Below, piece after piece: positions 1 to 58,249 of a stretch of 58,249 bases of DNA. The notes beneath the pieces were generated by a model. The model searched no databases. It saw only the letters and a program-made list of their open reading frames with translations, and was not told the origin of the DNA. The position numbers were made by a program, and so were the translations under genes. How positions within the stretch are numbered: the stretch's first letter is position 1; each line of letters opens with the position of its first letter. This DNA is from Pseudomonadota bacterium. Lineage in GTDB: Bacteria > Pseudomonadota > Gammaproteobacteria > Steroidobacterales > MnTg04. The DNA is taken from contig JACZVC010000021.1 in the NCBI GenBank assembly GCA_022572885.1, positions 1-58,249 of the forward strand. Reading direction: 5' to 3'.

Positions 1-27
1 AGACCACCCAAAAACCACGAAATCGAA

Positions 28-53
28 GGTCCGCTAACGGCCACAAGCGGCCA
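28..53 (-). repeat. Dispersed GTCCGCT...GCGG repeat, inverted copy
   Basis: Read on the minus strand this stretch has the form GCCGCTT...CGTTAGCGGACC. It matches the repeat seen in plus orientation near 1443-1583 and 5003-5076. It lies just beyond the stop codon of the DUF418 gene. It is non-coding and its function is unknown. Confidence 0.5.
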
Positions 54-62
54 TCCCCGGCC

Positions 63-1328
63 TCAGCCCTTTCCATGCGATTGTTCTTGGAGCCTCATAG
101 ACGGGAACTTCAGGTACGTTAGGGCGCGCCATAGCCACTCCATCGGTCCAAAGCGAAATCGCTTTGTCCACCAAACACAAAACACGATCTGAATCGCAAA
201 AAACAAAACGGCATATCCCGTGACCGCCGCCGGTCCCAGCCAGAAGGCGTTGCCAAAGGCGAAGCCATAGAACAGCGCGCCGAACATGAAGGACCCAGAT
301 AGATAAACCGTTAACGCCATTCGTCCAGCAGCCCCGAGCGGGGCCAAAAATTGTTTCCCGCGATGGTGCTGAGCCAAAAGTGTAATGCCAGCCGCATAGC
401 CAAGGGCTAGAACAGTGGAGCCATAGACAAATATGACATCGCCAAACAACTGCGGCACGATTGCAGCCTGCTGCTCACCGAACACCTCATAGCCTGTGGT
501 TGCATTGAGAATCCGTTCCGCGCCCATACAGACAAGCCCAATCGGGAGGCCCCACCAGAACACCTGTCGAATAAGCTGCAAGTGTTTTGGAATGTCGTGG
601 AATATTCGCCGCCGGCCCACATAGAGCCCAAGGAGAAACATCGCAAACCTCGCAAGACTCGACTCCGGACCTAACGGTCGGGTGAATGGATTTTCTATAT
701 AGGCATTGTCTGCCATGACCTCACGTATGGAGCCGACCGAATAAACGTGTGTTTGGCGATATTCATCCATCTCAACCGTGGCGGCTTCGAGACGGTCTGC
801 ATAGTCGGCGGTTGGTGCGGTCGGTGTTGGCTCCAGGAGCGATGTTGCAGCCCGCCCAATCGGGAATACGGCCAGCAGACAAACAGACAGGACCAATAGC
901 AGCCTTGGCGGAACGTTCCTGAAGATCACGAGAACGAGTCCTAATTCCGCGTACTGCATCAGGATATCCCCGTCGTAGATCAACACGTGCGTGGCTCCAA
1001 TGACAAAGAGGATAATCAACCTCCTGAGGTAGACCGGCGCAAACTTCGATCCACGCTCTTCAGCCTGAATCAATTGGAGTGCAAAACCGAAGCCGAACAA
1101 AAAAGAGAACAGACGCCAGGATTTTGTCTCGAAAAAGAACCGCTTCACCGACGAGGCGAACTCGTCAATAGGTTCGTTCCAGAAAAGCCCGCCACTACCG
1201 AAATTGAACATGTTTACGAGGAGCACACCGAAGAGGGCAAAGCCCCGTACCATGTCGACGGCCTCAATACGCCGCCGTGGATCGACTGGGGCCGGACTAC
1301 GAGCTACTGTCTCGTTGGTGGAACTCAT
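63..1328 (-). CDS. DUF418 domain-containing inner-membrane protein (YeiB-like)
   Basis: Polytopic inner-membrane protein of about 421 residues. The N-terminus has the family motif MVRGFALFGVLLVNM near residue 25. Several hydrophobic segments follow, and the C-terminal third carries the DUF418 signature FGPMEWLWRALTY, which defines the YeiB family. A transport or acyl-transfer role has been suggested for this family, but no substrate is established. I chose the ATG at 1328 because GAGGA lies about 7 bases upstream; the TTG at 1334 is too close to that site. No operon partner is visible: the next gene upstream, also leftward, is about 300 bases away across repeat-rich DNA. Confidence 0.85.
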   Translation of the reverse strand: MSSTNETVARSPAPVDPRRRIEAVDMVRGFALFGVLLVNMFNFGSGGLFWNEPIDEFASSVKRFFFETKSWRLFSFLFGFGFALQLIQAEERGSKFAPVYLRRLIILFVIGATHVLIYDGDILMQYAELGLVLVIFRNVPPRLLLVLSVCLLAVFPIGRAATSLLEPTPTAPTADYADRLEAATVEMDEYRQTHVYSVGSIREVMADNAYIENPFTRPLGPESSLARFAMFLLGLYVGRRRIFHDIPKHLQLIRQVFWWGLPIGLVCMGAERILNATTGYEVFGEQQAAIVPQLFGDVIFVYGSTVLALGYAAGITLLAQHHRGKQFLAPLGAAGRMALTVYLSGSFMFGALFYGFAFGNAFWLGPAAVTGYAVLFFAIQIVFCVWWTKRFRFGPMEWLWRALTYLKFPSMRLQEQSHGKG

Positions 1329-1635
1329 CGCCAATTCCTCAAGTCGATCTGGGACTTTCCGTCCCCGTCTTTAGGCGGGTTTGGCTTTATCGGTGTTGAT
1401 AGTGACCTAAGTTTAGTAGCTGGATGGTACATCGGTAGCCGGTCACTAATGTCGGCTTTGGGTCGTTAGCGGCCCTTCGTGGCAATATTAGCTGAATGTC
1501 CGCTTCTGGGGGTAAAGCGGACGTTCAATTTGAGCAAAGGCCGATTTTTGACAGTCCGGTTTCGGCCAATAGCGGTCGTTCAACTATGGAGTAGCGACCG
1601 ACAGTTGTGGATGATCGCCGCAGGGGTGTATGGCT
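1329..1635. other. Intergenic region with dispersed repeats
   Basis: About 300 bases lie between the DUF418 gene and the next leftward gene. The stretch 1443-1583 is occupied by repeat copies described separately. The remainder should hold the DUF418 promoter, but I see no convincing -35/-10 pair. Reading frames crossing it in either direction have no recognisable product. Confidence 0.5.
1443..1583 (+). repeat. Cluster of three GTCCGCTTT-type repeat units
   Basis: Three related units lie in tandem. The first (1443-1474) reads TCACTAATGTCGGCTTTGGG followed by TCGTTAGCGGCCC and is almost identical to 5003-5034, with one indel and one substitution. The second (1497-1527) has GTCCGCTTCTGG and AAAGCGGACGTTCA. 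The third (about 1539-1583) has GGCCGATTTTTGACAG, a TTTCGGCC segment and AGCGGTCGTTCA. Each unit is a weak inverted repeat around a GCGG/CCGC core. The units are non-coding. Confidence 0.6.
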
Positions 1636-2253
1636 TCATTCTGTGCAAGACTGTCCGGTCCCAACCTCATTCGGGGGAAGTACCACCGTGACGGGAGTAC
1701 TCCGCAGAATTTTCGTAAAACCGTTGACGGTGACGGTGACCGTAACCCACACCGTAGTCGTTTTGTTGGGGTCACACCCAGGTAAGCGCAACGCGCCACT
1801 CGTTCTACCCTGCCGATTTTGCTTCACGGTGATAGTAAGGTCACAGTCGCCGCCTTCGCATAAAGGGAAATCGACAGGATCATCAACACACCCTATGTCT
1901 TCGATGCGGCATTCAGCGCAGTCATAATTTCCAAAGATATCGTATGTGCCGGGATCAACGTCCTTTAGCTGGAGCTTGAAATGGACATGAATGAACTCTG
2001 GGTCCCAGAGGACATTCCCGGACCAGCTGACATGGCCGAACGATGCGCCGGTGTCTGTGGCCCCACCGCATATGAGAACATCCGTAGCATTAATTTCGAA
2101 CAGGAAGGCCTTGCCTCCTCCACTAGGGGCAGGGTCCGCGACGCAGTGTTTATGGTCTTTGTTCTTGTGGCCAATGCATTCGTGGGCCGCGGCGGGAACA
2201 GAAAAGCCTAAAAAGGCCAGCGTAGCCAATATGGCTAAAAATCGAGTTTTCAT
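1636..2253 (-). CDS. Secreted Cys-containing protein of unknown function
   Basis: A 205-residue protein with a clear Sec signal peptide, KTRFLAILATLAFLGFSVPAAA, cleaved before HECIGHKNKDHKHC. The mature part contains several cysteines (CAECRIEDIGC, CEGGDC), consistent with disulfides. A Thr/Val-rich beta stretch (TVWVTVTVTVNG) comes from a short GACGGT-type nucleotide repeat near 1727-1742. I do not recognise the family. The gene is transcribed divergently from the CadC-like regulator at 2539, so it is a plausible but unproven target of that regulator. Confidence 0.6.
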   Translation of the reverse strand: MKTRFLAILATLAFLGFSVPAAAHECIGHKNKDHKHCVADPAPSGGGKAFLFEINATDVLICGGATDTGASFGHVSWSGNVLWDPEFIHVHFKLQLKDVDPGTYDIFGNYDCAECRIEDIGCVDDPVDFPLCEGGDCDLTITVKQNRQGRTSGALRLPGCDPNKTTTVWVTVTVTVNGFTKILRSTPVTVVLPPNEVGTGQSCTE

Positions 2254-2538
2254 TAAATTGCCTCCTGTGACCTATTCGGTCGATGCAGTATCGGCAGCCC
2301 GGTGATCTTGGGTCCTTCGAGAGGTCTTCCATGGCTTCTCGGAGGAAGCGAGAACCCGTGGCTTTCCGTGCCACGCTTTATATTGGACAGCTTCCTTCAT
2401 ACGCTCATCGCCCAGAAAAATGCTTTGGAAAACCTGAAGTTTTTCCGAAGACTGCGCGTCAATCGGTTAAATTAAAGACTTAGGTCGATGTGCCTCAGCT
2501 ATACTTCGTAGCTTAGTCAAACGGAACTGGGGGCCGCC
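2254..2538. promoter_or_regulatory. Divergent intergenic region upstream of the CadC-like regulator
   Basis: These 285 bases separate a leftward secreted-protein gene from a rightward regulator gene, so both promoters should lie here. I see no strong consensus promoter or clear palindromic operator. Short frames running through it look like chance. Confidence 0.35.
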
Positions 2539-4911
2539 ATGCCTGACGGGGACGCCAACAAAGATTTTCGACTTGGAACCTGGCTGGTTCAGCCAAGCCT
2601 CAATCGTCTGTCTGACGGCGATCAGGTCGTCACAATTGAGCCCCGGGTGATGGATACGCTGGTCTGCCTGGCCAGTCGACGCGGAAAAATCCTGAGCGCC
2701 AATGAATTGCTGGACACCGTCTGGCAGGGACGCGCGCACACGGACGATACAATTTATCAGGCTGTCGTCCACCTGCGCAAAGCGCTGGGCGACGATGTCC
2801 ACCAGCCACGCTATATCGAAACCATCCCAAAAAAAGGCTACCGACTGCTGGCTCCGGTCGTATTCCCCGAGGATGACGAGACCGGTAAGAGGACGGTGGC
2901 ACCGCCGCGCCTGGTTCTTATATCTGCAATCGGAATCGCTGCTTTGCTCACTGGGGGCACCTACTTGCTGTGGCATCAGCAAGAAGTGACGGTTTCACAA
3001 CCACATGCCGCGCCCCAGCAAACCCACCTCAAATCCATCGCGGTCCTGCCCTTCGTCGATATGAGCGACGATCGGAGCCAAGCATATCTTGGCGAAGGTA
3101 TCGCGGAGGAACTGTTACATACGCTTTCGAATCTTCCCAATATCCGGGTCGCGGCACGGACGTCATCGTTTAGTTTCAAGGACAAGGACGAGGATATTCA
3201 GACGATTGGTAAAAAACTCAATGTAGACACCATACTCGAGGGCAGTGTTCGCACATCAGGCAACCGATTACGCGTTACGGCACAGCTGGTGGACGTAGCC
3301 GATGGCTATCATCTTTGGTCCGAGACCTATGAGCGGGATTTTGATGACGTGTTTGCAATACAGGAGGACATCGCGCACGCAATTTCTGACGCACTAAATA
3401 TTGATATCAGCGTAGACCGTGCATCTAAACAAGTAATTACAACCAACGCCGAGGCCTACAAACGCTATATGCTCGGACGCCATCATTGGGCTAAGCGCAC
3501 CGAGACATCATTTAATCGGGCGATTGATTATTTCCAGCAAGCGATTGACCTGGACCCCAGCTATGCATTGGCCTATACCGGCATGGCCGATACGTACATG
3601 GGGCTGGGAAGCTACGGGACACTGTCCTATGAAGAAATGTTGGCGAAAGCAGAGCCGGCTATTCAAAAAGCTCTTGAGCTGGGCCCAAACCTTGCCGAAG
3701 CCTACGTTTCTTTGGGCATGATGCGACAAATGGAATCCGACCATTTATTGGGCACCGGACAAGTAAGAAAAGTTGACATGGATTCTTCTGCCGCCGAAGC
3801 AGCATTTCGACGGGCCATCGAGTTGAATCCCAATCACGCAATGGCCCATGTCCGCTATGGACAGAGTCTCACCACTCAGGATCGCAAGCAGGAACGGCTG
3901 CTCATACAACAGCACGCGCTGGCGTTGGACCCATTATCGCCCTTCAACTATATCGCGGTGGCCTCGTCCCTGGGGGGACTGAAGCGCTTCCCGGAAAAAG
4001 AATTCCATCTCAAGAAAGCGATCGAGATCGATCCGGAATTCTGGTTACCGTATTCGATTCTCGCACAAGATTATTGGCTGTCCGGACAGTTAGACGAATC
4101 GGTCCGCTGGTGGAAGAGAAAGATCGATATATTATCCAACGACCCCCGGCACCAAGCAGAAGTTATCAACACGGTTAATCGCGTCTACCTTGATTTGGGC
4201 GACTACGAGGCGGCGGAAGAGTGGCTCAACCGTGCGGTGGAACGGAATCCCGATGGATGGTCGGTTATCAACTCACAGGCCCACCTGTCTCTCGCGCTTG
4301 GACAATACGCGGAAACCCACAAGCTCGTGGACAAAATGCTACAGGTCGATAACCCTCGCCGCCCCCGCGCAACCACGTTATGCCTTGTTGCCTTGTATGA
4401 AATGGTGACAGGTAATGACGAGTACGCACAGCAGCTCTATGAACAAGCCGAAGCGGCGTCAACGGCCGGCTGGGCCAGGCACCGGAACGACTTGTACTAT
4501 GGGCAATTCTTGGACTTTGGATACGTTCCTGCCGTTAACCTCGCCCACCTCTATTACAAGTCAGGCGATGCCGATCGCGGCGACACCGTATTGGGACACG
4601 CGAGGGTCTATATTCAATCACAGCGAGAATCTGACGTTGACACGCCGGGACTCGACTATGTTGAGGCCGGGGCGCACGCCGTAAGCGGAGACACAGAGGA
4701 AGCTATAAGGTTTCTTCGCAAGGCCGTTGACGGTGGCTGGAGTAAACACTGGTTCGCCGAGCGCGATCCCAACTTGGTTTCGCTGTACGACGATTCGGAA
4801 TTCAAGCAAATCCTCGCCGACTTGAAGGCCCGTGTCTCAGAGATGCGCGAGCGGCTGCGGTTGGCCGAGGCCGAGGAAAAACAACGGCTTTTTTCGGCAA
4901 CTGAAGAATAA
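2539..4911 (+). CDS. CadC-like transmembrane regulator: winged helix, TolB-like and TPR domains
   Basis: A 790-residue protein. Residues about 8-105 form an OmpR/PhoB-type winged-helix DNA-binding domain (EPRVMDTLVCLA; DDTIYQAVVHLRKALGDD; ETIPKKGYRLLAPV). A single membrane segment follows near 130-147. Residues about 168-290 resemble the TolB/FlgO N-terminal domain often found in such regulators (SIAVLPFVDMS; LGEGIAEELLHTL; ILEGSVR). The remainder is TPR repeats (for example ALAYTGMADTYMGLG). The topology predicts a cytoplasmic DNA-binding domain and a periplasmic sensor, as in CadC. No adenylate-cyclase or kinase domain is present. Neighbouring repeats suggest a flexible locus. The target genes are unknown; the divergent secreted protein is a candidate. 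Confidence 0.85.
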   Translation: MPDGDANKDFRLGTWLVQPSLNRLSDGDQVVTIEPRVMDTLVCLASRRGKILSANELLDTVWQGRAHTDDTIYQAVVHLRKALGDDVHQPRYIETIPKKGYRLLAPVVFPEDDETGKRTVAPPRLVLISAIGIAALLTGGTYLLWHQQEVTVSQPHAAPQQTHLKSIAVLPFVDMSDDRSQAYLGEGIAEELLHTLSNLPNIRVAARTSSFSFKDKDEDIQTIGKKLNVDTILEGSVRTSGNRLRVTAQLVDVADGYHLWSETYERDFDDVFAIQEDIAHAISDALNIDISVDRASKQVITTNAEAYKRYMLGRHHWAKRTETSFNRAIDYFQQAIDLDPSYALAYTGMADTYMGLGSYGTLSYEEMLAKAEPAIQKALELGPNLAEAYVSLGMMRQMESDHLLGTGQVRKVDMDSSAAEAAFRRAIELNPNHAMAHVRYGQSLTTQDRKQERLLIQQHALALDPLSPFNYIAVASSLGGLKRFPEKEFHLKKAIEIDPEFWLPYSILAQDYWLSGQLDESVRWWKRKIDILSNDPRHQAEVINTVNRVYLDLGDYEAAEEWLNRAVERNPDGWSVINSQAHLSLALGQYAETHKLVDKMLQVDNPRRPRATTLCLVALYEMVTGNDEYAQQLYEQAEAASTAGWARHRNDLYYGQFLDFGYVPAVNLAHLYYKSGDADRGDTVLGHARVYIQSQRESDVDTPGLDYVEAGAHAVSGDTEEAIRFLRKAVDGGWSKHWFAERDPNLVSLYDDSEFKQILADLKARVSEMRERLRLAEAEEKQRLFSATEE

Positions 4912-5002
4912 ACTCCACCGGTAGTACAGCCTCGCAGGGATGCGCGAACGCAGTAAGGTCCTGACCTCGAATTGACCGTAAAATAATGGGTTCCAACGGG
5001 GA

Positions 5003-5076
5003 TCACTATGTCCGCTTTGGGTCGTTAGCGGCCCCTCACAACTCTACCTCCCAACGGCCGCTTTGGGTTGCGGTTT
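5003..5076 (+). repeat. Dispersed GTCCGCTTT-type repeats, two units
   Basis: The unit at 5003-5034 (TCACTATGTCCGCTTTGGG, then TCGTTAGCGGCCC) nearly duplicates 1443-1474. A second, shorter unit (ACGGCCGCTTTGGGTTGCGG) follows at about 5054-5073. They sit in the 270-base gap between the CadC-like gene and the leftward secreted-protein gene, where I see no other feature. Confidence 0.6.
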
Positions 5077-5181
5077 CAACCGGTCGATGCAACATCTAAT
5101 CTCTAACTATAGAGAGGCGGATGTTGTAGATGAAGTACAGACCGTACGATTTACTACAGCGAATCGCAGCCACATGTCACG

Positions 5182-5598
5182 CTATCCGTCTTCGGTCGGC
5201 TCGGTCTCTGCGGCAGGTTCCAGTGCCTCCGTGTCGTCGCCTTGCACCGGTTCTCCATCCTGCCGCGGATCATCAACCTGCTCGGGTTCGGTTTTCGAAC
5301 CCGCATCATCGGCCTGTCCGCAGGTCCAACCCCATCCCCGGAGTTTGGCGATCAGCTCCTCGGTCTTCCTTTCGCAATAGCCGGTTTCGTTCAGGGCGCG
5401 CCAAAGCACCTGCTGTTCGCCTGGCGCCTCGGTATCCTTGTAATAATGCACCTCACAGGGAACGGTCACACCCGCTTCGTAGAAGATTTCGACACGCCTT
5501 TGCAGATCTCCATAAGTACATTGGTAGGCTTGGGGGCTTTGTCCGAGGGACAGGCCTGGTAGCATTGCCGCGAACAAGACGGCCAGGATTTTATTGCT
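5182..5598 (-). CDS. Small secreted protein of unknown function with acidic tail
   Basis: About 138 residues. The N-terminus (SNKILAVLFAAMLPGLSLG) is a signal peptide. The mature core has four cysteines (YQCTYGDL, VPCEVHYYKD, GYCERKTEE, GWTCGQ), probably forming two disulfides. The last 40 or so residues are Glu/Asp/Pro-rich and probably disordered. I chose the start at 5598 rather than 5616 because AGGTGA lies about 5 bases before that ATG. The family is unrecognised. The gene is divergent from the membrane-protein gene at 5799 across a region that contains a long hairpin. Confidence 0.6.
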   Translation of the reverse strand, partial: SNKILAVLFAAMLPGLSLGQSPQAYQCTYGDLQRRVEIFYEAGVTVPCEVHYYKDTEAPGEQQVLWRALNETGYCERKTEELIAKLRGWGWTCGQADDAGSKTEPEQVDDPRQDGEPVQGDDTEALEPAAETEPTEDG

Positions 5599-5742
5599 CA
5601 TGTCGGTCACCTGCATCGATTAACAACAGATTCCCAAGTGTATCAAAGTGGATGCCTTTCCGAGGCCTGATTTACGGTCGCATCGTGATTTTGTTTCCCG
5701 GACGGTCTGCACTCTTTGCTGGAAATGTCCGGTCGGGGTTGA

Positions 5743-5784
5743 CCTCATCTTAGCCTGAAGGATCGACTTCGGGCTAAGATGAGG
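5743..5784. repeat. 18-bp perfect-but-one inverted repeat (hairpin or operator)
   Basis: The left arm CCTCATCTTAGCCTGAAG (5743-5760) pairs with CTTCGGGCTAAGATGAGG (5767-5784) around the 6-base loop GATCGA. There is one A/G difference, which would be a G-U wobble in RNA. No T-tract follows on either strand, so it is not a standard terminator. It ends 15 bases before the ATG at 5799, between divergent genes. Confidence 0.75.
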
Positions 5785-5798
5785 CCAGATTCTATTCC

Positions 5799-6761
5799 AT
5801 GCGAATCGGAGGCTGTGCCTTTTTGATCTCGGCACGTTTTTCAATGCGACGGGCACCTTTGTTCATCTGGCTGGGGGTTACTCTTCACCTGGTCTTCTTC
5901 GTCCTGATGCTGATGGGCGTGGAACCCTTTCTGCACTTCTTTTACCTGTTCGCGTGGTGGACCTTCATTCCGGTCATCGGGGTCATCAATGCCCGGCGCG
6001 GCGGCAATTCCCTGATTGTTGGCACGAGCCAGCAACTGGCGTGGGTGACCGGCTTTTCCGTGATCGTGTGGCTGTTCTTCGAAACCTGGAATTTCTGGCT
6101 GCACAATTGGTTATACGTTGGCGTGATAGAACTGACCTGGTTGCGCTGGCTGGCTTACGCGGTCTCCTTCGCCACCGTGCTGCCGGCGATCCTCGAGGTG
6201 GACACGCTACTCGGCAACCTGGGGCTCGTCCGGCGTGTTTCCGGACCGGTGATCCGGGTTTCCCCGCGGTTGCTGAACGGCTGTGTGATAGCCGGGCTGC
6301 TGATGTTGACACTGGTCGTACTGCTGCCGCAGTACTTTTTCCCACTCTTGTGGGTGGGGATCGTTTTCATCCTCGACCCGCTGGTTTACCGGCGCGACCG
6401 TGTCGCTTCGCTGCTGGGCCAGGCAGCCAAAGGTTCCTATGCGCGCATGCTGCGGCTCATGCTGGCGGGGCTGCTGTGCGGAGTGTTGTGGGAATTCTGG
6501 AACTACTGGTCGGGCGCGAAGTGGATTTACGCGATACCGCTGTTCGATTTCTGGAAAGTGTTCGAGATGCCGTTGGCCGGCTTCCTTGGCTTCATGCCTT
6601 TTGCGCTGGAGTGCTATCTCTTCTGGCAGCTTCTGCGTCTCGCCAGGGAGACTCATGCCGCGACGGATTGGCGAATCCTGTCGATCATCGCTGCCCTGGC
6701 CGCGATTTACTGCGCGCTCGTTTTCAGCGGTATCGACAACATCACCGTGATCCGGACTTAA
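5799..6761 (+). CDS. Polytopic membrane protein of unknown function
   Basis: A 320-residue, very hydrophobic protein with about eight predicted membrane segments (for example FIWLGVTLHLVFFVLMLMG, VTGFSVIVWLFFETWNFWL, LMLTLVVLLPQYFFPLLWVG, LMLAGLLCGVLWEFWNYW). Two similar Trp-rich motifs, FFETWNFWLHNW and LWEFWNYWSGAKW, suggest an internal duplication. I do not recognise a named family. The alternative start at 5844 would shorten the protein to 305 residues. The gene stands alone and is convergent with the DUF3106 gene. Confidence 0.65.
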   Translation: MRIGGCAFLISARFSMRRAPLFIWLGVTLHLVFFVLMLMGVEPFLHFFYLFAWWTFIPVIGVINARRGGNSLIVGTSQQLAWVTGFSVIVWLFFETWNFWLHNWLYVGVIELTWLRWLAYAVSFATVLPAILEVDTLLGNLGLVRRVSGPVIRVSPRLLNGCVIAGLLMLTLVVLLPQYFFPLLWVGIVFILDPLVYRRDRVASLLGQAAKGSYARMLRLMLAGLLCGVLWEFWNYWSGAKWIYAIPLFDFWKVFEMPLAGFLGFMPFALECYLFWQLLRLARETHAATDWRILSIIAALAAIYCALVFSGIDNITVIRT

Positions 6762-6825
6762 CCGACTTGTAGCGCTTTTTGCAGGCGCGAAGGCCAGTAC
6801 ACGCGTCGAGTCTGGATCGACCCGG

Positions 6826-7503
6826 CTATTCGTCAGTTTCCGCTGGCTCCGTGGTTTTTTCTTCGTCGCCTTGCCGCAATAAATTCTCGCGCATTTTTCT
6901 GCGTTCCTCGGGATTCATTCCTCGCAAACGCTCGCGCATCTGCTGACGTCGCTCGGGTGTCATTTGCTCCATGCGCTCGCGCTTGGCGCGCTGCCGTTGC
7001 TTCACCCGTTCACGTTGCTGTGGCGACATCTGGTCCGTTCGCTGGCGCATCCGTTCATGTTGCCGGCGCATTCGCTCGCGTTTCTCCGGCGCCATCCGTT
7101 GCATATGTTGCCTCATCTGCCGACGCTGTTCCGGCGAACTTCTTTGCATTCGGTGTCGTAAAGCGTCCCGTTCCGCAGGTCGCATATTCTTGAATCGCTG
7201 TAAATTACGCCGGGCACGCTGCCGCTCAACTGGCGCCATATCTCGCCACTTCCGGAAGCGCTCTTTTGAATTTTCCCGCTGCTCGGGCGTTAACCGGGAC
7301 CATCGCTTCGACCCGTCGTACAAGCGCCGACGGCGCTCCGACGGCAGCGAATCCCACTCGCCTTCAAAGCGCTGCAACAATTCCTGCTGTTCCGGCGCCA
7401 GCTCATCCCAGCGGCGGGGATCGTCCTGATCGGCAAGCGCCGTCTGCGGACAGACCAGGGCCAGCAACGCCGTCAGAAAGAGCCCCTTGCTAAACCCGCC
7501 CAT
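6826..7503 (-). CDS. Exported Arg-rich DUF3106 protein
   Basis: About 225 residues. A signal peptide (FSKGLFLTALLALVCPQTALA) precedes a mature chain that is almost entirely charged helix. It is built of repeats such as LTPEQRENSKERFRKW, MRPAERDALRHRM, MSPQQRERVKQRQ and MTPERRQQMRERL, typical of DUF3106. The protein is strongly basic, with an acidic last stretch. Its start overlaps the end of the 7490-7915 gene, giving a three-gene leftward operon of ECF sigma, anchored acidic protein and DUF3106. The in-frame ATG at 7521 would increase the overlap. The function is unknown; a periplasmic partner of the anchored protein is my inference. Confidence 0.8.
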   Translation of the reverse strand: MGGFSKGLFLTALLALVCPQTALADQDDPRRWDELAPEQQELLQRFEGEWDSLPSERRRRLYDGSKRWSRLTPEQRENSKERFRKWRDMAPVERQRARRNLQRFKNMRPAERDALRHRMQRSSPEQRRQMRQHMQRMAPEKRERMRRQHERMRQRTDQMSPQQRERVKQRQRAKRERMEQMTPERRQQMRERLRGMNPEERRKMRENLLRQGDEEKTTEPAETDE

Positions 7504-7915
7504 TCGCCTGCGCACGTTCATCCATCAATCCCCCCGTCGTCTCACCCGGTTCGCTATCCAGCTCATCGAGCAAGAGCTCTTCTTCAAGTTCGGCCCATTC
7601 CAGGAATTCCAGGTCCCGGTAAAACTCGATACTTTCCTCCGCCACCATCAAGTCCATGCTCTCGAGCAATTCCATATCAGGCACTTCCGGCTGCGGCCAA
7701 CGGTACCAGGCCAGCGCGACGACGACGCTGGCCGCTAACGCTGCTACAGCCAGCCAGGGCCTTTGATTTCCATGGGGCATCTCGAGCATCGCTTTTTCAC
7801 GGGCCTGCACTAATCGGGACGTTGTTGCTTCGTCCAGCAGCTCGTCCTTGCTACGCAGCGCGGCGCGGGCTTTCTGCACGAATCTGTCTACTTTGTTTTC
7901 GGCGTCGTTCACCAT
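7490..7915 (-). CDS. Small single-pass membrane protein, DUF3619-like, possible anti-sigma partner
   Basis: A 141-residue protein. A soluble N-terminus of about 50 residues (VDRFVQKARAALRSKDELLDE) precedes one membrane segment (PWLAVAALAASVVVALAWYRW). A very acidic C-terminus follows (EWAELEEELLLDELDSE), predicted to face the periplasm. Its start overlaps the sigma-factor stop by 7 bases, and the DUF3106 gene overlaps its end, so translation is probably coupled. Position and topology resemble a membrane-bound anti-sigma factor, but I see no zinc-binding H-C-C motif. The anti-sigma role is inferred from context. Confidence 0.6.
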   Translation of the reverse strand: MVNDAENKVDRFVQKARAALRSKDELLDEATTSRLVQAREKAMLEMPHGNQRPWLAVAALAASVVVALAWYRWPQPEVPDMELLESMDLMVAEESIEFYRDLEFLEWAELEEELLLDELDSEPGETTGGLMDERAQANGRV

Positions 7916-8427
7916 GCCTCTCCAAGTTCTTCACGCAGCGTTTTCAGCGCCCGGAAGTAATGCGTTTTAACGCTACCGGCGCTGCAGCCCATCGCGGTCG
8001 CCGTCTGCTCGGTACTGAGATCTTCCAGCATGCGCAGCAGGAATGCCTGGCGTTGACGTTCCGGCAACCGCCCTATAGCCGCGTCCAGCATGCCCAGCGC
8101 CTCGTCTGCGCCAGCCCGGTTTTCCGGGCCTGGCTCCGCAGGGTCAGGCGCGGCTGCAACGGGATCCAGTCGCTGCGAGTCGTCCGCGCCCGGGTAAAGG
8201 CTCATCACCGTCCCCCGCACAGCCTGCCTGCGATACCAGTCCGTGATTCCATTATCGAGAATCCGGTAGAACAGCGGCGGCCATTCGGCCGCTGTTTTGT
8301 CCGCATAGGATCTGACCAGTTTCAGCATGGCGTCCTGCACCAGGTCCAGCGCATCGTCCGCATTCCCCGTCGAATAGCGCGCGATCCGGAAAGCCCGGCG
8401 CTCTACATCCTGCAAAAAAGACTCCAT
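7909..8427 (-). CDS. ECF-type RNA polymerase sigma factor
   Basis: About 172 residues, with region 2 (YSTGNADDALDLVQDAMLKL; EWPPLFYRILDNGITDWYRR) and region 4 (LPERQRQAFLLRMLEDLSTE; MGCSAGSVKTHYFRALKTLR). The helix-turn-helix of region 4 is intact. I chose the ATG at 8427. A CTG at 8448, giving LDQRRRMESF at the N-terminus, has GGAG about 8 bases upstream and could be the true start. The gene heads the sigma, acidic membrane protein, DUF3106 operon. It is divergent from priA, and its promoter lies within 8428-8653. Confidence 0.88.
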   Translation of the reverse strand: MESFLQDVERRAFRIARYSTGNADDALDLVQDAMLKLVRSYADKTAAEWPPLFYRILDNGITDWYRRQAVRGTVMSLYPGADDSQRLDPVAAAPDPAEPGPENRAGADEALGMLDAAIGRLPERQRQAFLLRMLEDLSTEQTATAMGCSAGSVKTHYFRALKTLREELGEAW

Positions 8428-8653
8428 TCGCCGTCGTTGGTCCAGCTTGCCATCTCCTGAATTTACCGGGCCGGTCCCTGGCCTCCGCCACCATCCGGCA
8501 AAAGCCGTCTTTCCATTAACAGTAACGCATCCTAAGTGCTTCGGTTGACAATACGGGAGCCCCATCCAACCATAGGCCTGCGTCTGATACGGTCATACGA
8601 TAGCAATACCACAAAACAACGTGCCACCTTCCTCCAATCAATCTGTCAAAGCG

Positions 8654-10855
8654 ATGCCGGGTAACAGGCCAGTGATTTTACGAGTTGCCGTTAATGTGCC
8701 GCTAAACCGGTACTTCGATTACCTGTGCCCGGAAGGATACCCGCCGGATCGACTGCTGCCCGGCATGCGCCTCAAAGTTCCGTTCGGACGCGGCAAGACC
8801 ATCGGTGTGCTGCTTGAAACTACTCGCACCAGCGAATTGCCGCTATCGCGTCTGAAACGGGCGATCGCCGTAATCGATGACGAGCCGGTTTTTGACGGGG
8901 TGTTGATGAAATTGCTGAGCTGGTCGGCGGACTATTTTCATCACCCGCCCGGGGAAGTCTTCGCGACGGCGCTGCCGGCGCTGTTGCGGGGCAGCCGGCC
9001 ACTGCCATCGGCGCCCGTACACTGGCGTCCGACCGGCATGGGGCAGGCTGCGGAACCGCTCGCACGTGCGTCGCGCCAGCAGGCCCTGCTGGAACTGCTG
9101 CGCGACCACGGATCTTTGTCAGAATCCGAGTTACCGGCACTGTTCAAGGGCTGGCGCCCGAGCATGAGGGCTTTGCACGAAAAGGGGCTCGTGGAGCATC
9201 GGGAAATCGAGCACAGCGCGCCCCTTCCTTGCGGGGAACCCGCCGACGATATTTCGCTGACCGGGCCGCAACAAAAAGCGGTCGCTGAGATCGGCGCACA
9301 CGATGGCCGCTTCGCGACTACCTTGCTTTTTGGCGTCACTGGCAGCGGCAAGACAGAGGTCTATCTGTCGCTGATCCGCCGCCTGTTGGCCAAGGGCCAG
9401 CAGGCGATGGTGCTGGTTCCGGAGATCGGCCTGACGCCGCAGCTCATTCAACGCTTTCACGAACGCCTGCCCGGGAAACTCGCGGTGCTGCACTCAGGAC
9501 TGCCCGATGGCCAGCGACTGGAAGCGTGGCGCATGGCCCGTAGCGGTGAGGCGGCCATCGTCCTCGGCACCCGCTCGGCGGTATTCACGCCGATGTCGCG
9601 GCCGGGTTTGATCATCGTCGATGAAGAACACGATAGTTCCTTCAAGCAACAGGACGGCTTTCGCTACTCCGCGCGCGATCTGGCCATCGTCAGGGCCAGG
9701 CTGCATGGGATACCCGTCGTGCTGGGATCGGCGACCCCGTCGCTGGAGTCTTTTCACAATGCGCAGACCGGTCGTTACCACCTTTGCGAGTTGCCGGAGC
9801 GTCCTGGCAATGTTGCACAACCGGGCATGCGCATCGTCGACCTGGGCGCACATCGCGCCGACCATGGGCTGGCAACACCGAGCCTGATGACGATGCACGC
9901 GCATCTCGACCAAGGCGGCCAGGTGCTTTTATTTTTGAACCGGCGGGGCTTTGCACCGGCCTTGTTTTGCACGGAGTGCGGTTGGGTAGCCGGTTGCGGC
10001 CGCTGTGACGCGCGTATGACCGTCCACGCCGCAAACGGTCAGTTGCGTTGCCATCATTGCGATCAACGCTGCGCTATTCCGGATCGCTGTCCGCAATGCC
10101 GGGAGCAACTGATCCCGGTTGGCCAGGGAACACAGCGAGTCGAGGATTTCCTGCGCAAACAATTCCCGGGTGTCGGCGTTACCCGAATCGATCGCGACAG
10201 CACGCGCAGAAAAGGCAGCCTGACGGACAAACTGGATGAAATCAGGTCGGGTCGCTCGCGCATCCTGATTGGCACCCAGATGCTGGCCAAGGGGCATGAT
10301 TTTCCGGATATCAGCCTGGTCATCATCATGGATGCAGACCAAGGCCTGTTCGGAACCGATTTCCGCTCCAGTGAAAAACTCGCCCAGACCGTGACCCAGG
10401 TTGCGGGCCGCGCCGGCAGGGCTCAGCGACCGGGCGAAGTGCTGATTCAGACGCGCTTTGCGGATCATCCATTGTTGATCGACCTGATCCGGGACGGCTA
10501 TGCGGCTTTTGCCCGCGACGCACTGGCCGAACGGCGCGAGGCCGGTTGGCCCCCCTATTCACACCTGGCCCTGTTGCGCGCCGAGTCACCGAGCCAGGAC
10601 GATGCGAGAATATTTCTGGAAGCGGCAAGGCGCGAGGCGGAAAAATTCTGCGATGGCGAGACCTGCCTGCTGGGTCCGGCGCCCGCGCCAATGGAGAAAA
10701 GGGCGGGCCATTTTCGTGCGCAATTGCTACTACAGGCTAGCAAGCGCAGCAGCCTTCGTAACTTACTGGGGCCATGGATAGCAAAACTGGAAAATCTGCC
10801 GCAACGGCGCAAGGTTCGCTGGTCGCTGGATGTCGACCCGGTGGATATGTTCTGA
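8654..10855 (+). CDS. priA: Primosomal protein N' (replication restart helicase PriA)
   Basis: About 733 residues. PriA recognises stalled forks and D-loops and loads the replicative helicase. The N-terminal 3'-DNA-binding domain is present (RVAVNVPLNRYFDYLCPEG). The helicase core carries Walker A GVTGSGKTE, the DEEH box (IIVDEEHDSSFKQQ) and GSATPSLES. The zinc-binding region has paired cysteines (CTECGWVAGCGRC; CHHCDQRC; CPQC). Motif V/VI residues (GTQMLAKGHDFP, QVAGRAGR) are intact. The in-frame GTG at 8621 is an alternative start; neither start has a strong ribosome-binding site. Confidence 0.97.
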   Translation: MPGNRPVILRVAVNVPLNRYFDYLCPEGYPPDRLLPGMRLKVPFGRGKTIGVLLETTRTSELPLSRLKRAIAVIDDEPVFDGVLMKLLSWSADYFHHPPGEVFATALPALLRGSRPLPSAPVHWRPTGMGQAAEPLARASRQQALLELLRDHGSLSESELPALFKGWRPSMRALHEKGLVEHREIEHSAPLPCGEPADDISLTGPQQKAVAEIGAHDGRFATTLLFGVTGSGKTEVYLSLIRRLLAKGQQAMVLVPEIGLTPQLIQRFHERLPGKLAVLHSGLPDGQRLEAWRMARSGEAAIVLGTRSAVFTPMSRPGLIIVDEEHDSSFKQQDGFRYSARDLAIVRARLHGIPVVLGSATPSLESFHNAQTGRYHLCELPERPGNVAQPGMRIVDLGAHRADHGLATPSLMTMHAHLDQGGQVLLFLNRRGFAPALFCTECGWVAGCGRCDARMTVHAANGQLRCHHCDQRCAIPDRCPQCREQLIPVGQGTQRVEDFLRKQFPGVGVTRIDRDSTRRKGSLTDKLDEIRSGRSRILIGTQMLAKGHDFPDISLVIIMDADQGLFGTDFRSSEKLAQTVTQVAGRAGRAQRPGEVLIQTRFADHPLLIDLIRDGYAAFARDALAERREAGWPPYSHLALLRAESPSQDDARIFLEAARREAEKFCDGETCLLGPAPAPMEKRAGHFRAQLLLQASKRSSLRNLLGPWIAKLENLPQRRKVRWSLDVDPVDMF

Positions 10856-10938
10856 GCGGCCACCGGCCTCCTTTGGTTTATTTTTCCCGGCAAGACGTTA
10901 GACTTGCTTCCTGATTGTCAGGACCTCTGGCCCGCCCC

Positions 10939-12693
10939 GTGAAAAATCGAATTCAGTCTTTGTTTGTACAGGCTTTGCAACAATTGCCTGCGGAAACCCT
11001 TGAAAAAACCGGTCAGTTGACAGTCCCGGAGATCGAACGAACCCGCGATCCCGCGCATGGTGATTTTGCCTGTAACCTGGCGATGAAACTGGCCAAGCCT
11101 TGCCGGTTGAACCCACGCGACCTTGCGGCGCAATTGATCGCGGCATTGCCGGACTCTCCGCTGATCGACAAGGCCGAAATCGCCGGCCCCGGGTTCATCA
11201 ATATTTATCTCTCGGCAAACGCTTATCATCAGCAGCTTCGCGACATCGTCGAGTCGGGCGATACCTACGGACGCCAGCCGTCAAGCGGCAAGAAGATCAT
11301 CGTCGAATTTATTTCCGCGAACCCGACCGGACCGTTGCATGTTGGCCATGGCAGGCACGCAGCATACGGGGCCAGCCTGTCCAATCTGTTGGCGGCCGCC
11401 GGCAACGAGGTTTTCCGGGAATATTACGTCAATGATGCCGGCCGGCAGATGGCCATACTTGCCACCAGCGTCTGGCTTCGTTACCTGGAGTCTCATGGTG
11501 CGGTTTTTGGGTTTCCGCAAAACGCGTATAAAGGTGACTACATTGCGCGTATCGCCGATGACATGAAGTCAGAGTACGCGGACAAGTTTGTCTTGGATAC
11601 GGCTGCCTTGTTCGCCGATATGCCCGCGGACGGTCCCGATGGCGACAAGGACCAGTTTATCGATGCGTTGATCGAGCGGGCGCGAGAGAAACTTGGTGAG
11701 CAAGGCTTCGGACAGGTACTCGATTTCGGGCTGAAAAAAATACTCGACGATATCCGTGATGACCTGGAGGAATTCGGCGTCCACATCGATCGTTGGTACG
11801 CCGAACGTGACCTGCACAGCGGCGGAACGATCGATCAAGCGTTAAAGCTGTTAAAGGCCAACGATCATGTTTACGAAGAAGGCGGTGCGATCTGGTTTCG
11901 CGCCACCGACTTTGGCGATGAGAAAGACCGGGTCGTGGTCAGGGAGAATGGCCAGAAAACTTATTTTGCCTCCGATATCGCCTACCATCTGGAAAAACGC
12001 CAGCGCGGGTTCGACCTCCTGCTTGACGTACTCGGAGCCGACCATCACGGCTACATCGCCAGGGTCCGTGCGGGATTGGAAGCGATGGGCCAGCCCGGCG
12101 AATCGCTGGAGGTCAGGCTGATGCAATTTGTTGCACTTTTCCGGGGGGGCCGGAAAGTGCAAATGTCCACCCGCTCGGGTGAGTTCGTGACCTTGCGTGA
12201 GCTGCGCAGGGAAGTCGGTAATGACGCGGCCAGGTTTTTTTATGTTTTGAGGTCGCATGACCAGCATCTGGATTTCGATCTGGAACTGGCCAAATCGCAC
12301 TCCAGCGACAATCCTGTCTATTACATTCAATACGCCCACGCGAGGATCTGCAGCGTGTTGCAGCAATTGAACGACAAAGGTTTCGACTGGCAGGCAGAGC
12401 GGGCCTGGGATCACCTGGAAAGGCTGAACGAGCAGCACGAGAAGGCATTGCTCGTCAGCTTGAGCCGGTATCCCGAAGTCATAGCATTGGCCGCCCAAAA
12501 CCGCGCGCCGCACACACTGGCGCATTATCTGCGGGACCTGGCCAACGATTTCCATACCTACTATAACGCGCACACTTTCTTGGTCGAAGATCAGGATCTG
12601 CGCGACGCGCGTATTGCCTTGATCGTCGCGGTACGGCAGGTTATTGCCAACGGGCTCGCAATACTGGGCGTTTCCGCCCCGGAGAGCATGTAA
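10939..12693 (+). CDS. argS: Arginine-tRNA ligase
   Basis: A class I aminoacyl-tRNA synthetase that charges tRNA-Arg. It is about 584 residues with the GTG start at 10939, which gives KNRIQSLFVQALQQL, like other proteobacterial ArgS N-termini. A TTG at 10915 would add eight residues. The HIGH-type motif appears in NPTGPLHVGHGRHAAYG, a KMSKS equivalent appears as VQMSTRSGEF, and the C-terminal anticodon-binding domain (DALR type) is complete. The SPOR gene follows after 3 bases, so the two are probably co-transcribed. Confidence 0.97.
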   Translation: MKNRIQSLFVQALQQLPAETLEKTGQLTVPEIERTRDPAHGDFACNLAMKLAKPCRLNPRDLAAQLIAALPDSPLIDKAEIAGPGFINIYLSANAYHQQLRDIVESGDTYGRQPSSGKKIIVEFISANPTGPLHVGHGRHAAYGASLSNLLAAAGNEVFREYYVNDAGRQMAILATSVWLRYLESHGAVFGFPQNAYKGDYIARIADDMKSEYADKFVLDTAALFADMPADGPDGDKDQFIDALIERAREKLGEQGFGQVLDFGLKKILDDIRDDLEEFGVHIDRWYAERDLHSGGTIDQALKLLKANDHVYEEGGAIWFRATDFGDEKDRVVVRENGQKTYFASDIAYHLEKRQRGFDLLLDVLGADHHGYIARVRAGLEAMGQPGESLEVRLMQFVALFRGGRKVQMSTRSGEFVTLRELRREVGNDAARFFYVLRSHDQHLDFDLELAKSHSSDNPVYYIQYAHARICSVLQQLNDKGFDWQAERAWDHLERLNEQHEKALLVSLSRYPEVIALAAQNRAPHTLAHYLRDLANDFHTYYNAHTFLVEDQDLRDARIALIVAVRQVIANGLAILGVSAPESM

Positions 12694-12696
12694 ACA

Positions 12697-13257
12697 ATGA
12701 CAAGGGACTACAAGCGCCGTCCCAGCCGGCGCAAAAAAAAGAGCGTACAACCGCCTGGGTGGATCTGGATGCTGTTTGGGCTGGGCGTGGGTTTGTCCGT
12801 CGCAATATGGGTTTACCTGTACGACCGGCAGGTGAAGCCGCCCACGCCGCAACCGGCGGCGAGCACGCAGCAGGAACCGGCGCCCGCGAAAGCAGGACAG
12901 GGATCGAGCAACCAGCCAAAAAGGTTTTCCTTCTACGAAGTGCTGCCAAAGTTTGAAGTCGTCATTCCTGAAACGGAGTCATCGGCACGAGCAGATACGC
13001 ACCCTGTTCCAATCACCGAGCCAGGTCAATACGTGTTACAGGCCGGTTCATTCAAGAACTTCGCGGATGCCGATCGCATGCAGGCGACACTGGCAATGCT
13101 GGGTCTGGAATCCCGCGTGCAGAAAGTCAGTATCGATCACGATACCTGGCACCGAGTTCGTCTCGGGCCATACAGCGACCTCGATATTCTGAACAGGAAC
13201 CGGGAACTCCTGCGCCGAAACCAGATAGAAGTGATCCGGATTCGTGTTGGCGATTAG
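12697..13257 (+). CDS. SPOR domain protein (FtsN-like)
   Basis: A 186-residue bitopic membrane protein. A basic cytoplasmic start (KRRPSRRKKKSVQPPG) is followed by a membrane helix (WIWMLFGLGVGLSVAIWVYL), a Pro/Gln/Ala-rich periplasmic linker, and a C-terminal SPOR domain (about 106-186: YVLQAGSFKNFADADRMQATL; VRLGPYSDLD). SPOR domains bind denuded septal peptidoglycan, so a role in cell division is likely. Location directly after argS is common in gammaproteobacteria. It is shorter than E. coli FtsN (319 residues), so I do not assign the symbol. Confidence 0.85.
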   Translation: MTRDYKRRPSRRKKKSVQPPGWIWMLFGLGVGLSVAIWVYLYDRQVKPPTPQPAASTQQEPAPAKAGQGSSNQPKRFSFYEVLPKFEVVIPETESSARADTHPVPITEPGQYVLQAGSFKNFADADRMQATLAMLGLESRVQKVSIDHDTWHRVRLGPYSDLDILNRNRELLRRNQIEVIRIRVGD

Positions 13258-14341
13258 GCGGCGATGGCCGGGCAGGCTGCTGGCCTGCGCGGCGCTGCTG
13301 TGCACCGCATTGCCGGTCCCGGCCGGCGTTGGTTGTCCCGGCTCGGAATTAAAAGCCGAGCCGCTGCTTGTTATCGCCGTCGGCGATATCATGCTGGGCA
13401 CCGATTTCCCGCTGAACCACTTGCCGGACGATGACGGCGTTTCTTTCTTCGAGGGGGTCAGCGAAATACTCCAGTCGGGGGATATTACTTTTGGCAATCT
13501 CGAGCAGATCCTGATGGATGGCGGAGAGCCGGCAAAAACCTGCACTGATCCGAGCGTTTGCTATTTGTTCCGAAGCCCGGCCCGCTATGCCGCACATTTG
13601 CGCAACGCCGGCTTCGATGTCATGAGCCTGGCCAACAACCATGCGCGTGATTTTGGCGAAGAGGGCCGCGATGCAAGTATGGCGGCGCTCGACAAGGCGG
13701 GGATTCTTCACTCGGGGCGCGAGGACAGTTTTGCCAGCTGGCAGGTCAACGGTCGAAAAATCGCGCTGATGGCATTTGCCCCGTTCAAGGGCTCAAGCTC
13801 GCCGCTGGGGCCCGACATAGAGCGGGCCAGAATGAACGTTTCCTCATTGGTCCAAAACCATGACATCGTCATCATCTCCCTGCATGGCGGCGGCGAAGGC
13901 GTGGACGCCAACCGGGTTCCCTTTATGGAAGAGTATTACCGTGGCGAGTTGCGCGGCGATGTGGCGGCCTTTTCACGGGCAATGATCGATATCGGCGCTG
14001 ATCTTGTCCTTGGCCACGGTCCGCACGTGCCCAGGGGAATGGAAATTTACAAAGGCAGACTGATTGCCTATAGCCTTGGCAATTTTGCGACTTACTACGG
14101 TATCAGCGTCGCGGGTATGAAAGGAGTTGCGCCGATACTGATAGCCAGGCTCAGCCCCGATGGCAACCTGCTCGAAGGCCAGATTATCTCCGCGGTTCAA
14201 CGACGCCCCGGCGGGCCGTATCCCGACAACAGAATGCGGGCGTTTCGGGAAATCATGAGACTGAGCAAACTGGATTTTCCGGATGGCGGCATAGAATTCC
14301 ACGAAGACGGCAGCTTCACGCCGCAAAAGACCAACGACTAG
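13244..14341 (+). CDS. CapA/PGA_cap family metallophosphatase-like protein
   Basis: A 365-residue protein with a signal peptide (LLACAALLCTALPVPAG). The PGA_cap fold is shown by VIAVGDIMLGTDF, FGNLEQILMDGG, VMSLANNHARDFGEEG, ISLHGGGE and LVLGHGPHVPRGMEIY, with the conserved Asp, Asn and His residues of this calcineurin-like metal centre. Relatives take part in poly-gamma-glutamate capsule formation, but no capB or capC lies nearby, so the substrate is unknown. The GTG start overlaps the SPOR gene by 14 bases. Its stop overlaps the ntrX-like stop tail to tail. Confidence 0.85.
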   Translation: MLAIRRRWPGRLLACAALLCTALPVPAGVGCPGSELKAEPLLVIAVGDIMLGTDFPLNHLPDDDGVSFFEGVSEILQSGDITFGNLEQILMDGGEPAKTCTDPSVCYLFRSPARYAAHLRNAGFDVMSLANNHARDFGEEGRDASMAALDKAGILHSGREDSFASWQVNGRKIALMAFAPFKGSSSPLGPDIERARMNVSSLVQNHDIVIISLHGGGEGVDANRVPFMEEYYRGELRGDVAAFSRAMIDIGADLVLGHGPHVPRGMEIYKGRLIAYSLGNFATYYGISVAGMKGVAPILIARLSPDGNLLEGQIISAVQRRPGGPYPDNRMRAFREIMRLSKLDFPDGGIEFHEDGSFTPQKTND

Positions 14342-15699
14342 TCGTCGCGGCCTTTACTGAACTCCACGCCAAGCGTGCGCAATTTGCGATATAAATGGGT
14401 CCTTTCCATGCCAACCCGTTTGGCCAGCAATCCGACCTTGCCACCGCAGAGTATCAGTTGCTGTTGCAAGTAGGCTTTCTCAAACTGCTCGCGCGCCTCA
14501 CGCAACGGCAAGGCAAGGAGATCCTGCTTGACCAGCGGTTCGTTGCTGGCCGGTTGCGCGGCAATGTCATTTTCTATTTCCTCAAGACTGATTTCTTCCT
14601 CCTTGCTCATGATCAGGTGTCGCTGCACCAGGTTGCGCAGCTCCCTGACATTGCCCAGCCACGGGTAGTTGCGTAGCCGGTTCTGCGCCGCGACGCCAAA
14701 TCGCCGGTATGGCAACCCCTCGCTATTGACCAGCTTATCGACGTAGTAGCGCAGCAGATCCGGCACGTCCTCGGCATATTCTCGCAGTGGCGGTACATGC
14801 AACTGGACGACGTTGAGCAGAGCAAGCAAATCGGTTCTGACCGGCCCGTTTTTTGATAAGTCAAGATTGGAATCGGCGGAACTCAACAAGCGTAACGACA
14901 ACGAGATGTCGGTGTCGTTGCCGATGCGCTGAAAACTGCCCTGCTCCAGGACGCCCAGCAGCAAGGTCTGGACATCCGGGTCAAGGTCACCGAGTTCATT
15001 GATAAACAATGTGCCGCCGTTCGCTTTTTCGAACGCGCCGGCCGACACGTTACTGCCTTTCTGATTGCCAAAAAGCTTTTGTGCAGCCTGATCCGGTTGC
15101 AGGGAGCCTCCGCTGATGGTAACGAACGGCGCAGCGGCGCGCGGGCTCATGGCGTGTATATACCTGGCGAACGCCTCCCGCCCGGTGCCCGCTTCGCCAA
15201 GCAACAGCACTGGCGTGTCGTGTGGCGCCAGTTTTTGCGCCTGGTCGCGCAATGCCTTCATTTTCTTGCTCTTGCCAATCGGCGCCACCATGTCCGGCAC
15301 TTTCATTTTACTGTACGGCCGGGCGCTCTGCCCCTCGTTTATCGCTCGCTCCACCGTCCTCAGGAGCTCAGCCAGAGACAAGGGTTTCTCGACAAAATCG
15401 AAGGCGCCAAGGCGGGTGGCCTCGACCGCGGTTTCCACCGAGCCGTGACCGGACATCATGACCACCGGACAAGCCAGGGGCTTGCCGTCCGACCATTCAC
15501 GCAACAAGGTGATGCCATCCGTACCGGGCATCCAGATGTCCAGAAGCACAAGATCGGGCTTGTGATCGACCCAGGCCGCCCGCGCTTCGTCGGCATCGGC
15601 GGCCACCGTGACCTGGTAGCCCTCCTCGCTGAGAATTTCCTGCAACAATGTCCGGATATCCAGTTCGTCATCGACGACCAGAACCTGCGGATTACTCAT
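14338..15699 (-). CDS. ntrX: NtrX-type response regulator with degenerate AAA+ domain
   Basis: 453 residues: receiver (1-120, phospho-acceptor D54 with D10, D11, S83 and K105), AAA+ region (about 140-375) and Fis-type helix-turn-helix (about 401-447, VGLLAKRVGMERTHLYRKL). The receiver and DNA-binding domains look intact, but the ATPase does not. Walker A is GEAGTGRE (Lys replaced by Arg174), Walker B is LFINEL (Asp replaced by Asn234), and the GAFTGA sigma-54 loop is replaced by GSNVSAGAF (215-223). The Arg of the usual DLYYRLN motif is also lost (DLLALLN). It follows ntrY with a 4-base overlap. A non-sigma-54 mode of action is my inference. Confidence 0.85.
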   Translation of the reverse strand: MSNPQVLVVDDELDIRTLLQEILSEEGYQVTVAADADEARAAWVDHKPDLVLLDIWMPGTDGITLLREWSDGKPLACPVVMMSGHGSVETAVEATRLGAFDFVEKPLSLAELLRTVERAINEGQSARPYSKMKVPDMVAPIGKSKKMKALRDQAQKLAPHDTPVLLLGEAGTGREAFARYIHAMSPRAAAPFVTISGGSLQPDQAAQKLFGNQKGSNVSAGAFEKANGGTLFINELGDLDPDVQTLLLGVLEQGSFQRIGNDTDISLSLRLLSSADSNLDLSKNGPVRTDLLALLNVVQLHVPPLREYAEDVPDLLRYYVDKLVNSEGLPYRRFGVAAQNRLRNYPWLGNVRELRNLVQRHLIMSKEEEISLEEIENDIAAQPASNEPLVKQDLLALPLREAREQFEKAYLQQQLILCGGKVGLLAKRVGMERTHLYRKLRTLGVEFSKGRDD

Positions 15700-17924
15700 G
15701 CGCTTTCTCTCCTGACCTCAACACGCCGTTGCTCCATCATGGCCTGCCGGGCCGTTTCATTAACCGGCAACAAGACTCTCACTTCCGCGCCGCCTTCTTT
15801 ATAGTTGCCGGCTTCTATCCTGCCGCCGTGTTCCTCAACAAGTTTTTTGACGATGGCCAGGCCCAGGCCAGTACCCTTGGGTTTACTGGTGACATAAGGG
15901 TCAAAAACCCGACTGACCAGGTCCATCTGAAATCCCGGCCCATTGTCGCGAACCAGGATTTCCGCCACCGGACAATCGTCTTGATCGTGAAGCCGCGAAA
16001 AAACCTCTACCTTGCCGTTCGGATCACCTTCCAGTGCCTCGAAGGCGTTGCGGACCAGGTTATGCAGAATCTGCCGCAAACGCCCGGCATCCACTTCGAT
16101 TTCACCGAGCTCAGGATCCAGGTTCTGCCTGATTTCCACACCCATCTCGCGCGCCCGGTATAACTCCAGCACCTCGCCGATCAGCTTGTTCAGGTTGACC
16201 TTGCTGACCTCCAGATCGGGTGCCCTGGCATATTCGCTGAAGGCATTGACCATATCCTTCATCGCCTCAACCTGCTGCACAATCGTGTGCGTGGCGCGCT
16301 CCAGAAACTGAGAGTCCTCGGCGTTCATGGTGCCCAGGTATCTTCGTCTCAGCCGCTCAGCCGAAAGCTGAATCGGGGTCAATGGATTCTTGATCTCGTG
16401 CGCCAGCCTCCGCGCCACCTCACCCCAGGCTGCGTCTCTTTGTGCCTGCAAAAGGGCTGTGATGTCGTCAAAAACCAGGACAAAACCACCAGGCTGATCG
16501 CTGCCACCGGGCAGGGGCGTGCAGGCACACATCAGGACCCGCGAACCCAGTTCCCCACGCAGGACAAACTGTTCACGCCATTCGAAATCGTTCTGGTCAA
16601 GATGGCCGCGAGTGAACTCGAGGAACTGGACAAGCAGCGGCTGCCCGATCGAAACATCTTCGAGGGTTTCGCCGACTCGCGATCCAAGCTGGGTGCCGAG
16701 AATCGCGCCGGCGGCCTCGTTGGCGGTACGGATGCGAAGCTGCTCGTCGAGGGAAATAACGCCGGTCGAGAGGCGGGCCAGAATAATCGCCAGGTTCGCC
16801 CGCTGGGACTCCACCAATTGCTGACTGCGGGCAGCGGTTTCCCGCGCTTTTCCCAGGCGGCGGGTCATATCGTTGAATGAATTAATCAGAAAACCGATTT
16901 CATCGCGGCTGGATCCCGGCGGCAACTGCGTATCGAAATCACCTTTGGCCACGGCGCGGGTACCCGCCACCAGTTGCTGAATCGGCAACACCAGGCGGTC
17001 GGCGAAGAAGATGGCGCCATATACCGCGCCCAGAAACGATAACAACAGGACCAGGGTCAAGGTCAGGGTAAAACTCTGTTTGAGCGGTTCGCGCAGATAC
17101 ATCAGGCCGCGGTACTTGGTATAGGTCTGGTCCACTGTATCGGCCAGACGCCCCAGTCTGGCGACCACCGGGAACTGGCCAAGCAATGCACGCTGTTGCA
17201 TCAGCGGCGACTGTAGCGGGATATCGACTGCGGTTATGACCCGGTACCCCCCTTCCCCGGTCGGTTCCATCCGCACATAGGGTCTGCCTTGACCAATCTG
17301 CTGGAGCAACTCTTCGCCCGGCAGCAGCGCCTGGATATCGCGTGGCTGATCCTGGCTGGTCGCGATAATGCGCCCGCTTCGATCGACCACGGTAAGCGAA
17401 GTCGCGCCGACGGTGCGTCGCAGGCGGCCAACCACACTGACCATGCCGAGATCGGGCCAGCCAACAAGACCGGCCGCAGCCTCTTCGGTTCGCGCCAGGT
17501 ACTCTCGCTTCCGAATATCGAGCACTGTCTGGGTAAGGCTCAGCGCATCCTGCAGGCCTTCTTCGACCTCGACGGTGAACCAGCTGTCGATACCGCTATT
17601 GAGAAATTGCACGGCGAAGTAATAGACCACCAGCAACGGCAGGACCACGAGGATGACGAACGACAGCAACATCCGCGCCCGCAGTCTCGAACCGGGGATG
17701 TGCCTCCTGTAATCGCGAATCAGCCGGCTGAGAGCGACGCCGATAACAACCAGCAACACCATCACGCCGACGGCATTGATAAAAAGAATCAGGCTGTGGA
17801 GTTCCCCGAAACGCTCGGAATTCTGGGCGGACTGCGCCAGCAACAACAAAGCGGCAATCCACAAGACCGCACCGACGGTCAGCAGCACCTGGAAAGCGAC
17901 TCGTTTTATGGCTGCAGAGGCCAT
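15696..17924 (-). CDS. ntrY: NtrY-like membrane sensor histidine kinase
   Basis: About 742 residues. Two N-terminal membrane segments (13-34 and 48-70) and a third near 88-110 precede a periplasmic-type region, a further membrane helix (about 287-311) and a HAMP domain (312-365). A PAS domain spans about 375-490. HisKA has the phospho-acceptor H512 in RRLAHEIKNPLTPIQL, and HATPase_c has NLVRNAFEAL, DNGPGF and GTGLGLAIVKKL. It pairs with the adjacent ntrX. NtrYX systems respond to nitrogen or redox state in other proteobacteria. The start overlaps the DUF4390 gene; a GTG at 17933 is an alternative. Confidence 0.93.
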   Translation of the reverse strand: MASAAIKRVAFQVLLTVGAVLWIAALLLLAQSAQNSERFGELHSLILFINAVGVMVLLVVIGVALSRLIRDYRRHIPGSRLRARMLLSFVILVVLPLLVVYYFAVQFLNSGIDSWFTVEVEEGLQDALSLTQTVLDIRKREYLARTEEAAAGLVGWPDLGMVSVVGRLRRTVGATSLTVVDRSGRIIATSQDQPRDIQALLPGEELLQQIGQGRPYVRMEPTGEGGYRVITAVDIPLQSPLMQQRALLGQFPVVARLGRLADTVDQTYTKYRGLMYLREPLKQSFTLTLTLVLLLSFLGAVYGAIFFADRLVLPIQQLVAGTRAVAKGDFDTQLPPGSSRDEIGFLINSFNDMTRRLGKARETAARSQQLVESQRANLAIILARLSTGVISLDEQLRIRTANEAAGAILGTQLGSRVGETLEDVSIGQPLLVQFLEFTRGHLDQNDFEWREQFVLRGELGSRVLMCACTPLPGGSDQPGGFVLVFDDITALLQAQRDAAWGEVARRLAHEIKNPLTPIQLSAERLRRRYLGTMNAEDSQFLERATHTIVQQVEAMKDMVNAFSEYARAPDLEVSKVNLNKLIGEVLELYRAREMGVEIRQNLDPELGEIEVDAGRLRQILHNLVRNAFEALEGDPNGKVEVFSRLHDQDDCPVAEILVRDNGPGFQMDLVSRVFDPYVTSKPKGTGLGLAIVKKLVEEHGGRIEAGNYKEGGAEVRVLLPVNETARQAMMEQRRVEVRRESA

Positions 17925-18502
17925 GTGTACCACTCGCTCGTCAAGCGCCAGTCGTCCAGCCAGAACGCCAGTAACTGTATCGGTGCGGGCAGGCGCCTGA
18001 CATCCAGTTCAGCCTGCAGTTTCAAAATGTATTTCCTGCCGGGTTGCAGCAGCGCTTTATCGAGTATGGGCAAATTGGAAACCCGGCCCAGAAAACCCAT
18101 TGCAGCCTCCAGCGAGGCAAAGGACTGCTGTCCCCCGCTGTTGAGGTTTCGAACGACATAACGATTAACCAGTGCATTGAAGTGTAGCTGGTAACGTTGC
18201 AGGAGGGTCGCCACATTGGCATCCGGAATGTAGCGGCGAACGCGGTTGACTTCGATGCGTAACTGGAAGTTCAGCTCTACTCCACTTTGCAGCGCTTCCA
18301 ACGCCTGCTTGCTGAGCGGATAATTGATCCTGGCATGCAGGTAATACACCGCGTTTTCCAGTTCAGCATAAGCTGAACGAATCTCGAAGCGGGGTGTATC
18401 CCTGGCGGCATCGGCAACCCCCACAGGCAGGACGCAGCAGCAGGCCAACGCCAGGGACGCCAGCCAGACTCTATCCGGTGATGTTGTGCCGCTCACGCCC
18501 AT
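17906..18502 (-). CDS. DUF4390 domain-containing secreted protein
   Basis: A 198-residue protein with a signal peptide (VWLASLALACCCVLPVGVADA). The mature domain (ELENAVYYLHARINYPLSKQ; LQSGVELNFQLRIEVNR; LDDWRLTSEWYTWPLQ) matches DUF4390, which regularly sits between rsmB and ntrY in gammaproteobacteria. Its ATG shares a base with the rsmB stop codon (TGATG), indicating translational coupling. The function is unknown. Conservation next to ntrY suggests a periplasmic link to that kinase, but this is only contextual. Confidence 0.85.
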   Translation of the reverse strand: MGVSGTTSPDRVWLASLALACCCVLPVGVADAARDTPRFEIRSAYAELENAVYYLHARINYPLSKQALEALQSGVELNFQLRIEVNRVRRYIPDANVATLLQRYQLHFNALVNRYVVRNLNSGGQQSFASLEAAMGFLGRVSNLPILDKALLQPGRKYILKLQAELDVRRLPAPIQLLAFWLDDWRLTSEWYTWPLQP

Positions 18503-19827
18503 CAGTCTGTCGCTACACTCGATTTCCTCAATACTGCGTAAAAGAACCCGTCCATTTCCCCCTCACCGGGGAATACCTGAAAACCGGGGCCCCGACCGTC
18601 GCCAAAACGGCCTCTAAGCCTATCAGATAGTGGCAATAATTCTGCATCGGAATTGCTATTCACGAAACGATCGATCTGTTTCTGGTTCTCCTGCCGAAAC
18701 ACCGAGCAGCTGCAATAAAGCATAAGCCCTCCACGATCCAGCGTGGACCACAATCCGTCGAGCAGAGCCTTTTGCCGGACGGCCAGATCGTCGATATCGC
18801 TGCGCCTGCGCAATAGTTTGATGTCTGGATGCCGGCGGATAACACCGCTACCGCTGCATGGAGTATCCAGCAGAATCCTTTGAAACGGTTTGCCGTCCCA
18901 CCAATCACCGGGGCTCGCAGCATCCGCCGTCCGCGTCTCGGCAGCCCACCCAAGCCGCTCGAGGGTTTCGTCAACCTTGCGTAGACGCTGTGGGTCACGG
19001 TCCAGCGCAAGCAGGTCGATATCCCCGCCGGCAAGCTCCAGCAAGTGGCCCGTTTTCCCGCCCGGCGCGGCACAGGCATCCAGGACCCGCTGCCCGGCGA
19101 CTGGCGCCAGCAGCTGGCTGGCCAACTGCGCCGCCCCATCCTGGACCGAAACCCGGCCTCGCCCAAAGCCTGGCAACTCGTCGACAGCGCAGGGCTTATC
19201 CAGGCGAATCCCGCCATCCACCCATGATGACAGGGTTGCTGTATGGCCACGGTCACTTAGCTCACGCAGGTAATCGCGGGCGCTGGTCTGGGTCCTGTTC
19301 ACCCTGAGCCACATCGGCGCTTGCAGATTGCCACCGGCGACGATCTCTCTCCAGTGCTCCGGCCAATCCTCGCGCAAGACATCCAGCATCCAGCCCGGAT
19401 GCGCGCTGGCCGCAACCGGGTCCTGATCCAACTCTGCCTCGAGCGTATCTCGCGCACGCAGGTATTTACGCAACACCCCGTTGACCAGGCCGGCAAGTCC
19501 AGGCTTACCGAGATCCCGCGTGGCATTGACTGTTTCGGACACCGCGGCATGGTCCGCTGTATCCATTATCGACAACTGGCACAGGCCTACCTGCAACAAG
19601 GCATCGATGACGCGGTCGCGGTCCCGCAATGGCCTGTCCAGCAAAAGACCGGCCAGCCGCGACAGGCGCGGTTGCCAGCGCACGCTGTGATAGACCAGCG
19701 CCTTGTACAGCGCCGCCTGCTCGACCGACGGCCCGAACCTTAACATCGCGGCATCCAGCGATCGTCCGTCGAGTACCGCGGACAGTGTCCTGGCAGAGGC
19801 TGCGCGGATCCTCGACGATTCGCTCAA
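18502..19827 (-). CDS. rsmB: 16S rRNA (cytosine(967)-C(5))-methyltransferase
   Basis: A 441-residue SAM-dependent RNA m5C methyltransferase. The N-terminal NusB-like domain is about residues 1-140. The catalytic domain has the SAM-binding motif DACAAPGGKTGHLLELAGG, motif IV LDTPCSGSGVIRRHPD with the release Cys, and the nucleophile Cys in YCSCSVFRQEN. It methylates C967 of 16S rRNA. It lies between fmt and the DUF4390 gene in the def-fmt-rsmB operon. Confidence 0.96.
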   Translation of the reverse strand: MSESSRIRAASARTLSAVLDGRSLDAAMLRFGPSVEQAALYKALVYHSVRWQPRLSRLAGLLLDRPLRDRDRVIDALLQVGLCQLSIMDTADHAAVSETVNATRDLGKPGLAGLVNGVLRKYLRARDTLEAELDQDPVAASAHPGWMLDVLREDWPEHWREIVAGGNLQAPMWLRVNRTQTSARDYLRELSDRGHTATLSSWVDGGIRLDKPCAVDELPGFGRGRVSVQDGAAQLASQLLAPVAGQRVLDACAAPGGKTGHLLELAGGDIDLLALDRDPQRLRKVDETLERLGWAAETRTADAASPGDWWDGKPFQRILLDTPCSGSGVIRRHPDIKLLRRRSDIDDLAVRQKALLDGLWSTLDRGGLMLYCSCSVFRQENQKQIDRFVNSNSDAELLPLSDRLRGRFGDGRGPGFQVFPGEGEMDGFFYAVLRKSSVATD

Positions 19828-19842
19828 ACCATCACCATCGGG

Positions 19843-20796
19843 CTAGTACAGCCGCAGGCCACTGAGATCACAGGCGTTACAGAAATCGGCAGCAGCCTGG
19901 GGTTTGCGGCCCGGCAACTGCAGGCGCTCGGCGATCAGATCGCCGGCGACGGTCGCAATCCTGATGCCATCTTTGCTCGCGGAAACGACCGTACCCGGCG
20001 GCAAGCCACAAGCAGCCGGCAAATCGGCTTTCGCTTGCCAGATTCGCAAGCTGTGTTCCGGCTCCGTATCACCCCGGCGCCAACGGCACCATGCGATTGG
20101 CCACGCGTTGAAAGCCCTGACCATGCGCTCCAATTGCCCGGCGCCAAGACTGAAGTCCAGGCGGGCATCGCTCTTGGATATCTTGCCTGCGTAGCAAGCC
20201 TGTGCCTCATCCTGCGCCTGCGTATTGCCGTCAATGATACTCGGCAACGCCGCCATCAGCGCCGTCGCCCCCAATTCAGCCAACCGCCGATGCAAGCTGG
20301 CGCCCGTCTCATCAGGCCGAATGGCCAGCTCCCGGCTCAGATACAGCGGCCCCTCATCCAGGCCTTCGCTCATTTTCATGATGCTGACGCCGCTGCGTTC
20401 ATCGCCGGCAAGAATTGCCCTTTGTATCGGCGCGGCTCCTCGCCAGCGAGGCAGCAAAGAGGCGTGGACGTTTACGCAGGCGAGTGTCGGCACTTCGAGC
20501 ACGGCTTTCGGCAATAACAGGCCATAGGCGACCACGACGATCAGATCCGGCCCAAGGCCAAGCAATGTTTTCTGCACGGCGGGCAATTTAAGCGTTTTCG
20601 GTTGCTCGATTCTCAGCCCCGCAGCGATCGCGGCTTTCTTGACCGGGCTGGTGCTGATCCGGCGCCCGCGCCCGGCCGGCCGATCCGGCTGGGTATACAC
20701 GGCGACTATCTCCATTGCCGAACGATCGCTGTCCGCGAGCAAAATTTCCAGGACCGGCAAGGAAAAATCGGGGGTTCCTGCAAAAATAATGCGCAC
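19843..20796 (-). CDS. fmt: Methionyl-tRNA formyltransferase
   Basis: 317 residues, close to the E. coli length of 315. It formylates initiator Met-tRNA using 10-formyl-THF. The N-terminal Rossmann domain begins MRIIFAGTPDFSLPVL. The active-site region VNVHASLLPRWRGAAPIQ contains the catalytic Asn and His, and a C-terminal OB-like tRNA-binding domain follows. It is 33 bases downstream of def and 15 bases upstream of rsmB, in the classical operon. Confidence 0.97.
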   Translation of the reverse strand: MRIIFAGTPDFSLPVLEILLADSDRSAMEIVAVYTQPDRPAGRGRRISTSPVKKAAIAAGLRIEQPKTLKLPAVQKTLLGLGPDLIVVVAYGLLLPKAVLEVPTLACVNVHASLLPRWRGAAPIQRAILAGDERSGVSIMKMSEGLDEGPLYLSRELAIRPDETGASLHRRLAELGATALMAALPSIIDGNTQAQDEAQACYAGKISKSDARLDFSLGAGQLERMVRAFNAWPIAWCRWRRGDTEPEHSLRIWQAKADLPAACGLPPGTVVSASKDGIRIATVAGDLIAERLQLPGRKPQAAADFCNACDLSGLRLY

Positions 20797-20829
20797 GATC
20801 GGATACCTTTCGAGAAGCTGTTGCGGTGG

Positions 20830-21360
20830 TCAGATCACCGGTGCCTTATGCGACTGATCTCGGTCCAGGCGACGGGCCTTCTGCAGGCGTGTTCTTATTC
20901 TCTGGCGCTTCAGTTCGGACAGGTAATCGACGAACAATTTGCCATCCAGATGGTCACACTCGTGCTGTATGCAAACGGCAAGCAGACCATGTGCTTCCAT
21001 CTCAACGCTATTGCCATCACGGTCCAGCGCCCTGACTGTAATGTGCTCCGCCCGTTCCACTTTTTCATAGATACCGGGTACTGACAGACAACCTTCTTCA
21101 GTGACTTCGACCCCGTCGCGAGACAGGATTTCCGGGTTGACCAATACCAGCGGCGCCGATTTGTCTTCAGATAAATCGGCAACCAGTACCCGCTGGTGCA
21201 CATCGACCTGGGTGGCGGCGAGGCCAATACCCGGAGCGTCATACATGGTCTCCAGCAAATCGCCGATCAGCGTACGTATTTTTTCGTCAACCAACTCGAC
21301 CGCCACCGCTTTGCGACGCAGTCGCGGGTCTGGAAACTCGAGAATTGTCAGTATCGCCAT
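20830..21360 (-). CDS. def: Peptide deformylase
   Basis: A 176-residue Fe(II)/Zn enzyme that removes the N-formyl group from new proteins. All three metal-site motifs are present: [10 protein letters not shown] (motif I), EGCLSVPG with the ligand Cys (motif II), and the position of HEXXH occupied by QHECDHLDG (motif III). It is the first gene of the leftward operon def-fmt-rsmB-DUF4390-ntrY-ntrX. Its promoter must lie in the divergent region 21361-21573. Confidence 0.97.
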
Positions 21361-21491
21361 CGATATTCAGCCAAATTTTCTTGTATTTTCGTATATAATG
21401 CGACTAACTGCATGACATTATTGAAATTGATGTCGGTAATACACGACAGTTGTGTCCGCGACAGAACCGCCATGGATGGATGGGGCAAGCG

Positions 21492-21532
21492 TGACGCAGT
21501 TTGTTGCGTCATGGGCGTATAGCGATTATAAC
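21492..21532 (+). promoter_or_regulatory. Putative promoter with overlapping inverted repeat upstream of the LysM gene
   Basis: TTGCGT (21504-21509) and TATAAC (21527-21532) are spaced by 17 bases and form a plausible sigma-70 promoter for the LysM gene at 21574. The inverted repeat TGACGCA-GTTTGT-TGCGTCA (21492-21511) overlaps the -35 element, as an operator would. A TATAAT lies further upstream at 21394-21399, but I see no good -35 for it. Confidence 0.45.
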
Positions 21533-21573
21533 AGCCCAATTACCGCAACCGGCACCAGCTAGCAAAAGGATGA

Positions 21574-22764
21574 ATGGATATGTCCCGGCCCATGCGTATC
21601 GCCCAGCAAATCTCCCTGGTCTTAATTTCCGGCAGTCTGCCACTATTGGCTGCCTGCGCCGGCAACCCTGTACCGGCCGCGCAGGCGAGTACGGCTCAAT
21701 CTCCCCAACCGGTCCAGGTGGCGCAGTCCCAGCCCGTGCCCAGACCCTATGGCCAGGTCACAAGCACTGTGCCCGATCCCACACCGGTTCGGCTGGCATC
21801 GAACCACCCGGATCAGTATGAGGTGAAAAAGGGTGACACCTTGTGGGACATCTCGACGATGTTCCTGGAAGACCCATGGTTCTGGCCGGAGATCTGGTTC
21901 GTCAATGAACAAATAGAAAATCCGCATCTGATCTACCCGGGCGACATCCTGAATCTGATCTGGGTCGACGGGCGGCCAAGAATTGCAGTCACGCGGGGCG
22001 TGCAGCGCGGCGACTCGGTACGAGTTTCGCCCCGGATTCGCTACGAAGAACTGGACGAGGCAATTACCACGATCCCGTATAGCGCCATCAAGGCCTTCCT
22101 TTCCAGGCCTTCTGTGCTGTCGGCCGACCAGGTCAAAAAGATGCCATACATCCTGTCATCGAAAGACAAGCATCTGATCAGCGGCTCCGGCAACACGATC
22201 TATGCCAGGGGCTTCAGTGTCCCACCCGAGATCGGCGAAGTGTTTAATGTAATCCAGATTGGCGACGAATTGCGCGATCCAGACGACAATGTCTTGATTG
22301 GCTATGACGGTGTGTATGCGGGAGAAGCCCGTACAACGCGCACCGGCGATCCAGCGAGCCTGGTCCTGGTCACAACTACGCGAGAAGTGCTAAACGGGAA
22401 CCGTTTGTTGCGCGACAACCAGACGCTGCCGTTGAATTTCTTTCCGAGCGCACCAGCTCGACAAATTGACGGCAGCATCATCAGCATACTGGATGCCATC
22501 AGCGTGACCGGCAGCAATCAGATCGTCGTAATCAATCGCGGCGCCAGGCACGGAATCGAGGAAGGCAATCTGCTAACCATTCTTCACAAGGGCGAGACGA
22601 TTCGTGACCGCTTTGAAGGCGGTATATTCGACGAGAAAGTCACCTTGCCCGACGAGCAAGCCGGCACGATGATGGTGTTCAAGACCTATGATCGCATCAG
22701 TTATGCATTGATCGTCGAGGCAACCAGCGAAATCAGGAAGAACGACCTGGTTCGCAACCCCTGA
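21574..22764 (+). CDS. LysM domain lipoprotein
   Basis: A 396-residue protein. The signal sequence ends in a lipobox (LPLLAAC), so the mature protein is probably a lipoprotein. A Gln/Pro/Val-rich linker leads to a LysM domain near residues 85-135 (QYEVKKGDTLWDISTMFLED; NPHLIYPGDILNLIW), which binds peptidoglycan. The rest is beta-rich and includes KKMPYILSSKDKHLISGSG, GVYAGEA and INRGARHGIEEGNLL. LysM proteins next to dprA/smf are conserved in this class, and their exact role is not settled. AAGGA lies 4-5 bases before the first ATG. Confidence 0.88.
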   Translation: MDMSRPMRIAQQISLVLISGSLPLLAACAGNPVPAAQASTAQSPQPVQVAQSQPVPRPYGQVTSTVPDPTPVRLASNHPDQYEVKKGDTLWDISTMFLEDPWFWPEIWFVNEQIENPHLIYPGDILNLIWVDGRPRIAVTRGVQRGDSVRVSPRIRYEELDEAITTIPYSAIKAFLSRPSVLSADQVKKMPYILSSKDKHLISGSGNTIYARGFSVPPEIGEVFNVIQIGDELRDPDDNVLIGYDGVYAGEARTTRTGDPASLVLVTTTREVLNGNRLLRDNQTLPLNFFPSAPARQIDGSIISILDAISVTGSNQIVVINRGARHGIEEGNLLTILHKGETIRDRFEGGIFDEKVTLPDEQAGTMMVFKTYDRISYALIVEATSEIRKNDLVRNP

Positions 22765-22803
22765 TACGCGGCGGAATTTCCCGCTTTCGTCCATTGGGAG
22801 ACT

Positions 22804-23931
22804 GTGCGGGTGACCTCTATGTCCGACCCCGGCCTGTGGCTGACGCTGCTCCAGGCGCCAGGCATCGGCGCCAGAAGCGCTGCCGGACTCATCCAGCATT
22901 TCGGTAGTATCAGCAAGGTTTTCTCAGCCGGCAATCAGGATCTGCAAGCGTTGGGTATATCGGCTGAATCGCGTCGCGCTATGCGCAATCCCGATAGCGG
23001 CACCCTGGAACGCAACCTCGAGTGGCTTGGCCACGATCAAAATCATTTTCTGGCTCTCGACGACGAGGCCTATCCTGCGCTGCTGAAGGCCATCCCCGAC
23101 CCGCCGATGCTGCTGTTCATCCGTGGCAATAAAGACTGCCTGGGGTTGCCTCAGCTGGCGATGGTCGGCAGTCGCAACCCAACGCCGGCGGGCCTGGATA
23201 CGGCGAGAATGTTCGCCCGCCATTTGTCGGTCAGCGGTCTCGCAATTACCTCCGGACTGGCGCTGGGTATCGACAGCGCCAGCCACCACGGCGCACTGGA
23301 TGCCGGTGGCGTCACGATCGCGGTCTGCGGTTGCGGGCTTGACCGGGTCTACCCGGGCGGGCAGGAATCGCTGGCGGAATCGATCATTCAAGACGGCGCG
23401 CTGATCAGCGAGTTTCCACCGGGCACCCCTCCCTCCGCGAAAAACTTTCCGCAACGAAATCGTATCGTCAGTGGCTTGTCAGTGGGCACACTGGTCGTCG
23501 AGGCGGCCAGGGCCAGCGGCTCGCTGATTACGGCCAAGCATGCAGCCGAGCAGGGCCGTGAAGTCTTTGCGGTTCCCGGATCCATACACAGCCCGCAGTC
23601 GCGAGGCTGCCATCAGCTGATTCGCCAAGGGGCGAAGCTGGTCGAATCGGCGGCCGACATATTCGAGGAGCTTGGCCCGATGGTCGGCGTCCTGGCCGGA
23701 ACAGCACACCAGGACGAGCCGCAGGAACCGGCGACACCGGCGGCGGACCAGGATCAAAGTCACCAGCAGCTTCTGATTACGCTTGGCGAAGAGACACTAC
23801 CCATCGATACGCTGGCGGAACGGAGCGGATTGACGGCACGTGAGGTTTCCTCCATGCTTCTCATACTGGAGCTTCAGGGTCTGGTACAAACGGCGCCTGG
23901 TGGGCGTTACTGCAAGACGACGAGGCGCTAA
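22804..23931 (+). CDS. dprA: DNA-processing protein DprA (Smf)
   Basis: 375 residues. It binds incoming single-stranded DNA and loads RecA during transformation. An N-terminal SAM-like/HhH region (LLQAPGIGARSAAGLIQHFG) is followed by the Rossmann DprA domain (VGSRNPTPAGLDTAR; TSGLALGIDSASHHGAL; FPQRNRIVSGLS; AKHAAEQGREVFAVPG) and a C-terminal winged helix (IDTLAERSGLTAREVSSML). The GTG at 22804 follows GGGAG closely; the ATG at 22819 would shorten the protein by five residues. smg follows within about 12 bases. Confidence 0.95.
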   Translation: MRVTSMSDPGLWLTLLQAPGIGARSAAGLIQHFGSISKVFSAGNQDLQALGISAESRRAMRNPDSGTLERNLEWLGHDQNHFLALDDEAYPALLKAIPDPPMLLFIRGNKDCLGLPQLAMVGSRNPTPAGLDTARMFARHLSVSGLAITSGLALGIDSASHHGALDAGGVTIAVCGCGLDRVYPGGQESLAESIIQDGALISEFPPGTPPSAKNFPQRNRIVSGLSVGTLVVEAARASGSLITAKHAAEQGREVFAVPGSIHSPQSRGCHQLIRQGAKLVESAADIFEELGPMVGVLAGTAHQDEPQEPATPAADQDQSHQQLLITLGEETLPIDTLAERSGLTAREVSSMLLILELQGLVQTAPGGRYCKTTRR

Positions 23932-23942
23932 AGGATTTGGGA

Positions 23943-24419
23943 ATGAGAGAAAATGTGCTCGATGTGCTGATGTACCTATTCGAGACCTACATGGACAACG
24001 ACATTGAAGAAGAGCCGGACCGAAATGAGATGCGTGACGAACTGGAGCAAGCCGGTTTTGGCGACCTGGAGATTGACCGGGCGCTGGAGTGGCTGGATGG
24101 CCTGACCAGCGGCCAGGAAGCCGCGGCAAAAAGCGCTCTCACCGAGCGCGCAACCCGTATTTTCGACTCTGTAGAGTTGACCCGGCTGGATTCAAGCTGT
24201 CGTGGATTTTTGCTCTACCTGGAACAGCTGGAAATTCTTTCCACAAGCCAGCGGGAGCTGGTGATCGATCGACTAATGGCATTGGGCAACCCGGATATCG
24301 ATGTCGAGCAGATAAAGTGGGTGGTCCTGATGGTGTTGTTCAGTCAGCCGGGCCAGGAGTCCGCCTATGCGCGCATGGAAGACCTGGTTTTCGATGAGGC
24401 TGCCAGCGCCCTGCATTGA
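23943..24419 (+). CDS. smg: Smg/DUF494 family protein
   Basis: A 158-residue protein of the DUF494 (Smg) family (MRENVLDVLMYLFETYMDND; LEQAGFGDLEIDRALEWLDGL; NPDIDVEQIKWVVLMVLFS). It is acidic and helical. The family is conserved next to dprA and topA but its molecular function is unknown. I chose the ATG at 23943 because AAGGA lies about 8 bases upstream. A strong terminator follows the gene. Confidence 0.92.
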   Translation: MRENVLDVLMYLFETYMDNDIEEEPDRNEMRDELEQAGFGDLEIDRALEWLDGLTSGQEAAAKSALTERATRIFDSVELTRLDSSCRGFLLYLEQLEILSTSQRELVIDRLMALGNPDIDVEQIKWVVLMVLFSQPGQESAYARMEDLVFDEAASALH

Positions 24420-24446
24420 TTCAATGCAAGGTCACCGTATCAGTAT

Positions 24447-24480
24447 ATGCCGCGGATCGGTCGCGGTATCTTTTTTTATT
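24447..24480 (+). terminator. Rho-independent terminator after smg
   Basis: ATGCCGCG (24447-24454) pairs with CGCGGTAT (24462-24469, one G-U) around a 7-base loop, followed by C and seven T residues. It ends the LysM-dprA-smg transcription unit and separates it from topA. Confidence 0.75.
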
Positions 24481-24571
24481 CCCCCGGAAATGGCTACAAT
24501 CCGCGGCGAGTCCGAATCAAGCGTTCGGCGAACGTTAACAAAGATCAAAACCAGGCATCGAACATCAAGAA

Positions 24572-26987
24572 ATGAGTAAATACCTGATCATCGTAGAATC
24601 TCCGGCCAAGGAAAAGACCATCGAGAAGTACCTCGGTGAGGAATTCAAGGTGCTGGCCACTTATGGCCATATCCGCGATTTAATATCAAAAGACGGTGCG
24701 GTTGATCCTGCCGAAGGTTTCAGCATGACCTATGAGGCCATCGACCGGAACAAGAAGCATGTCGACGCGATAGCAAAGGCATTGAAAAAAGCCGACGCGC
24801 TCTACCTGGCGACCGACCCCGATCGCGAGGGAGAAGCGATCTCCTGGCATCTTTATGAATTGCTCAAAGAACGCAACGCGCTGAACGGCAAGCCGGTTTA
24901 CCGCGTCGTTTTCCACGAGATTACAAAAAACGCGGTGCGCGAGGCGATCGAGAACCCGCGCGATCTGGATTTCAATTTGATAAACGCGCAGCAAGCCCGC
25001 CGGGCGCTGGACCACCTGGTCGGTTTTAATCTGTCGCCGTTGTTGTGGAAAAAAATCCGTCCGAAGTTGTCTGCCGGCCGCGTACAAAGTCCGGCGCTTA
25101 GATTAATCGTAGAACGTGAAAAAGAGATTGATGCGTTCAACCCACGCGAATACTGGACTGTCGCAGCATCGCTGAGCAAGGAGCAACAAGATTTCACTGC
25201 CCGGCTCACCGAGTACAACGGCGAGAAAATCGAGCAGTTCAGCATCACCGGGCAGCAGCAGGCCGGCGGCATCGGGGCCGCATTGACTACCGCGGCCAAT
25301 GGCCGGCTCAGCGTGCTCCAGGTGGACAGCAAACAGCGCAAACGAAACCCGGCGCCGCCGTTCACCACCTCGACACTGCAACAGGATGCCTCGCGAAAAC
25401 TCGGTTTTGGTGCGCAGCGAACCATGCGCGCGGCACAAAAGCTGTACGAGGGTCTGGATATAGGCGATGGGCAGGTTGGCCTGATTACCTATATGCGTAC
25501 TGACTCGGTCAATCTCGCCAGCGAGGCGATCGATGGGTTGCGAACGGTAATTTCAGAAAAATATGGCAAGGACCAGGTGCCCGGTCAGGCGCGCCTGTAC
25601 AAGACCAAATCGAAAAATGCGCAGGAAGCGCACGAAGCGATACGGCCGGCCAACCCGCAGGTTCTGCCGGAACATCTTGCGGGCAGAGTCGAGGATGATC
25701 AGCTAAAACTTTATCGCCTCATTTGGCAGCGCACATTGGCGTGTCAGATGGTGCACGCGGTTTACGACACGCTGGCAGTCGACCTGGCAGCCGGAAACAG
25801 CCCCAGCCCGGTCGGCCGCTTCAGAGCCAATGGCTCGGTGCTGGTGCAGCCGGGATTCTTGGCGGTCTATCATGAAGGCCGCGAAAACTCCGTGGACGAA
25901 CAAGACCGGTTGTTGCCGCCGCTGGCCGAAGGCGATGTAGTGAAATTGCTGGAGATAACCCGCGACCAGCATTTCACAGAGCCAAAGCCACGCTACAGCG
26001 AGGCCAGCCTGGTCAAGGAACTGGAAGAATATGGCATTGGCCGTCCATCGACTTATGCCAGCATTATTTCCACGCTGCAACGCAGAGAGTATGTGGAAAT
26101 CGATCGCCGCCGGTTTTTCCCGACCGACATCGGAAAAATCGTCAGCGACTTTTTGACGGCCCATTTCGAGCAGTATGTTGACTATGACTTCACCGCCAAC
26201 ATGGAAGACGATCTCGATGCTATTTCCCGGGGTGAGAAACAGTGGGTGCCGTTGCTGGAGAGTTTCTGGGCCCCGTTCAAAAAGCGGGTCGCGGAAAAGG
26301 AGGAATCGGTAAGCCGGGCCGATACGTTGAAAAAACGGATACTCGGGACCGACCCCAAGAGCGGTCGCGAGGTCAGTGTTCGCATGGGCAGGTACGGGCC
26401 GTTCGCGCAAATCGGTACGCGCGAGGAAGAAGACAAGCCGAAATTCGCCGGTCTTCGCAAAGAACAAAGCCTGGACACCATTGTCCTGGAAGATGCGCTC
26501 GAGCTTTTCAAATTACCGCGCGACCTCGGTGAAACACCGGAGGGAGAACCGATGTCGGTCAGTATCGGCCGCTTCGGTCCCTATGTGCGTTATGGCGGGA
26601 AATTTGTCTCCCTCAAAAAAGACGACGACCCATACACGATCGCACACGAGCGTGCGCTGGAACTGGTTCGGGACAAGAAAGAATACGATGCCAACAGGCT
26701 GATCCAGGATTTTCCGGACCACGGAATACAGATTCTGAACGGCCGGTGGGGTCCATATATCACCGACAAATCCAAAAACGCGAAGGTTCCCAAAGACCAG
26801 GACCCGAAGGCACTGACGCTGGAAGAATGTCAGACTCTGCTGGCCGAAGCGCCAGTCAAGGGCGCGCGCAAGAAGGCCACGGCCAAGAAAAGCGGCGAAA
26901 AAAAACCCCCGGCGAAAAAGAAAACCAAAAAGAAGCAGGCCGCGAAACAGCAAACGGACAAAAAGATAACGGCCACAGGCCAGGGCG

Positions 26988-26995
<8 letters not shown>
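24572..26995 (+). CDS. topA: DNA topoisomerase I (type IA)
   Basis: An 807-residue type IA topoisomerase that relaxes negative supercoils. The Toprim domain has E9 (IIVESPAKEKTI) and the DPDRE acidic triad (82-86), and the catalytic tyrosine is Y307 in GLITYMRTDS. The C-terminal part has TOPRIM-C repeats (GRYGPFAQIG; GRFGPYVRYG; GRWGPYITD) instead of the zinc ribbons of E. coli TopA, and it ends in a Lys-rich tail. That architecture is known in other bacteria, so it is a variant, not a defect. tsaC overlaps its end by 8 bases. Confidence 0.97.
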
Positions 26996-28895
<1,900 letters not shown>

Positions 28896-28940
28896 AGGGA
28901 CTACGCAAGGCGTCAAGTCCTTTCCACGGAGGAGATGGAA

Positions 28941-29165
28941 ATGGCAATACATGCCACGATGGCGACCAATTACCGTTGCCCGAAATGCAGCCGTAATAGT
29001 TATTCCACCGGCGAGATTCGAGCAGCCGGCGGCTTCTGGAGCAAAATCTTTGATGTGCAAGGTGCAAAATTTACCACTGTCACCTGTGATAACTGCAAAT
29101 ACACGGATCTTTATAAGGCCGATAGCAGCATGTTGGGGAATATTTTCGACCTTTTCACTAACTAG
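28941..29165 (+). CDS. Zinc-ribbon protein (DUF2082-like)
   Basis: A 74-residue protein with two CxxC knuckles (RCPKCSRN and VTCDNCKYTDLYK), as expected for a small zinc ribbon. A GGFWSKIFDVQGAKF motif between the knuckles and the LGNIFDLF ending match the DUF2082/zinc_ribbon_13 family, annotated as putative nucleic-acid binding. I preferred the ATG at 28941 over 28935 because GGAGG lies about 8 bases before it. A hairpin overlaps its stop codon. Confidence 0.8.
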   Translation: MAIHATMATNYRCPKCSRNSYSTGEIRAAGGFWSKIFDVQGAKFTTVTCDNCKYTDLYKADSSMLGNIFDLFTN

Positions 29166-29186
29166 CTTTAAGCGATTTAAAGCTAG
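29162..29186 (+). repeat. 10-bp hairpin overlapping a stop codon
   Basis: CTAGCTTTAA (29162-29171) pairs perfectly with TTAAAGCTAG (29177-29186) around GCGAT. It contains the TAG stop of the zinc-ribbon gene and ends next to the CGGAG ribosome-binding site of the AhpD-like gene. No T-tract follows, so it is more likely a processing or attenuation structure than a terminator. Confidence 0.6.
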
Positions 29187-29198
29187 CGGAGACCAGTT

Positions 29199-29756
29199 AT
29201 GGCCTGGATAAATGAGATTGAAGAGCAGGATGCCGATGGCGAACTGCGCACGGTTTATGACGAGTTGCTGAAAAGCCGCGGCAAACTGGCCAATATTCTG
29301 CAGGTACAAAGCCTCAACCCGGGCGCGCTGAAAACCCATGTCGATTTATACCTGCATCTGATGTTTGCCAAAGCGGGTCTGAGTCGAAAGGAGCGTGAAG
29401 CTATTGCGGTGGTTGTTTCTGCCAATAACGAATGCGCCTATTGTGTAAATCATCACTACGAACCACTCGCCCGCTACGAAAAGGACGAGCAGGTTTTGTC
29501 AAATATCCGCAACGCGGACGCGCTGGACACCCTGGACGACCGGCTTGCCGGGATCTTGCAACATGCCGCGAAACTCACGACGGACCCGCACCAGGTTAGC
29601 GCTGACGATGTACAGAAACTGCGCGATCTCGGTCTGTCGGATCGCGATATCCTGGATATCACGCTGATCACCGCCTATTTCAATTTCGTTAACCGGATAG
29701 CGCTGGGACTGGGTGTGACCTACAGCGAGGAAGAGATCCAGGGATATGAAAGCTGA
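29199..29756 (+). CDS. AhpD-like peroxidase-related protein (carboxymuconolactone decarboxylase family)
   Basis: A 185-residue all-helical protein with the redox motif NNECAYCVNHH (ExxCxxCxxxH type), which in AhpD forms the peroxide-reducing dithiol and proton relay. The flanking sequence LMFAKAGLSRKEREAIAVVV and the FNFVNRIALGLGV ending match the peroxidase-related subgroup. It follows the zinc-ribbon gene and hairpin. A bona fide terminator lies just past its stop. Confidence 0.88.
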   Translation: MAWINEIEEQDADGELRTVYDELLKSRGKLANILQVQSLNPGALKTHVDLYLHLMFAKAGLSRKEREAIAVVVSANNECAYCVNHHYEPLARYEKDEQVLSNIRNADALDTLDDRLAGILQHAAKLTTDPHQVSADDVQKLRDLGLSDRDILDITLITAYFNFVNRIALGLGVTYSEEEIQGYES

Positions 29757-29774
29757 GCCAGGAGTTTGCGGAAT

Positions 29775-29796
29775 GGCGGCACGCCGCCCTTTTTTA
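29775..29796 (+). terminator. Rho-independent terminator after the AhpD-like gene
   Basis: GGCGG-CACG-CCGCC followed by CTTTTTT. It ends the rightward run from topA to the AhpD-like gene and overlaps the stop of the convergent Sel1/TPR gene. Confidence 0.75.
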
Positions 29797-30633
29797 ATCG
29801 CGATTCTTCAGGGATTTTCCGGCCAGCGTTTTTAGTAAAGCCCGGGCCAGTTCTTCGGCGCGGCCATGTTCGCGAACTGGCATCATCTCCGCCGCTTCCA
29901 CCTGGTAGACCCGCGCGTGCATATTTCCTCTTTTCGCCGAGACCGTAAACCAGGCAAAGGCTTCCGGTGGGTCCAGGGTATAACCGGTACGAGTGACCAT
30001 TCCGCGCGGTAACAGGAAGGTCCTGCCGAGGTATAACTGACTTGCAGGGTCGTCTTGCCAGGCAGAAAGTTCGAGCATAATGCGCGCATTGTCCATCGCA
30101 ACGAAGAAGAACGGTTCGTCGCGCCGCGCTTCGGCAAGCATATAAGCCGCAACCGCATTCCCCTGGTCGACCATTAACCGCAGGAGCGGCGTTGACTTGC
30201 GCCGCAATGACAATGCCGCGCTGGTCAGGTTGCCGATGTCATTAGGTCTGTGCTGTCCCCAGCGTTCATCCACGAGCATGATGTAAAGTTCGGCCAGATG
30301 GTGCATCGCACGGCCGTCGCCGGCATCGGCCGCCCGGCGGTAAAGTGTAACCGCCTTGGCGACATCGAAGTACAACGACTGGTAATACTTGCCTGATGGA
30401 AGGCGGTGAAAGGCCGGGTCATGCAACAGGCCAAGCAAGTAACAGGCATCGGGATCGCCGGCGTTTGCCAGTTTGTCGATCTCCGATATTGCCTTGTCGT
30501 AATCCATTTCATTGAATGCGGCCCAGCCTTCCGCAATATCGGAAAATGCCCGGCCAGGAAAAGCCAGAACGAAGAGAAAGAATATTGTGGCGACGTAATT
30601 GGTGAGTCGCCTTCTTGTTTCAGCCGTATTCAT
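29794..30633 (-). CDS. Exported Sel1/TPR repeat protein
   Basis: A 279-residue protein with a signal peptide (YVATIFFLFVLAFPGRAFS). Helical Sel1/TPR-type repeats follow (AFNEMDYDKAISEIDKLANA; GDPDACYLLGLLHDP; AVTLYRRAADAGDGRAMHHL; PASQLYLGRTFL). Such repeats mediate protein contacts in the periplasm. No partner is evident. The gene stands alone between a terminator and the cation exchanger. Confidence 0.8.
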   Translation of the reverse strand: MNTAETRRRLTNYVATIFFLFVLAFPGRAFSDIAEGWAAFNEMDYDKAISEIDKLANAGDPDACYLLGLLHDPAFHRLPSGKYYQSLYFDVAKAVTLYRRAADAGDGRAMHHLAELYIMLVDERWGQHRPNDIGNLTSAALSLRRKSTPLLRLMVDQGNAVAAYMLAEARRDEPFFFVAMDNARIMLELSAWQDDPASQLYLGRTFLLPRGMVTRTGYTLDPPEAFAWFTVSAKRGNMHARVYQVEAAEMMPVREHGRAEELARALLKTLAGKSLKNRD

Positions 30634-30723
30634 GTCGGGTTTTCGTTGCTCGCTTGCATATTGACATTCGACCTGGCTAAAAGTTGCTGTCCCTCCATTG
30701 CGTCCGGTGTCCTAACTGATCCG

Positions 30724-31677
30724 TCAAAAGCCTGAATTCTGAACCGTCACCAACATATATAGGAAATAAATCACCAGCAGGAACACCCCTTCAGATCGCT
30801 CAAGCTGGCGCCTGGAAATGACCAGTGGGATCAGGATCAAAGAAACCGCCAGCATGACCACCAGGTCAGGCCATTGGATCGCCCCCATGTGCAAAGGCCC
30901 GACCAGCGCGCTGATACCGACGATGGCAAGTATATTAAAGATATTGGAGCCAACCGCGTTGCCTATCGCTATATCGCCTTGCCGCCGGTATGACGCCAGC
31001 ATCGCGGTAGCGAGTTCCGGCAGACTGGTCCCAATGGCGATGACTGTAAGAGCAATAAGCGCTGGCGCTATCTTGAAGCTTTGCGCCAGTTCGACCGCGG
31101 TGTCGACCAACATCGAGCCGCCGAAAATCAGCATCCCCATGCCAACGACCACCAGCAGTATTTCTTTCCACCAGGCCAGCAGGTTATCCCGTACGACTGT
31201 GCCGAATTCATCCTGGATTTTTTTCTGCTCGCTGCGCGCCAAATAGATCGAAAAGAAAATATATGCGGCGATTCCGCTTACCAGGAAGACTCCATCAAGT
31301 GCCGAAATCACGCCGTCCATCAATACGAGAATCAACAGCGCACTACAAAAAATCATTACCGGGATATCCAGTCGCACCAACTGAGACTGAATGTTGATCG
31401 GCCGAACGAGCGCCGCCGCGCCCAGTACCAAGGCAATATTGCAGATGTTGGAACCCACGGCGCTGCCGATGGCCATGTCGCCAAGACCTCGATATGCAGA
31501 TTCGACGCCGACCGCAAGCTCGGGGCTGCTGGTGCCAAAAGCGACAATGGTCAGGCCAGCCACCAACGGTGTAATCCCGAGCCGCAGGCCGATCGACGTC
31601 GCGCCACGCACGAGGAGATCCGCGCCGAACAACAACAGCACCAGGCCGACGCTGAAAAGAAAAAGCAGTGTGACCAC
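30724..31677 (-). CDS. CaCA-family calcium/sodium antiporter (YrbG-like)
   Basis: A 317-residue inner-membrane protein with ten or so membrane helices. It carries the two alpha-repeats typical of cation/Ca2+ exchangers: GTSSPELAVGVESAY...GSAVGSNICNIALVLG and GTSLPELATAMLASY...GNAVGSNIFNILAIVG. These contain the acidic and Asn residues that coordinate Ca2+. It exchanges Ca2+ for Na+ or H+. The length matches YrbG (325). Confidence 0.93.
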   Translation of the reverse strand: MVTLLFLFSVGLVLLLFGADLLVRGATSIGLRLGITPLVAGLTIVAFGTSSPELAVGVESAYRGLGDMAIGSAVGSNICNIALVLGAAALVRPINIQSQLVRLDIPVMIFCSALLILVLMDGVISALDGVFLVSGIAAYIFFSIYLARSEQKKIQDEFGTVVRDNLLAWWKEILLVVVGMGMLIFGGSMLVDTAVELAQSFKIAPALIALTVIAIGTSLPELATAMLASYRRQGDIAIGNAVGSNIFNILAIVGISALVGPLHMGAIQWPDLVVMLAVSLILIPLVISRRQLERSEGVFLLVIYFLYMLVTVQNSGF

Positions 31678-31928
31678 TAGGCCCCGTCCGGTTTATGACC
31701 GAATGCGGATGATTTCTTGGCCAGACCGAACGGCAAACACGACCGCATTTTTTTGCTTATCAGCATGCGGGGATTTTAGCATGCTGTCATGGCGCGCACT
31801 GTTGCGGGAATATACTGATTTTGATCCCTGCATTCTGCCGGACCCGGGCTATTGTCGCGAGGCAAGTGGGAATCGAGCCAGGATTTTCGATCATTCCAGG
31901 CAAATAGCGATCCTGCCCATCGGTCTCA
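31678..31928. promoter_or_regulatory. Intergenic region with inverted repeat upstream of the exchanger
   Basis: This gap of about 250 bases holds the perfect inverted repeat CAGCATGC-GGGGATTTTA-GCATGCTG (31761-31786). Read leftward, the loop contains TAAAAT, which could be a -10 element for the exchanger gene, so the arms could be an operator. I see no clear -35 and no gene. Confidence 0.35.
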
Positions 31929-33515
31929 CTACCTGGCGAGCTCCGCACCGAGACCGGCCAGCACCGCCGCATAAACCTCAATTGCATCCCATAGATTCTG
32001 TATGCGCAGATTCTCGTTCGGGCTATGCTGGTTATTGTCATGGTTCGCCATGGGCAGCATTACGATGGGTACGCCAAGCCCTTGCCGAATCACGTGCAGC
32101 GGCAGGCTGCCGCCCATCGTCTGCATTCTGATCAGTTCGCCGCCCCGCGCCTGCAGCAGAATCCGGCTCAGGGCCCGCGCACGAGGATCATTCATGTCCA
32201 TCCAGACAGCCGGGTAACCTGATTCCCGCCACTCGACCAGCGCGACCTTCTCATGCTGCCCCAATGTTTGCGAATCCGGTGGTTCCCGCACTATGGTATA
32301 GCCTTGTTTCCGGATATGGGCATCGACCAGCGCCTGCACTTTTTCGGGCGTGAGATCCGGGACCAGGCGAAATCCCAGCGATACGGTGGCCTGATCCACG
32401 ATCGCGTTGCGTGCTGTCTTGCCCACGCCGCCGGCACTGATTCCCCGGACATTGATCGCCGGATTCATGATCAGTCTCTCAAGACGCTGACCATTACCCT
32501 CCGTCCATCCCAGGGCGAGGTCTTTTCGCAATAACGCGTCGACCGGTGGAGCCACTGCGATCGCGGCCAAGGCTTCCGCGCTTGGCTCAGCTACCGCATC
32601 GGCAAATCCGTCGACCAGAATTTCCCCATCCGGGGCACGCATGCTGGCCAGCAGATGCACCAGCATCATGACCGGGTTTGGCGCCCAGTTCCCGTAATGC
32701 CCGCTGTGCAATTGGCGCAAAGGGCCATAGACGGTGACATCTGCCGCGGTCATTCCGCGCACGCCAAAACTGACCAGTTGCCGGCGGGTCTGGTGCACCG
32801 GCCCATCGCAGAACAACCAGAAATCGGCCTGCAACAGGTCCGCGTGCCGCCGAATCATGTCCGCAAGATGAGGCGAGCCGGCTTCTTCTTCGCCATCGAA
32901 AAAGAATTTGAGATTGACCGAAACGGGAATATCCGCCGCCGACAGCGCATCGATTGCGCTCAGTAGGCCAATGATCGGCGCTTTGTCGTCACCGGCCGAG
33001 CGCGCGTACAGACGCCATTCGCCGGGGATTTCGACTGGCAAGGAAGCAAGATCGACTGTTGCCGCATGGTCTTCGAGTCTTCCTTTGCGCAGCACCGGCT
33101 GCCAGGGATCGGACGCCCACAACTCACGTTGCACAGGCTGGCCATCGTAGTGGGCGTAAATGAGTACCGTATGCGCAGCACCCCGGTTCAATTCGCCAAA
33201 AACAACCGGCGGGCTGCCCGGCGCTTCCAGCAGACGTGACTCGATGCCTCGTCGCCGCATCATCCCCATAATGAACTCGGCATTGCGACGCATATCAACG
33301 TGATTCGACGCTACGTTCCGCAGAGCCAGCAAATCCGCAAACTCACGGATGATGCGGGTCTGGTTGGCGCTGCTGTGGGTCCGTGCCGCAGCTACGGCCT
33401 GGACGACCAGCGACTCGGAGCCTTCTGTCCCCGCCATCGCAGGCGGGCAGAAAATCAACAGTGCGCTACACAGCCAGTGCTTTGCATTCCCGATAACGAA
33501 AACAAGCTGTTTCAT
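31929..33515 (-). CDS. Secreted M20-family metallopeptidase
   Basis: A 528-residue di-zinc aminoacylase/carboxypeptidase-type enzyme. A signal peptide (AKHWLCSALLIFCPPAMAG) begins the ATG-33515 form. Metal ligands are visible: YAHYDGQPV (His, Asp), FFDGEEEAGSPHL (catalytic Glu pair), CDGPV (Asp) and NHDNNQHSPNENLRI (His). A dimerisation domain is inserted as in M20. The substrate is probably a peptide or dipeptide in the periplasm. The start overlaps the 3' end of tag by 50 bases in another frame. Confidence 0.88.
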   Translation of the reverse strand: MKQLVFVIGNAKHWLCSALLIFCPPAMAGTEGSESLVVQAVAAARTHSSANQTRIIREFADLLALRNVASNHVDMRRNAEFIMGMMRRRGIESRLLEAPGSPPVVFGELNRGAAHTVLIYAHYDGQPVQRELWASDPWQPVLRKGRLEDHAATVDLASLPVEIPGEWRLYARSAGDDKAPIIGLLSAIDALSAADIPVSVNLKFFFDGEEEAGSPHLADMIRRHADLLQADFWLFCDGPVHQTRRQLVSFGVRGMTAADVTVYGPLRQLHSGHYGNWAPNPVMMLVHLLASMRAPDGEILVDGFADAVAEPSAEALAAIAVAPPVDALLRKDLALGWTEGNGQRLERLIMNPAINVRGISAGGVGKTARNAIVDQATVSLGFRLVPDLTPEKVQALVDAHIRKQGYTIVREPPDSQTLGQHEKVALVEWRESGYPAVWMDMNDPRARALSRILLQARGGELIRMQTMGGSLPLHVIRQGLGVPIVMLPMANHDNNQHSPNENLRIQNLWDAIEVYAAVLAGLGAELAR

Positions 33516-34056
33516 GATCGTTAACCATCCCGATGGCCTGCATATGTGCGTAAATAATGGTGCTGCCAACAAACTTGAAGCCCCTCTTTTTCAGGTCTTT
33601 CGACAATTCGTCCGATTGAACGGATGTCACCGGCAGCTGTGCCGAGGTTTTCCAGCGATTTTGAATCGGTTTGCCGCCAACGAAATCCCAGATGTAGCGG
33701 TCGAAGCTGGCAAACTCTTTTTGTACGGCCAGGAACGCCTTTGCATTGCTTACCGCCGATCTGACCTTGAGCCGGTTTCTGATTATCGCCGGGTCGGCCA
33801 GGAGTTTCTCGATTTTTACATCATCGTACCGGGCAATCTTGTTGGGGTCGAAGTTGTCGAATGCCTTGCGGTAACCATCGCGCTTTTTCAAAATGATCTC
33901 CCAGCTCAGGCCCGCCTGCGCGCCCTCCAGCACCAGAAATTCGAAATGCAGCCGATCATCGTGTACCGGCACACCCCATTCCCGATCGTGGTAGGCGTGA
34001 AAGATATCCTTTTGCGCCCACTTGCACCTGGTGTCTTGTTGCTTTTTCCCCGCCAT
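33466..34056 (-). CDS. tag: DNA-3-methyladenine glycosylase I
   Basis: A 196-residue HhH-fold base-excision repair enzyme that removes N3-methyladenine. Signatures: CKWAQKDIFHAYHDREWGVP, FEFLVLEGAQAGLSWEIIL, FVGSTIIYAHMQAIGMVNDH. The zinc site of Tag is complete: Cys and His near the N-terminus (RCKW, YHDREW) and HETAC at the C-terminus. The length is close to E. coli Tag (187). Its last 50 bases overlap the signal-peptide coding region of the M20 peptidase. Confidence 0.95.
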   Translation of the reverse strand: MAGKKQQDTRCKWAQKDIFHAYHDREWGVPVHDDRLHFEFLVLEGAQAGLSWEIILKKRDGYRKAFDNFDPNKIARYDDVKIEKLLADPAIIRNRLKVRSAVSNAKAFLAVQKEFASFDRYIWDFVGGKPIQNRWKTSAQLPVTSVQSDELSKDLKKRGFKFVGSTIIYAHMQAIGMVNDHETACFRYRECKALAV

Positions 34057-34150
34057 AAAAATCGCTTTTGAAATCTGTGAATAATGGTGCCGCTCTGTAA
34101 GAGTAGTCCGGGTAACAGGGTCTGGCTAGCGCGGTTTCATTATTTCTCCG

Positions 34151-34183
34151 GCAAAAATAAAAAGGCCCGCTTGCGCGGGCCTT
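34151..34183 (-). terminator. Rho-independent terminator of the HvfA-like gene
   Basis: AAGGCCCGC-TTGC-GCGGGCCTT (34162-34183) is a perfect 9-bp stem. Read leftward it is followed by TTTTATTTTTG. It lies about 40 bases after the stop codon of the HvfA-like gene and separates it from tag, so the HvfA-like gene is the last gene of its own transcript. Confidence 0.9.
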
Positions 34184-34223
34184 GATAGAATTCCGAAGAA
34201 TTCCATGCAGTGTTATGAACGCG

Positions 34224-34544
34224 TTACAGCGACTCGCCGCATTTGCCTTCGCCACACTTGCCTTCTTCACCTTTGTCTTCTTCACCTTTGTCTTCTTCAC
34301 CTTCGTCTTCACCGCAGCTTCCTTCGTCGCCTTTATCCTCGCCACAGCTGCCTTCGTCGCCTTTATCTTCGCCGCAGCTGCCTTCGTCGCCTTTACCTTC
34401 ACCGATATCGGCAACCATGTAGCCGGCACTCAGCGCGCTCGCCATGAACGGGCTGTTGTCGGCACTCGCGGTGCCAGCGAAAGCGAACGAAGACGCCAGC
34501 GCGACGCCAACGGCTATAGCCAGAGGTTTCTTTAATTCAGACAT
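34224..34544 (-). CDS. HvfA-like Cys-repeat RiPP metallophore precursor, orphan
   Basis: A 106-residue low-complexity protein. A Sec signal peptide (KKPLAIAVGVALASSFAFAG, cleavage near ASA at 26-28) leads to an acidic, Gly-rich tail with three exact 10-residue repeats KGDEGSCGED (51-80), a DKGEE stretch, and the ending EGKCGEGKCGESL. Five cysteines lie at 57, 67, 77, 97 and 102. The EGKCG signature defines HvfA proteins, in which Cys is converted to oxazolone/thioamide by the MNIO enzyme HvfB (DUF692) with HvfC. No DUF692 or HvfC gene is present in this window. AAGGAGA precedes the ATG and a strong terminator follows. An ECF sigma/anti-sigma pair lies immediately upstream. Modification and copper binding are inferred from the family. 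Confidence 0.8.
   Translation of the reverse strand: MSELKKPLAIAVGVALASSFAFAGTASADNSPFMASALSAGYMVADIGEGKGDEGSCGEDKGDEGSCGEDKGDEGSCGEDEGEEDKGEEDKGEEGKCGEGKCGESL
34262..34306 (-). repeat. 15-bp tandem repeat inside the HvfA-like gene
   Basis: Three copies of CTTCTTCACCTTTGT (plus-strand sense; the third has one change) encode the DKGEE-type repeats. They are in frame, so the copy number can change by slippage without a frameshift. Confidence 0.8.
34311..34400 (-). repeat. 30-bp tandem repeat inside the HvfA-like gene
   Basis: Three contiguous 30-base units (34311-34340, 34341-34370, 34371-34400) share the core CTTCGTCGCCTTTA and encode KGDEGSCGED, one cysteine per unit. Contraction or expansion would alter the number of modifiable cysteines. 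Confidence 0.85.
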
Positions 34545-34879
34545 GATGCAGGTCTCCTTAGTATCCCATAGGGAATTAACGGCCTTTCCGGCCTTTATTA
34601 TCCGCTTCGAATGTGATTCAGAGCGGCCTCAAAGTAGCATAGACCCCGGACCGAAATGCCGCCACTGTCTGAATTTTGCGACAAGTGGAGATTAATCGGA
34701 GCCGGGCGGTCTCAGACCGCTGGTACACATTGTTGCGCGGCGGATTCATTGAAGCCCATATAGAGCGGGAAGAGTGCCTAACCACAAAAAACCAGATCCA
34801 TACCACCATTACTCAATCGCCCAGTCGGGCTTAATCAACTAGACAGGGCCTCGGCCAAAAAAATTACACGCTGATACGA
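34545..34879 (-). promoter_or_regulatory. Leader region of the HvfA-like gene
   Basis: These 335 bases separate the anti-sigma stop from the HvfA-like start, with all genes leftward. The region must hold the HvfA-like promoter, which on family precedent may be ECF-dependent. A GGCC-rich short hairpin (about 34580-34596) lies in the leader, and AAGGAGA lies at about 34553-34559. I cannot assign a -35/-10 pair with confidence and see no gene here. Confidence 0.4.
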
Positions 34880-35566
34880 TCAAATATCCCAGCGCAGCGA
34901 TTGCACAATCGGCTCGGACACCTCTTCGAGATCTCTTTCCTCGCCGCCAATAATAGCAATACTGCCTACGGCCGCGGGCAAAATGGTTCCGAAAAAGCCT
35001 TGCTCCGAGAAACTTGTTGGCCCGGCGACTTCCAGATCGGGCAATATCATCACCGTTACCGGTCCTTTCTCTCCCTGGACCACCAGGTGGGGTACCAGCC
35101 GGCCTCGGAAAATGCAGCTACGCGCATAGGAAACCCTGGCTACACCATCAGGCATCGTCATCCTCGACCTTCGAAGTACCGCCTCCAGCCGTTGATACGG
35201 CACGCGTTCATCGGTAGACACCAGGGAGATCTGCTCATGCCGCAGATGAGCAAGCAAATCCTGTGCAATGTCGCCATGCGGCGCGCTCCACCAGCTTAAC
35301 AGCCCCACGCCCAGTCCTAGGACCAGGCTCGCGGCAAGTCCGATCCACTCCCGGCCCTGGGCGGGCACCGGGTAGGAACCTCCGCGATCCACTCCGTGAT
35401 CCGCAATGAACGGGACACGCAGCGCCAGGACCAGCCTGCGGTCAAAATCCTGAACTCGAGCCGCAAAACGGGCGCATGCCGGACAAGCCTGCCGGTGCGC
35501 CAGCAATTGCTGGTCCTGGCAGGCGGGGTCAGCGCCAAACTGTTTGCGAAATTCCAGGCAATTCAT
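34880..35566 (-). CDS. Membrane-anchored zinc-type anti-sigma factor (DUF3379-like)
   Basis: About 228 residues. The N-terminus has the ZAS-like motif HRQACPACARFA (H-x3-C-x2-C), which binds zinc and the sigma factor. One membrane segment (EWIGLAASLVLGLGVGLLSWW) precedes a periplasmic domain (SCIFRGRLVPHLVVQGEKGP; GTILPAAVGSIAIIGG). It starts about 10 bases after the sigma stop; the TTG at 35587 is an alternative. It should sequester the ECF sigma factor until a periplasmic signal arrives. Confidence 0.82.
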   Translation of the reverse strand: MNCLEFRKQFGADPACQDQQLLAHRQACPACARFAARVQDFDRRLVLALRVPFIADHGVDRGGSYPVPAQGREWIGLAASLVLGLGVGLLSWWSAPHGDIAQDLLAHLRHEQISLVSTDERVPYQRLEAVLRRSRMTMPDGVARVSYARSCIFRGRLVPHLVVQGEKGPVTVMILPDLEVAGPTSFSEQGFFGTILPAAVGSIAIIGGEERDLEEVSEPIVQSLRWDI

Positions 35567-35576
35567 AACTGGTGAC

Positions 35577-36080
35577 TCATTCCTCAAAAGATTTCATCAG
35601 CATCTTGCGAGCCCGGTACAGCCTCGTTAGCACCGCGCCTTGTTTGATTTCCATCAGCCCGGCGATCTCTTGCGTGCTGAATCCCATCAAAACCTGCAAA
35701 ACCAGGGGTTCGCGATAACCGGGCTCGAGTCTGCTCATCGCCTCCCTGAGGTCTGCCAGATCCGTATCCGGCGTATTCGCGATCAATCCCTTTTCAGCCG
35801 GTGTCAAATCATCGATATCCTGAGTGGGATGCCGCTTCCTTTCATACATCCTGGCATTTTCCCGCCGCAAAATGGTGATCAGCCAGTAGCGGGCTGCCGA
35901 TTCGTCCCTGAGGCTGTCGAAAGAGCGCCATGCCCTCAGCAAGGTCTCCTGGACCAGGTCCTGGGCGATCGAATGATCACGGCAAAGCCAGTAAGCAAAT
36001 CGGAACAGGTCCCCCTCGTGGGTTCGCGTCATGTTCTCAAATCTGCGGTGTCTGGATTCCTCGGTATTTTCCTGCTTCAT
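35577..36080 (-). CDS. ECF-type RNA polymerase sigma factor (second locus)
   Basis: About 167 residues. Region 2: LFRFAYWLCRDHSIAQDLVQ and SAARYWLITILRRENARMYE. Region 4: RLEPGYREPLVLQVLMGFST and IAGLMEIKQGAVLTRLYRAR. The ATG at 36080 is preferred; a TTG at 36128 is upstream and lacks support. It is paired with the anti-sigma gene and divergent from hemB. Its likely targets are its own promoter and the HvfA-like gene directly downstream, which is inferred from position. Confidence 0.88.
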   Translation of the reverse strand: MKQENTEESRHRRFENMTRTHEGDLFRFAYWLCRDHSIAQDLVQETLLRAWRSFDSLRDESAARYWLITILRRENARMYERKRHPTQDIDDLTPAEKGLIANTPDTDLADLREAMSRLEPGYREPLVLQVLMGFSTQEIAGLMEIKQGAVLTRLYRARKMLMKSFEE

Positions 36081-36102
36081 ATATTCAGACCGGAGACATT
36101 GA

Positions 36103-37203
<1,101 letters not shown>

Positions 37204-37231
37204 CCATACATGCGAAAACCAGGGGGCTAGG

Positions 37232-37906
37232 ATGGCAAATTACCTGTCGGGGATATTCGGTTCATCTCCGGTCGCGCCGTTGCAGCAACATATGGATATC
37301 GCCTACCGCTGCGCGAGACAATTGATACCGCTGTTCGAAGCGGTGGCCAAAAATGACTGGGCTTCCGTCGAGGAATCTCGCCAAATCATCCGCGACCTGG
37401 AAAGCGAAGCCGATGAAATGAAACAGGAAATTCGCTCCAGTCTGCCAAAAAGCCTGTTTATGCCGGTACCCAGGGAAGACCTGCTCGAATTGCTGCTGGT
37501 TCAGGACCGGGTTGCCAATCGCGCAAAGGACGTTTCGGGGCTGGTGGTCGGGCGAAAAATGGAGTTGCCCGAACCTATAGCGGAACTTTTCATCAAGTTT
37601 GTTCGCTGCAGCGTCGCTGCAGCCAAGCAAGCGCGCAAAAGCGTCCGTGAACTCGATGAGCTGTTTGAGACCGGCTTTCGCGGCGCCGAAGCCAAGCTGG
37701 TCGGGTCGATGGTCGCGGAACTCGACCGGCTCGAATCAGAGTCCGACCAGTTGCAGACCGAACTGCGCGCAGGACTTTTCAAACTTGAGTCCGAGCTGCC
37801 ACCAATCAATGTGATGTTCCTGTACAAAATTATCGATCTGACCGGTGAAGTCGCCGATTATGCCGAGCGCGTGGGCCGGCGTCTCGAATTGCTGCTGGCG
37901 CATTAA
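37232..37906 (+). CDS. TIGR00153/DUF47 family PhoU-like protein
   Basis: A 224-residue helical-bundle protein (PLQQHMDIAYRCARQLIPLF; LLELLLVQDRVANRAKDVSG; INVMFLYKIIDLTGEVADYA). DUF47 proteins accompany Pit phosphate transporters, and this one is followed by such a gene after 2 bases. It is likely a cytoplasmic accessory or regulator of phosphate uptake. AGGGGGCTAGG precedes the ATG. Confidence 0.9.
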   Translation: MANYLSGIFGSSPVAPLQQHMDIAYRCARQLIPLFEAVAKNDWASVEESRQIIRDLESEADEMKQEIRSSLPKSLFMPVPREDLLELLLVQDRVANRAKDVSGLVVGRKMELPEPIAELFIKFVRCSVAAAKQARKSVRELDELFETGFRGAEAKLVGSMVAELDRLESESDQLQTELRAGLFKLESELPPINVMFLYKIIDLTGEVADYAERVGRRLELLLAH

Positions 37907-37908
37907 TC

Positions 37909-39156
37909 ATGGCAGATATGCATATTTATATTGGCCTGGCGGCCATCTTTGGTTTGTTCATGGCCTGGGGAATCGGCGCAAACGATGTCGCAAATGCCAT
38001 GGCGACATCGGTCGGATCCAAAGCGCTGACCATCAAGCAGGCAATTTTCGTCGCCGCCATTTTTGAATTTACCGGCGCCGTGCTGGCCGGCGGCGAAGTC
38101 ACATCGACCATCCGCAAAGGCATTATCGATGCGGCCAGTGTATCGGATTCCCCAGAGTTATTGATTTACGGCATGCTGGCGTCCCTGGCGGCCGCCGGAT
38201 GCTGGCTGTCGATTGCGTCAAAAATGGGCTGGCCGGTTTCCACAACCCATTCGATCGTTGGAGCGATCGTTGGTTTCGCGGTGGTCGGTTTAGGCATAGA
38301 CGCCGTTCATTGGGGCACGATCGGCCAGATCGTAGTCAGCTGGGTTGTCACGCCCATGATCGCAGGCTTTGTTGCCTACTTGATCTACAACAGTGTTCAA
38401 TGGCTGATTATTGGACGGGAAAACCCGCTGGAAAGAGCGCGCCGCTATGTTCCCGTGTACATATTTCTGGCGGGTTTCACGATTACGCTGGTCACGATTT
38501 TCAAAGGCCTGAAACACGCCGGCCTGTCGCTGAGTACGCAACAGGCCTACTTGGTGGCGACCGTCTTCGGCATTCTTATTGCGCTCATCGGTAAGTTTTT
38601 CATCGACCGGATCCAGGTCGACGAGAAAGCAGATCGCGAGTTCCACTTCGCAACGGTCGAAAAAGTATTCGGTGTCCTCATGATCGTTACGGCCTGCGGG
38701 ATGGCTTTTGCCCATGGATCGAATGACGTGGCCAACGCGGTCGGGCCGGTTGCCGCCGTTATCAGCATCGCCAAGTCCGGCGTCGTCGGGCAGCAATCCC
38801 CATTGCCGTTGGCAGTCTTGGTTCTCGGTGGTATCGGAATCGTTGTCGGCCTGGCAACTTTCGGAAGACACGTCATCGCAACCGTCGGCAGTAAAATAAT
38901 CCATCTCACCCCAAGCCGCGGTTTTGCCGCAGAGCTTGCCGCTGCGTCCACTATTGTCATGGCCTCCGGCACCGGAATGCCCATATCGACGACCCAGACC
39001 CTCGTTGGCGCGATCCTTGGCGTCGGGATGGCCCGCGGTATTACTGCGATCAATCTCGCGGTGGTGAGCCGGATATTCATATCCTGGGTAATCACGATTC
39101 CTGCTGGCGCGATTCTGGCGATTATTTTCTTCTACATACTGAAGGCTGTATTGTAA
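37909..39156 (+). CDS. PitA-family inorganic phosphate transporter
   Basis: A 415-residue inner-membrane protein with about ten helices. It has two inverted PHO4-type repeats: WGIGANDVANAMATSVGSKA near the N-terminus and FAHGSNDVANAVGPVAAVI in the second half, plus GWPVSTTHSIVGAIVGFA and GTGMPISTTQTLVGAILGVG. It imports phosphate (or metal phosphate) driven by cation symport. It is co-transcribed with the DUF47 gene. Confidence 0.95.
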   Translation: MADMHIYIGLAAIFGLFMAWGIGANDVANAMATSVGSKALTIKQAIFVAAIFEFTGAVLAGGEVTSTIRKGIIDAASVSDSPELLIYGMLASLAAAGCWLSIASKMGWPVSTTHSIVGAIVGFAVVGLGIDAVHWGTIGQIVVSWVVTPMIAGFVAYLIYNSVQWLIIGRENPLERARRYVPVYIFLAGFTITLVTIFKGLKHAGLSLSTQQAYLVATVFGILIALIGKFFIDRIQVDEKADREFHFATVEKVFGVLMIVTACGMAFAHGSNDVANAVGPVAAVISIAKSGVVGQQSPLPLAVLVLGGIGIVVGLATFGRHVIATVGSKIIHLTPSRGFAAELAAASTIVMASGTGMPISTTQTLVGAILGVGMARGITAINLAVVSRIFISWVITIPAGAILAIIFFYILKAVL

Positions 39157-39180
39157 TCGACCCGCTTTTTGGTGCGAACA

Positions 39181-40014
39181 ATGGAAAACGAGAGCGAGAC
39201 AGACCAATATGGCGTAATGGGTCACCCGGTGGCTCACAGCATGTCACCGTTCATCCATGGTGTTTTTGCCAGACAGACGGACCAGAAGATTTCCTATCGG
39301 CTGCTTGATGTCATACCGGAGAAATTCGCAGCCGAAGTCAGAAAATTCGCTGCCCAGGGCGGTAAGGGGCTCAATATTACGGTCCCACACAAGGTCGCGG
39401 CTTTCGAAATTACCGAAACCAATACGCGCCGTGCAGAAGCCGCACGCTCCGCCAACACCCTGGTGCTGGGCGAGGATGGAGAAATCCTGGCAGACAATAC
39501 CGATGGCGCCGGTCTCGTTACCGACCTGGTTGAGAATCTCAATTTCAAACTGGAAGACCGCCGGATCCTGATTCTGGGTGCCGGCGGTGCGGTAAGGGGC
39601 TTGCTTGGGCCTGTTATCGCGCAGAATCCGAAACTGGTAGTGATTGCCAACCGTACGCCGAACAACGCCCTCGAATTGGTTGACGAACTCGGGATATCCA
39701 GCTTTGTTGAGACCACCGGTCTGGACGAATTAACCGACAATACTTTTCATCTGATTATCAACGGAACCTCCGCCAATCTTTTTGACAAGCGACCACCAAT
39801 ATCGGCCGACCTGTTTACCCGGCATACCCTTTGTTATGACCTTAATTACGGCAGACAAGAAACGCCGTTTACGCGCTGGGCGGCACAAAACGGGGCCCGC
39901 GCCACGATGGGCTGGGGTATGCTGGTGGAACAGGCTGCGGAATCTTTCTATATGTGGCGAGGCGTAAAACCGAACACTATCCCGGTCCTCCAATCCCTGC
40001 TCAAACGACCCTGA
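39181..40014 (+). CDS. aroE: Shikimate dehydrogenase
   Basis: 277 residues. It reduces 3-dehydroshikimate to shikimate with NADPH. The N-terminal substrate domain has VMGHPVAHSMSPFIHGVF and LNITVPHKVAAFEI with the catalytic Lys, and DNTDGAGLVTDL with the catalytic Asp. The NADPH domain has ILGAGGAVRGLLGPVI and ANRTP. An upstream GTG or TTG (39172 or 39169) could add a few residues. It is convergent with gor, with a palindromic region between. Confidence 0.95.
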   Translation: MENESETDQYGVMGHPVAHSMSPFIHGVFARQTDQKISYRLLDVIPEKFAAEVRKFAAQGGKGLNITVPHKVAAFEITETNTRRAEAARSANTLVLGEDGEILADNTDGAGLVTDLVENLNFKLEDRRILILGAGGAVRGLLGPVIAQNPKLVVIANRTPNNALELVDELGISSFVETTGLDELTDNTFHLIINGTSANLFDKRPPISADLFTRHTLCYDLNYGRQETPFTRWAAQNGARATMGWGMLVEQAAESFYMWRGVKPNTIPVLQSLLKRP

Positions 40015-40028
40015 CGCACAACTTGGCT

Positions 40029-40063
40029 CCTAGTCCGGCTTATTCATGAATAATACGGGCTAG
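40029..40063. repeat. Imperfect hairpin at the aroE/gor junction
   Basis: TTATTCATGAATAA (40040-40053) is a perfect palindrome flanked by CTAGTCCG and CGGGCTAG, which pair with one G-U. The right end contains the gor stop codon. It may act as a symmetric transcription barrier between convergent genes, but no T-tract is present. Confidence 0.5.
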
Positions 40064-41406
40064 CGCATCGTTACCAGTTCCTCTGCGCTGGTCGGGTGAA
40101 TGGCGACGGTGTTGTCAAAATCTTCTTTTGTGGCGCCCATGCCGACGGCGACAGAAAACCCCTGCATCATTTCGTCGGCGCCAACGCCAATAATGTGGAC
40201 ACCGACGACTTTCTCATGCTCGCCGGCAGTGATCAATTTCATCGCGGCACGACCCTTGCTCTGCAAAACCGCGTAATACATCGGCACGAATGCAGAGTGA
40301 TACACCTGCACAATATCCCCATATTCCGCCCGTGCCTCGGCCTCGGTCAGACCCACGGTCCCGATCGGCGGGTGGCTGAACACAACCGTCGCGATGTTGC
40401 TGTAATCCAGGTGCCGGTCGTGCTGGTTATCGAACAAGCGGTCAGCGAGACGGCGTCCGGCTGCAATAGCGACCGGCGTTAAACTCACCCGCCCGGTGAC
40501 ATCGCCAATGGCGTAAATGCGCTCGGCGCCGGTGTTTTGAAAATCGTCAACCAGCACGAATCCTCTGCCATCGACATCGACGCCCGCCTTGTGCAGAGCC
40601 AGATGCTGGGTATTCGGATTGCGACCGACTGCCCACAACAGGCAATCGAAATCATTGAACACTCGCCCATCGCTGGTTTCCAGGAAAAGCCCGCCCTGCT
40701 CGGTACCCGCTTTCGACGGTATCGCCTCGGTGACGACCGTTATGCCGTCTTTCGCCATGGCCTCGCCAAGTTCCTGCTGAATCATGTCGTCGAAGTTACG
40801 CAACACGCCATCGAAGCGGACAAACATACTGACTTCCGACCCAAGCGCGCGAAACATGGCCGCCAGTTCAACCGCTACATAGCCACTGCCAACGACTGCA
40901 ACCCTTTCAGGCCGTTCCTCGAGTTCGAAAAACCCGTCCGAAGTAATACCGTACTCGGCACCGGGGATCTCGGGCCGCGCCGGGTAGCCGCCGGTAGCAA
41001 TGACGACGTGTTTACCCTGGTAGGTTTTTCCGCCCGCGGAAATTGCATGGGGCCCGGTGAATCTTCCGTTTTCGGCAATATGGGTGACGCCTTTAGCCTC
41101 GATGTTTTTGGCGTATATCGAATTCAGCCGCGCAACATATGCATCGCGCCTGGTTTTTATCGCACCCCAGTCATGGCGCCAGGAATCCAGGTCAAAGCCA
41201 TAGTCGCTTGCATCGGCCAGACCATGCGCCAGTGCCGCGGTACTCCACATGACTTTTTTCGGCACACAGCCGACGTTAACGCAGGTGCCGCCGAGCGGTT
41301 TGGGTTCGAAAACCGCAACGCTGGCGCCGTAATCGGCTGCGCGTTGCGCTGCTGCCAGGCCGCCGCTGCCGCCGCCAATGACCAGCAGGTCAAAATTCAA
41401 AGACAT
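40060..41406 (-). CDS. gor: Glutathione-disulfide reductase
   Basis: 448 residues (E. coli 450). A flavin disulfide reductase that uses NADPH to regenerate GSH. The FAD site is [17 protein letters not shown], the redox-active cysteines are in [16 protein letters not shown], and the NADPH site is [20 protein letters not shown]. The catalytic His-Glu pair is in [12 protein letters not shown]. It is divergent from lemA. Confidence 0.95.
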
Positions 41407-41425
41407 GAACTGCTCCTCAAAAAAG

Positions 41426-41464
41426 CGTCAGGCACAATGATATACTGATTGCACATTCCTGACG
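41426..41464. promoter_or_regulatory. Inverted repeat in the gor/lemA divergent region
   Basis: CGTCAGG (41426-41432) and CCTGACG (41458-41464) flank 25 bases that include TATACT (41441-41446), a possible -10 element for the rightward genes. The arrangement suits a shared operator, but the spacing is long and no -35 is clear. Confidence 0.35.
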
Positions 41465-41474
41465 GCGTATCAAA

Positions 41475-42044
41475 ATGATCGGTCTGGTTATTTTTCTCTC
41501 GGTTGTTCTCGTCCTGTTGTTGTATTTCACGAAAATCTACAACAACCTCGTATCGCTCAGGGAAAACGTCAAGAAAGCCTGGTCCAATATTGACGTACTC
41601 CTCAAGCAACGGCACGACGAATTGCCAAAACTGGTTGAAACCTGCAAGCGGTACATGCAATTCGAGCAGGAAACGCTGGAACGGGTCATGCAGGCGCGAG
41701 CGGCTGTAGCGACTGCCCGCGAGCAGGGAGATGTCGCCGGAGTGGGTGCCGCCGAAGGAGCCCTGCGCATGGGCCTCGGCAAGCTGTTTGCAGTGGTCGA
41801 AAACTACCCGGAACTGAAAGCCGACCAGGGTTTCGAACACCTGCGCCAGCGGATCACCGGGATCGAGGAATCGATCGCCGACCGCAGGGAATTTTATAAC
41901 GACGGCGTCAATCTGAATAATGTTCGCATTGCCCAGATTCCCGATGTCATCATCGCCGGCATGTTCGGTTTCAAAGGGGCCGAGTTGCTCGAATACAGCG
42001 AGGCAGAGACCGCCGATGTCGATATGAAGGAGCTGTTCGAATAG
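41475..42044 (+). CDS. LemA family protein
   Basis: A 189-residue protein. An N-terminal membrane segment (IGLVIFLSVVLVLLLYFTKI) is followed by a helical coiled-coil domain (YNNLVSLRENVKKAWSNIDV; LPKLVETCKRYMQFEQETLE; LRQRITGIEESIADRREFYN) typical of LemA. The family is often paired with a GIDE-domain gene, as here, with a 4-base gap. The function is unknown. Confidence 0.92.
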   Translation: MIGLVIFLSVVLVLLLYFTKIYNNLVSLRENVKKAWSNIDVLLKQRHDELPKLVETCKRYMQFEQETLERVMQARAAVATAREQGDVAGVGAAEGALRMGLGKLFAVVENYPELKADQGFEHLRQRITGIEESIADRREFYNDGVNLNNVRIAQIPDVIIAGMFGFKGAELLEYSEAETADVDMKELFE

Positions 42045-42048
42045 CTTC

Positions 42049-42978
42049 ATGAACCTGCCCGGCCTGACTGAAATTACAGCCCAGGTCCAGGCCTGGGATG
42101 CGGCCGAGTTTTGGTTCTGGTCTCTGGCCGCGCTGGGTTTTTCGGCGCTGAGTTTCATCAAGGCCTTCAAGGGCCTGCACAAATCCAGGCTGCTGGAAGA
42201 TACGCCAACGTCACTGATTCGTTCCGCCAGCCAGGGTTACGTTGAATTTGAAGGCACCGGCAGGCGACTTGACGGCGAACCGGTTATCGCGCCGCTGACC
42301 GGAACCGCCTGCACCTGGTGGTCCTTTACGATTGAGGAGCGCAAGACCTACCGCGTCAACAAGACCCGCCATACACACTGGCAAACCATCAACAGTGGCA
42401 GCAGCGATGCGTTGTTCGAACTCGAAGACACCTCCGGTCGCTGCATAGTCGACCCCGAAGGCGCCGAGGTATTCCCCAGCGCTACCCAGAGCTGGCGCGG
42501 GAGCAATGCATGGCCAGAAAAGCACGGGCGCGGAGTTTTCGGTCGTTATCGCTATACCGAGAGACGAATGCATACCGGCGATCCCTTGCTCGTCATCGGC
42601 TACCTGACCACCCACCGGGCAGCGGAAACTACCAATTTTGCCGAGGAAGTGCGCGTATTGCTGGCCGACTGGAAGTCCCGCCAGAGCATGCTGGTCAGGC
42701 TTTACGATAAGGACAACGATGGTGTCCTGGATCTCAGGGAATGGGAAGAAGCCCGCCGGGAAGCTGAGGCGCAGGTTCGCAGGGAGAGCGCCGAGGAGTT
42801 TCGCCACCCGGGCATTGCGGTGATTGGCGCACCACCCGATGACCGCAGCTTCCTGATGGCGGCGAAGAACCAGGCACAAGTCATCAAGCACTATCGGCGG
42901 GGCGCGGTTTTCGGGCTCAGCCTGTTCTTCCTGTTGCTGGCTGTGGGCGTCACGTTGATCAGTATGCGGCTGGGCTGA
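42049..42978 (+). CDS. GIDE-domain membrane protein with EF-hand
   Basis: A 309-residue protein. A membrane helix near 21-40 precedes a GIDE domain (related to the mitochondrial E3 ligase MUL1): YVEFEGTGRRLDGEPVIAPL, TACTWWSFTIEER. A second helix lies at the C-terminus (about 288-308). Between them is a canonical 12-residue EF-hand loop, D220-K-D-N-D-G-V-L-D-L-R-E231, with Asp at 1, 3, 5 and 9, Gly at 6 and Glu at 12, so Ca2+ binding is likely. No RING finger is present. It is co-transcribed with lemA. Confidence 0.85.
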   Translation: MNLPGLTEITAQVQAWDAAEFWFWSLAALGFSALSFIKAFKGLHKSRLLEDTPTSLIRSASQGYVEFEGTGRRLDGEPVIAPLTGTACTWWSFTIEERKTYRVNKTRHTHWQTINSGSSDALFELEDTSGRCIVDPEGAEVFPSATQSWRGSNAWPEKHGRGVFGRYRYTERRMHTGDPLLVIGYLTTHRAAETTNFAEEVRVLLADWKSRQSMLVRLYDKDNDGVLDLREWEEARREAEAQVRRESAEEFRHPGIAVIGAPPDDRSFLMAAKNQAQVIKHYRRGAVFGLSLFFLLLAVGVTLISMRLG

Positions 42979-43030
42979 ATCCATGACTCCAGCCTGCTAA
43001 GATTCACCGATTTTGCGGCTGTTGCCACGC

Positions 43031-45079
43031 ATGAGATCAATCGACATCGTCACCCAGAAACAGAGCAGTTATTCGGGTCTGCCCATTTTTTCTTCACTAA
43101 AGGCCGAAAAAGTAGTGCCTGCGGTCCGTGAAATGCTCGCAGACGCCCGCGAGAAACTGGAGATGATTCGCCAGGCGGAACCCGGCTGGGAAACCACGGT
43201 GCTGCCGCTGGAGCTACTCAATCATCAGATTTCAAGAGCCTGGTCGCCGGTCAGCCACATGAACAGCGTAGTCAATACGCCCGAGTTGCGCCAGGCCTAC
43301 AACCAGTGCCTGCCGTTGCTAAGCGATTTTTTTACTCAACTCGGTCAGGACCAGCTCCTCTACCAGGCCTATTGCAAGACCGAGCGGGATGACGAAGATC
43401 TGAGCGCGGAACAAAGGCAGGTACTAAAACTCGCGATTCAGGACTTTCGCCTGGGCGGCGTTGGTCTGGAACGCGACAAGCAACTGTTGTTTGCGGAGAA
43501 CACCAGCAAGCTGGCGACACTGCAATCCAGATTCGAGGAAAACCTGCTCGATGCCGGTAATGCCTGGAAAAGGCAGATCAGCGATCCGGCTATTGTTGCC
43601 GGTCTGCCTGCCAGCCTGCTGGAATCGGCCGCAGCGACCGCTCGCGATAATAATGTCGATGGCTGGCTGTTGCGGCTGGACCAGCCGACCTACCATGCCG
43701 TTATGAGCCACGCGGACAACCGTGAGTTGCGGGAAGCATTTTACGAGGCCTGGGTTACCAGGGCATCCGACCAGGGACCGCATGCGGGACGCTGGGACAA
43801 CTTCGAAATCATGGAAGAAATCATGGGCCTGCGACATGCGAACGCCCGCCTGCTCGATTTCGATAATTTCGCCGCTTACTCGATGACGCCAAAAATGGCG
43901 GATTCGGTTGCGGAAGTTTCTTCTTTCCTCACCGACCTCGCGCAGAAATCAGCCCGCCGAGGCAAGGAAGAATTAGCGGAGCTGGTGGATTTTGCCGGAA
44001 AACCACTGGCGGCATGGGATCTCGCTTATTACAGCGAGAAACTGAAGCAATCACGCTGCGGAATCTCTGAGGAAGAACTGCGGCCTTATTTCCCGGTCGA
44101 TCGCGTCCTGCCAGGTTTGTACTCGCTCGCAACCCGCTTGTTTGGAATTCACCTGGAGCCCCGTAACGACATCGATACCTGGCACGACGACACCGTCTTT
44201 TACGAGCTGCGCGCCGCGGATGGCGAGCTTATCGGTGGCCTCTACGTTGACCTGTACGCTCGGCCCGCCAAGCGCGGCGGCGCGTGGATGGATGAGTGCA
44301 TCGGCCGAGTCAGGATCCGCCAGGTCTGCGAGCAGCCGGTAGCCTACCTGGTCTGCAACTTTATGCCGCCGCTGAACGGGCGCCCGGCGTTACTCACGCA
44401 TTCCGATGTAGTCACATTATTCCACGAGTTTGGCCATGCTTTGCATCACCTGCTGACACAGGCGAGTTACCCAAGCGTAGCCGGTATCAATGGGGTCCCG
44501 TGGGACGCTGTCGAACTCCCCAGCCAACTGATGGAGAACTTCGCCTGGGAACCCGAGGTGCTGTCGATGATTTCCGGTCATTGCGAGACAGGTGAACCGC
44601 TGACTCAGAATATCGTTGACCGCTTGCTCGGCAGCCGGCAATTCCAGTCGGGTTTGCAAATGCTGCGGCAGCTCGAGTTCGCGATCTTCGACTTGCGCCT
44701 TCATGCCGACTATGACCCGGCCAGGGGGGCGAGAATCCTGGAAACACTACGCGATGTACGCGACGAAATTTCCATCGTCCCCGTGCCGGACTGGAACCGT
44801 TTTGCCAGCGGCTTTTCCCATGTCTTCGCGGGCGGCTACGCCGCTGGCTATTACAGTTATAAATGGGCCGAAGTCCTGGCGGCAGACGCTTACGCAGCAT
44901 TTGGCGAAGAAGGATTATTCAATCATGAGGTTGCCGACCGATACCGTCAAAGCATTCTTGCCCAGGGTGGCGCCAGGGGAGCGATGGAAAATTTTGTCGC
45001 CTTTCGTGGCCGGCCACCCCGCCCCGACGCGCTGCTTGAGCAGGCAGGAATTTTAGATCATGCGGCAGCACCGAGCTGA
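43031..45079 (+). CDS. prlC: Oligopeptidase A (M3 family)
   Basis: A 682-residue zinc metallopeptidase (E. coli PrlC 680). The active site is VTLFHEFGHALHHLL (HExxH plus the third ligand Glu in PSQLMENFAWE). Other family motifs: YYSEKLKQSRCGISEEELRP, FSHVFAGGYAAGYYSYKWAE. It degrades signal peptides and other oligopeptides in the cytosol. ATG 43031 is preferred over the TTG at 43013. Confidence 0.96.
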   Translation: MRSIDIVTQKQSSYSGLPIFSSLKAEKVVPAVREMLADAREKLEMIRQAEPGWETTVLPLELLNHQISRAWSPVSHMNSVVNTPELRQAYNQCLPLLSDFFTQLGQDQLLYQAYCKTERDDEDLSAEQRQVLKLAIQDFRLGGVGLERDKQLLFAENTSKLATLQSRFEENLLDAGNAWKRQISDPAIVAGLPASLLESAAATARDNNVDGWLLRLDQPTYHAVMSHADNRELREAFYEAWVTRASDQGPHAGRWDNFEIMEEIMGLRHANARLLDFDNFAAYSMTPKMADSVAEVSSFLTDLAQKSARRGKEELAELVDFAGKPLAAWDLAYYSEKLKQSRCGISEEELRPYFPVDRVLPGLYSLATRLFGIHLEPRNDIDTWHDDTVFYELRAADGELIGGLYVDLYARPAKRGGAWMDECIGRVRIRQVCEQPVAYLVCNFMPPLNGRPALLTHSDVVTLFHEFGHALHHLLTQASYPSVAGINGVPWDAVELPSQLMENFAWEPEVLSMISGHCETGEPLTQNIVDRLLGSRQFQSGLQMLRQLEFAIFDLRLHADYDPARGARILETLRDVRDEISIVPVPDWNRFASGFSHVFAGGYAAGYYSYKWAEVLAADAYAAFGEEGLFNHEVADRYRQSILAQGGARGAMENFVAFRGRPPRPDALLEQAGILDHAAAPS

Positions 45080-45085
45080 ATTCGG

Positions 45086-45880
45086 ATGAAGATCAGTACC
45101 TGGAATGTCAATTCCCTGCGGGTCCGGATAGAGCATGTTTGCGACTGGTTGCAGGAAAATCAGCCTGACGTGCTTGCTTTGCAGGAACTCAAAATCACCA
45201 ACGACCTGTTCCCTTTCGAGCAGATTGCGGAAAGTGGTTACCGGGCAGTTGCCAACGGCCAAAAGACCTACAACGGTGTGGCGATCCTCAGCCGCGAAGA
45301 GCCGGTTGACCTGGTCCACGAGTTACCGGATTTCGAGGATCAACAGCGCAGGGTACTGGCGGCTACAATTGGTGATTACAGGGTAATCAATTTGTATGTA
45401 CCCAATGGCCAGATCGTAGACTCGGACAAATACAAATACAAACTGAACTGGCTTGACGCGCTGCATGACTTTTTGCAGGAGCAGATTTCCATGTTCCCGA
45501 ATCTTGTGGTTCTGGGTGATTTCAATATTGCCCCCGACGACCGGGATGTACACGATCCGGAAGGCTGGCAAGGAAATGTCCTGGTCAGCGACAAGGAGCG
45601 CAATGCGCTGAAAAAGATTCTCGACCTGGGAATGGTGGATACCTTCCGTCAATTCGAGCAGGCGGAGAATATTTTCAGCTGGTGGGATTACCGTGCCGGC
45701 GCTTTCAGGCGCAATCGGGGTCTTCGAATCGACCTGGTGCTTGCCAGTAAAAGCCTGGCCGGGAAATGCCTTTCCTGCGATGTCGATATTGAGCCACGGA
45801 CCCTGGAACGCCCATCCGACCACGCGCCGGTGAGTGCCGTTTTCAGCGCCAAACCTTCAATCTGGCCCCGGAAAGTGTGA
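45086..45880 (+). CDS. xthA: Exodeoxyribonuclease III
   Basis: A 264-residue EEP-superfamily nuclease (E. coli 268). It cleaves AP sites and degrades 3' ends in duplex DNA. Motifs: KISTWNVNSLRVRIEHVCDW, DVLALQELKI (metal Glu), VLGDFNIAPDDRDVHDP, GLRIDLVLAS and RPSDHAPVSAVF (catalytic Asp-His). It follows prlC after 6 bases. Confidence 0.95.
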   Translation: MKISTWNVNSLRVRIEHVCDWLQENQPDVLALQELKITNDLFPFEQIAESGYRAVANGQKTYNGVAILSREEPVDLVHELPDFEDQQRRVLAATIGDYRVINLYVPNGQIVDSDKYKYKLNWLDALHDFLQEQISMFPNLVVLGDFNIAPDDRDVHDPEGWQGNVLVSDKERNALKKILDLGMVDTFRQFEQAENIFSWWDYRAGAFRRNRGLRIDLVLASKSLAGKCLSCDVDIEPRTLERPSDHAPVSAVFSAKPSIWPRKV

Positions 45881-46021
45881 ACTGCGTCACAAAATAATCG
45901 CCTACTGCTGCTCTTTTCCCCTATTTACGCTTCATCGGTTGATGTATACGACCACCTTTAATTAGACTCAGATAGTCTTTAGGCCCGAAACCGGGTTTTG
46001 AAGCAGGCGAGCGTCACCAAT

Positions 46022-47023
46022 ATGCAGCCATACAGACAAAGCGATTACGATGTAACGAACACAGTGCAGGTCAGTTCGCCGGCAGCCGTAACGACGGCGG
46101 TGTTTGAGACGCTCGCCAAGGCATTCCCCGACGAGGATTTTATTCATGCACGCCAGGCGTACGTGGATTTCGAAAGGCTGTTTACCGGAAAGTGGCCCGG
46201 CTTCCTTGGCTGCGACACGGTTTATCACGATATTCAACACACGCTGGATATGTCGCTGGCAGTTGCGAGAATTCTCACTGGCCATGATCTGAGTGTTCCG
46301 TCAGATGAGCGCCTTGGCGCCAGGCGGGTGGAGCTTGGCATTATCGTCGCGCTTTTTCACGATGCCGGCTTCATCCGGAAAGATAAAGAAAATACGATTT
46401 ATCGTCATGGGGCCGAACTGACTCAGTCGCATGTTGGGCGCAGCGCTGAACTTCTGAAATCATATCTGCCAACCATCGGCCTGGCAAACCAGGCGGAATT
46501 GGCCAGCGTTATTGTCCATTTCACCGGTTATGAAATTCCACTTGATGAAATCCAGGTCGACGATCCTCTGGACATGAGACTGGGTCATCTGGTCGCGACC
46601 GGGGACATGATTGCGCAAATGGCAGATCGTTGTTACCTGGAAAAATGCCGGGATCGCCTGTTCCCGGAATTTGTGCTGGGTGGCGTCAATTTGCTGGACA
46701 GCGACGGGCCTGACGAGCCTGACTGGACACCCGAGGAGTTGCTGCGCCGAACCCCGATGTTCTTCGACCAGGTAATGAAGGAGCGCCTGGACGGCACATT
46801 TAACAGTGGCTACAAATACCTGGAAGTGCTTTTTGAGGGAAAAAATCCATACCTGGAGTCGATCAAGCAGAGCATCGATTATCTCCAGCACATTATCGAT
46901 ACCGGGAAATGGGACCTGCTAAGACGCGAGCCGCCGGTTTTTTCCTGGCAACCGGATGAGGACGACGCGATCACCGTCATCCAGAAACTAGCGGCCGCAG
47001 ATCTCAAGAAACTCGCTCGTTAG
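46022..47023 (+). CDS. HD-domain metal-dependent phosphohydrolase-like protein
   Basis: A 333-residue protein. The HD motif is present: DTVYHDIQHTLDMSLAVARI supplies the first His, IVALFHDAGFIRK the HD pair, and LGHLVATGDMIAQMADRCYL the final Asp. The rest does not match a known PDE or RelA domain, so the substrate is unknown. An in-frame TTG at 45998 is an alternative start. It stands alone after xthA. Confidence 0.8.
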   Translation: MQPYRQSDYDVTNTVQVSSPAAVTTAVFETLAKAFPDEDFIHARQAYVDFERLFTGKWPGFLGCDTVYHDIQHTLDMSLAVARILTGHDLSVPSDERLGARRVELGIIVALFHDAGFIRKDKENTIYRHGAELTQSHVGRSAELLKSYLPTIGLANQAELASVIVHFTGYEIPLDEIQVDDPLDMRLGHLVATGDMIAQMADRCYLEKCRDRLFPEFVLGGVNLLDSDGPDEPDWTPEELLRRTPMFFDQVMKERLDGTFNSGYKYLEVLFEGKNPYLESIKQSIDYLQHIIDTGKWDLLRREPPVFSWQPDEDDAITVIQKLAAADLKKLAR

Positions 47024-47042
47024 CAGTCTGTGATATTCGCCA

Positions 47043-47723
47043 TCAGGGAGGGTCACTGACATTCAGTACGTATTGTGAAAATATTTCCGCCAGCTGCCCC
47101 GAAATAATATCCAGACCCAGCACATCGCTGCCGGCCAACGCCTCTTTCAGGATCTCTACAGTCATGGATTGCAACGCCTGCACCGACACCGGCGCAAAAC
47201 TCAGATGCCACGGTTCGCGTTGAACACCATCATTGGACCCCGTGTAGGGCCGATAGAAATCGGTCTCCGGCAGGCGCCTTTCGAGCCACTCGCCTAGCTT
47301 CCAGAACACGCCGTCGCTTGCGAACTCCTCTTTTACCAACCGAACCCGGTAGCCTTCGGGAACCGCGGCCCGGTCGATAATATCCAGCTCGCTACCCCAG
47401 TGATGCCTGCTCGCGCCAGGCAAAGCCGACCAACGAAGAATGGCTGTCACCAGTTCACCCTTGTTCAGCACTGAGTGTTCCAGCTCGATGCCGTCTGCAT
47501 CGAACAGCGGTCGCTCGCCCCTGTATTTCGCATTCCAGATTTCAAGTTGTGTTTTGAAGGTTCGAAAAGCGCTGACCGCTTCCAGTTCTATGCCGTCATC
47601 GGCCGCCATCGCTGTCAACGCCAGAAATGCCTGTGCCGCCAGCGGGTGAAGCTGCATGCCCAGTTCCTCAACCGGCAGCACGTGGCTGTCCTTTTGGCCC
47701 GTCAATTGTGCGGCAGTTAGCAT
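47043..47723 (-). CDS. M15-family D-Ala-D-Ala carboxypeptidase (VanY-like)
   Basis: A 226-residue zinc peptidase of family M15B. Ligands: SRHHWGSELDIID (His and Asp) and REPWHLSF (His), with EAVSAFRTFKTQLEIW as the fold signature. No signal peptide is visible, so it may be cytoplasmic or start incompletely. It probably trims peptidoglycan peptides. Its ATG is 4 bases after the pirin stop. Confidence 0.88.
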   Translation of the reverse strand: MLTAAQLTGQKDSHVLPVEELGMQLHPLAAQAFLALTAMAADDGIELEAVSAFRTFKTQLEIWNAKYRGERPLFDADGIELEHSVLNKGELVTAILRWSALPGASRHHWGSELDIIDRAAVPEGYRVRLVKEEFASDGVFWKLGEWLERRLPETDFYRPYTGSNDGVQREPWHLSFAPVSVQALQSMTVEILKEALAGSDVLGLDIISGQLAEIFSQYVLNVSDPP

Positions 47724-47727
47724 CCGG

Positions 47728-48597
47728 TCAGCCCGCGTGCGCAGTCAAGGTTCCATCGCGGTAATCGCGCATGGCCTGCTCGACCTCCTCGCGCGTGTTC
47801 ATCACGAAAGGTCCTTGCTGTACAACAGGCTCTCCCGTTGGTATTGCCGAGAGGAACAAAATACCCGCCCCCTGATCACCGGCTTCGACCCGCCAGTGAT
47901 CGCCATCGCCAAGCAATGCTGCCCGCCACCGAGCCACGCTGCTGGCCTGGCCAGGCTCTCCCGAGTGTACCTGCCCGTCATAAACATAGAAAAAAGCGTT
48001 GCGATCGGGCGCCACCTCACATTCGAATACCTCACCGGGCACCAGTTGCATATCGAAAAAATCGACAGCGGTCGCATTGCCGGCTACCGCGCCAACCGTC
48101 CGTTTGTCCTCAGATCCGAAATGGCCGGCGATAATTTTCGCCATACCCCCACCTGGCAAACGGACTTGCGGTATGTCTTCCGGCTTGATATCGCGATAGC
48201 TGGCCGGCGCCATTTTCAACGAACCGGGCAGGTTGATCCATAACTGGAATCCGCGTAGCAAACCATCCTGTTGCTGCGGCATCTCGGAATGAATAATACC
48301 ACCGGCCGCATTCATCCATTGCACCGCCCCCGGTCCCAGCTCACCCCGGTTTCCCATGTGATCCTCATGCAGCATGCGACCAGCCAGCATATAGGTAACC
48401 GTTTCAAAACCCCGGTGCGGGTGCGACGGGAAACCTCCAATGTAGTCATCCGGATCGTCGGAGTTGAATTCGTCGAGCAGGAGAAAGGGATCCAGGCGCG
48501 CCCACTGGGACTGGCCCAGGCTGCGCCGCAATCTGACACCGGCGCCGTCACTGGTCTCCAGCGCGGTTATGACTCTTTTTACCGGTTTGATGCTCAT
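47728..48597 (-). CDS. Pirin family protein
   Basis: A 289-residue bicupin. The metal-binding N-terminal cupin has HPHRGFETVTYMLAGRMLHE (two His), DHMGNRGELGPGAVQWMNAA and GIIHSEMPQ. The C-terminal cupin has ATAVDFFDMQLVPGEVFECE. Members include quercetinases and transcription cofactors; the specific role here is unknown. ATG 48597 is chosen because it begins the conserved SIKPVKRVI. Confidence 0.9.
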   Translation of the reverse strand: MSIKPVKRVITALETSDGAGVRLRRSLGQSQWARLDPFLLLDEFNSDDPDDYIGGFPSHPHRGFETVTYMLAGRMLHEDHMGNRGELGPGAVQWMNAAGGIIHSEMPQQQDGLLRGFQLWINLPGSLKMAPASYRDIKPEDIPQVRLPGGGMAKIIAGHFGSEDKRTVGAVAGNATAVDFFDMQLVPGEVFECEVAPDRNAFFYVYDGQVHSGEPGQASSVARWRAALLGDGDHWRVEAGDQGAGILFLSAIPTGEPVVQQGPFVMNTREEVEQAMRDYRDGTLTAHAG

Positions 48598-48775
48598 AAA
48601 TGATCGTGGTTCGCCAGCGCAAACATGGCTTGCCACTTCCTGCGAGGATAGTTGATAGGGAGTCGAATGTCGTCATATATTGGCCAATTCAACGGTCCCT
48701 TTCGGCAGGGGTTTTGTACCGCAAAGCCGAAATCCTCGGCGGCGCCACGGGTCACAAATAGACAGGAGGCCCTTC

Positions 48776-49357
48776 ATGGTCAATATCGCTCGGTTTTTAA
48801 CGCTGGTTTCGATTTCTCTAATTGTTCTGCTGCCCGTTACTGCCGCACAAGACCTCGGCCAACCCGGCGAACCGCCGGCCGCGGGCGGTGTACCGATGAC
48901 ACTGGACAGAATAGATGAACTGGTCAGGCGCATCGATGCGGATGCCATTCGCAACGGCAATTCGTGGCAAATCAACTACCGGGATATGCCCATTTATGTG
49001 ATCGCCGACGATAACGCCGACCGGATTCGCATTGTGGCGCCGGTTACTAATGCGGCGATCCTGAGCGAAGGGCAACTGCTCCGCCTGATGCAGGCGAATT
49101 ACGAGTCCGCACTGGACGCCCGTTACGCGATCGCACAAGGCACGTTATGGGGCGCATTCATTCATCCCTTATCGATCCTCGACGAACGGGAGTTTTTTTC
49201 GGGAATGGGGCAAACGATGTCGCTGGTGGTCACCTATGGGACGACTTTTTCATCCGGTGCACTGACCTTTAGCGGAGGCGATTATTACGACGACGGTGAA
49301 GACCCGGATGAAACGGATGTCTTTGGCGACATAATGGAAAAAGGAGAGCAGATATAG
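48776..49357 (+). CDS. YbjN-like exported protein
   Basis: A 193-residue protein with a signal peptide (FLTLVSISLIVLLPVTAAQ) and an Asp/Glu-rich C-terminus. The central domain (DRIDELVRRIDADAIRNG; DNADRIRIVAPV; LLRLMQANYESALDARYAIA) resembles the T3SS-chaperone/YbjN fold. AGGAGG precedes ATG 48776. The function is unknown. It is convergent with mtgA. Confidence 0.65.
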   Translation: MVNIARFLTLVSISLIVLLPVTAAQDLGQPGEPPAAGGVPMTLDRIDELVRRIDADAIRNGNSWQINYRDMPIYVIADDNADRIRIVAPVTNAAILSEGQLLRLMQANYESALDARYAIAQGTLWGAFIHPLSILDEREFFSGMGQTMSLVVTYGTTFSSGALTFSGGDYYDDGEDPDETDVFGDIMEKGEQI

Positions 49358-49382
49358 CCCGGTGGCGGAGCAAAATGAACCG

Positions 49383-50162
49383 CTAGAAATACCGCTGAAT
49401 TTTTTTGACGCGCCGGTTGAAAGCTTTGGTACGCGTTTTCGGGTTGTTATCGACCGGCGACGGCAGTGTGGCTGCCAGCTCGATGGCCTGCCAGTTGGAA
49501 AGTCTGGATGCGGGAATTCCCCAGTAATAACGAGCGGCCGCATCGACGCCGTAGATGCCGCGGCCAAACTCGGCGACATTGATGTAGTGTTCGAGTATGC
49601 GCTTCTTGCTCAGGCTTCTTTCCATGCCGATCGTCAGAACCAGCTCGTGCCATTTGCGCAGGGGATTACGTGAGGGGCTAAAAAAAACATTTTTTACTGT
49701 TTGCTGGGAAATCGTGCTGGCACCGTATACCAGACGCTTCTCGGAAAGGTTGTATTCCATGGCTTCCTTGAGCGCATCGATATCCACGCCCTGGTGAGAG
49801 TAAAAGTTGGCATCCTCGGCAACGATCAATGCACGAATCATGGCGCGCGGCACAATTTCGATGCGGACCGGGTTCCAGCGGAGTCTGGGCCAGTCTTTAT
49901 GGCGGTGTCGCTCGAATTCATAACTGCTGATGAAACTGGATCTTTGAATCGGGCCTTCCGCATATAAATCCCAATCCGGCCAAATGCCGATCAGGTAACC
50001 CAGGTCCATGATGATCAGTATAGGCACTACCCGGATGCCGATGCGCAGCATGCGGATGACGAATGGAATGCGAAAAAACGCAGGAAACTTTTTCGATCTT
50101 CTCAAAACATTCTCCGCAAGCCGGATCGGGTCTGAGACACACTTGCATTGGCCGAAAACCAC
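49383..50162 (-). CDS. mtgA: Monofunctional biosynthetic peptidoglycan transglycosylase
   Basis: 259 residues (E. coli MtgA 242). A GT51 glycosyltransferase that polymerises lipid II. A membrane anchor (IGIRVVPILIIMDLGYLIGI) precedes the catalytic domain. The catalytic Glu is in IVAEDANFYSHQGVD, and GASTISQQTVKNVFF plus KKRILEHYINVAEFGRGIYG are intact. The start is a GTG; an ATG at 50051 is a shorter alternative. Confidence 0.95.
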   Translation of the reverse strand: MVFGQCKCVSDPIRLAENVLRRSKKFPAFFRIPFVIRMLRIGIRVVPILIIMDLGYLIGIWPDWDLYAEGPIQRSSFISSYEFERHRHKDWPRLRWNPVRIEIVPRAMIRALIVAEDANFYSHQGVDIDALKEAMEYNLSEKRLVYGASTISQQTVKNVFFSPSRNPLRKWHELVLTIGMERSLSKKRILEHYINVAEFGRGIYGVDAAARYYWGIPASRLSNWQAIELAATLPSPVDNNPKTRTKAFNRRVKKIQRYF

Positions 50163-50530
50163 TTCAACGACCTGTGTCCCGTCGCAAGGTCCTGCGGATC
50201 GCCTGGCAAAACGCCGATACGATCAGAATTGCGCACGAAGGCTTACCCGCTAAACGCTGGCACCATGGTTAATCTACTGGCGGAAACCCAGCGCGGGCCT
50301 TGCTTTCAAGCGCTTCAAGCCACAGCTGGTGGTACTTCTGCATTATGTTCGGCATGAATATATTTCCGAGCCTTGCCAGCCAACCGTGTTGCGTCTCCTC
50401 GGTAAATACGCGGCATCCACGATGGAAAATAGGTCGTATTTGACCGCGGCGGAGCCATCGCCAAGAACCCGCCCCCGCGCTAGCTCGGCGCAAGTGACGT
50501 GCGTTGTAGCGTCGAAGTAGCGACACGACA
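50163..50530. other. Region without a convincing gene
   Basis: This stretch of 368 bases lies between mtgA and the DUF6265 gene. Frames of 60-85 residues exist on both strands, the longest leftward at 50269-50526, but none has a recognisable family, a good ribosome-binding site or a signal peptide. It begins an accessory strip that runs to glmS. Confidence 0.45.
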
Positions 50531-51025
50531 CTACGGCTTGACGCTCTGTGACTCGCAGTCGACCCGCTTCATGGGAAAATCGACTGTTCTGATTCCACCT
50601 TCGACCTCACCCTCAATCCTCGCCACGAGATTTCCCTCGGCTTTCAGGCTATAAATGATTCGCTGAGGAAAGTCGTGAGCAAGATTTTCAAAGATGACTT
50701 CACCATCAGACAGCCGCACCATGAGGAAGGTTGCCTCGGCCTGTCCCGAAGGATTGGCAATGTACTCGATCCCGCCAGCCGCGGTTTCGCGAATCCGCAA
50801 GAACTCGTACGCCACTGTCCTGGAGTTTTTGACCGTTCGGCTAACACCGAGCAAAGTTTTGCCAGCGGGAACGGTCCATTGCTCGCCCGAGCCGGCCTCC
50901 CCCCGAACACTCGCCCAACACCCGGCCAACCAAGCTAGATCCTCGACAGAAACCGGCTCCTGTGCTGACGTTACCGAGGGAAGGCCCACAATCAAAGAGA
51001 CCACTAAAGCGATGCAGACTTTCAT
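50531..51025 (-). CDS. DUF6265 domain-containing secreted protein
   Basis: A 164-residue protein with a signal peptide (KVCIALVVSLIVGLPSVTSA) and a lipocalin-like domain (DLAWLAGCWASVRGEAGSGE; GEVIFENLAHDFPQRIIYSL) matching DUF6265. GGAGG lies about 6 bases before ATG 51025, which settles the start against the longer frame that begins at 51199. The function is unknown. Confidence 0.8.
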   Translation of the reverse strand: MKVCIALVVSLIVGLPSVTSAQEPVSVEDLAWLAGCWASVRGEAGSGEQWTVPAGKTLLGVSRTVKNSRTVAYEFLRIRETAAGGIEYIANPSGQAEATFLMVRLSDGEVIFENLAHDFPQRIIYSLKAEGNLVARIEGEVEGGIRTVDFPMKRVDCESQSVKP

Positions 51026-51237
51026 TTGCTGCCTCCAATGCATGGATCGTCGGCTAACCTTGTGGTCGGGGTCGCAAAATATCAAGGTGCGCCTATAAAG
51101 CCGAACAGAGACAAGACGTTCGTGAGCATAGCCCATTTTCCGAAGATAGTGCTGCTGCGCCCGGAAGATGTCTGTTTGGCGATTTTCTTGTGCAAGCAAG
51201 AAAAATGACGGGTAGGTTTGCTCGCTTCATTGACTGG

Positions 51238-51531
51238 CTATGCTGCATTTAGCTTCTTGACCTTTATACCCTTCTTGTCTTTCTTGGTAACCCAAAGATC
51301 GTACTGCGATTGCTGAGCTAGCCAACTTTCCGGAGATGTATCGAACGCCATAGATAGCCTCAGCGCCATTTCTGCGCTAATACCGGCTCGACCATTAAGG
51401 ATCGATGACAGAGTCTTTCTACTGACACCCAGACCTGCCGCCGCTTCCGTGACACTCAGGCCCAATGGCTCGATACATAGTTTGCGAATTACCTCACCGG
51501 GGTGAGGTGGGTTGTACATTTGCATAGACAT
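51238..51531 (-). CDS. higA: HigA-family antitoxin
   Basis: A 97-residue XRE-type helix-turn-helix protein ([59 protein letters not shown]). It is the antitoxin of the adjacent higB toxin. Its ATG lies 1 base after the higB stop. HigA should bind the operator upstream of higB and repress the pair. Confidence 0.93.
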
Positions 51532-51532
51532 A

Positions 51533-51811
51533 TCAATGGTAGTCCTCGTAACCAATGTCGGTCACTTCTGTTCCGTCAAACTTGAAAGTGACTCTCCAGT
51601 TTCCACTCACTCGGACGGACCAGCGACCGCGATACTTTCCCGTCAATCGATGCAAATGCAGGCCGGGCAAATCCATATCCCGTGGCGTTGTCGCTGCACC
51701 GAGCCGACCTAGAATTAGCCTCAGACGCGGGGCATGGGCCGCCTGGATCCCAGATTTTATTCCTTTCAAAAAGAATCGCTCCAGGCCTTTGTGTCTAAAG
51801 CTTTGGATCAC
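51533..51811 (-). CDS. higB: HigB-family toxin (ribosome-dependent mRNA interferase)
   Basis: A 92-residue RelE/HigB-fold protein ([60 protein letters not shown]). The toxin-first order is characteristic of higBA. Active-site-type Arg, Tyr and His residues are present. The gene looks intact. Confidence 0.93.
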
Positions 51812-52316
51812 GGGGCGTAGCGTAACCTATTACGTTACGCGTTACAACCCATGGAGACCGCATAACGACCTGCATGCGCTGGTTAGGGGGCTCGCCATCA
51901 AGCCTGCTACGGACCAAAAGCACAGCTAATGGCACCATTAGTAGCTGACCGGACCAAGCGGCAAGAATGGACCTCCAGAGAGAGGCAAAGTGTGGGTTTC
52001 CTACCCAACTCCAATTCCAGAACAAGAAGGTTGGTACGACCGCGAAGAGCGTGTAAATTAGCAATCGCCGCGGACGTAGCAAACAGAGTAAAAGGGCTAC
52101 TGGCAAGGACAAAACAACAGTAATCAGCAAGTCTTGAACCCACATAAAGACATCCAGCCAGAAGCCGTCACCGACCACGTCAACCGCCCACTGCAGCGTA
52201 CCCAGGCCGGCGACCCTAGCGAATATCCCCACCGCATAAAAAATAAGTATTGAGCCGAGGAATCCGATCGTTGCGGCTGCGATTGAGTTTACGATTAGGC
52301 GGTTAGTCGTGGCCAC
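51795..52316 (-). CDS. Small membrane protein of unknown function
   Basis: A 173-residue protein with about four membrane segments (IVNSIAAATIGFLGSILIFY; DLLITVVLSLPVALLLCLLR; LLIYTLFAVVPTFLFW; GQLLMVPLAVLLV). Its C-terminal tail (EPPNQRMQVVMRSPWVV) is read through the higBA operator, and it overlaps higB by 17 bases, so the tail may be acquired sequence. The family is unrecognised. Confidence 0.5.
   Translation of the reverse strand: MATTNRLIVNSIAAATIGFLGSILIFYAVGIFARVAGLGTLQWAVDVVGDGFWLDVFMWVQDLLITVVLSLPVALLLCLLRPRRLLIYTLFAVVPTFLFWNWSWVGNPHFASLWRSILAAWSGQLLMVPLAVLLVRSRLDGEPPNQRMQVVMRSPWVVTRNVIGYATPRDPKL
51818..51846 (-). promoter_or_regulatory. Probable HigA operator / higBA promoter
   Basis: The inverted repeat GCGTAAC (51820-51826) and GTTACGC (51834-51840) is spaced by 7 bases, with a third half-site GTTAC at 51841-51845. 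It ends less than 10 bases upstream of the higB start, where HigA autorepression would act. Confidence 0.7.
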
Positions 52317-52431
52317 AAGAACTCCCTAACTGTTAATTCTATGGGCGGAGCAATATAACACCGTTAAATCGTGGATTAGAAGCGTCTGCGCTTTATCTAC
52401 CTCAGACCGATGTTTATGCGGTGCTGTTGCC

Positions 52432-54267
52432 TTATTCGACGGTAACTGATTTCGCCAGGTTGCGTGGCTGATCGATGTCGGTGCCCTTTAATACGGCCGC
52501 GTGATAGGACAGCAGTTGCAGCGGTAGCGTATAAACAATGGGCGCCTGCATCTCCTCGACATGTGCGGGCATGGTCAGCACGGTAACGCCGGGTTCTGAT
52601 TTGAAACCGGCATCTGGATCGGCGAAAACAAACAATTCACCGCCGCGTGCGCGAACTTCCTGCAGGTTCGATTTCAGTTTTTCCAGTAATTCGTTGTTTG
52701 GCGCGACTGTAACAACAGGCATGTCGTCATCCACCAACGCGAGCGGTCCGTGTTTAAGCTCGCCGGCCGGATAGGCTTCGGCGTGGATATAGGATATCTC
52801 CTTGAGCTTCAGCGCCCCTTCCATCGCGATCGGGTGTTGGATGCCGCGGCCAAGGAAAAGTGCGTGATGCTTGTCGGCGAATCGCTTGGCCAGTTGCTTG
52901 ATTTCCCCGTCGAGTTCAAGCGTCTGTTTTAGCAGGTCGGGGAGTTGTGTCAGTTGCCCGATCAGTTTTTGCTCGGCGTCCGCATCGAGCGCGCCACCAC
53001 GGCCCAGCGCGATAGCCAGTAGCGCGAGCGCCGTCAGTTGGGTCGTAAATGCCTTGGTGGATGCAACGCCGATTTCTGGCCCGGCCCGCGTCATCAACAC
53101 CAGGTCGGACTCGCGGATCAATGAACTTTCGGCCACGTTACAAATGGCGAGGTGGGCAAGGTAGCCTTTTTTCTTCGCCGCCCGCAGGGCTTCCAGTGTA
53201 TCGAGCGTTTCTCCGGATTGTGAGATAGTCACGAACAATGTGTTGTCTGAAACGACCGCATCGCGATAGCGGTATTCGCTGGCGATATCAACGCTGCATG
53301 GCAAGCGGCAAATCTGCTCGATCTGGTAGCGGGCCACCAGGCCGGCATGATAACTGGTGCCACAGGCAATGATGTGTACGGCCCGGGTCTTCCTGAATAC
53401 TTCATGCGCCTTTAGGCCGAACGCCTGTTCCAGCAAATGGCCGCCGGCGACCCGTTCAGCCAGTGTATTGGCCACCGCCTCTGGCTGCTCGAAAATCTCC
53501 TTGAGCATGAAGTGGCGATACTGTCCTTTGTCCATGGCGTCTGCGCTGAGTTGGCTTTCCCGTACCGGCCGGTCAGGACCATTTCCTTCATTGTCGAGAA
53601 CCTTCACCGACGCGCGGGTGATTTCGGCGACATCGCCATCCTCGAGAAATATAAAGCGGCGCGTTTCCGGCAACAGTGCGGCCACATCAGAAGCCACATA
53701 GTTTTCACCGTTCCCCAAGCCGAGCACGACCGGCGTGCCGCAACGGGCGGCAATCAAGCGGTCGGGAAACTTGCTGCTGATAATTACCAGGGCATAAGCG
53801 CCAACCAGTTCGGCTACCGTCGCACGAACCGCGGAAAGCAGATCGTTATTTTTCCGGAGATGAAAATCGATGCGATGGGCGACAACCTCGGTATCCGTCT
53901 CCGATTCGAATTCATAGCCAGCAGCGAGCAACTCCTGCTTCAGGGACAGGTAGTTTTCGATTATGCCATTGTGAACGATCGATAAATGATCGCCCGAACT
54001 CTGTGGGTGCGCGTTGACCTCGTTCGGTTCGCCATGGGTTGCCCAACGTGTATGTGAAATCCCGATAGTACCTAGCATCGGGTTTTCATCGAGCCCGTTC
54101 TGCAAGGCCTGCACCTTGCCTACTCGACGCAGACGATGCATTTTCTTTTTTTCATCGACCACCGCTATCCCGGCCGAATCGTAGCCACGGTACTCCAATC
54201 GGCGCAGCCCCTCCATTAGGATGGGAACGACGTCTCTTTCGGCGATTGCTCCAACGATGCCGCACAT
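52432..54267 (-). CDS. glmS: Glutamine-fructose-6-phosphate aminotransferase
   Basis: 611 residues (E. coli 609). It makes glucosamine-6-phosphate from Fru-6-P and Gln. The N-terminal glutaminase has nucleophile Cys2 ([14 protein letters not shown]) and [16 protein letters not shown]. Two SIS domains follow ([34 protein letters not shown]). The C-terminus is [13 protein letters not shown]. It is 11 bases downstream of glmU. No glmS ribozyme is visible. Confidence 0.97.
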
Positions 54268-54278
54268 ACGATTCTTCG

Positions 54279-55649
54279 CTATTCCCTGGCTTTCTTCCGT
54301 GGGCTCTTCCAGCCCTTGACTATCGTCTGCCTGCTGCGCGCCACCGTCAGTTCATTCGCTGGGGCGCTCTTGCAGATCGTGGAGCCAGCACCGATGGTTG
54401 CGCCTTTCTCCAGGGTTAGCGGTGCAACCAGTTCGACACCGGAACCGATAAACACATCGTCCTCTATGATCGTCTTGAATTTATTCGCGCCATCGTAATT
54501 GCAGGTAATCGTTCCTGCACCGACGTTTACGCGCTCGCCGATCTCGGTGTCGCCGATATAGCTAAGGTGATTGACCTTGCTGCCTTTGCCGATATGGCTT
54601 CTTTTGACTTCGACGAAGTTGCCCAGCTTTGCCGATGCTTCCAGCACTGTCCCGGGCCGGACCCTGGCAAACGGGCCCAGTTCGCAGGACTCGCCAATCT
54701 CTGCATCTTCGATAACCGTATTCGCATGCACTTTGCAGCCAGTACCAAGTTTTGAATTTCGGATAATGACGTTCGGGCCGATGCTGACGCCATTACCCAA
54801 CTCAACGTCGCCTTCGAAAATCGCATTGATATCGATGACCACATCACGGCCGCAACTGAGCTTGCCGCGCACATCCACACGCGCCGGGTCAAGCAGGGTC
54901 ACACCATTGCGCATCAGGCCGGCAGCCTTTTCAGCACGATTCGCCGACTCGAGCTCAGCCAGTTGTTGTTTGTCGTTCACGCCCATTACCTCGATTTCAC
55001 GCTTAGCGATCAGTATGTCTACCGGGTATCGATCCGCCACCGCCATCGCGATGACATCGGTCAGATAATATTCGCCTTGCGAGTTGTCGTTCCCCAGTTT
55101 TTCCAGCCAGTTCCTCAGATGCCTGGCCGGACAAGCCAGTATGCCAGTATTGACCTCGCATACCGTTAATTCGGTCTCATTGGCTTCTTTTTGTTCGACG
55201 ATTTTTTGTGCCTGGCCTTGGCCGTTCCTGATTATCCGGCCATACCCGGTCGGGTCGGTCAGCATCACGCTGAGCAAGGCCAGCGCTCCCGAACCGGCTT
55301 TTTCCAGCAATTCCGTCAGGGTAGCTTCTCTGATCAGCGGAACGTCTCCGTACAGGACCAGGACTACACTGTCATCTGCGATTCCCGACATTGCCTGGGT
55401 GACCGCATGGCCGGTGCCCAGTTGCTGCGCCTGCAAAATCCATTCGACCGGCCAGTCTGCCAGGGCCTGCGGGACTTGGTGGCCGCCATACCCGTAAACA
55501 ACGTACACCGCCTCGGCATCCAGACCGCCACTGCGCTCCAACACATGCTCCAGCAACGGCCGGCCCGCCAAAGGCTGGAGAACCTTCGGCAGTTCAGATG
55601 TCATGCGGGTGCCTTGTCCAGCGGCCAGGATGACGATATCCACCGGCAT
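54279..55649 (-). CDS. glmU: Bifunctional UDP-GlcNAc pyrophosphorylase / GlcN-1-P acetyltransferase
   Basis: 456 residues, the same length as E. coli GlmU. The N-terminal pyrophosphorylase has [20 protein letters not shown] and LYGDVPLI. The C-terminal left-handed beta helix has [35 protein letters not shown] and [10 protein letters not shown], including the acetyltransferase His. It heads the glmU-glmS unit that supplies UDP-GlcNAc for peptidoglycan and LPS. Confidence 0.97.
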
Positions 55650-55747
55650 CAGCTTCCATTCAATGAGAAACTGTAATCATACCCTGCCAACTGCTGGATC
55701 GCAGAAAATTGGTCATAAGTCATGGGCTTATGGAGGATTTCTGGCGG

Positions 55748-56131
55748 TCACTTTTCCCAGGCGATGGCTTTGAACTCGAAATCGCGACGAGTTGGGTTGA
55801 CCACGCAAAACCGCTGACCGGTCGGCGCCTCCATTACCCACCAGCGCCTTACTTTGGCAATTCGCTTCGCACCGAGTTTTTCCAGGCGGTCGACTTCGGC
55901 CTCGATATCATCGGTCTCGATGTCCAGGTGCAAACGACTGGAGTGACTGACTTTTTGAACTTCGATGTGCACCTCGTCGTCCGGCGTTTCCAGCATGGCA
56001 TAGTCTTTTTCAGCCGGATCGTCACTGCATGACCTGGCGTAACCAAGCGCTTTGCTCCAGAACTCGGCAGCGGCGTCCAGGTCGTCGGTATCGCAATCGA
56101 TGATAAATCCGGCCAGACGGCTGTGGTGCAT
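55748..56131 (-). CDS. VOC family protein
   Basis: A 127-residue glyoxalase-fold protein (AGFIIDCDTDDLDAAAEFWS; LHLDIETDDIEAEVDRLEKL; VMEAPTGQRFCVVNP). The two-module layout is complete, but the metal ligands are ambiguous. No substrate can be assigned. It follows the ureohydrolase gene after about 17 bases. Confidence 0.85.
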   Translation of the reverse strand: MHHSRLAGFIIDCDTDDLDAAAEFWSKALGYARSCSDDPAEKDYAMLETPDDEVHIEVQKVSHSSRLHLDIETDDIEAEVDRLEKLGAKRIAKVRRWWVMEAPTGQRFCVVNPTRRDFEFKAIAWEK

Positions 56132-56148
56132 GGTTTTGTCCTCTCAGT

Positions 56149-56976
56149 TCAGCGTGTGTTTGCCGGTGTATTGTCCGCTAGCATCCTGCCGGCGACTTCC
56201 TTCAGGAGTTTAACGGCTACCATCGCCGTCATGTCGTTGATATCGCGCCTCGGGTTGTAACAGACGATATCCGCCCCGATGACCGTCCCCGCCATGCGAT
56301 GAATAATGTCGATCAGCATCCTGACCGACATACCCCCCGGCTCATGATGTGAGACGCCGGGAGCATAAGCCGGGTCAAGGACATCCATGTCTATCGTCAG
56401 GTAAAACGGGCCTGAGAAATCGGGTGCAAAAGACGATGGATCAAAATTCCTCATTTCCCAGGTTTCTACGCCGAATCGTTTCGCCTGCTCTTTCTGATGT
56501 GCGTTCTGGGCTCTGATCCCGACCTGCACCAGGCGGGAGGCCAAACGATTCTCCATGATCCGGGCGAACGGACAGGCATTAGACAGAGGATTACCGTCAT
56601 ATTCGTCATACAGATCCGGATGCGCGTCGAAGTGCAAAATACCGACCGGTCCGTGCCTGGCATGAATCGCCCGCATGATTGGATAAGTGATGGCATGGTC
56701 ACCACCCAGGCTCAGCGGCAGCGCACCGTTGTCGAGAATTTCGGCAATATGTTTCTCGATTTCCATCAAAGCGTCTGGGCCGGACCCGATTTCGCGATCA
56801 CCCAAGTCAACGAAACGGGAATTCTCATTCAGATCAACCCCCAATTCCGATGCCAGGTTCGCCGATCCGTTATGCATTACCTCACGAATCTTCGCCGGCG
56901 CCTCAGCAGGCCCTTTCATGAAAGACGAATTTGAGTCCGAACAGAGTCCAATTAGCGCAACATCATTTTTTTTCAA
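56149..56976 (-). CDS. Ureohydrolase (agmatinase/arginase family)
   Basis: About 275 residues. The binuclear Mn site is complete: LGGDHAITYPIMRAIH, GILHFDAHPDLYDEYDG and TIDMDVLDPAYAPGVSHHEP. Other family motifs include SFMKGPAEAPAKIREVM. It hydrolyses agmatine, arginine or a related guanidino compound; the motifs alone do not settle which. GGAGGG lies 5 bases before the TTG at 56976, which I prefer over the TTG at 56988. Confidence 0.9.
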   Translation of the reverse strand: MKKNDVALIGLCSDSNSSFMKGPAEAPAKIREVMHNGSANLASELGVDLNENSRFVDLGDREIGSGPDALMEIEKHIAEILDNGALPLSLGGDHAITYPIMRAIHARHGPVGILHFDAHPDLYDEYDGNPLSNACPFARIMENRLASRLVQVGIRAQNAHQKEQAKRFGVETWEMRNFDPSSFAPDFSGPFYLTIDMDVLDPAYAPGVSHHEPGGMSVRMLIDIIHRMAGTVIGADIVCYNPRRDINDMTAMVAVKLLKEVAGRMLADNTPANTR

Positions 56977-57114
56977 TGGGCCCTCCAATCGAAAACAGGC
57001 CGGTCATCCCGACCGCGAGTGATAAATCGAGTTCAACGGCAAAGAAACAGAGTGAGGAACGAGCCGGGCTTTCGTCATTCGAGTGCACTTGCCATCTCAG
57101 GCGGTATTGAACAG

Positions 57115-57483
57115 TCAAACATAACCAGCCTCCTTGTATCTTCGATAGCCTGCCGTCGTTAGTTCTGCAAGCTCCCTAAACAACTCTTGATCTGGTGACT
57201 TGAAATTGAAACAGGATTTTCCTTGCATCCTCCGCTTAAGCTCAGGCGAAATACCCGAAAGTAATTCTGAAAAAACGTAGACGGGCATTAAATGATAACT
57301 AACATAACTTTTTGTGATCCGCACCGCACCGAAAAACATAGGCTGTTTATTTTTCATAATGTACTTGGTATCGAGATGAAAGTTACCCGGTTCGTTTTTT
57401 ACCAACACCAACTCACCAGCAAACTCCGTCATTATGTTTTTCAGATTTTCGAACACGTCTTGAAATCTTGTGCCTTCACTCAT
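57115..57483 (-). CDS. Conserved hypothetical protein
   Basis: A 122-residue soluble protein with no signal peptide (FQDVFENLKNIMTEFAGELV; SYVSYHLMPVYVFSELLSGI; MQGKSCFNFKSPDQELFREL). The SYVSYHLMPVY and KSCFNF motifs look like a conserved uncharacterised domain, but I cannot name it. It stands alone. Confidence 0.6.
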   Translation of the reverse strand: MSEGTRFQDVFENLKNIMTEFAGELVLVKNEPGNFHLDTKYIMKNKQPMFFGAVRITKSYVSYHLMPVYVFSELLSGISPELKRRMQGKSCFNFKSPDQELFRELAELTTAGYRRYKEAGYV

Positions 57484-57621
57484 CGTTTAACTACCTTACA
57501 TTCTGGTCTTCTCTGGCACCTAATACCGTGATCAGCGGCCGGCGCTAAGTCAAATATCGGACCCCGCATGCCGTTTTAAATCTGAAGTTTTTAAATTACG
57601 GCAAATCGATTGTCTATTGCC

Positions 57622-57834
57622 CTAGCCGAAATCACGCCAGTGCCGCTTCCCCTCGAGCGCCTTTTGATATTCATCCTTGCTGAGTATATTCTCATCGAGC
57701 TTCATGTTCATCTTGCATATTGCCGCAATGAATTGCTCGATTTTTTCCGTCGACCTGAGAACCTCATCAGTCAGGTAATGCTTCAGGTCCTGGCTTTCCA
57801 GTTTGTCGCGAACATTATTCTGCTCGCCAAGCAA
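57622..57834 (-). CDS. Small hypothetical protein or gene remnant
   Basis: A 70-residue charged helical protein (DKLESQDLKHYLTDEVLRST; KIEQFIAAICKMNMKLDENI; KDEYQKALEGKRHWRDF). Codon use looks natural, but only non-ATG starts exist (TTG 57834), and the frame stays open back to about 57885 with IRPTSQGFDCLGRQL. It may be the 3' part of a larger gene. It abuts the GNAT fragment. Confidence 0.4.
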   Translation of the reverse strand: MLGEQNNVRDKLESQDLKHYLTDEVLRSTEKIEQFIAAICKMNMKLDENILSKDEYQKALEGKRHWRDFG

Positions 57835-57881
57835 AATCAGTTGCCGGCCCAGGCAATCAAACCCCTGAGATGTTGGTCTGA

Positions 57882-57989
57882 TTAATCAATAGCCGCGCGC
57901 AATACGGGCGCGTCTGCCGGCGACCAGCAACGGATCAGCAGCCGATCGGTCTCGATTCGGTAAGCGATATTGAGAGGTGATTCCGTCAT
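57882..57989 (-). pseudogene. Truncated GNAT acetyltransferase, N-terminus only
   Basis: Reading from ATG 57989 gives 35 residues, YRIETDRLLIRCWSPADAPV in the middle, and then a TAA. ETDRLLIR is the classical RimJ-type GNAT opening. The acetyl-CoA-binding motif (Q/R-x-x-G-x-G/A) is absent because the frame ends before it. No GNAT continuation is visible downstream in any frame, so this looks like a remnant, possibly from a deletion. Confidence 0.6.
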
Positions 57990-58070
57990 GCCGGCCTCTC
58001 TTTCAATGCCGGTTTTCCTAACCGGCCATTGATTTTCCTGGTTTGCTGACGCGCACGCGGGACAGAGTTT

Positions 58071-58249
58071 TCAAAGCTCAAAAATTTCACCCTCTTCGGC
58101 AATCGCGTATCCGTTGGCCAAAACCTGCGCCCGTTCATCGCTGTCGGGCCAGATCGCAGGATTCGTATGATTCAAATGAATAAAACGGATCTTTGACTTC
58201 TCTTTCGCCGGCAATTTTGCAAACCGTTGCATGCTGTGGGTGATAAACG
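58071..58249 (-). CDS. MBL-fold metallo-hydrolase, C-terminal end (partial)
   Basis: Only the last 59 residues are in the window (SMQRFAKLPAKEKSKIRFIH; NHTNPAIWPDSDERAQVLAN; GYAIAEEGEIFEL, then stop). FIHLNHTNP followed by an EEGEIFEL-type ending is characteristic of PqqB-like metallo-beta-lactamase-fold hydrolases. The catalytic HxHxDH motif lies beyond the edge. There is no other PQQ gene here to support a PQQ role. Confidence 0.75.
   Translation of the reverse strand, partial: FITHSMQRFAKLPAKEKSKIRFIHLNHTNPAIWPDSDERAQVLANGYAIAEEGEIFEL

Follow-up and report, generated by a model that had tools for sequence, protein, structure and literature searches.

Within the window, the whole 58,249-nt stretch of DNA analysed here (contig C21 of a draft Pseudomonadota genome), a gene for an exported HvfA-type precursor lies directly downstream of the genes of an ECF sigma factor and its anti-sigma factor. 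Where are the enzymes encoded that would modify its product, and why does it accompany a sigma factor? The initial annotation had offered two readings, either a split metallophore system, with precursor and regulator here and the enzymes elsewhere, or an unmodified metal-buffer protein. Our analysis supports the split system: the locus is quite probably the precursor half of an EGKCG-type (oxazolin/captophorin, HvfA) metallophore system, with the sigma factor coordinating the enzymes in trans. The locus reads as follows.

33466-34056, minus strand: tag (3-methyladenine DNA glycosylase I), downstream flank, conserved in relatives
34162-34183, minus strand: intrinsic terminator 3' of hvfA (9-bp stem, 4-nt loop, T tail)
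34224-34544, minus strand: hvfA, exported EGKCG/HvfA-type RiPP precursor (ORF; NCBIfam KCGExKCG_twice above cut-off)
34233-34265, minus strand: EGKCGEGKCGE C-terminal core motif (translation; NCBIfam NF050137)
34305-34394, minus strand: three exact KGDEGSCGED repeats (core), residues 51-80 (translation)
34461-34544, minus strand: HvfA signal peptide, residues 1-28, predicted cleavage between ASA and DN (by eye from sequence)
34662-34688, minus strand: inverted repeat CCACTTGTC-N10-GACAGTGG, 5' of hvfA (conserved block, role unexplained)
34842-34867, minus strand: weak candidate hvfA promoter GTAATTT-N15-TGTC (matrix score 3.1-4.4)
34880-35566 (ORF 34880-35587), minus strand: anti-sigma factor, DUF3379 (Pfam PF11859, E 8e-37)
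35577-36080, minus strand: ECF sigma factor, PRK12517 subfamily (NCBIfam PRK12517 above cut-off)
36088-36113, minus strand: promoter-like site of the sigma gene, GTAATAA-N15-GGTC (conservation and genome match)
36196-37203, plus strand: divergent flank gene, which we take to be hemB (ORF; homologues at the same place in relatives)

The translated ORF of hvfA gives a protein of 106 residues with five Cys. Its N-terminus, MSELKKPLAIAVGVALASSFAFAGTASA, is followed after the predicted cleavage by DNSPF, and its C-terminus is EGKCGEGKCGESL. The three repeats carry EGSCG, a variant of EGKCG found also in HvfA of several relatives. With its repeated EGKCG-type Cys motifs, two of them C-terminal, the protein has the motif pattern of an HvfA / Buf_EGKCG precursor, and it passes the KCGExKCG_twice domain model (21.3 bits, cut-off 19.5). 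Its match to the HvfA equivalog model NF050188 (E 2.7e-9, 37.5 bits) falls below the cut-off of 95, and we therefore place it in the HvfA family without calling it an equivalog. The length of 106 residues, the three repeats, the EGKCG ending, the five Cys and the strong terminator had all been described in the initial annotation, with coordinates that proved exact. The gene is present as a single copy in the genome. Among relatives, hvfA of one member of the genus (G002; L009 1507-1707) is cut to 66 residues with two EGKCG motifs, and HvfA of G022 and G008 (L017, L025) has, at its C-terminus, a hydrophobic segment and an Arg-rich tail (GGGGAVAPLLLGLIPLALRRRR) that together look like a sorting signal.

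Two MNIO (DUF692) genes were found by a PF05114 search of the genome, a 96% complete assembly of 2.76 Mb in 66 contigs. Both lie outside the window, as had been claimed, on contigs C19 and C2. On C2, hvfB is followed by hvfC and hvfX, with no precursor gene on either side, and the three products exceed their NCBIfam equivalog cut-offs (bits/cut-off: HvfB 448/360, HvfC 318/142, HvfX 188/80); putative nth and rnfE genes, named from their ORFs, precede this operon. The second MNIO gene belongs to a separate bufferin-type operon on C19 (L001 1126-3089), DUF2282-MNIO-DUF2063 (BufA-BufB-BufC). Hence, HvfB, HvfC and HvfX of an oxazolin-type (hvf) system are all encoded in the genome, with hvfA on C21 and hvfBCX on C2. 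Because the precursor stands outside the enzyme operon, we describe the system as a split variant that would work like an hvf system.

The oxazolone/thioamide chemistry first assumed for such a product is outdated, since this earlier assignment for HvfBC-type enzymes has been replaced by 5-thiooxazole (PMC13419390, PMC13097082), formed with the loss of 4H per Cys (PMC12538549). In the accessible part of PMC13097082, FonBC tolerates Ala, Arg or Thr at EGKCG position 3 and requires a small residue (Gly or Ala) after Cys; Ser before Cys is absent from the residues tested there. As all five Cys of HvfA are directly followed by Gly, full modification to 5-thiooxazoles, amounting to -20 Da (-4 Da per Cys), is plausible. 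Judging from its family, HvfA would then buffer copper.

The split recurs in relatives. hvfA was found in 32 of 59 genomes (own included), all 32 of which also encode an MNIO, and it shares a contig with an MNIO gene in only three of the 59 (G018, G044, G052). Since hvfA of C21 is bordered on both sides by conserved genes, its separation is no contig-end artefact; the assemblies are drafts, and a few of the split cases could be unjoined neighbours, though the flanks argue against this. In addition, the order sigma-anti-sigma-hvfA-tag with divergent hemB is kept in most MAGs of Woeseiaceae and related Gammaproteobacteria, as seen when 84,980 species were scanned with the sigma alignment, not hvfA, as the query. 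The linkage of regulator and precursor is thus conserved across many Woeseiales and not random. Genus-level sisters of the source genome are the MAGs JAPUGL010000067 and JAPUHG010000134, and the source bacterium appears from sequence to be related to Woeseiales, Gammaproteobacteria that are frequent in marine sediment. The regulator is not obligatory, as three genomes (G012, G025, G027) keep hvfA with no anti-sigma gene detected. Elsewhere, the sigma-DUF3379 pair is found in other company: in Vibrio, Photobacterium and Ferrimonas (L116, L124, L105, L110) it lies beside FadL-like and PutP-like genes (by eye), without hvfA, and at two loci it adjoins a bufA-like gene and MNIOs (L113 1188-6479) or an hvfX/DoxX gene (L107 3207-4591).

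The pair upstream of hvfA, read from the outset as an ECF sigma factor and an anti-sigma factor in the same direction, is identified as such by ORFs, Pfam and NCBIfam. The anti-sigma factor had been taken as zinc-type. It does have HxxxCxxC, but the family is DUF3379, in which this motif is absent from 4 of 17 relatives; by this comparison, the cytosolic motif appears dispensable. The PF11859 match, a membrane helix and an adjoining cognate sigma factor place the protein in DUF3379. Its predicted layout comprises a cytosolic N-terminus with HxxxCxxC, a single membrane helix (residues 75-94 in the model) and a periplasmic domain. Among 50 diverse DUF3379 members, H108, E112, C152 and H161 (numbering counts from the Val codon at 35569) are the only invariant periplasmic residues. 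A copper-specific sensor of hvfA-linked pairs was considered and rejected, as these four residues are kept in the hvfA-free Vibrio and Ferrimonas pairs too; H111 is the sole residue enriched in the hvfA-linked group. The periplasmic part is modelled by AlphaFold with a pLDDT of 92.6, and among solved folds it comes closest to the C-terminal domains of RseB and MucB, with a VIA-align Z of 7.7 (below 8, too low to set it apart from a common arrangement), an rmsd of 3.1 over 91 residues and about 8% identity, and with Foldseek probabilities of 0.80-0.99 at non-significant E-values. The model hints at an anti-sigma factor with an RseB-like sensor of its own, which may hold a metal or redox site. 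A search of the accessible literature for DUF3379 by name returned nothing about function.

A promoter-like sequence connects the two loci. GTAATAA-N15-GGTC, found before the sigma gene, is present also 5' of hvfB (G000:C2:2841-2866). Almost every Woeseiales locus has it before the sigma gene, and GTAATA-N16-GGTC occurs in 46 of 81 sigma upstreams overall. At hvfB, the site is found in 5/5 genus genomes (as GTAATAT in G002), with the boxes kept and the spacer variable. A matrix built from sigma sites alone was applied to hvfB upstreams, G032 being excluded from the count for its masked (N) upstream. It found the site in 12 of the 15 anti-sigma-positive genomes (scores 14.9-26.8) vs 0/8 anti-sigma-negative ones (top score 1.2; Fisher p 3e-4), and exact matching genome-wide gave 16/24 vs 1/22 (p 9e-6), both p-values being optimistic since related genomes are taken as independent. 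The three misses at hvfB belong to one family (f14); in these genomes the sigma factor is present and the site absent. Against a background of about one to two matches per genome, it is unusual for one to fall within 150 bp of hvfB. The site was also detected before a bufA-like gene, itself 5' of an MNIO gene (G055, G064), before an hvfA lying away from any sigma gene found (G022; G008 is similar, with the version GAAATAA) and, outside the main set, before hvfB in G062 and in the Steroidobacteraceae MAG G063. It was absent from the BufB-type MNIO upstreams of the order (0/7, scanned over 400 bp from the MNIO start) and from the vicinity of the MNIOs in Ferrimonas, Marinobacter, Dokdonella and Vibrio genomes. 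Overall, the common site suggests that one ECF sigma factor switches on both the hvfA locus and hvfBCX.

Other strict matches in the own genome (on C1, on C4 near an RNA-helicase gene, and on C26) are unsupported by relatives and were set aside. The match on C26 lies 35 bp before the gene of a 146-residue protein with no Pfam match (L144 1562-2002), possibly a regulon member, possibly a chance neighbour.

At hvfA itself, a strong promoter was looked for in this genus and none was found. The candidate GTAATTT-N15-TGTC, whose score corresponds to about 1e-4 per position, is kept in position in 5/5 genus genomes and is no more than suggestive of a promoter. Between the anti-sigma stop and hvfA lie about 336 bp, terminator-free on that strand, and the simplest reading is that hvfA would be transcribed here by read-through from the sigma promoter; in most Woeseiales the gap is about 60 bp, and anti-sigma factor and precursor can share one transcript. 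The inverted repeat within the gap is near-identical in 5 genomes of the genus and has one copy in the genome, allowing up to 2 mismatches; it is possibly an operator or a hairpin before hvfA. Rfam gave one sub-threshold match only over the locus, at the terminator, which we take as chance.

The genes, their conserved split and the common site are read from the DNA; from these we infer a course of events that would run from the inducing signal through promoter activity and modification to copper binding. DUF3379, spanning the inner membrane, would hold the ECF sigma factor inactive until periplasmic stress alters its periplasmic domain. The released sigma factor would activate GTAATAA-N15-GGTC promoters, those of its own operon and of the distant hvfB-hvfC-hvfX, and the transcript of the sigma operon would probably run through into hvfA. 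HvfBC would convert the five Cys of cytosolic HvfA (three in EGSCG, two in EGKCG) into 5-thiooxazoles, and the modified peptide would leave via Sec and buffer periplasmic copper.

Could HvfA instead stay unmodified and buffer metal in the periplasm as a Cys/Glu-rich protein, the second reading of the initial annotation? The window without an enzyme gene fits this, as does Ser in place of Lys before Cys in the repeats, and the accessible text of PMC12452194 deems unmodified bufferin-like precursors possible. Yet an MNIO accompanies hvfA in 32/32 genomes, hvfBCX lies in the same genome and a sigma-type site precedes hvfB, which makes an unmodified buffer improbable. That BufBC of contig C19, and not HvfBC, modifies HvfA deserves still less credence: the BufA-BufB-BufC operon is indeed present here, but BufBC has its own DUF2282 substrate, BufB-type upstreams carry no site within the range scanned, and four genus relatives with hvfA have one MNIO each, of the HvfB type. 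We regard a merely accidental proximity of hvfA and the sigma/anti-sigma pair as equally far-fetched. In Vibrio, Photobacterium and Ferrimonas that same pair does occur with no hvfA beside it; against this, the linkage is kept across many Woeseiales, and the site recurs at hvfB, at the distant hvfA of G022 and before bufA in G055 and G064. The split reading, with precursor and regulator here and enzymes elsewhere, is thus supported by hvfBCX on C2, by the conserved gene order and by the common site.

The nature of the signal is a finer question. The split may be real and the regulon answer periplasmic oxidative stress (thiol, methionine, singlet oxygen) rather than copper, the peptide being one of several repair or protection factors; this variant of the split reading differs in the signal alone, and we see in it a real possibility, if on balance the less probable one. 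It draws on sites found 5' of msrP (G007), of exported thioredoxin-like genes (G010, G037, G022) and of exported AhpC/TSA protein genes (G024, G047) or near dsbD (G056), although each of these targets turned up in just one to three genomes, which is close to the chance rate, and some may be coincidental. Their leaning to periplasmic thiol/methionine protection matches the Caulobacter sigmaF and Neisseria sigmaE regulons. In addition, the V. cholerae pair VC2302-VC2301, likened here as a sigma/anti-sigma pair only, responds to blue light and ROS (PMC5241685). On the other side, copper too damages periplasmic thiols, and Woeseia is abundant on copper surfaces (PMC6917582). The inducing signal of the split system would be periplasmic stress, from copper or from thiol/methionine oxidation.

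Several known systems resemble this one in part. The oxazolin hvf operon of Haemophilus influenzae (HvfA-HvfB-HvfC-HvfX) has the same EGKCG-type exported precursor and homologues of HvfB, HvfC and HvfX, and fontiphorin, gonophorin and bulbicupramide (captophorins, EGKCG group) have the same precursor type, with 5-thiooxazole expected here. In these systems the precursor lies inside the enzyme operon, whereas the precursor gene studied here has a sigma/anti-sigma pair for neighbours, on a contig other than that of the enzymes, and encodes repeats that are mostly EGSCG. The Caulobacter sigmaF-NrsF regulon comprises sigF-nrsF, two bufferin operons and yedY/msrP, with the promoter GTAACC-N16-CGAA (PMC3511200). 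Like the regulon proposed here, it is small, depends on an ECF sigma factor and includes MNIO operons at a distance as well as msrP (the latter in one relative here), but its promoter differs from GTAATAA-N15-GGTC, its bufferin (DUF2282) precursors stay with their enzymes, and its DUF1109 anti-sigma factor has six membrane helices, in contrast to the one helix and periplasmic domain of DUF3379. The Neisseria sigmaE-MseR operon (NMB2140-2145), with msrA/msrB in its regulon (PMC3240639), is alike in gene content (an ECF pair, a doxX-containing gene set, methionine sulfoxide reductase) and forms one operon, unlike the split loci here. RseB and MucB are periplasmic sensors of the RseA/MucA anti-sigma factors, whereas DUF3379 would carry its similar domain within the anti-sigma factor itself.

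Stand-alone bufferin and Buf_EGKCG precursors away from MNIO genes, with in-trans modification proposed, are already known from Antoine et al. 2025 (PMC12452194), as are sigma factors for Buf1 clusters; these points, and the lack of a conserved sigma/DUF3379 context, common promoter or order-wide split for the stand-alone precursors, refer to the accessible text of that paper. In the literature as far as it was accessible, we saw neither the sigma-DUF3379-hvfA locus nor the common site described, nor a split that spans the order, and to that extent these are new here. A broader proposal, nearly as apt to hold as to fail, is that each DUF3379 protein is a periplasmic sensor in one piece, its RseB-like domain bearing an invariant His-Glu-Cys-His site, and that the family defines here a separate type of MNIO-metallophore ECF regulon, whose precursor and enzyme loci stand apart order-wide and are co-expressed only via a common promoter.

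The split arrangement prevails in the Woeseiales relatives examined. Cluster-based mining seeks precursors within a few genes of an MNIO and therefore misses it. With the common promoter-like sequence, orphan precursors can be matched to enzymes encoded far away, and further regulon members predicted. DUF3379, a family of unknown function, gains a testable role, and a parallel emerges to the Caulobacter and Neisseria regulons that link MNIO peptides with methionine repair.
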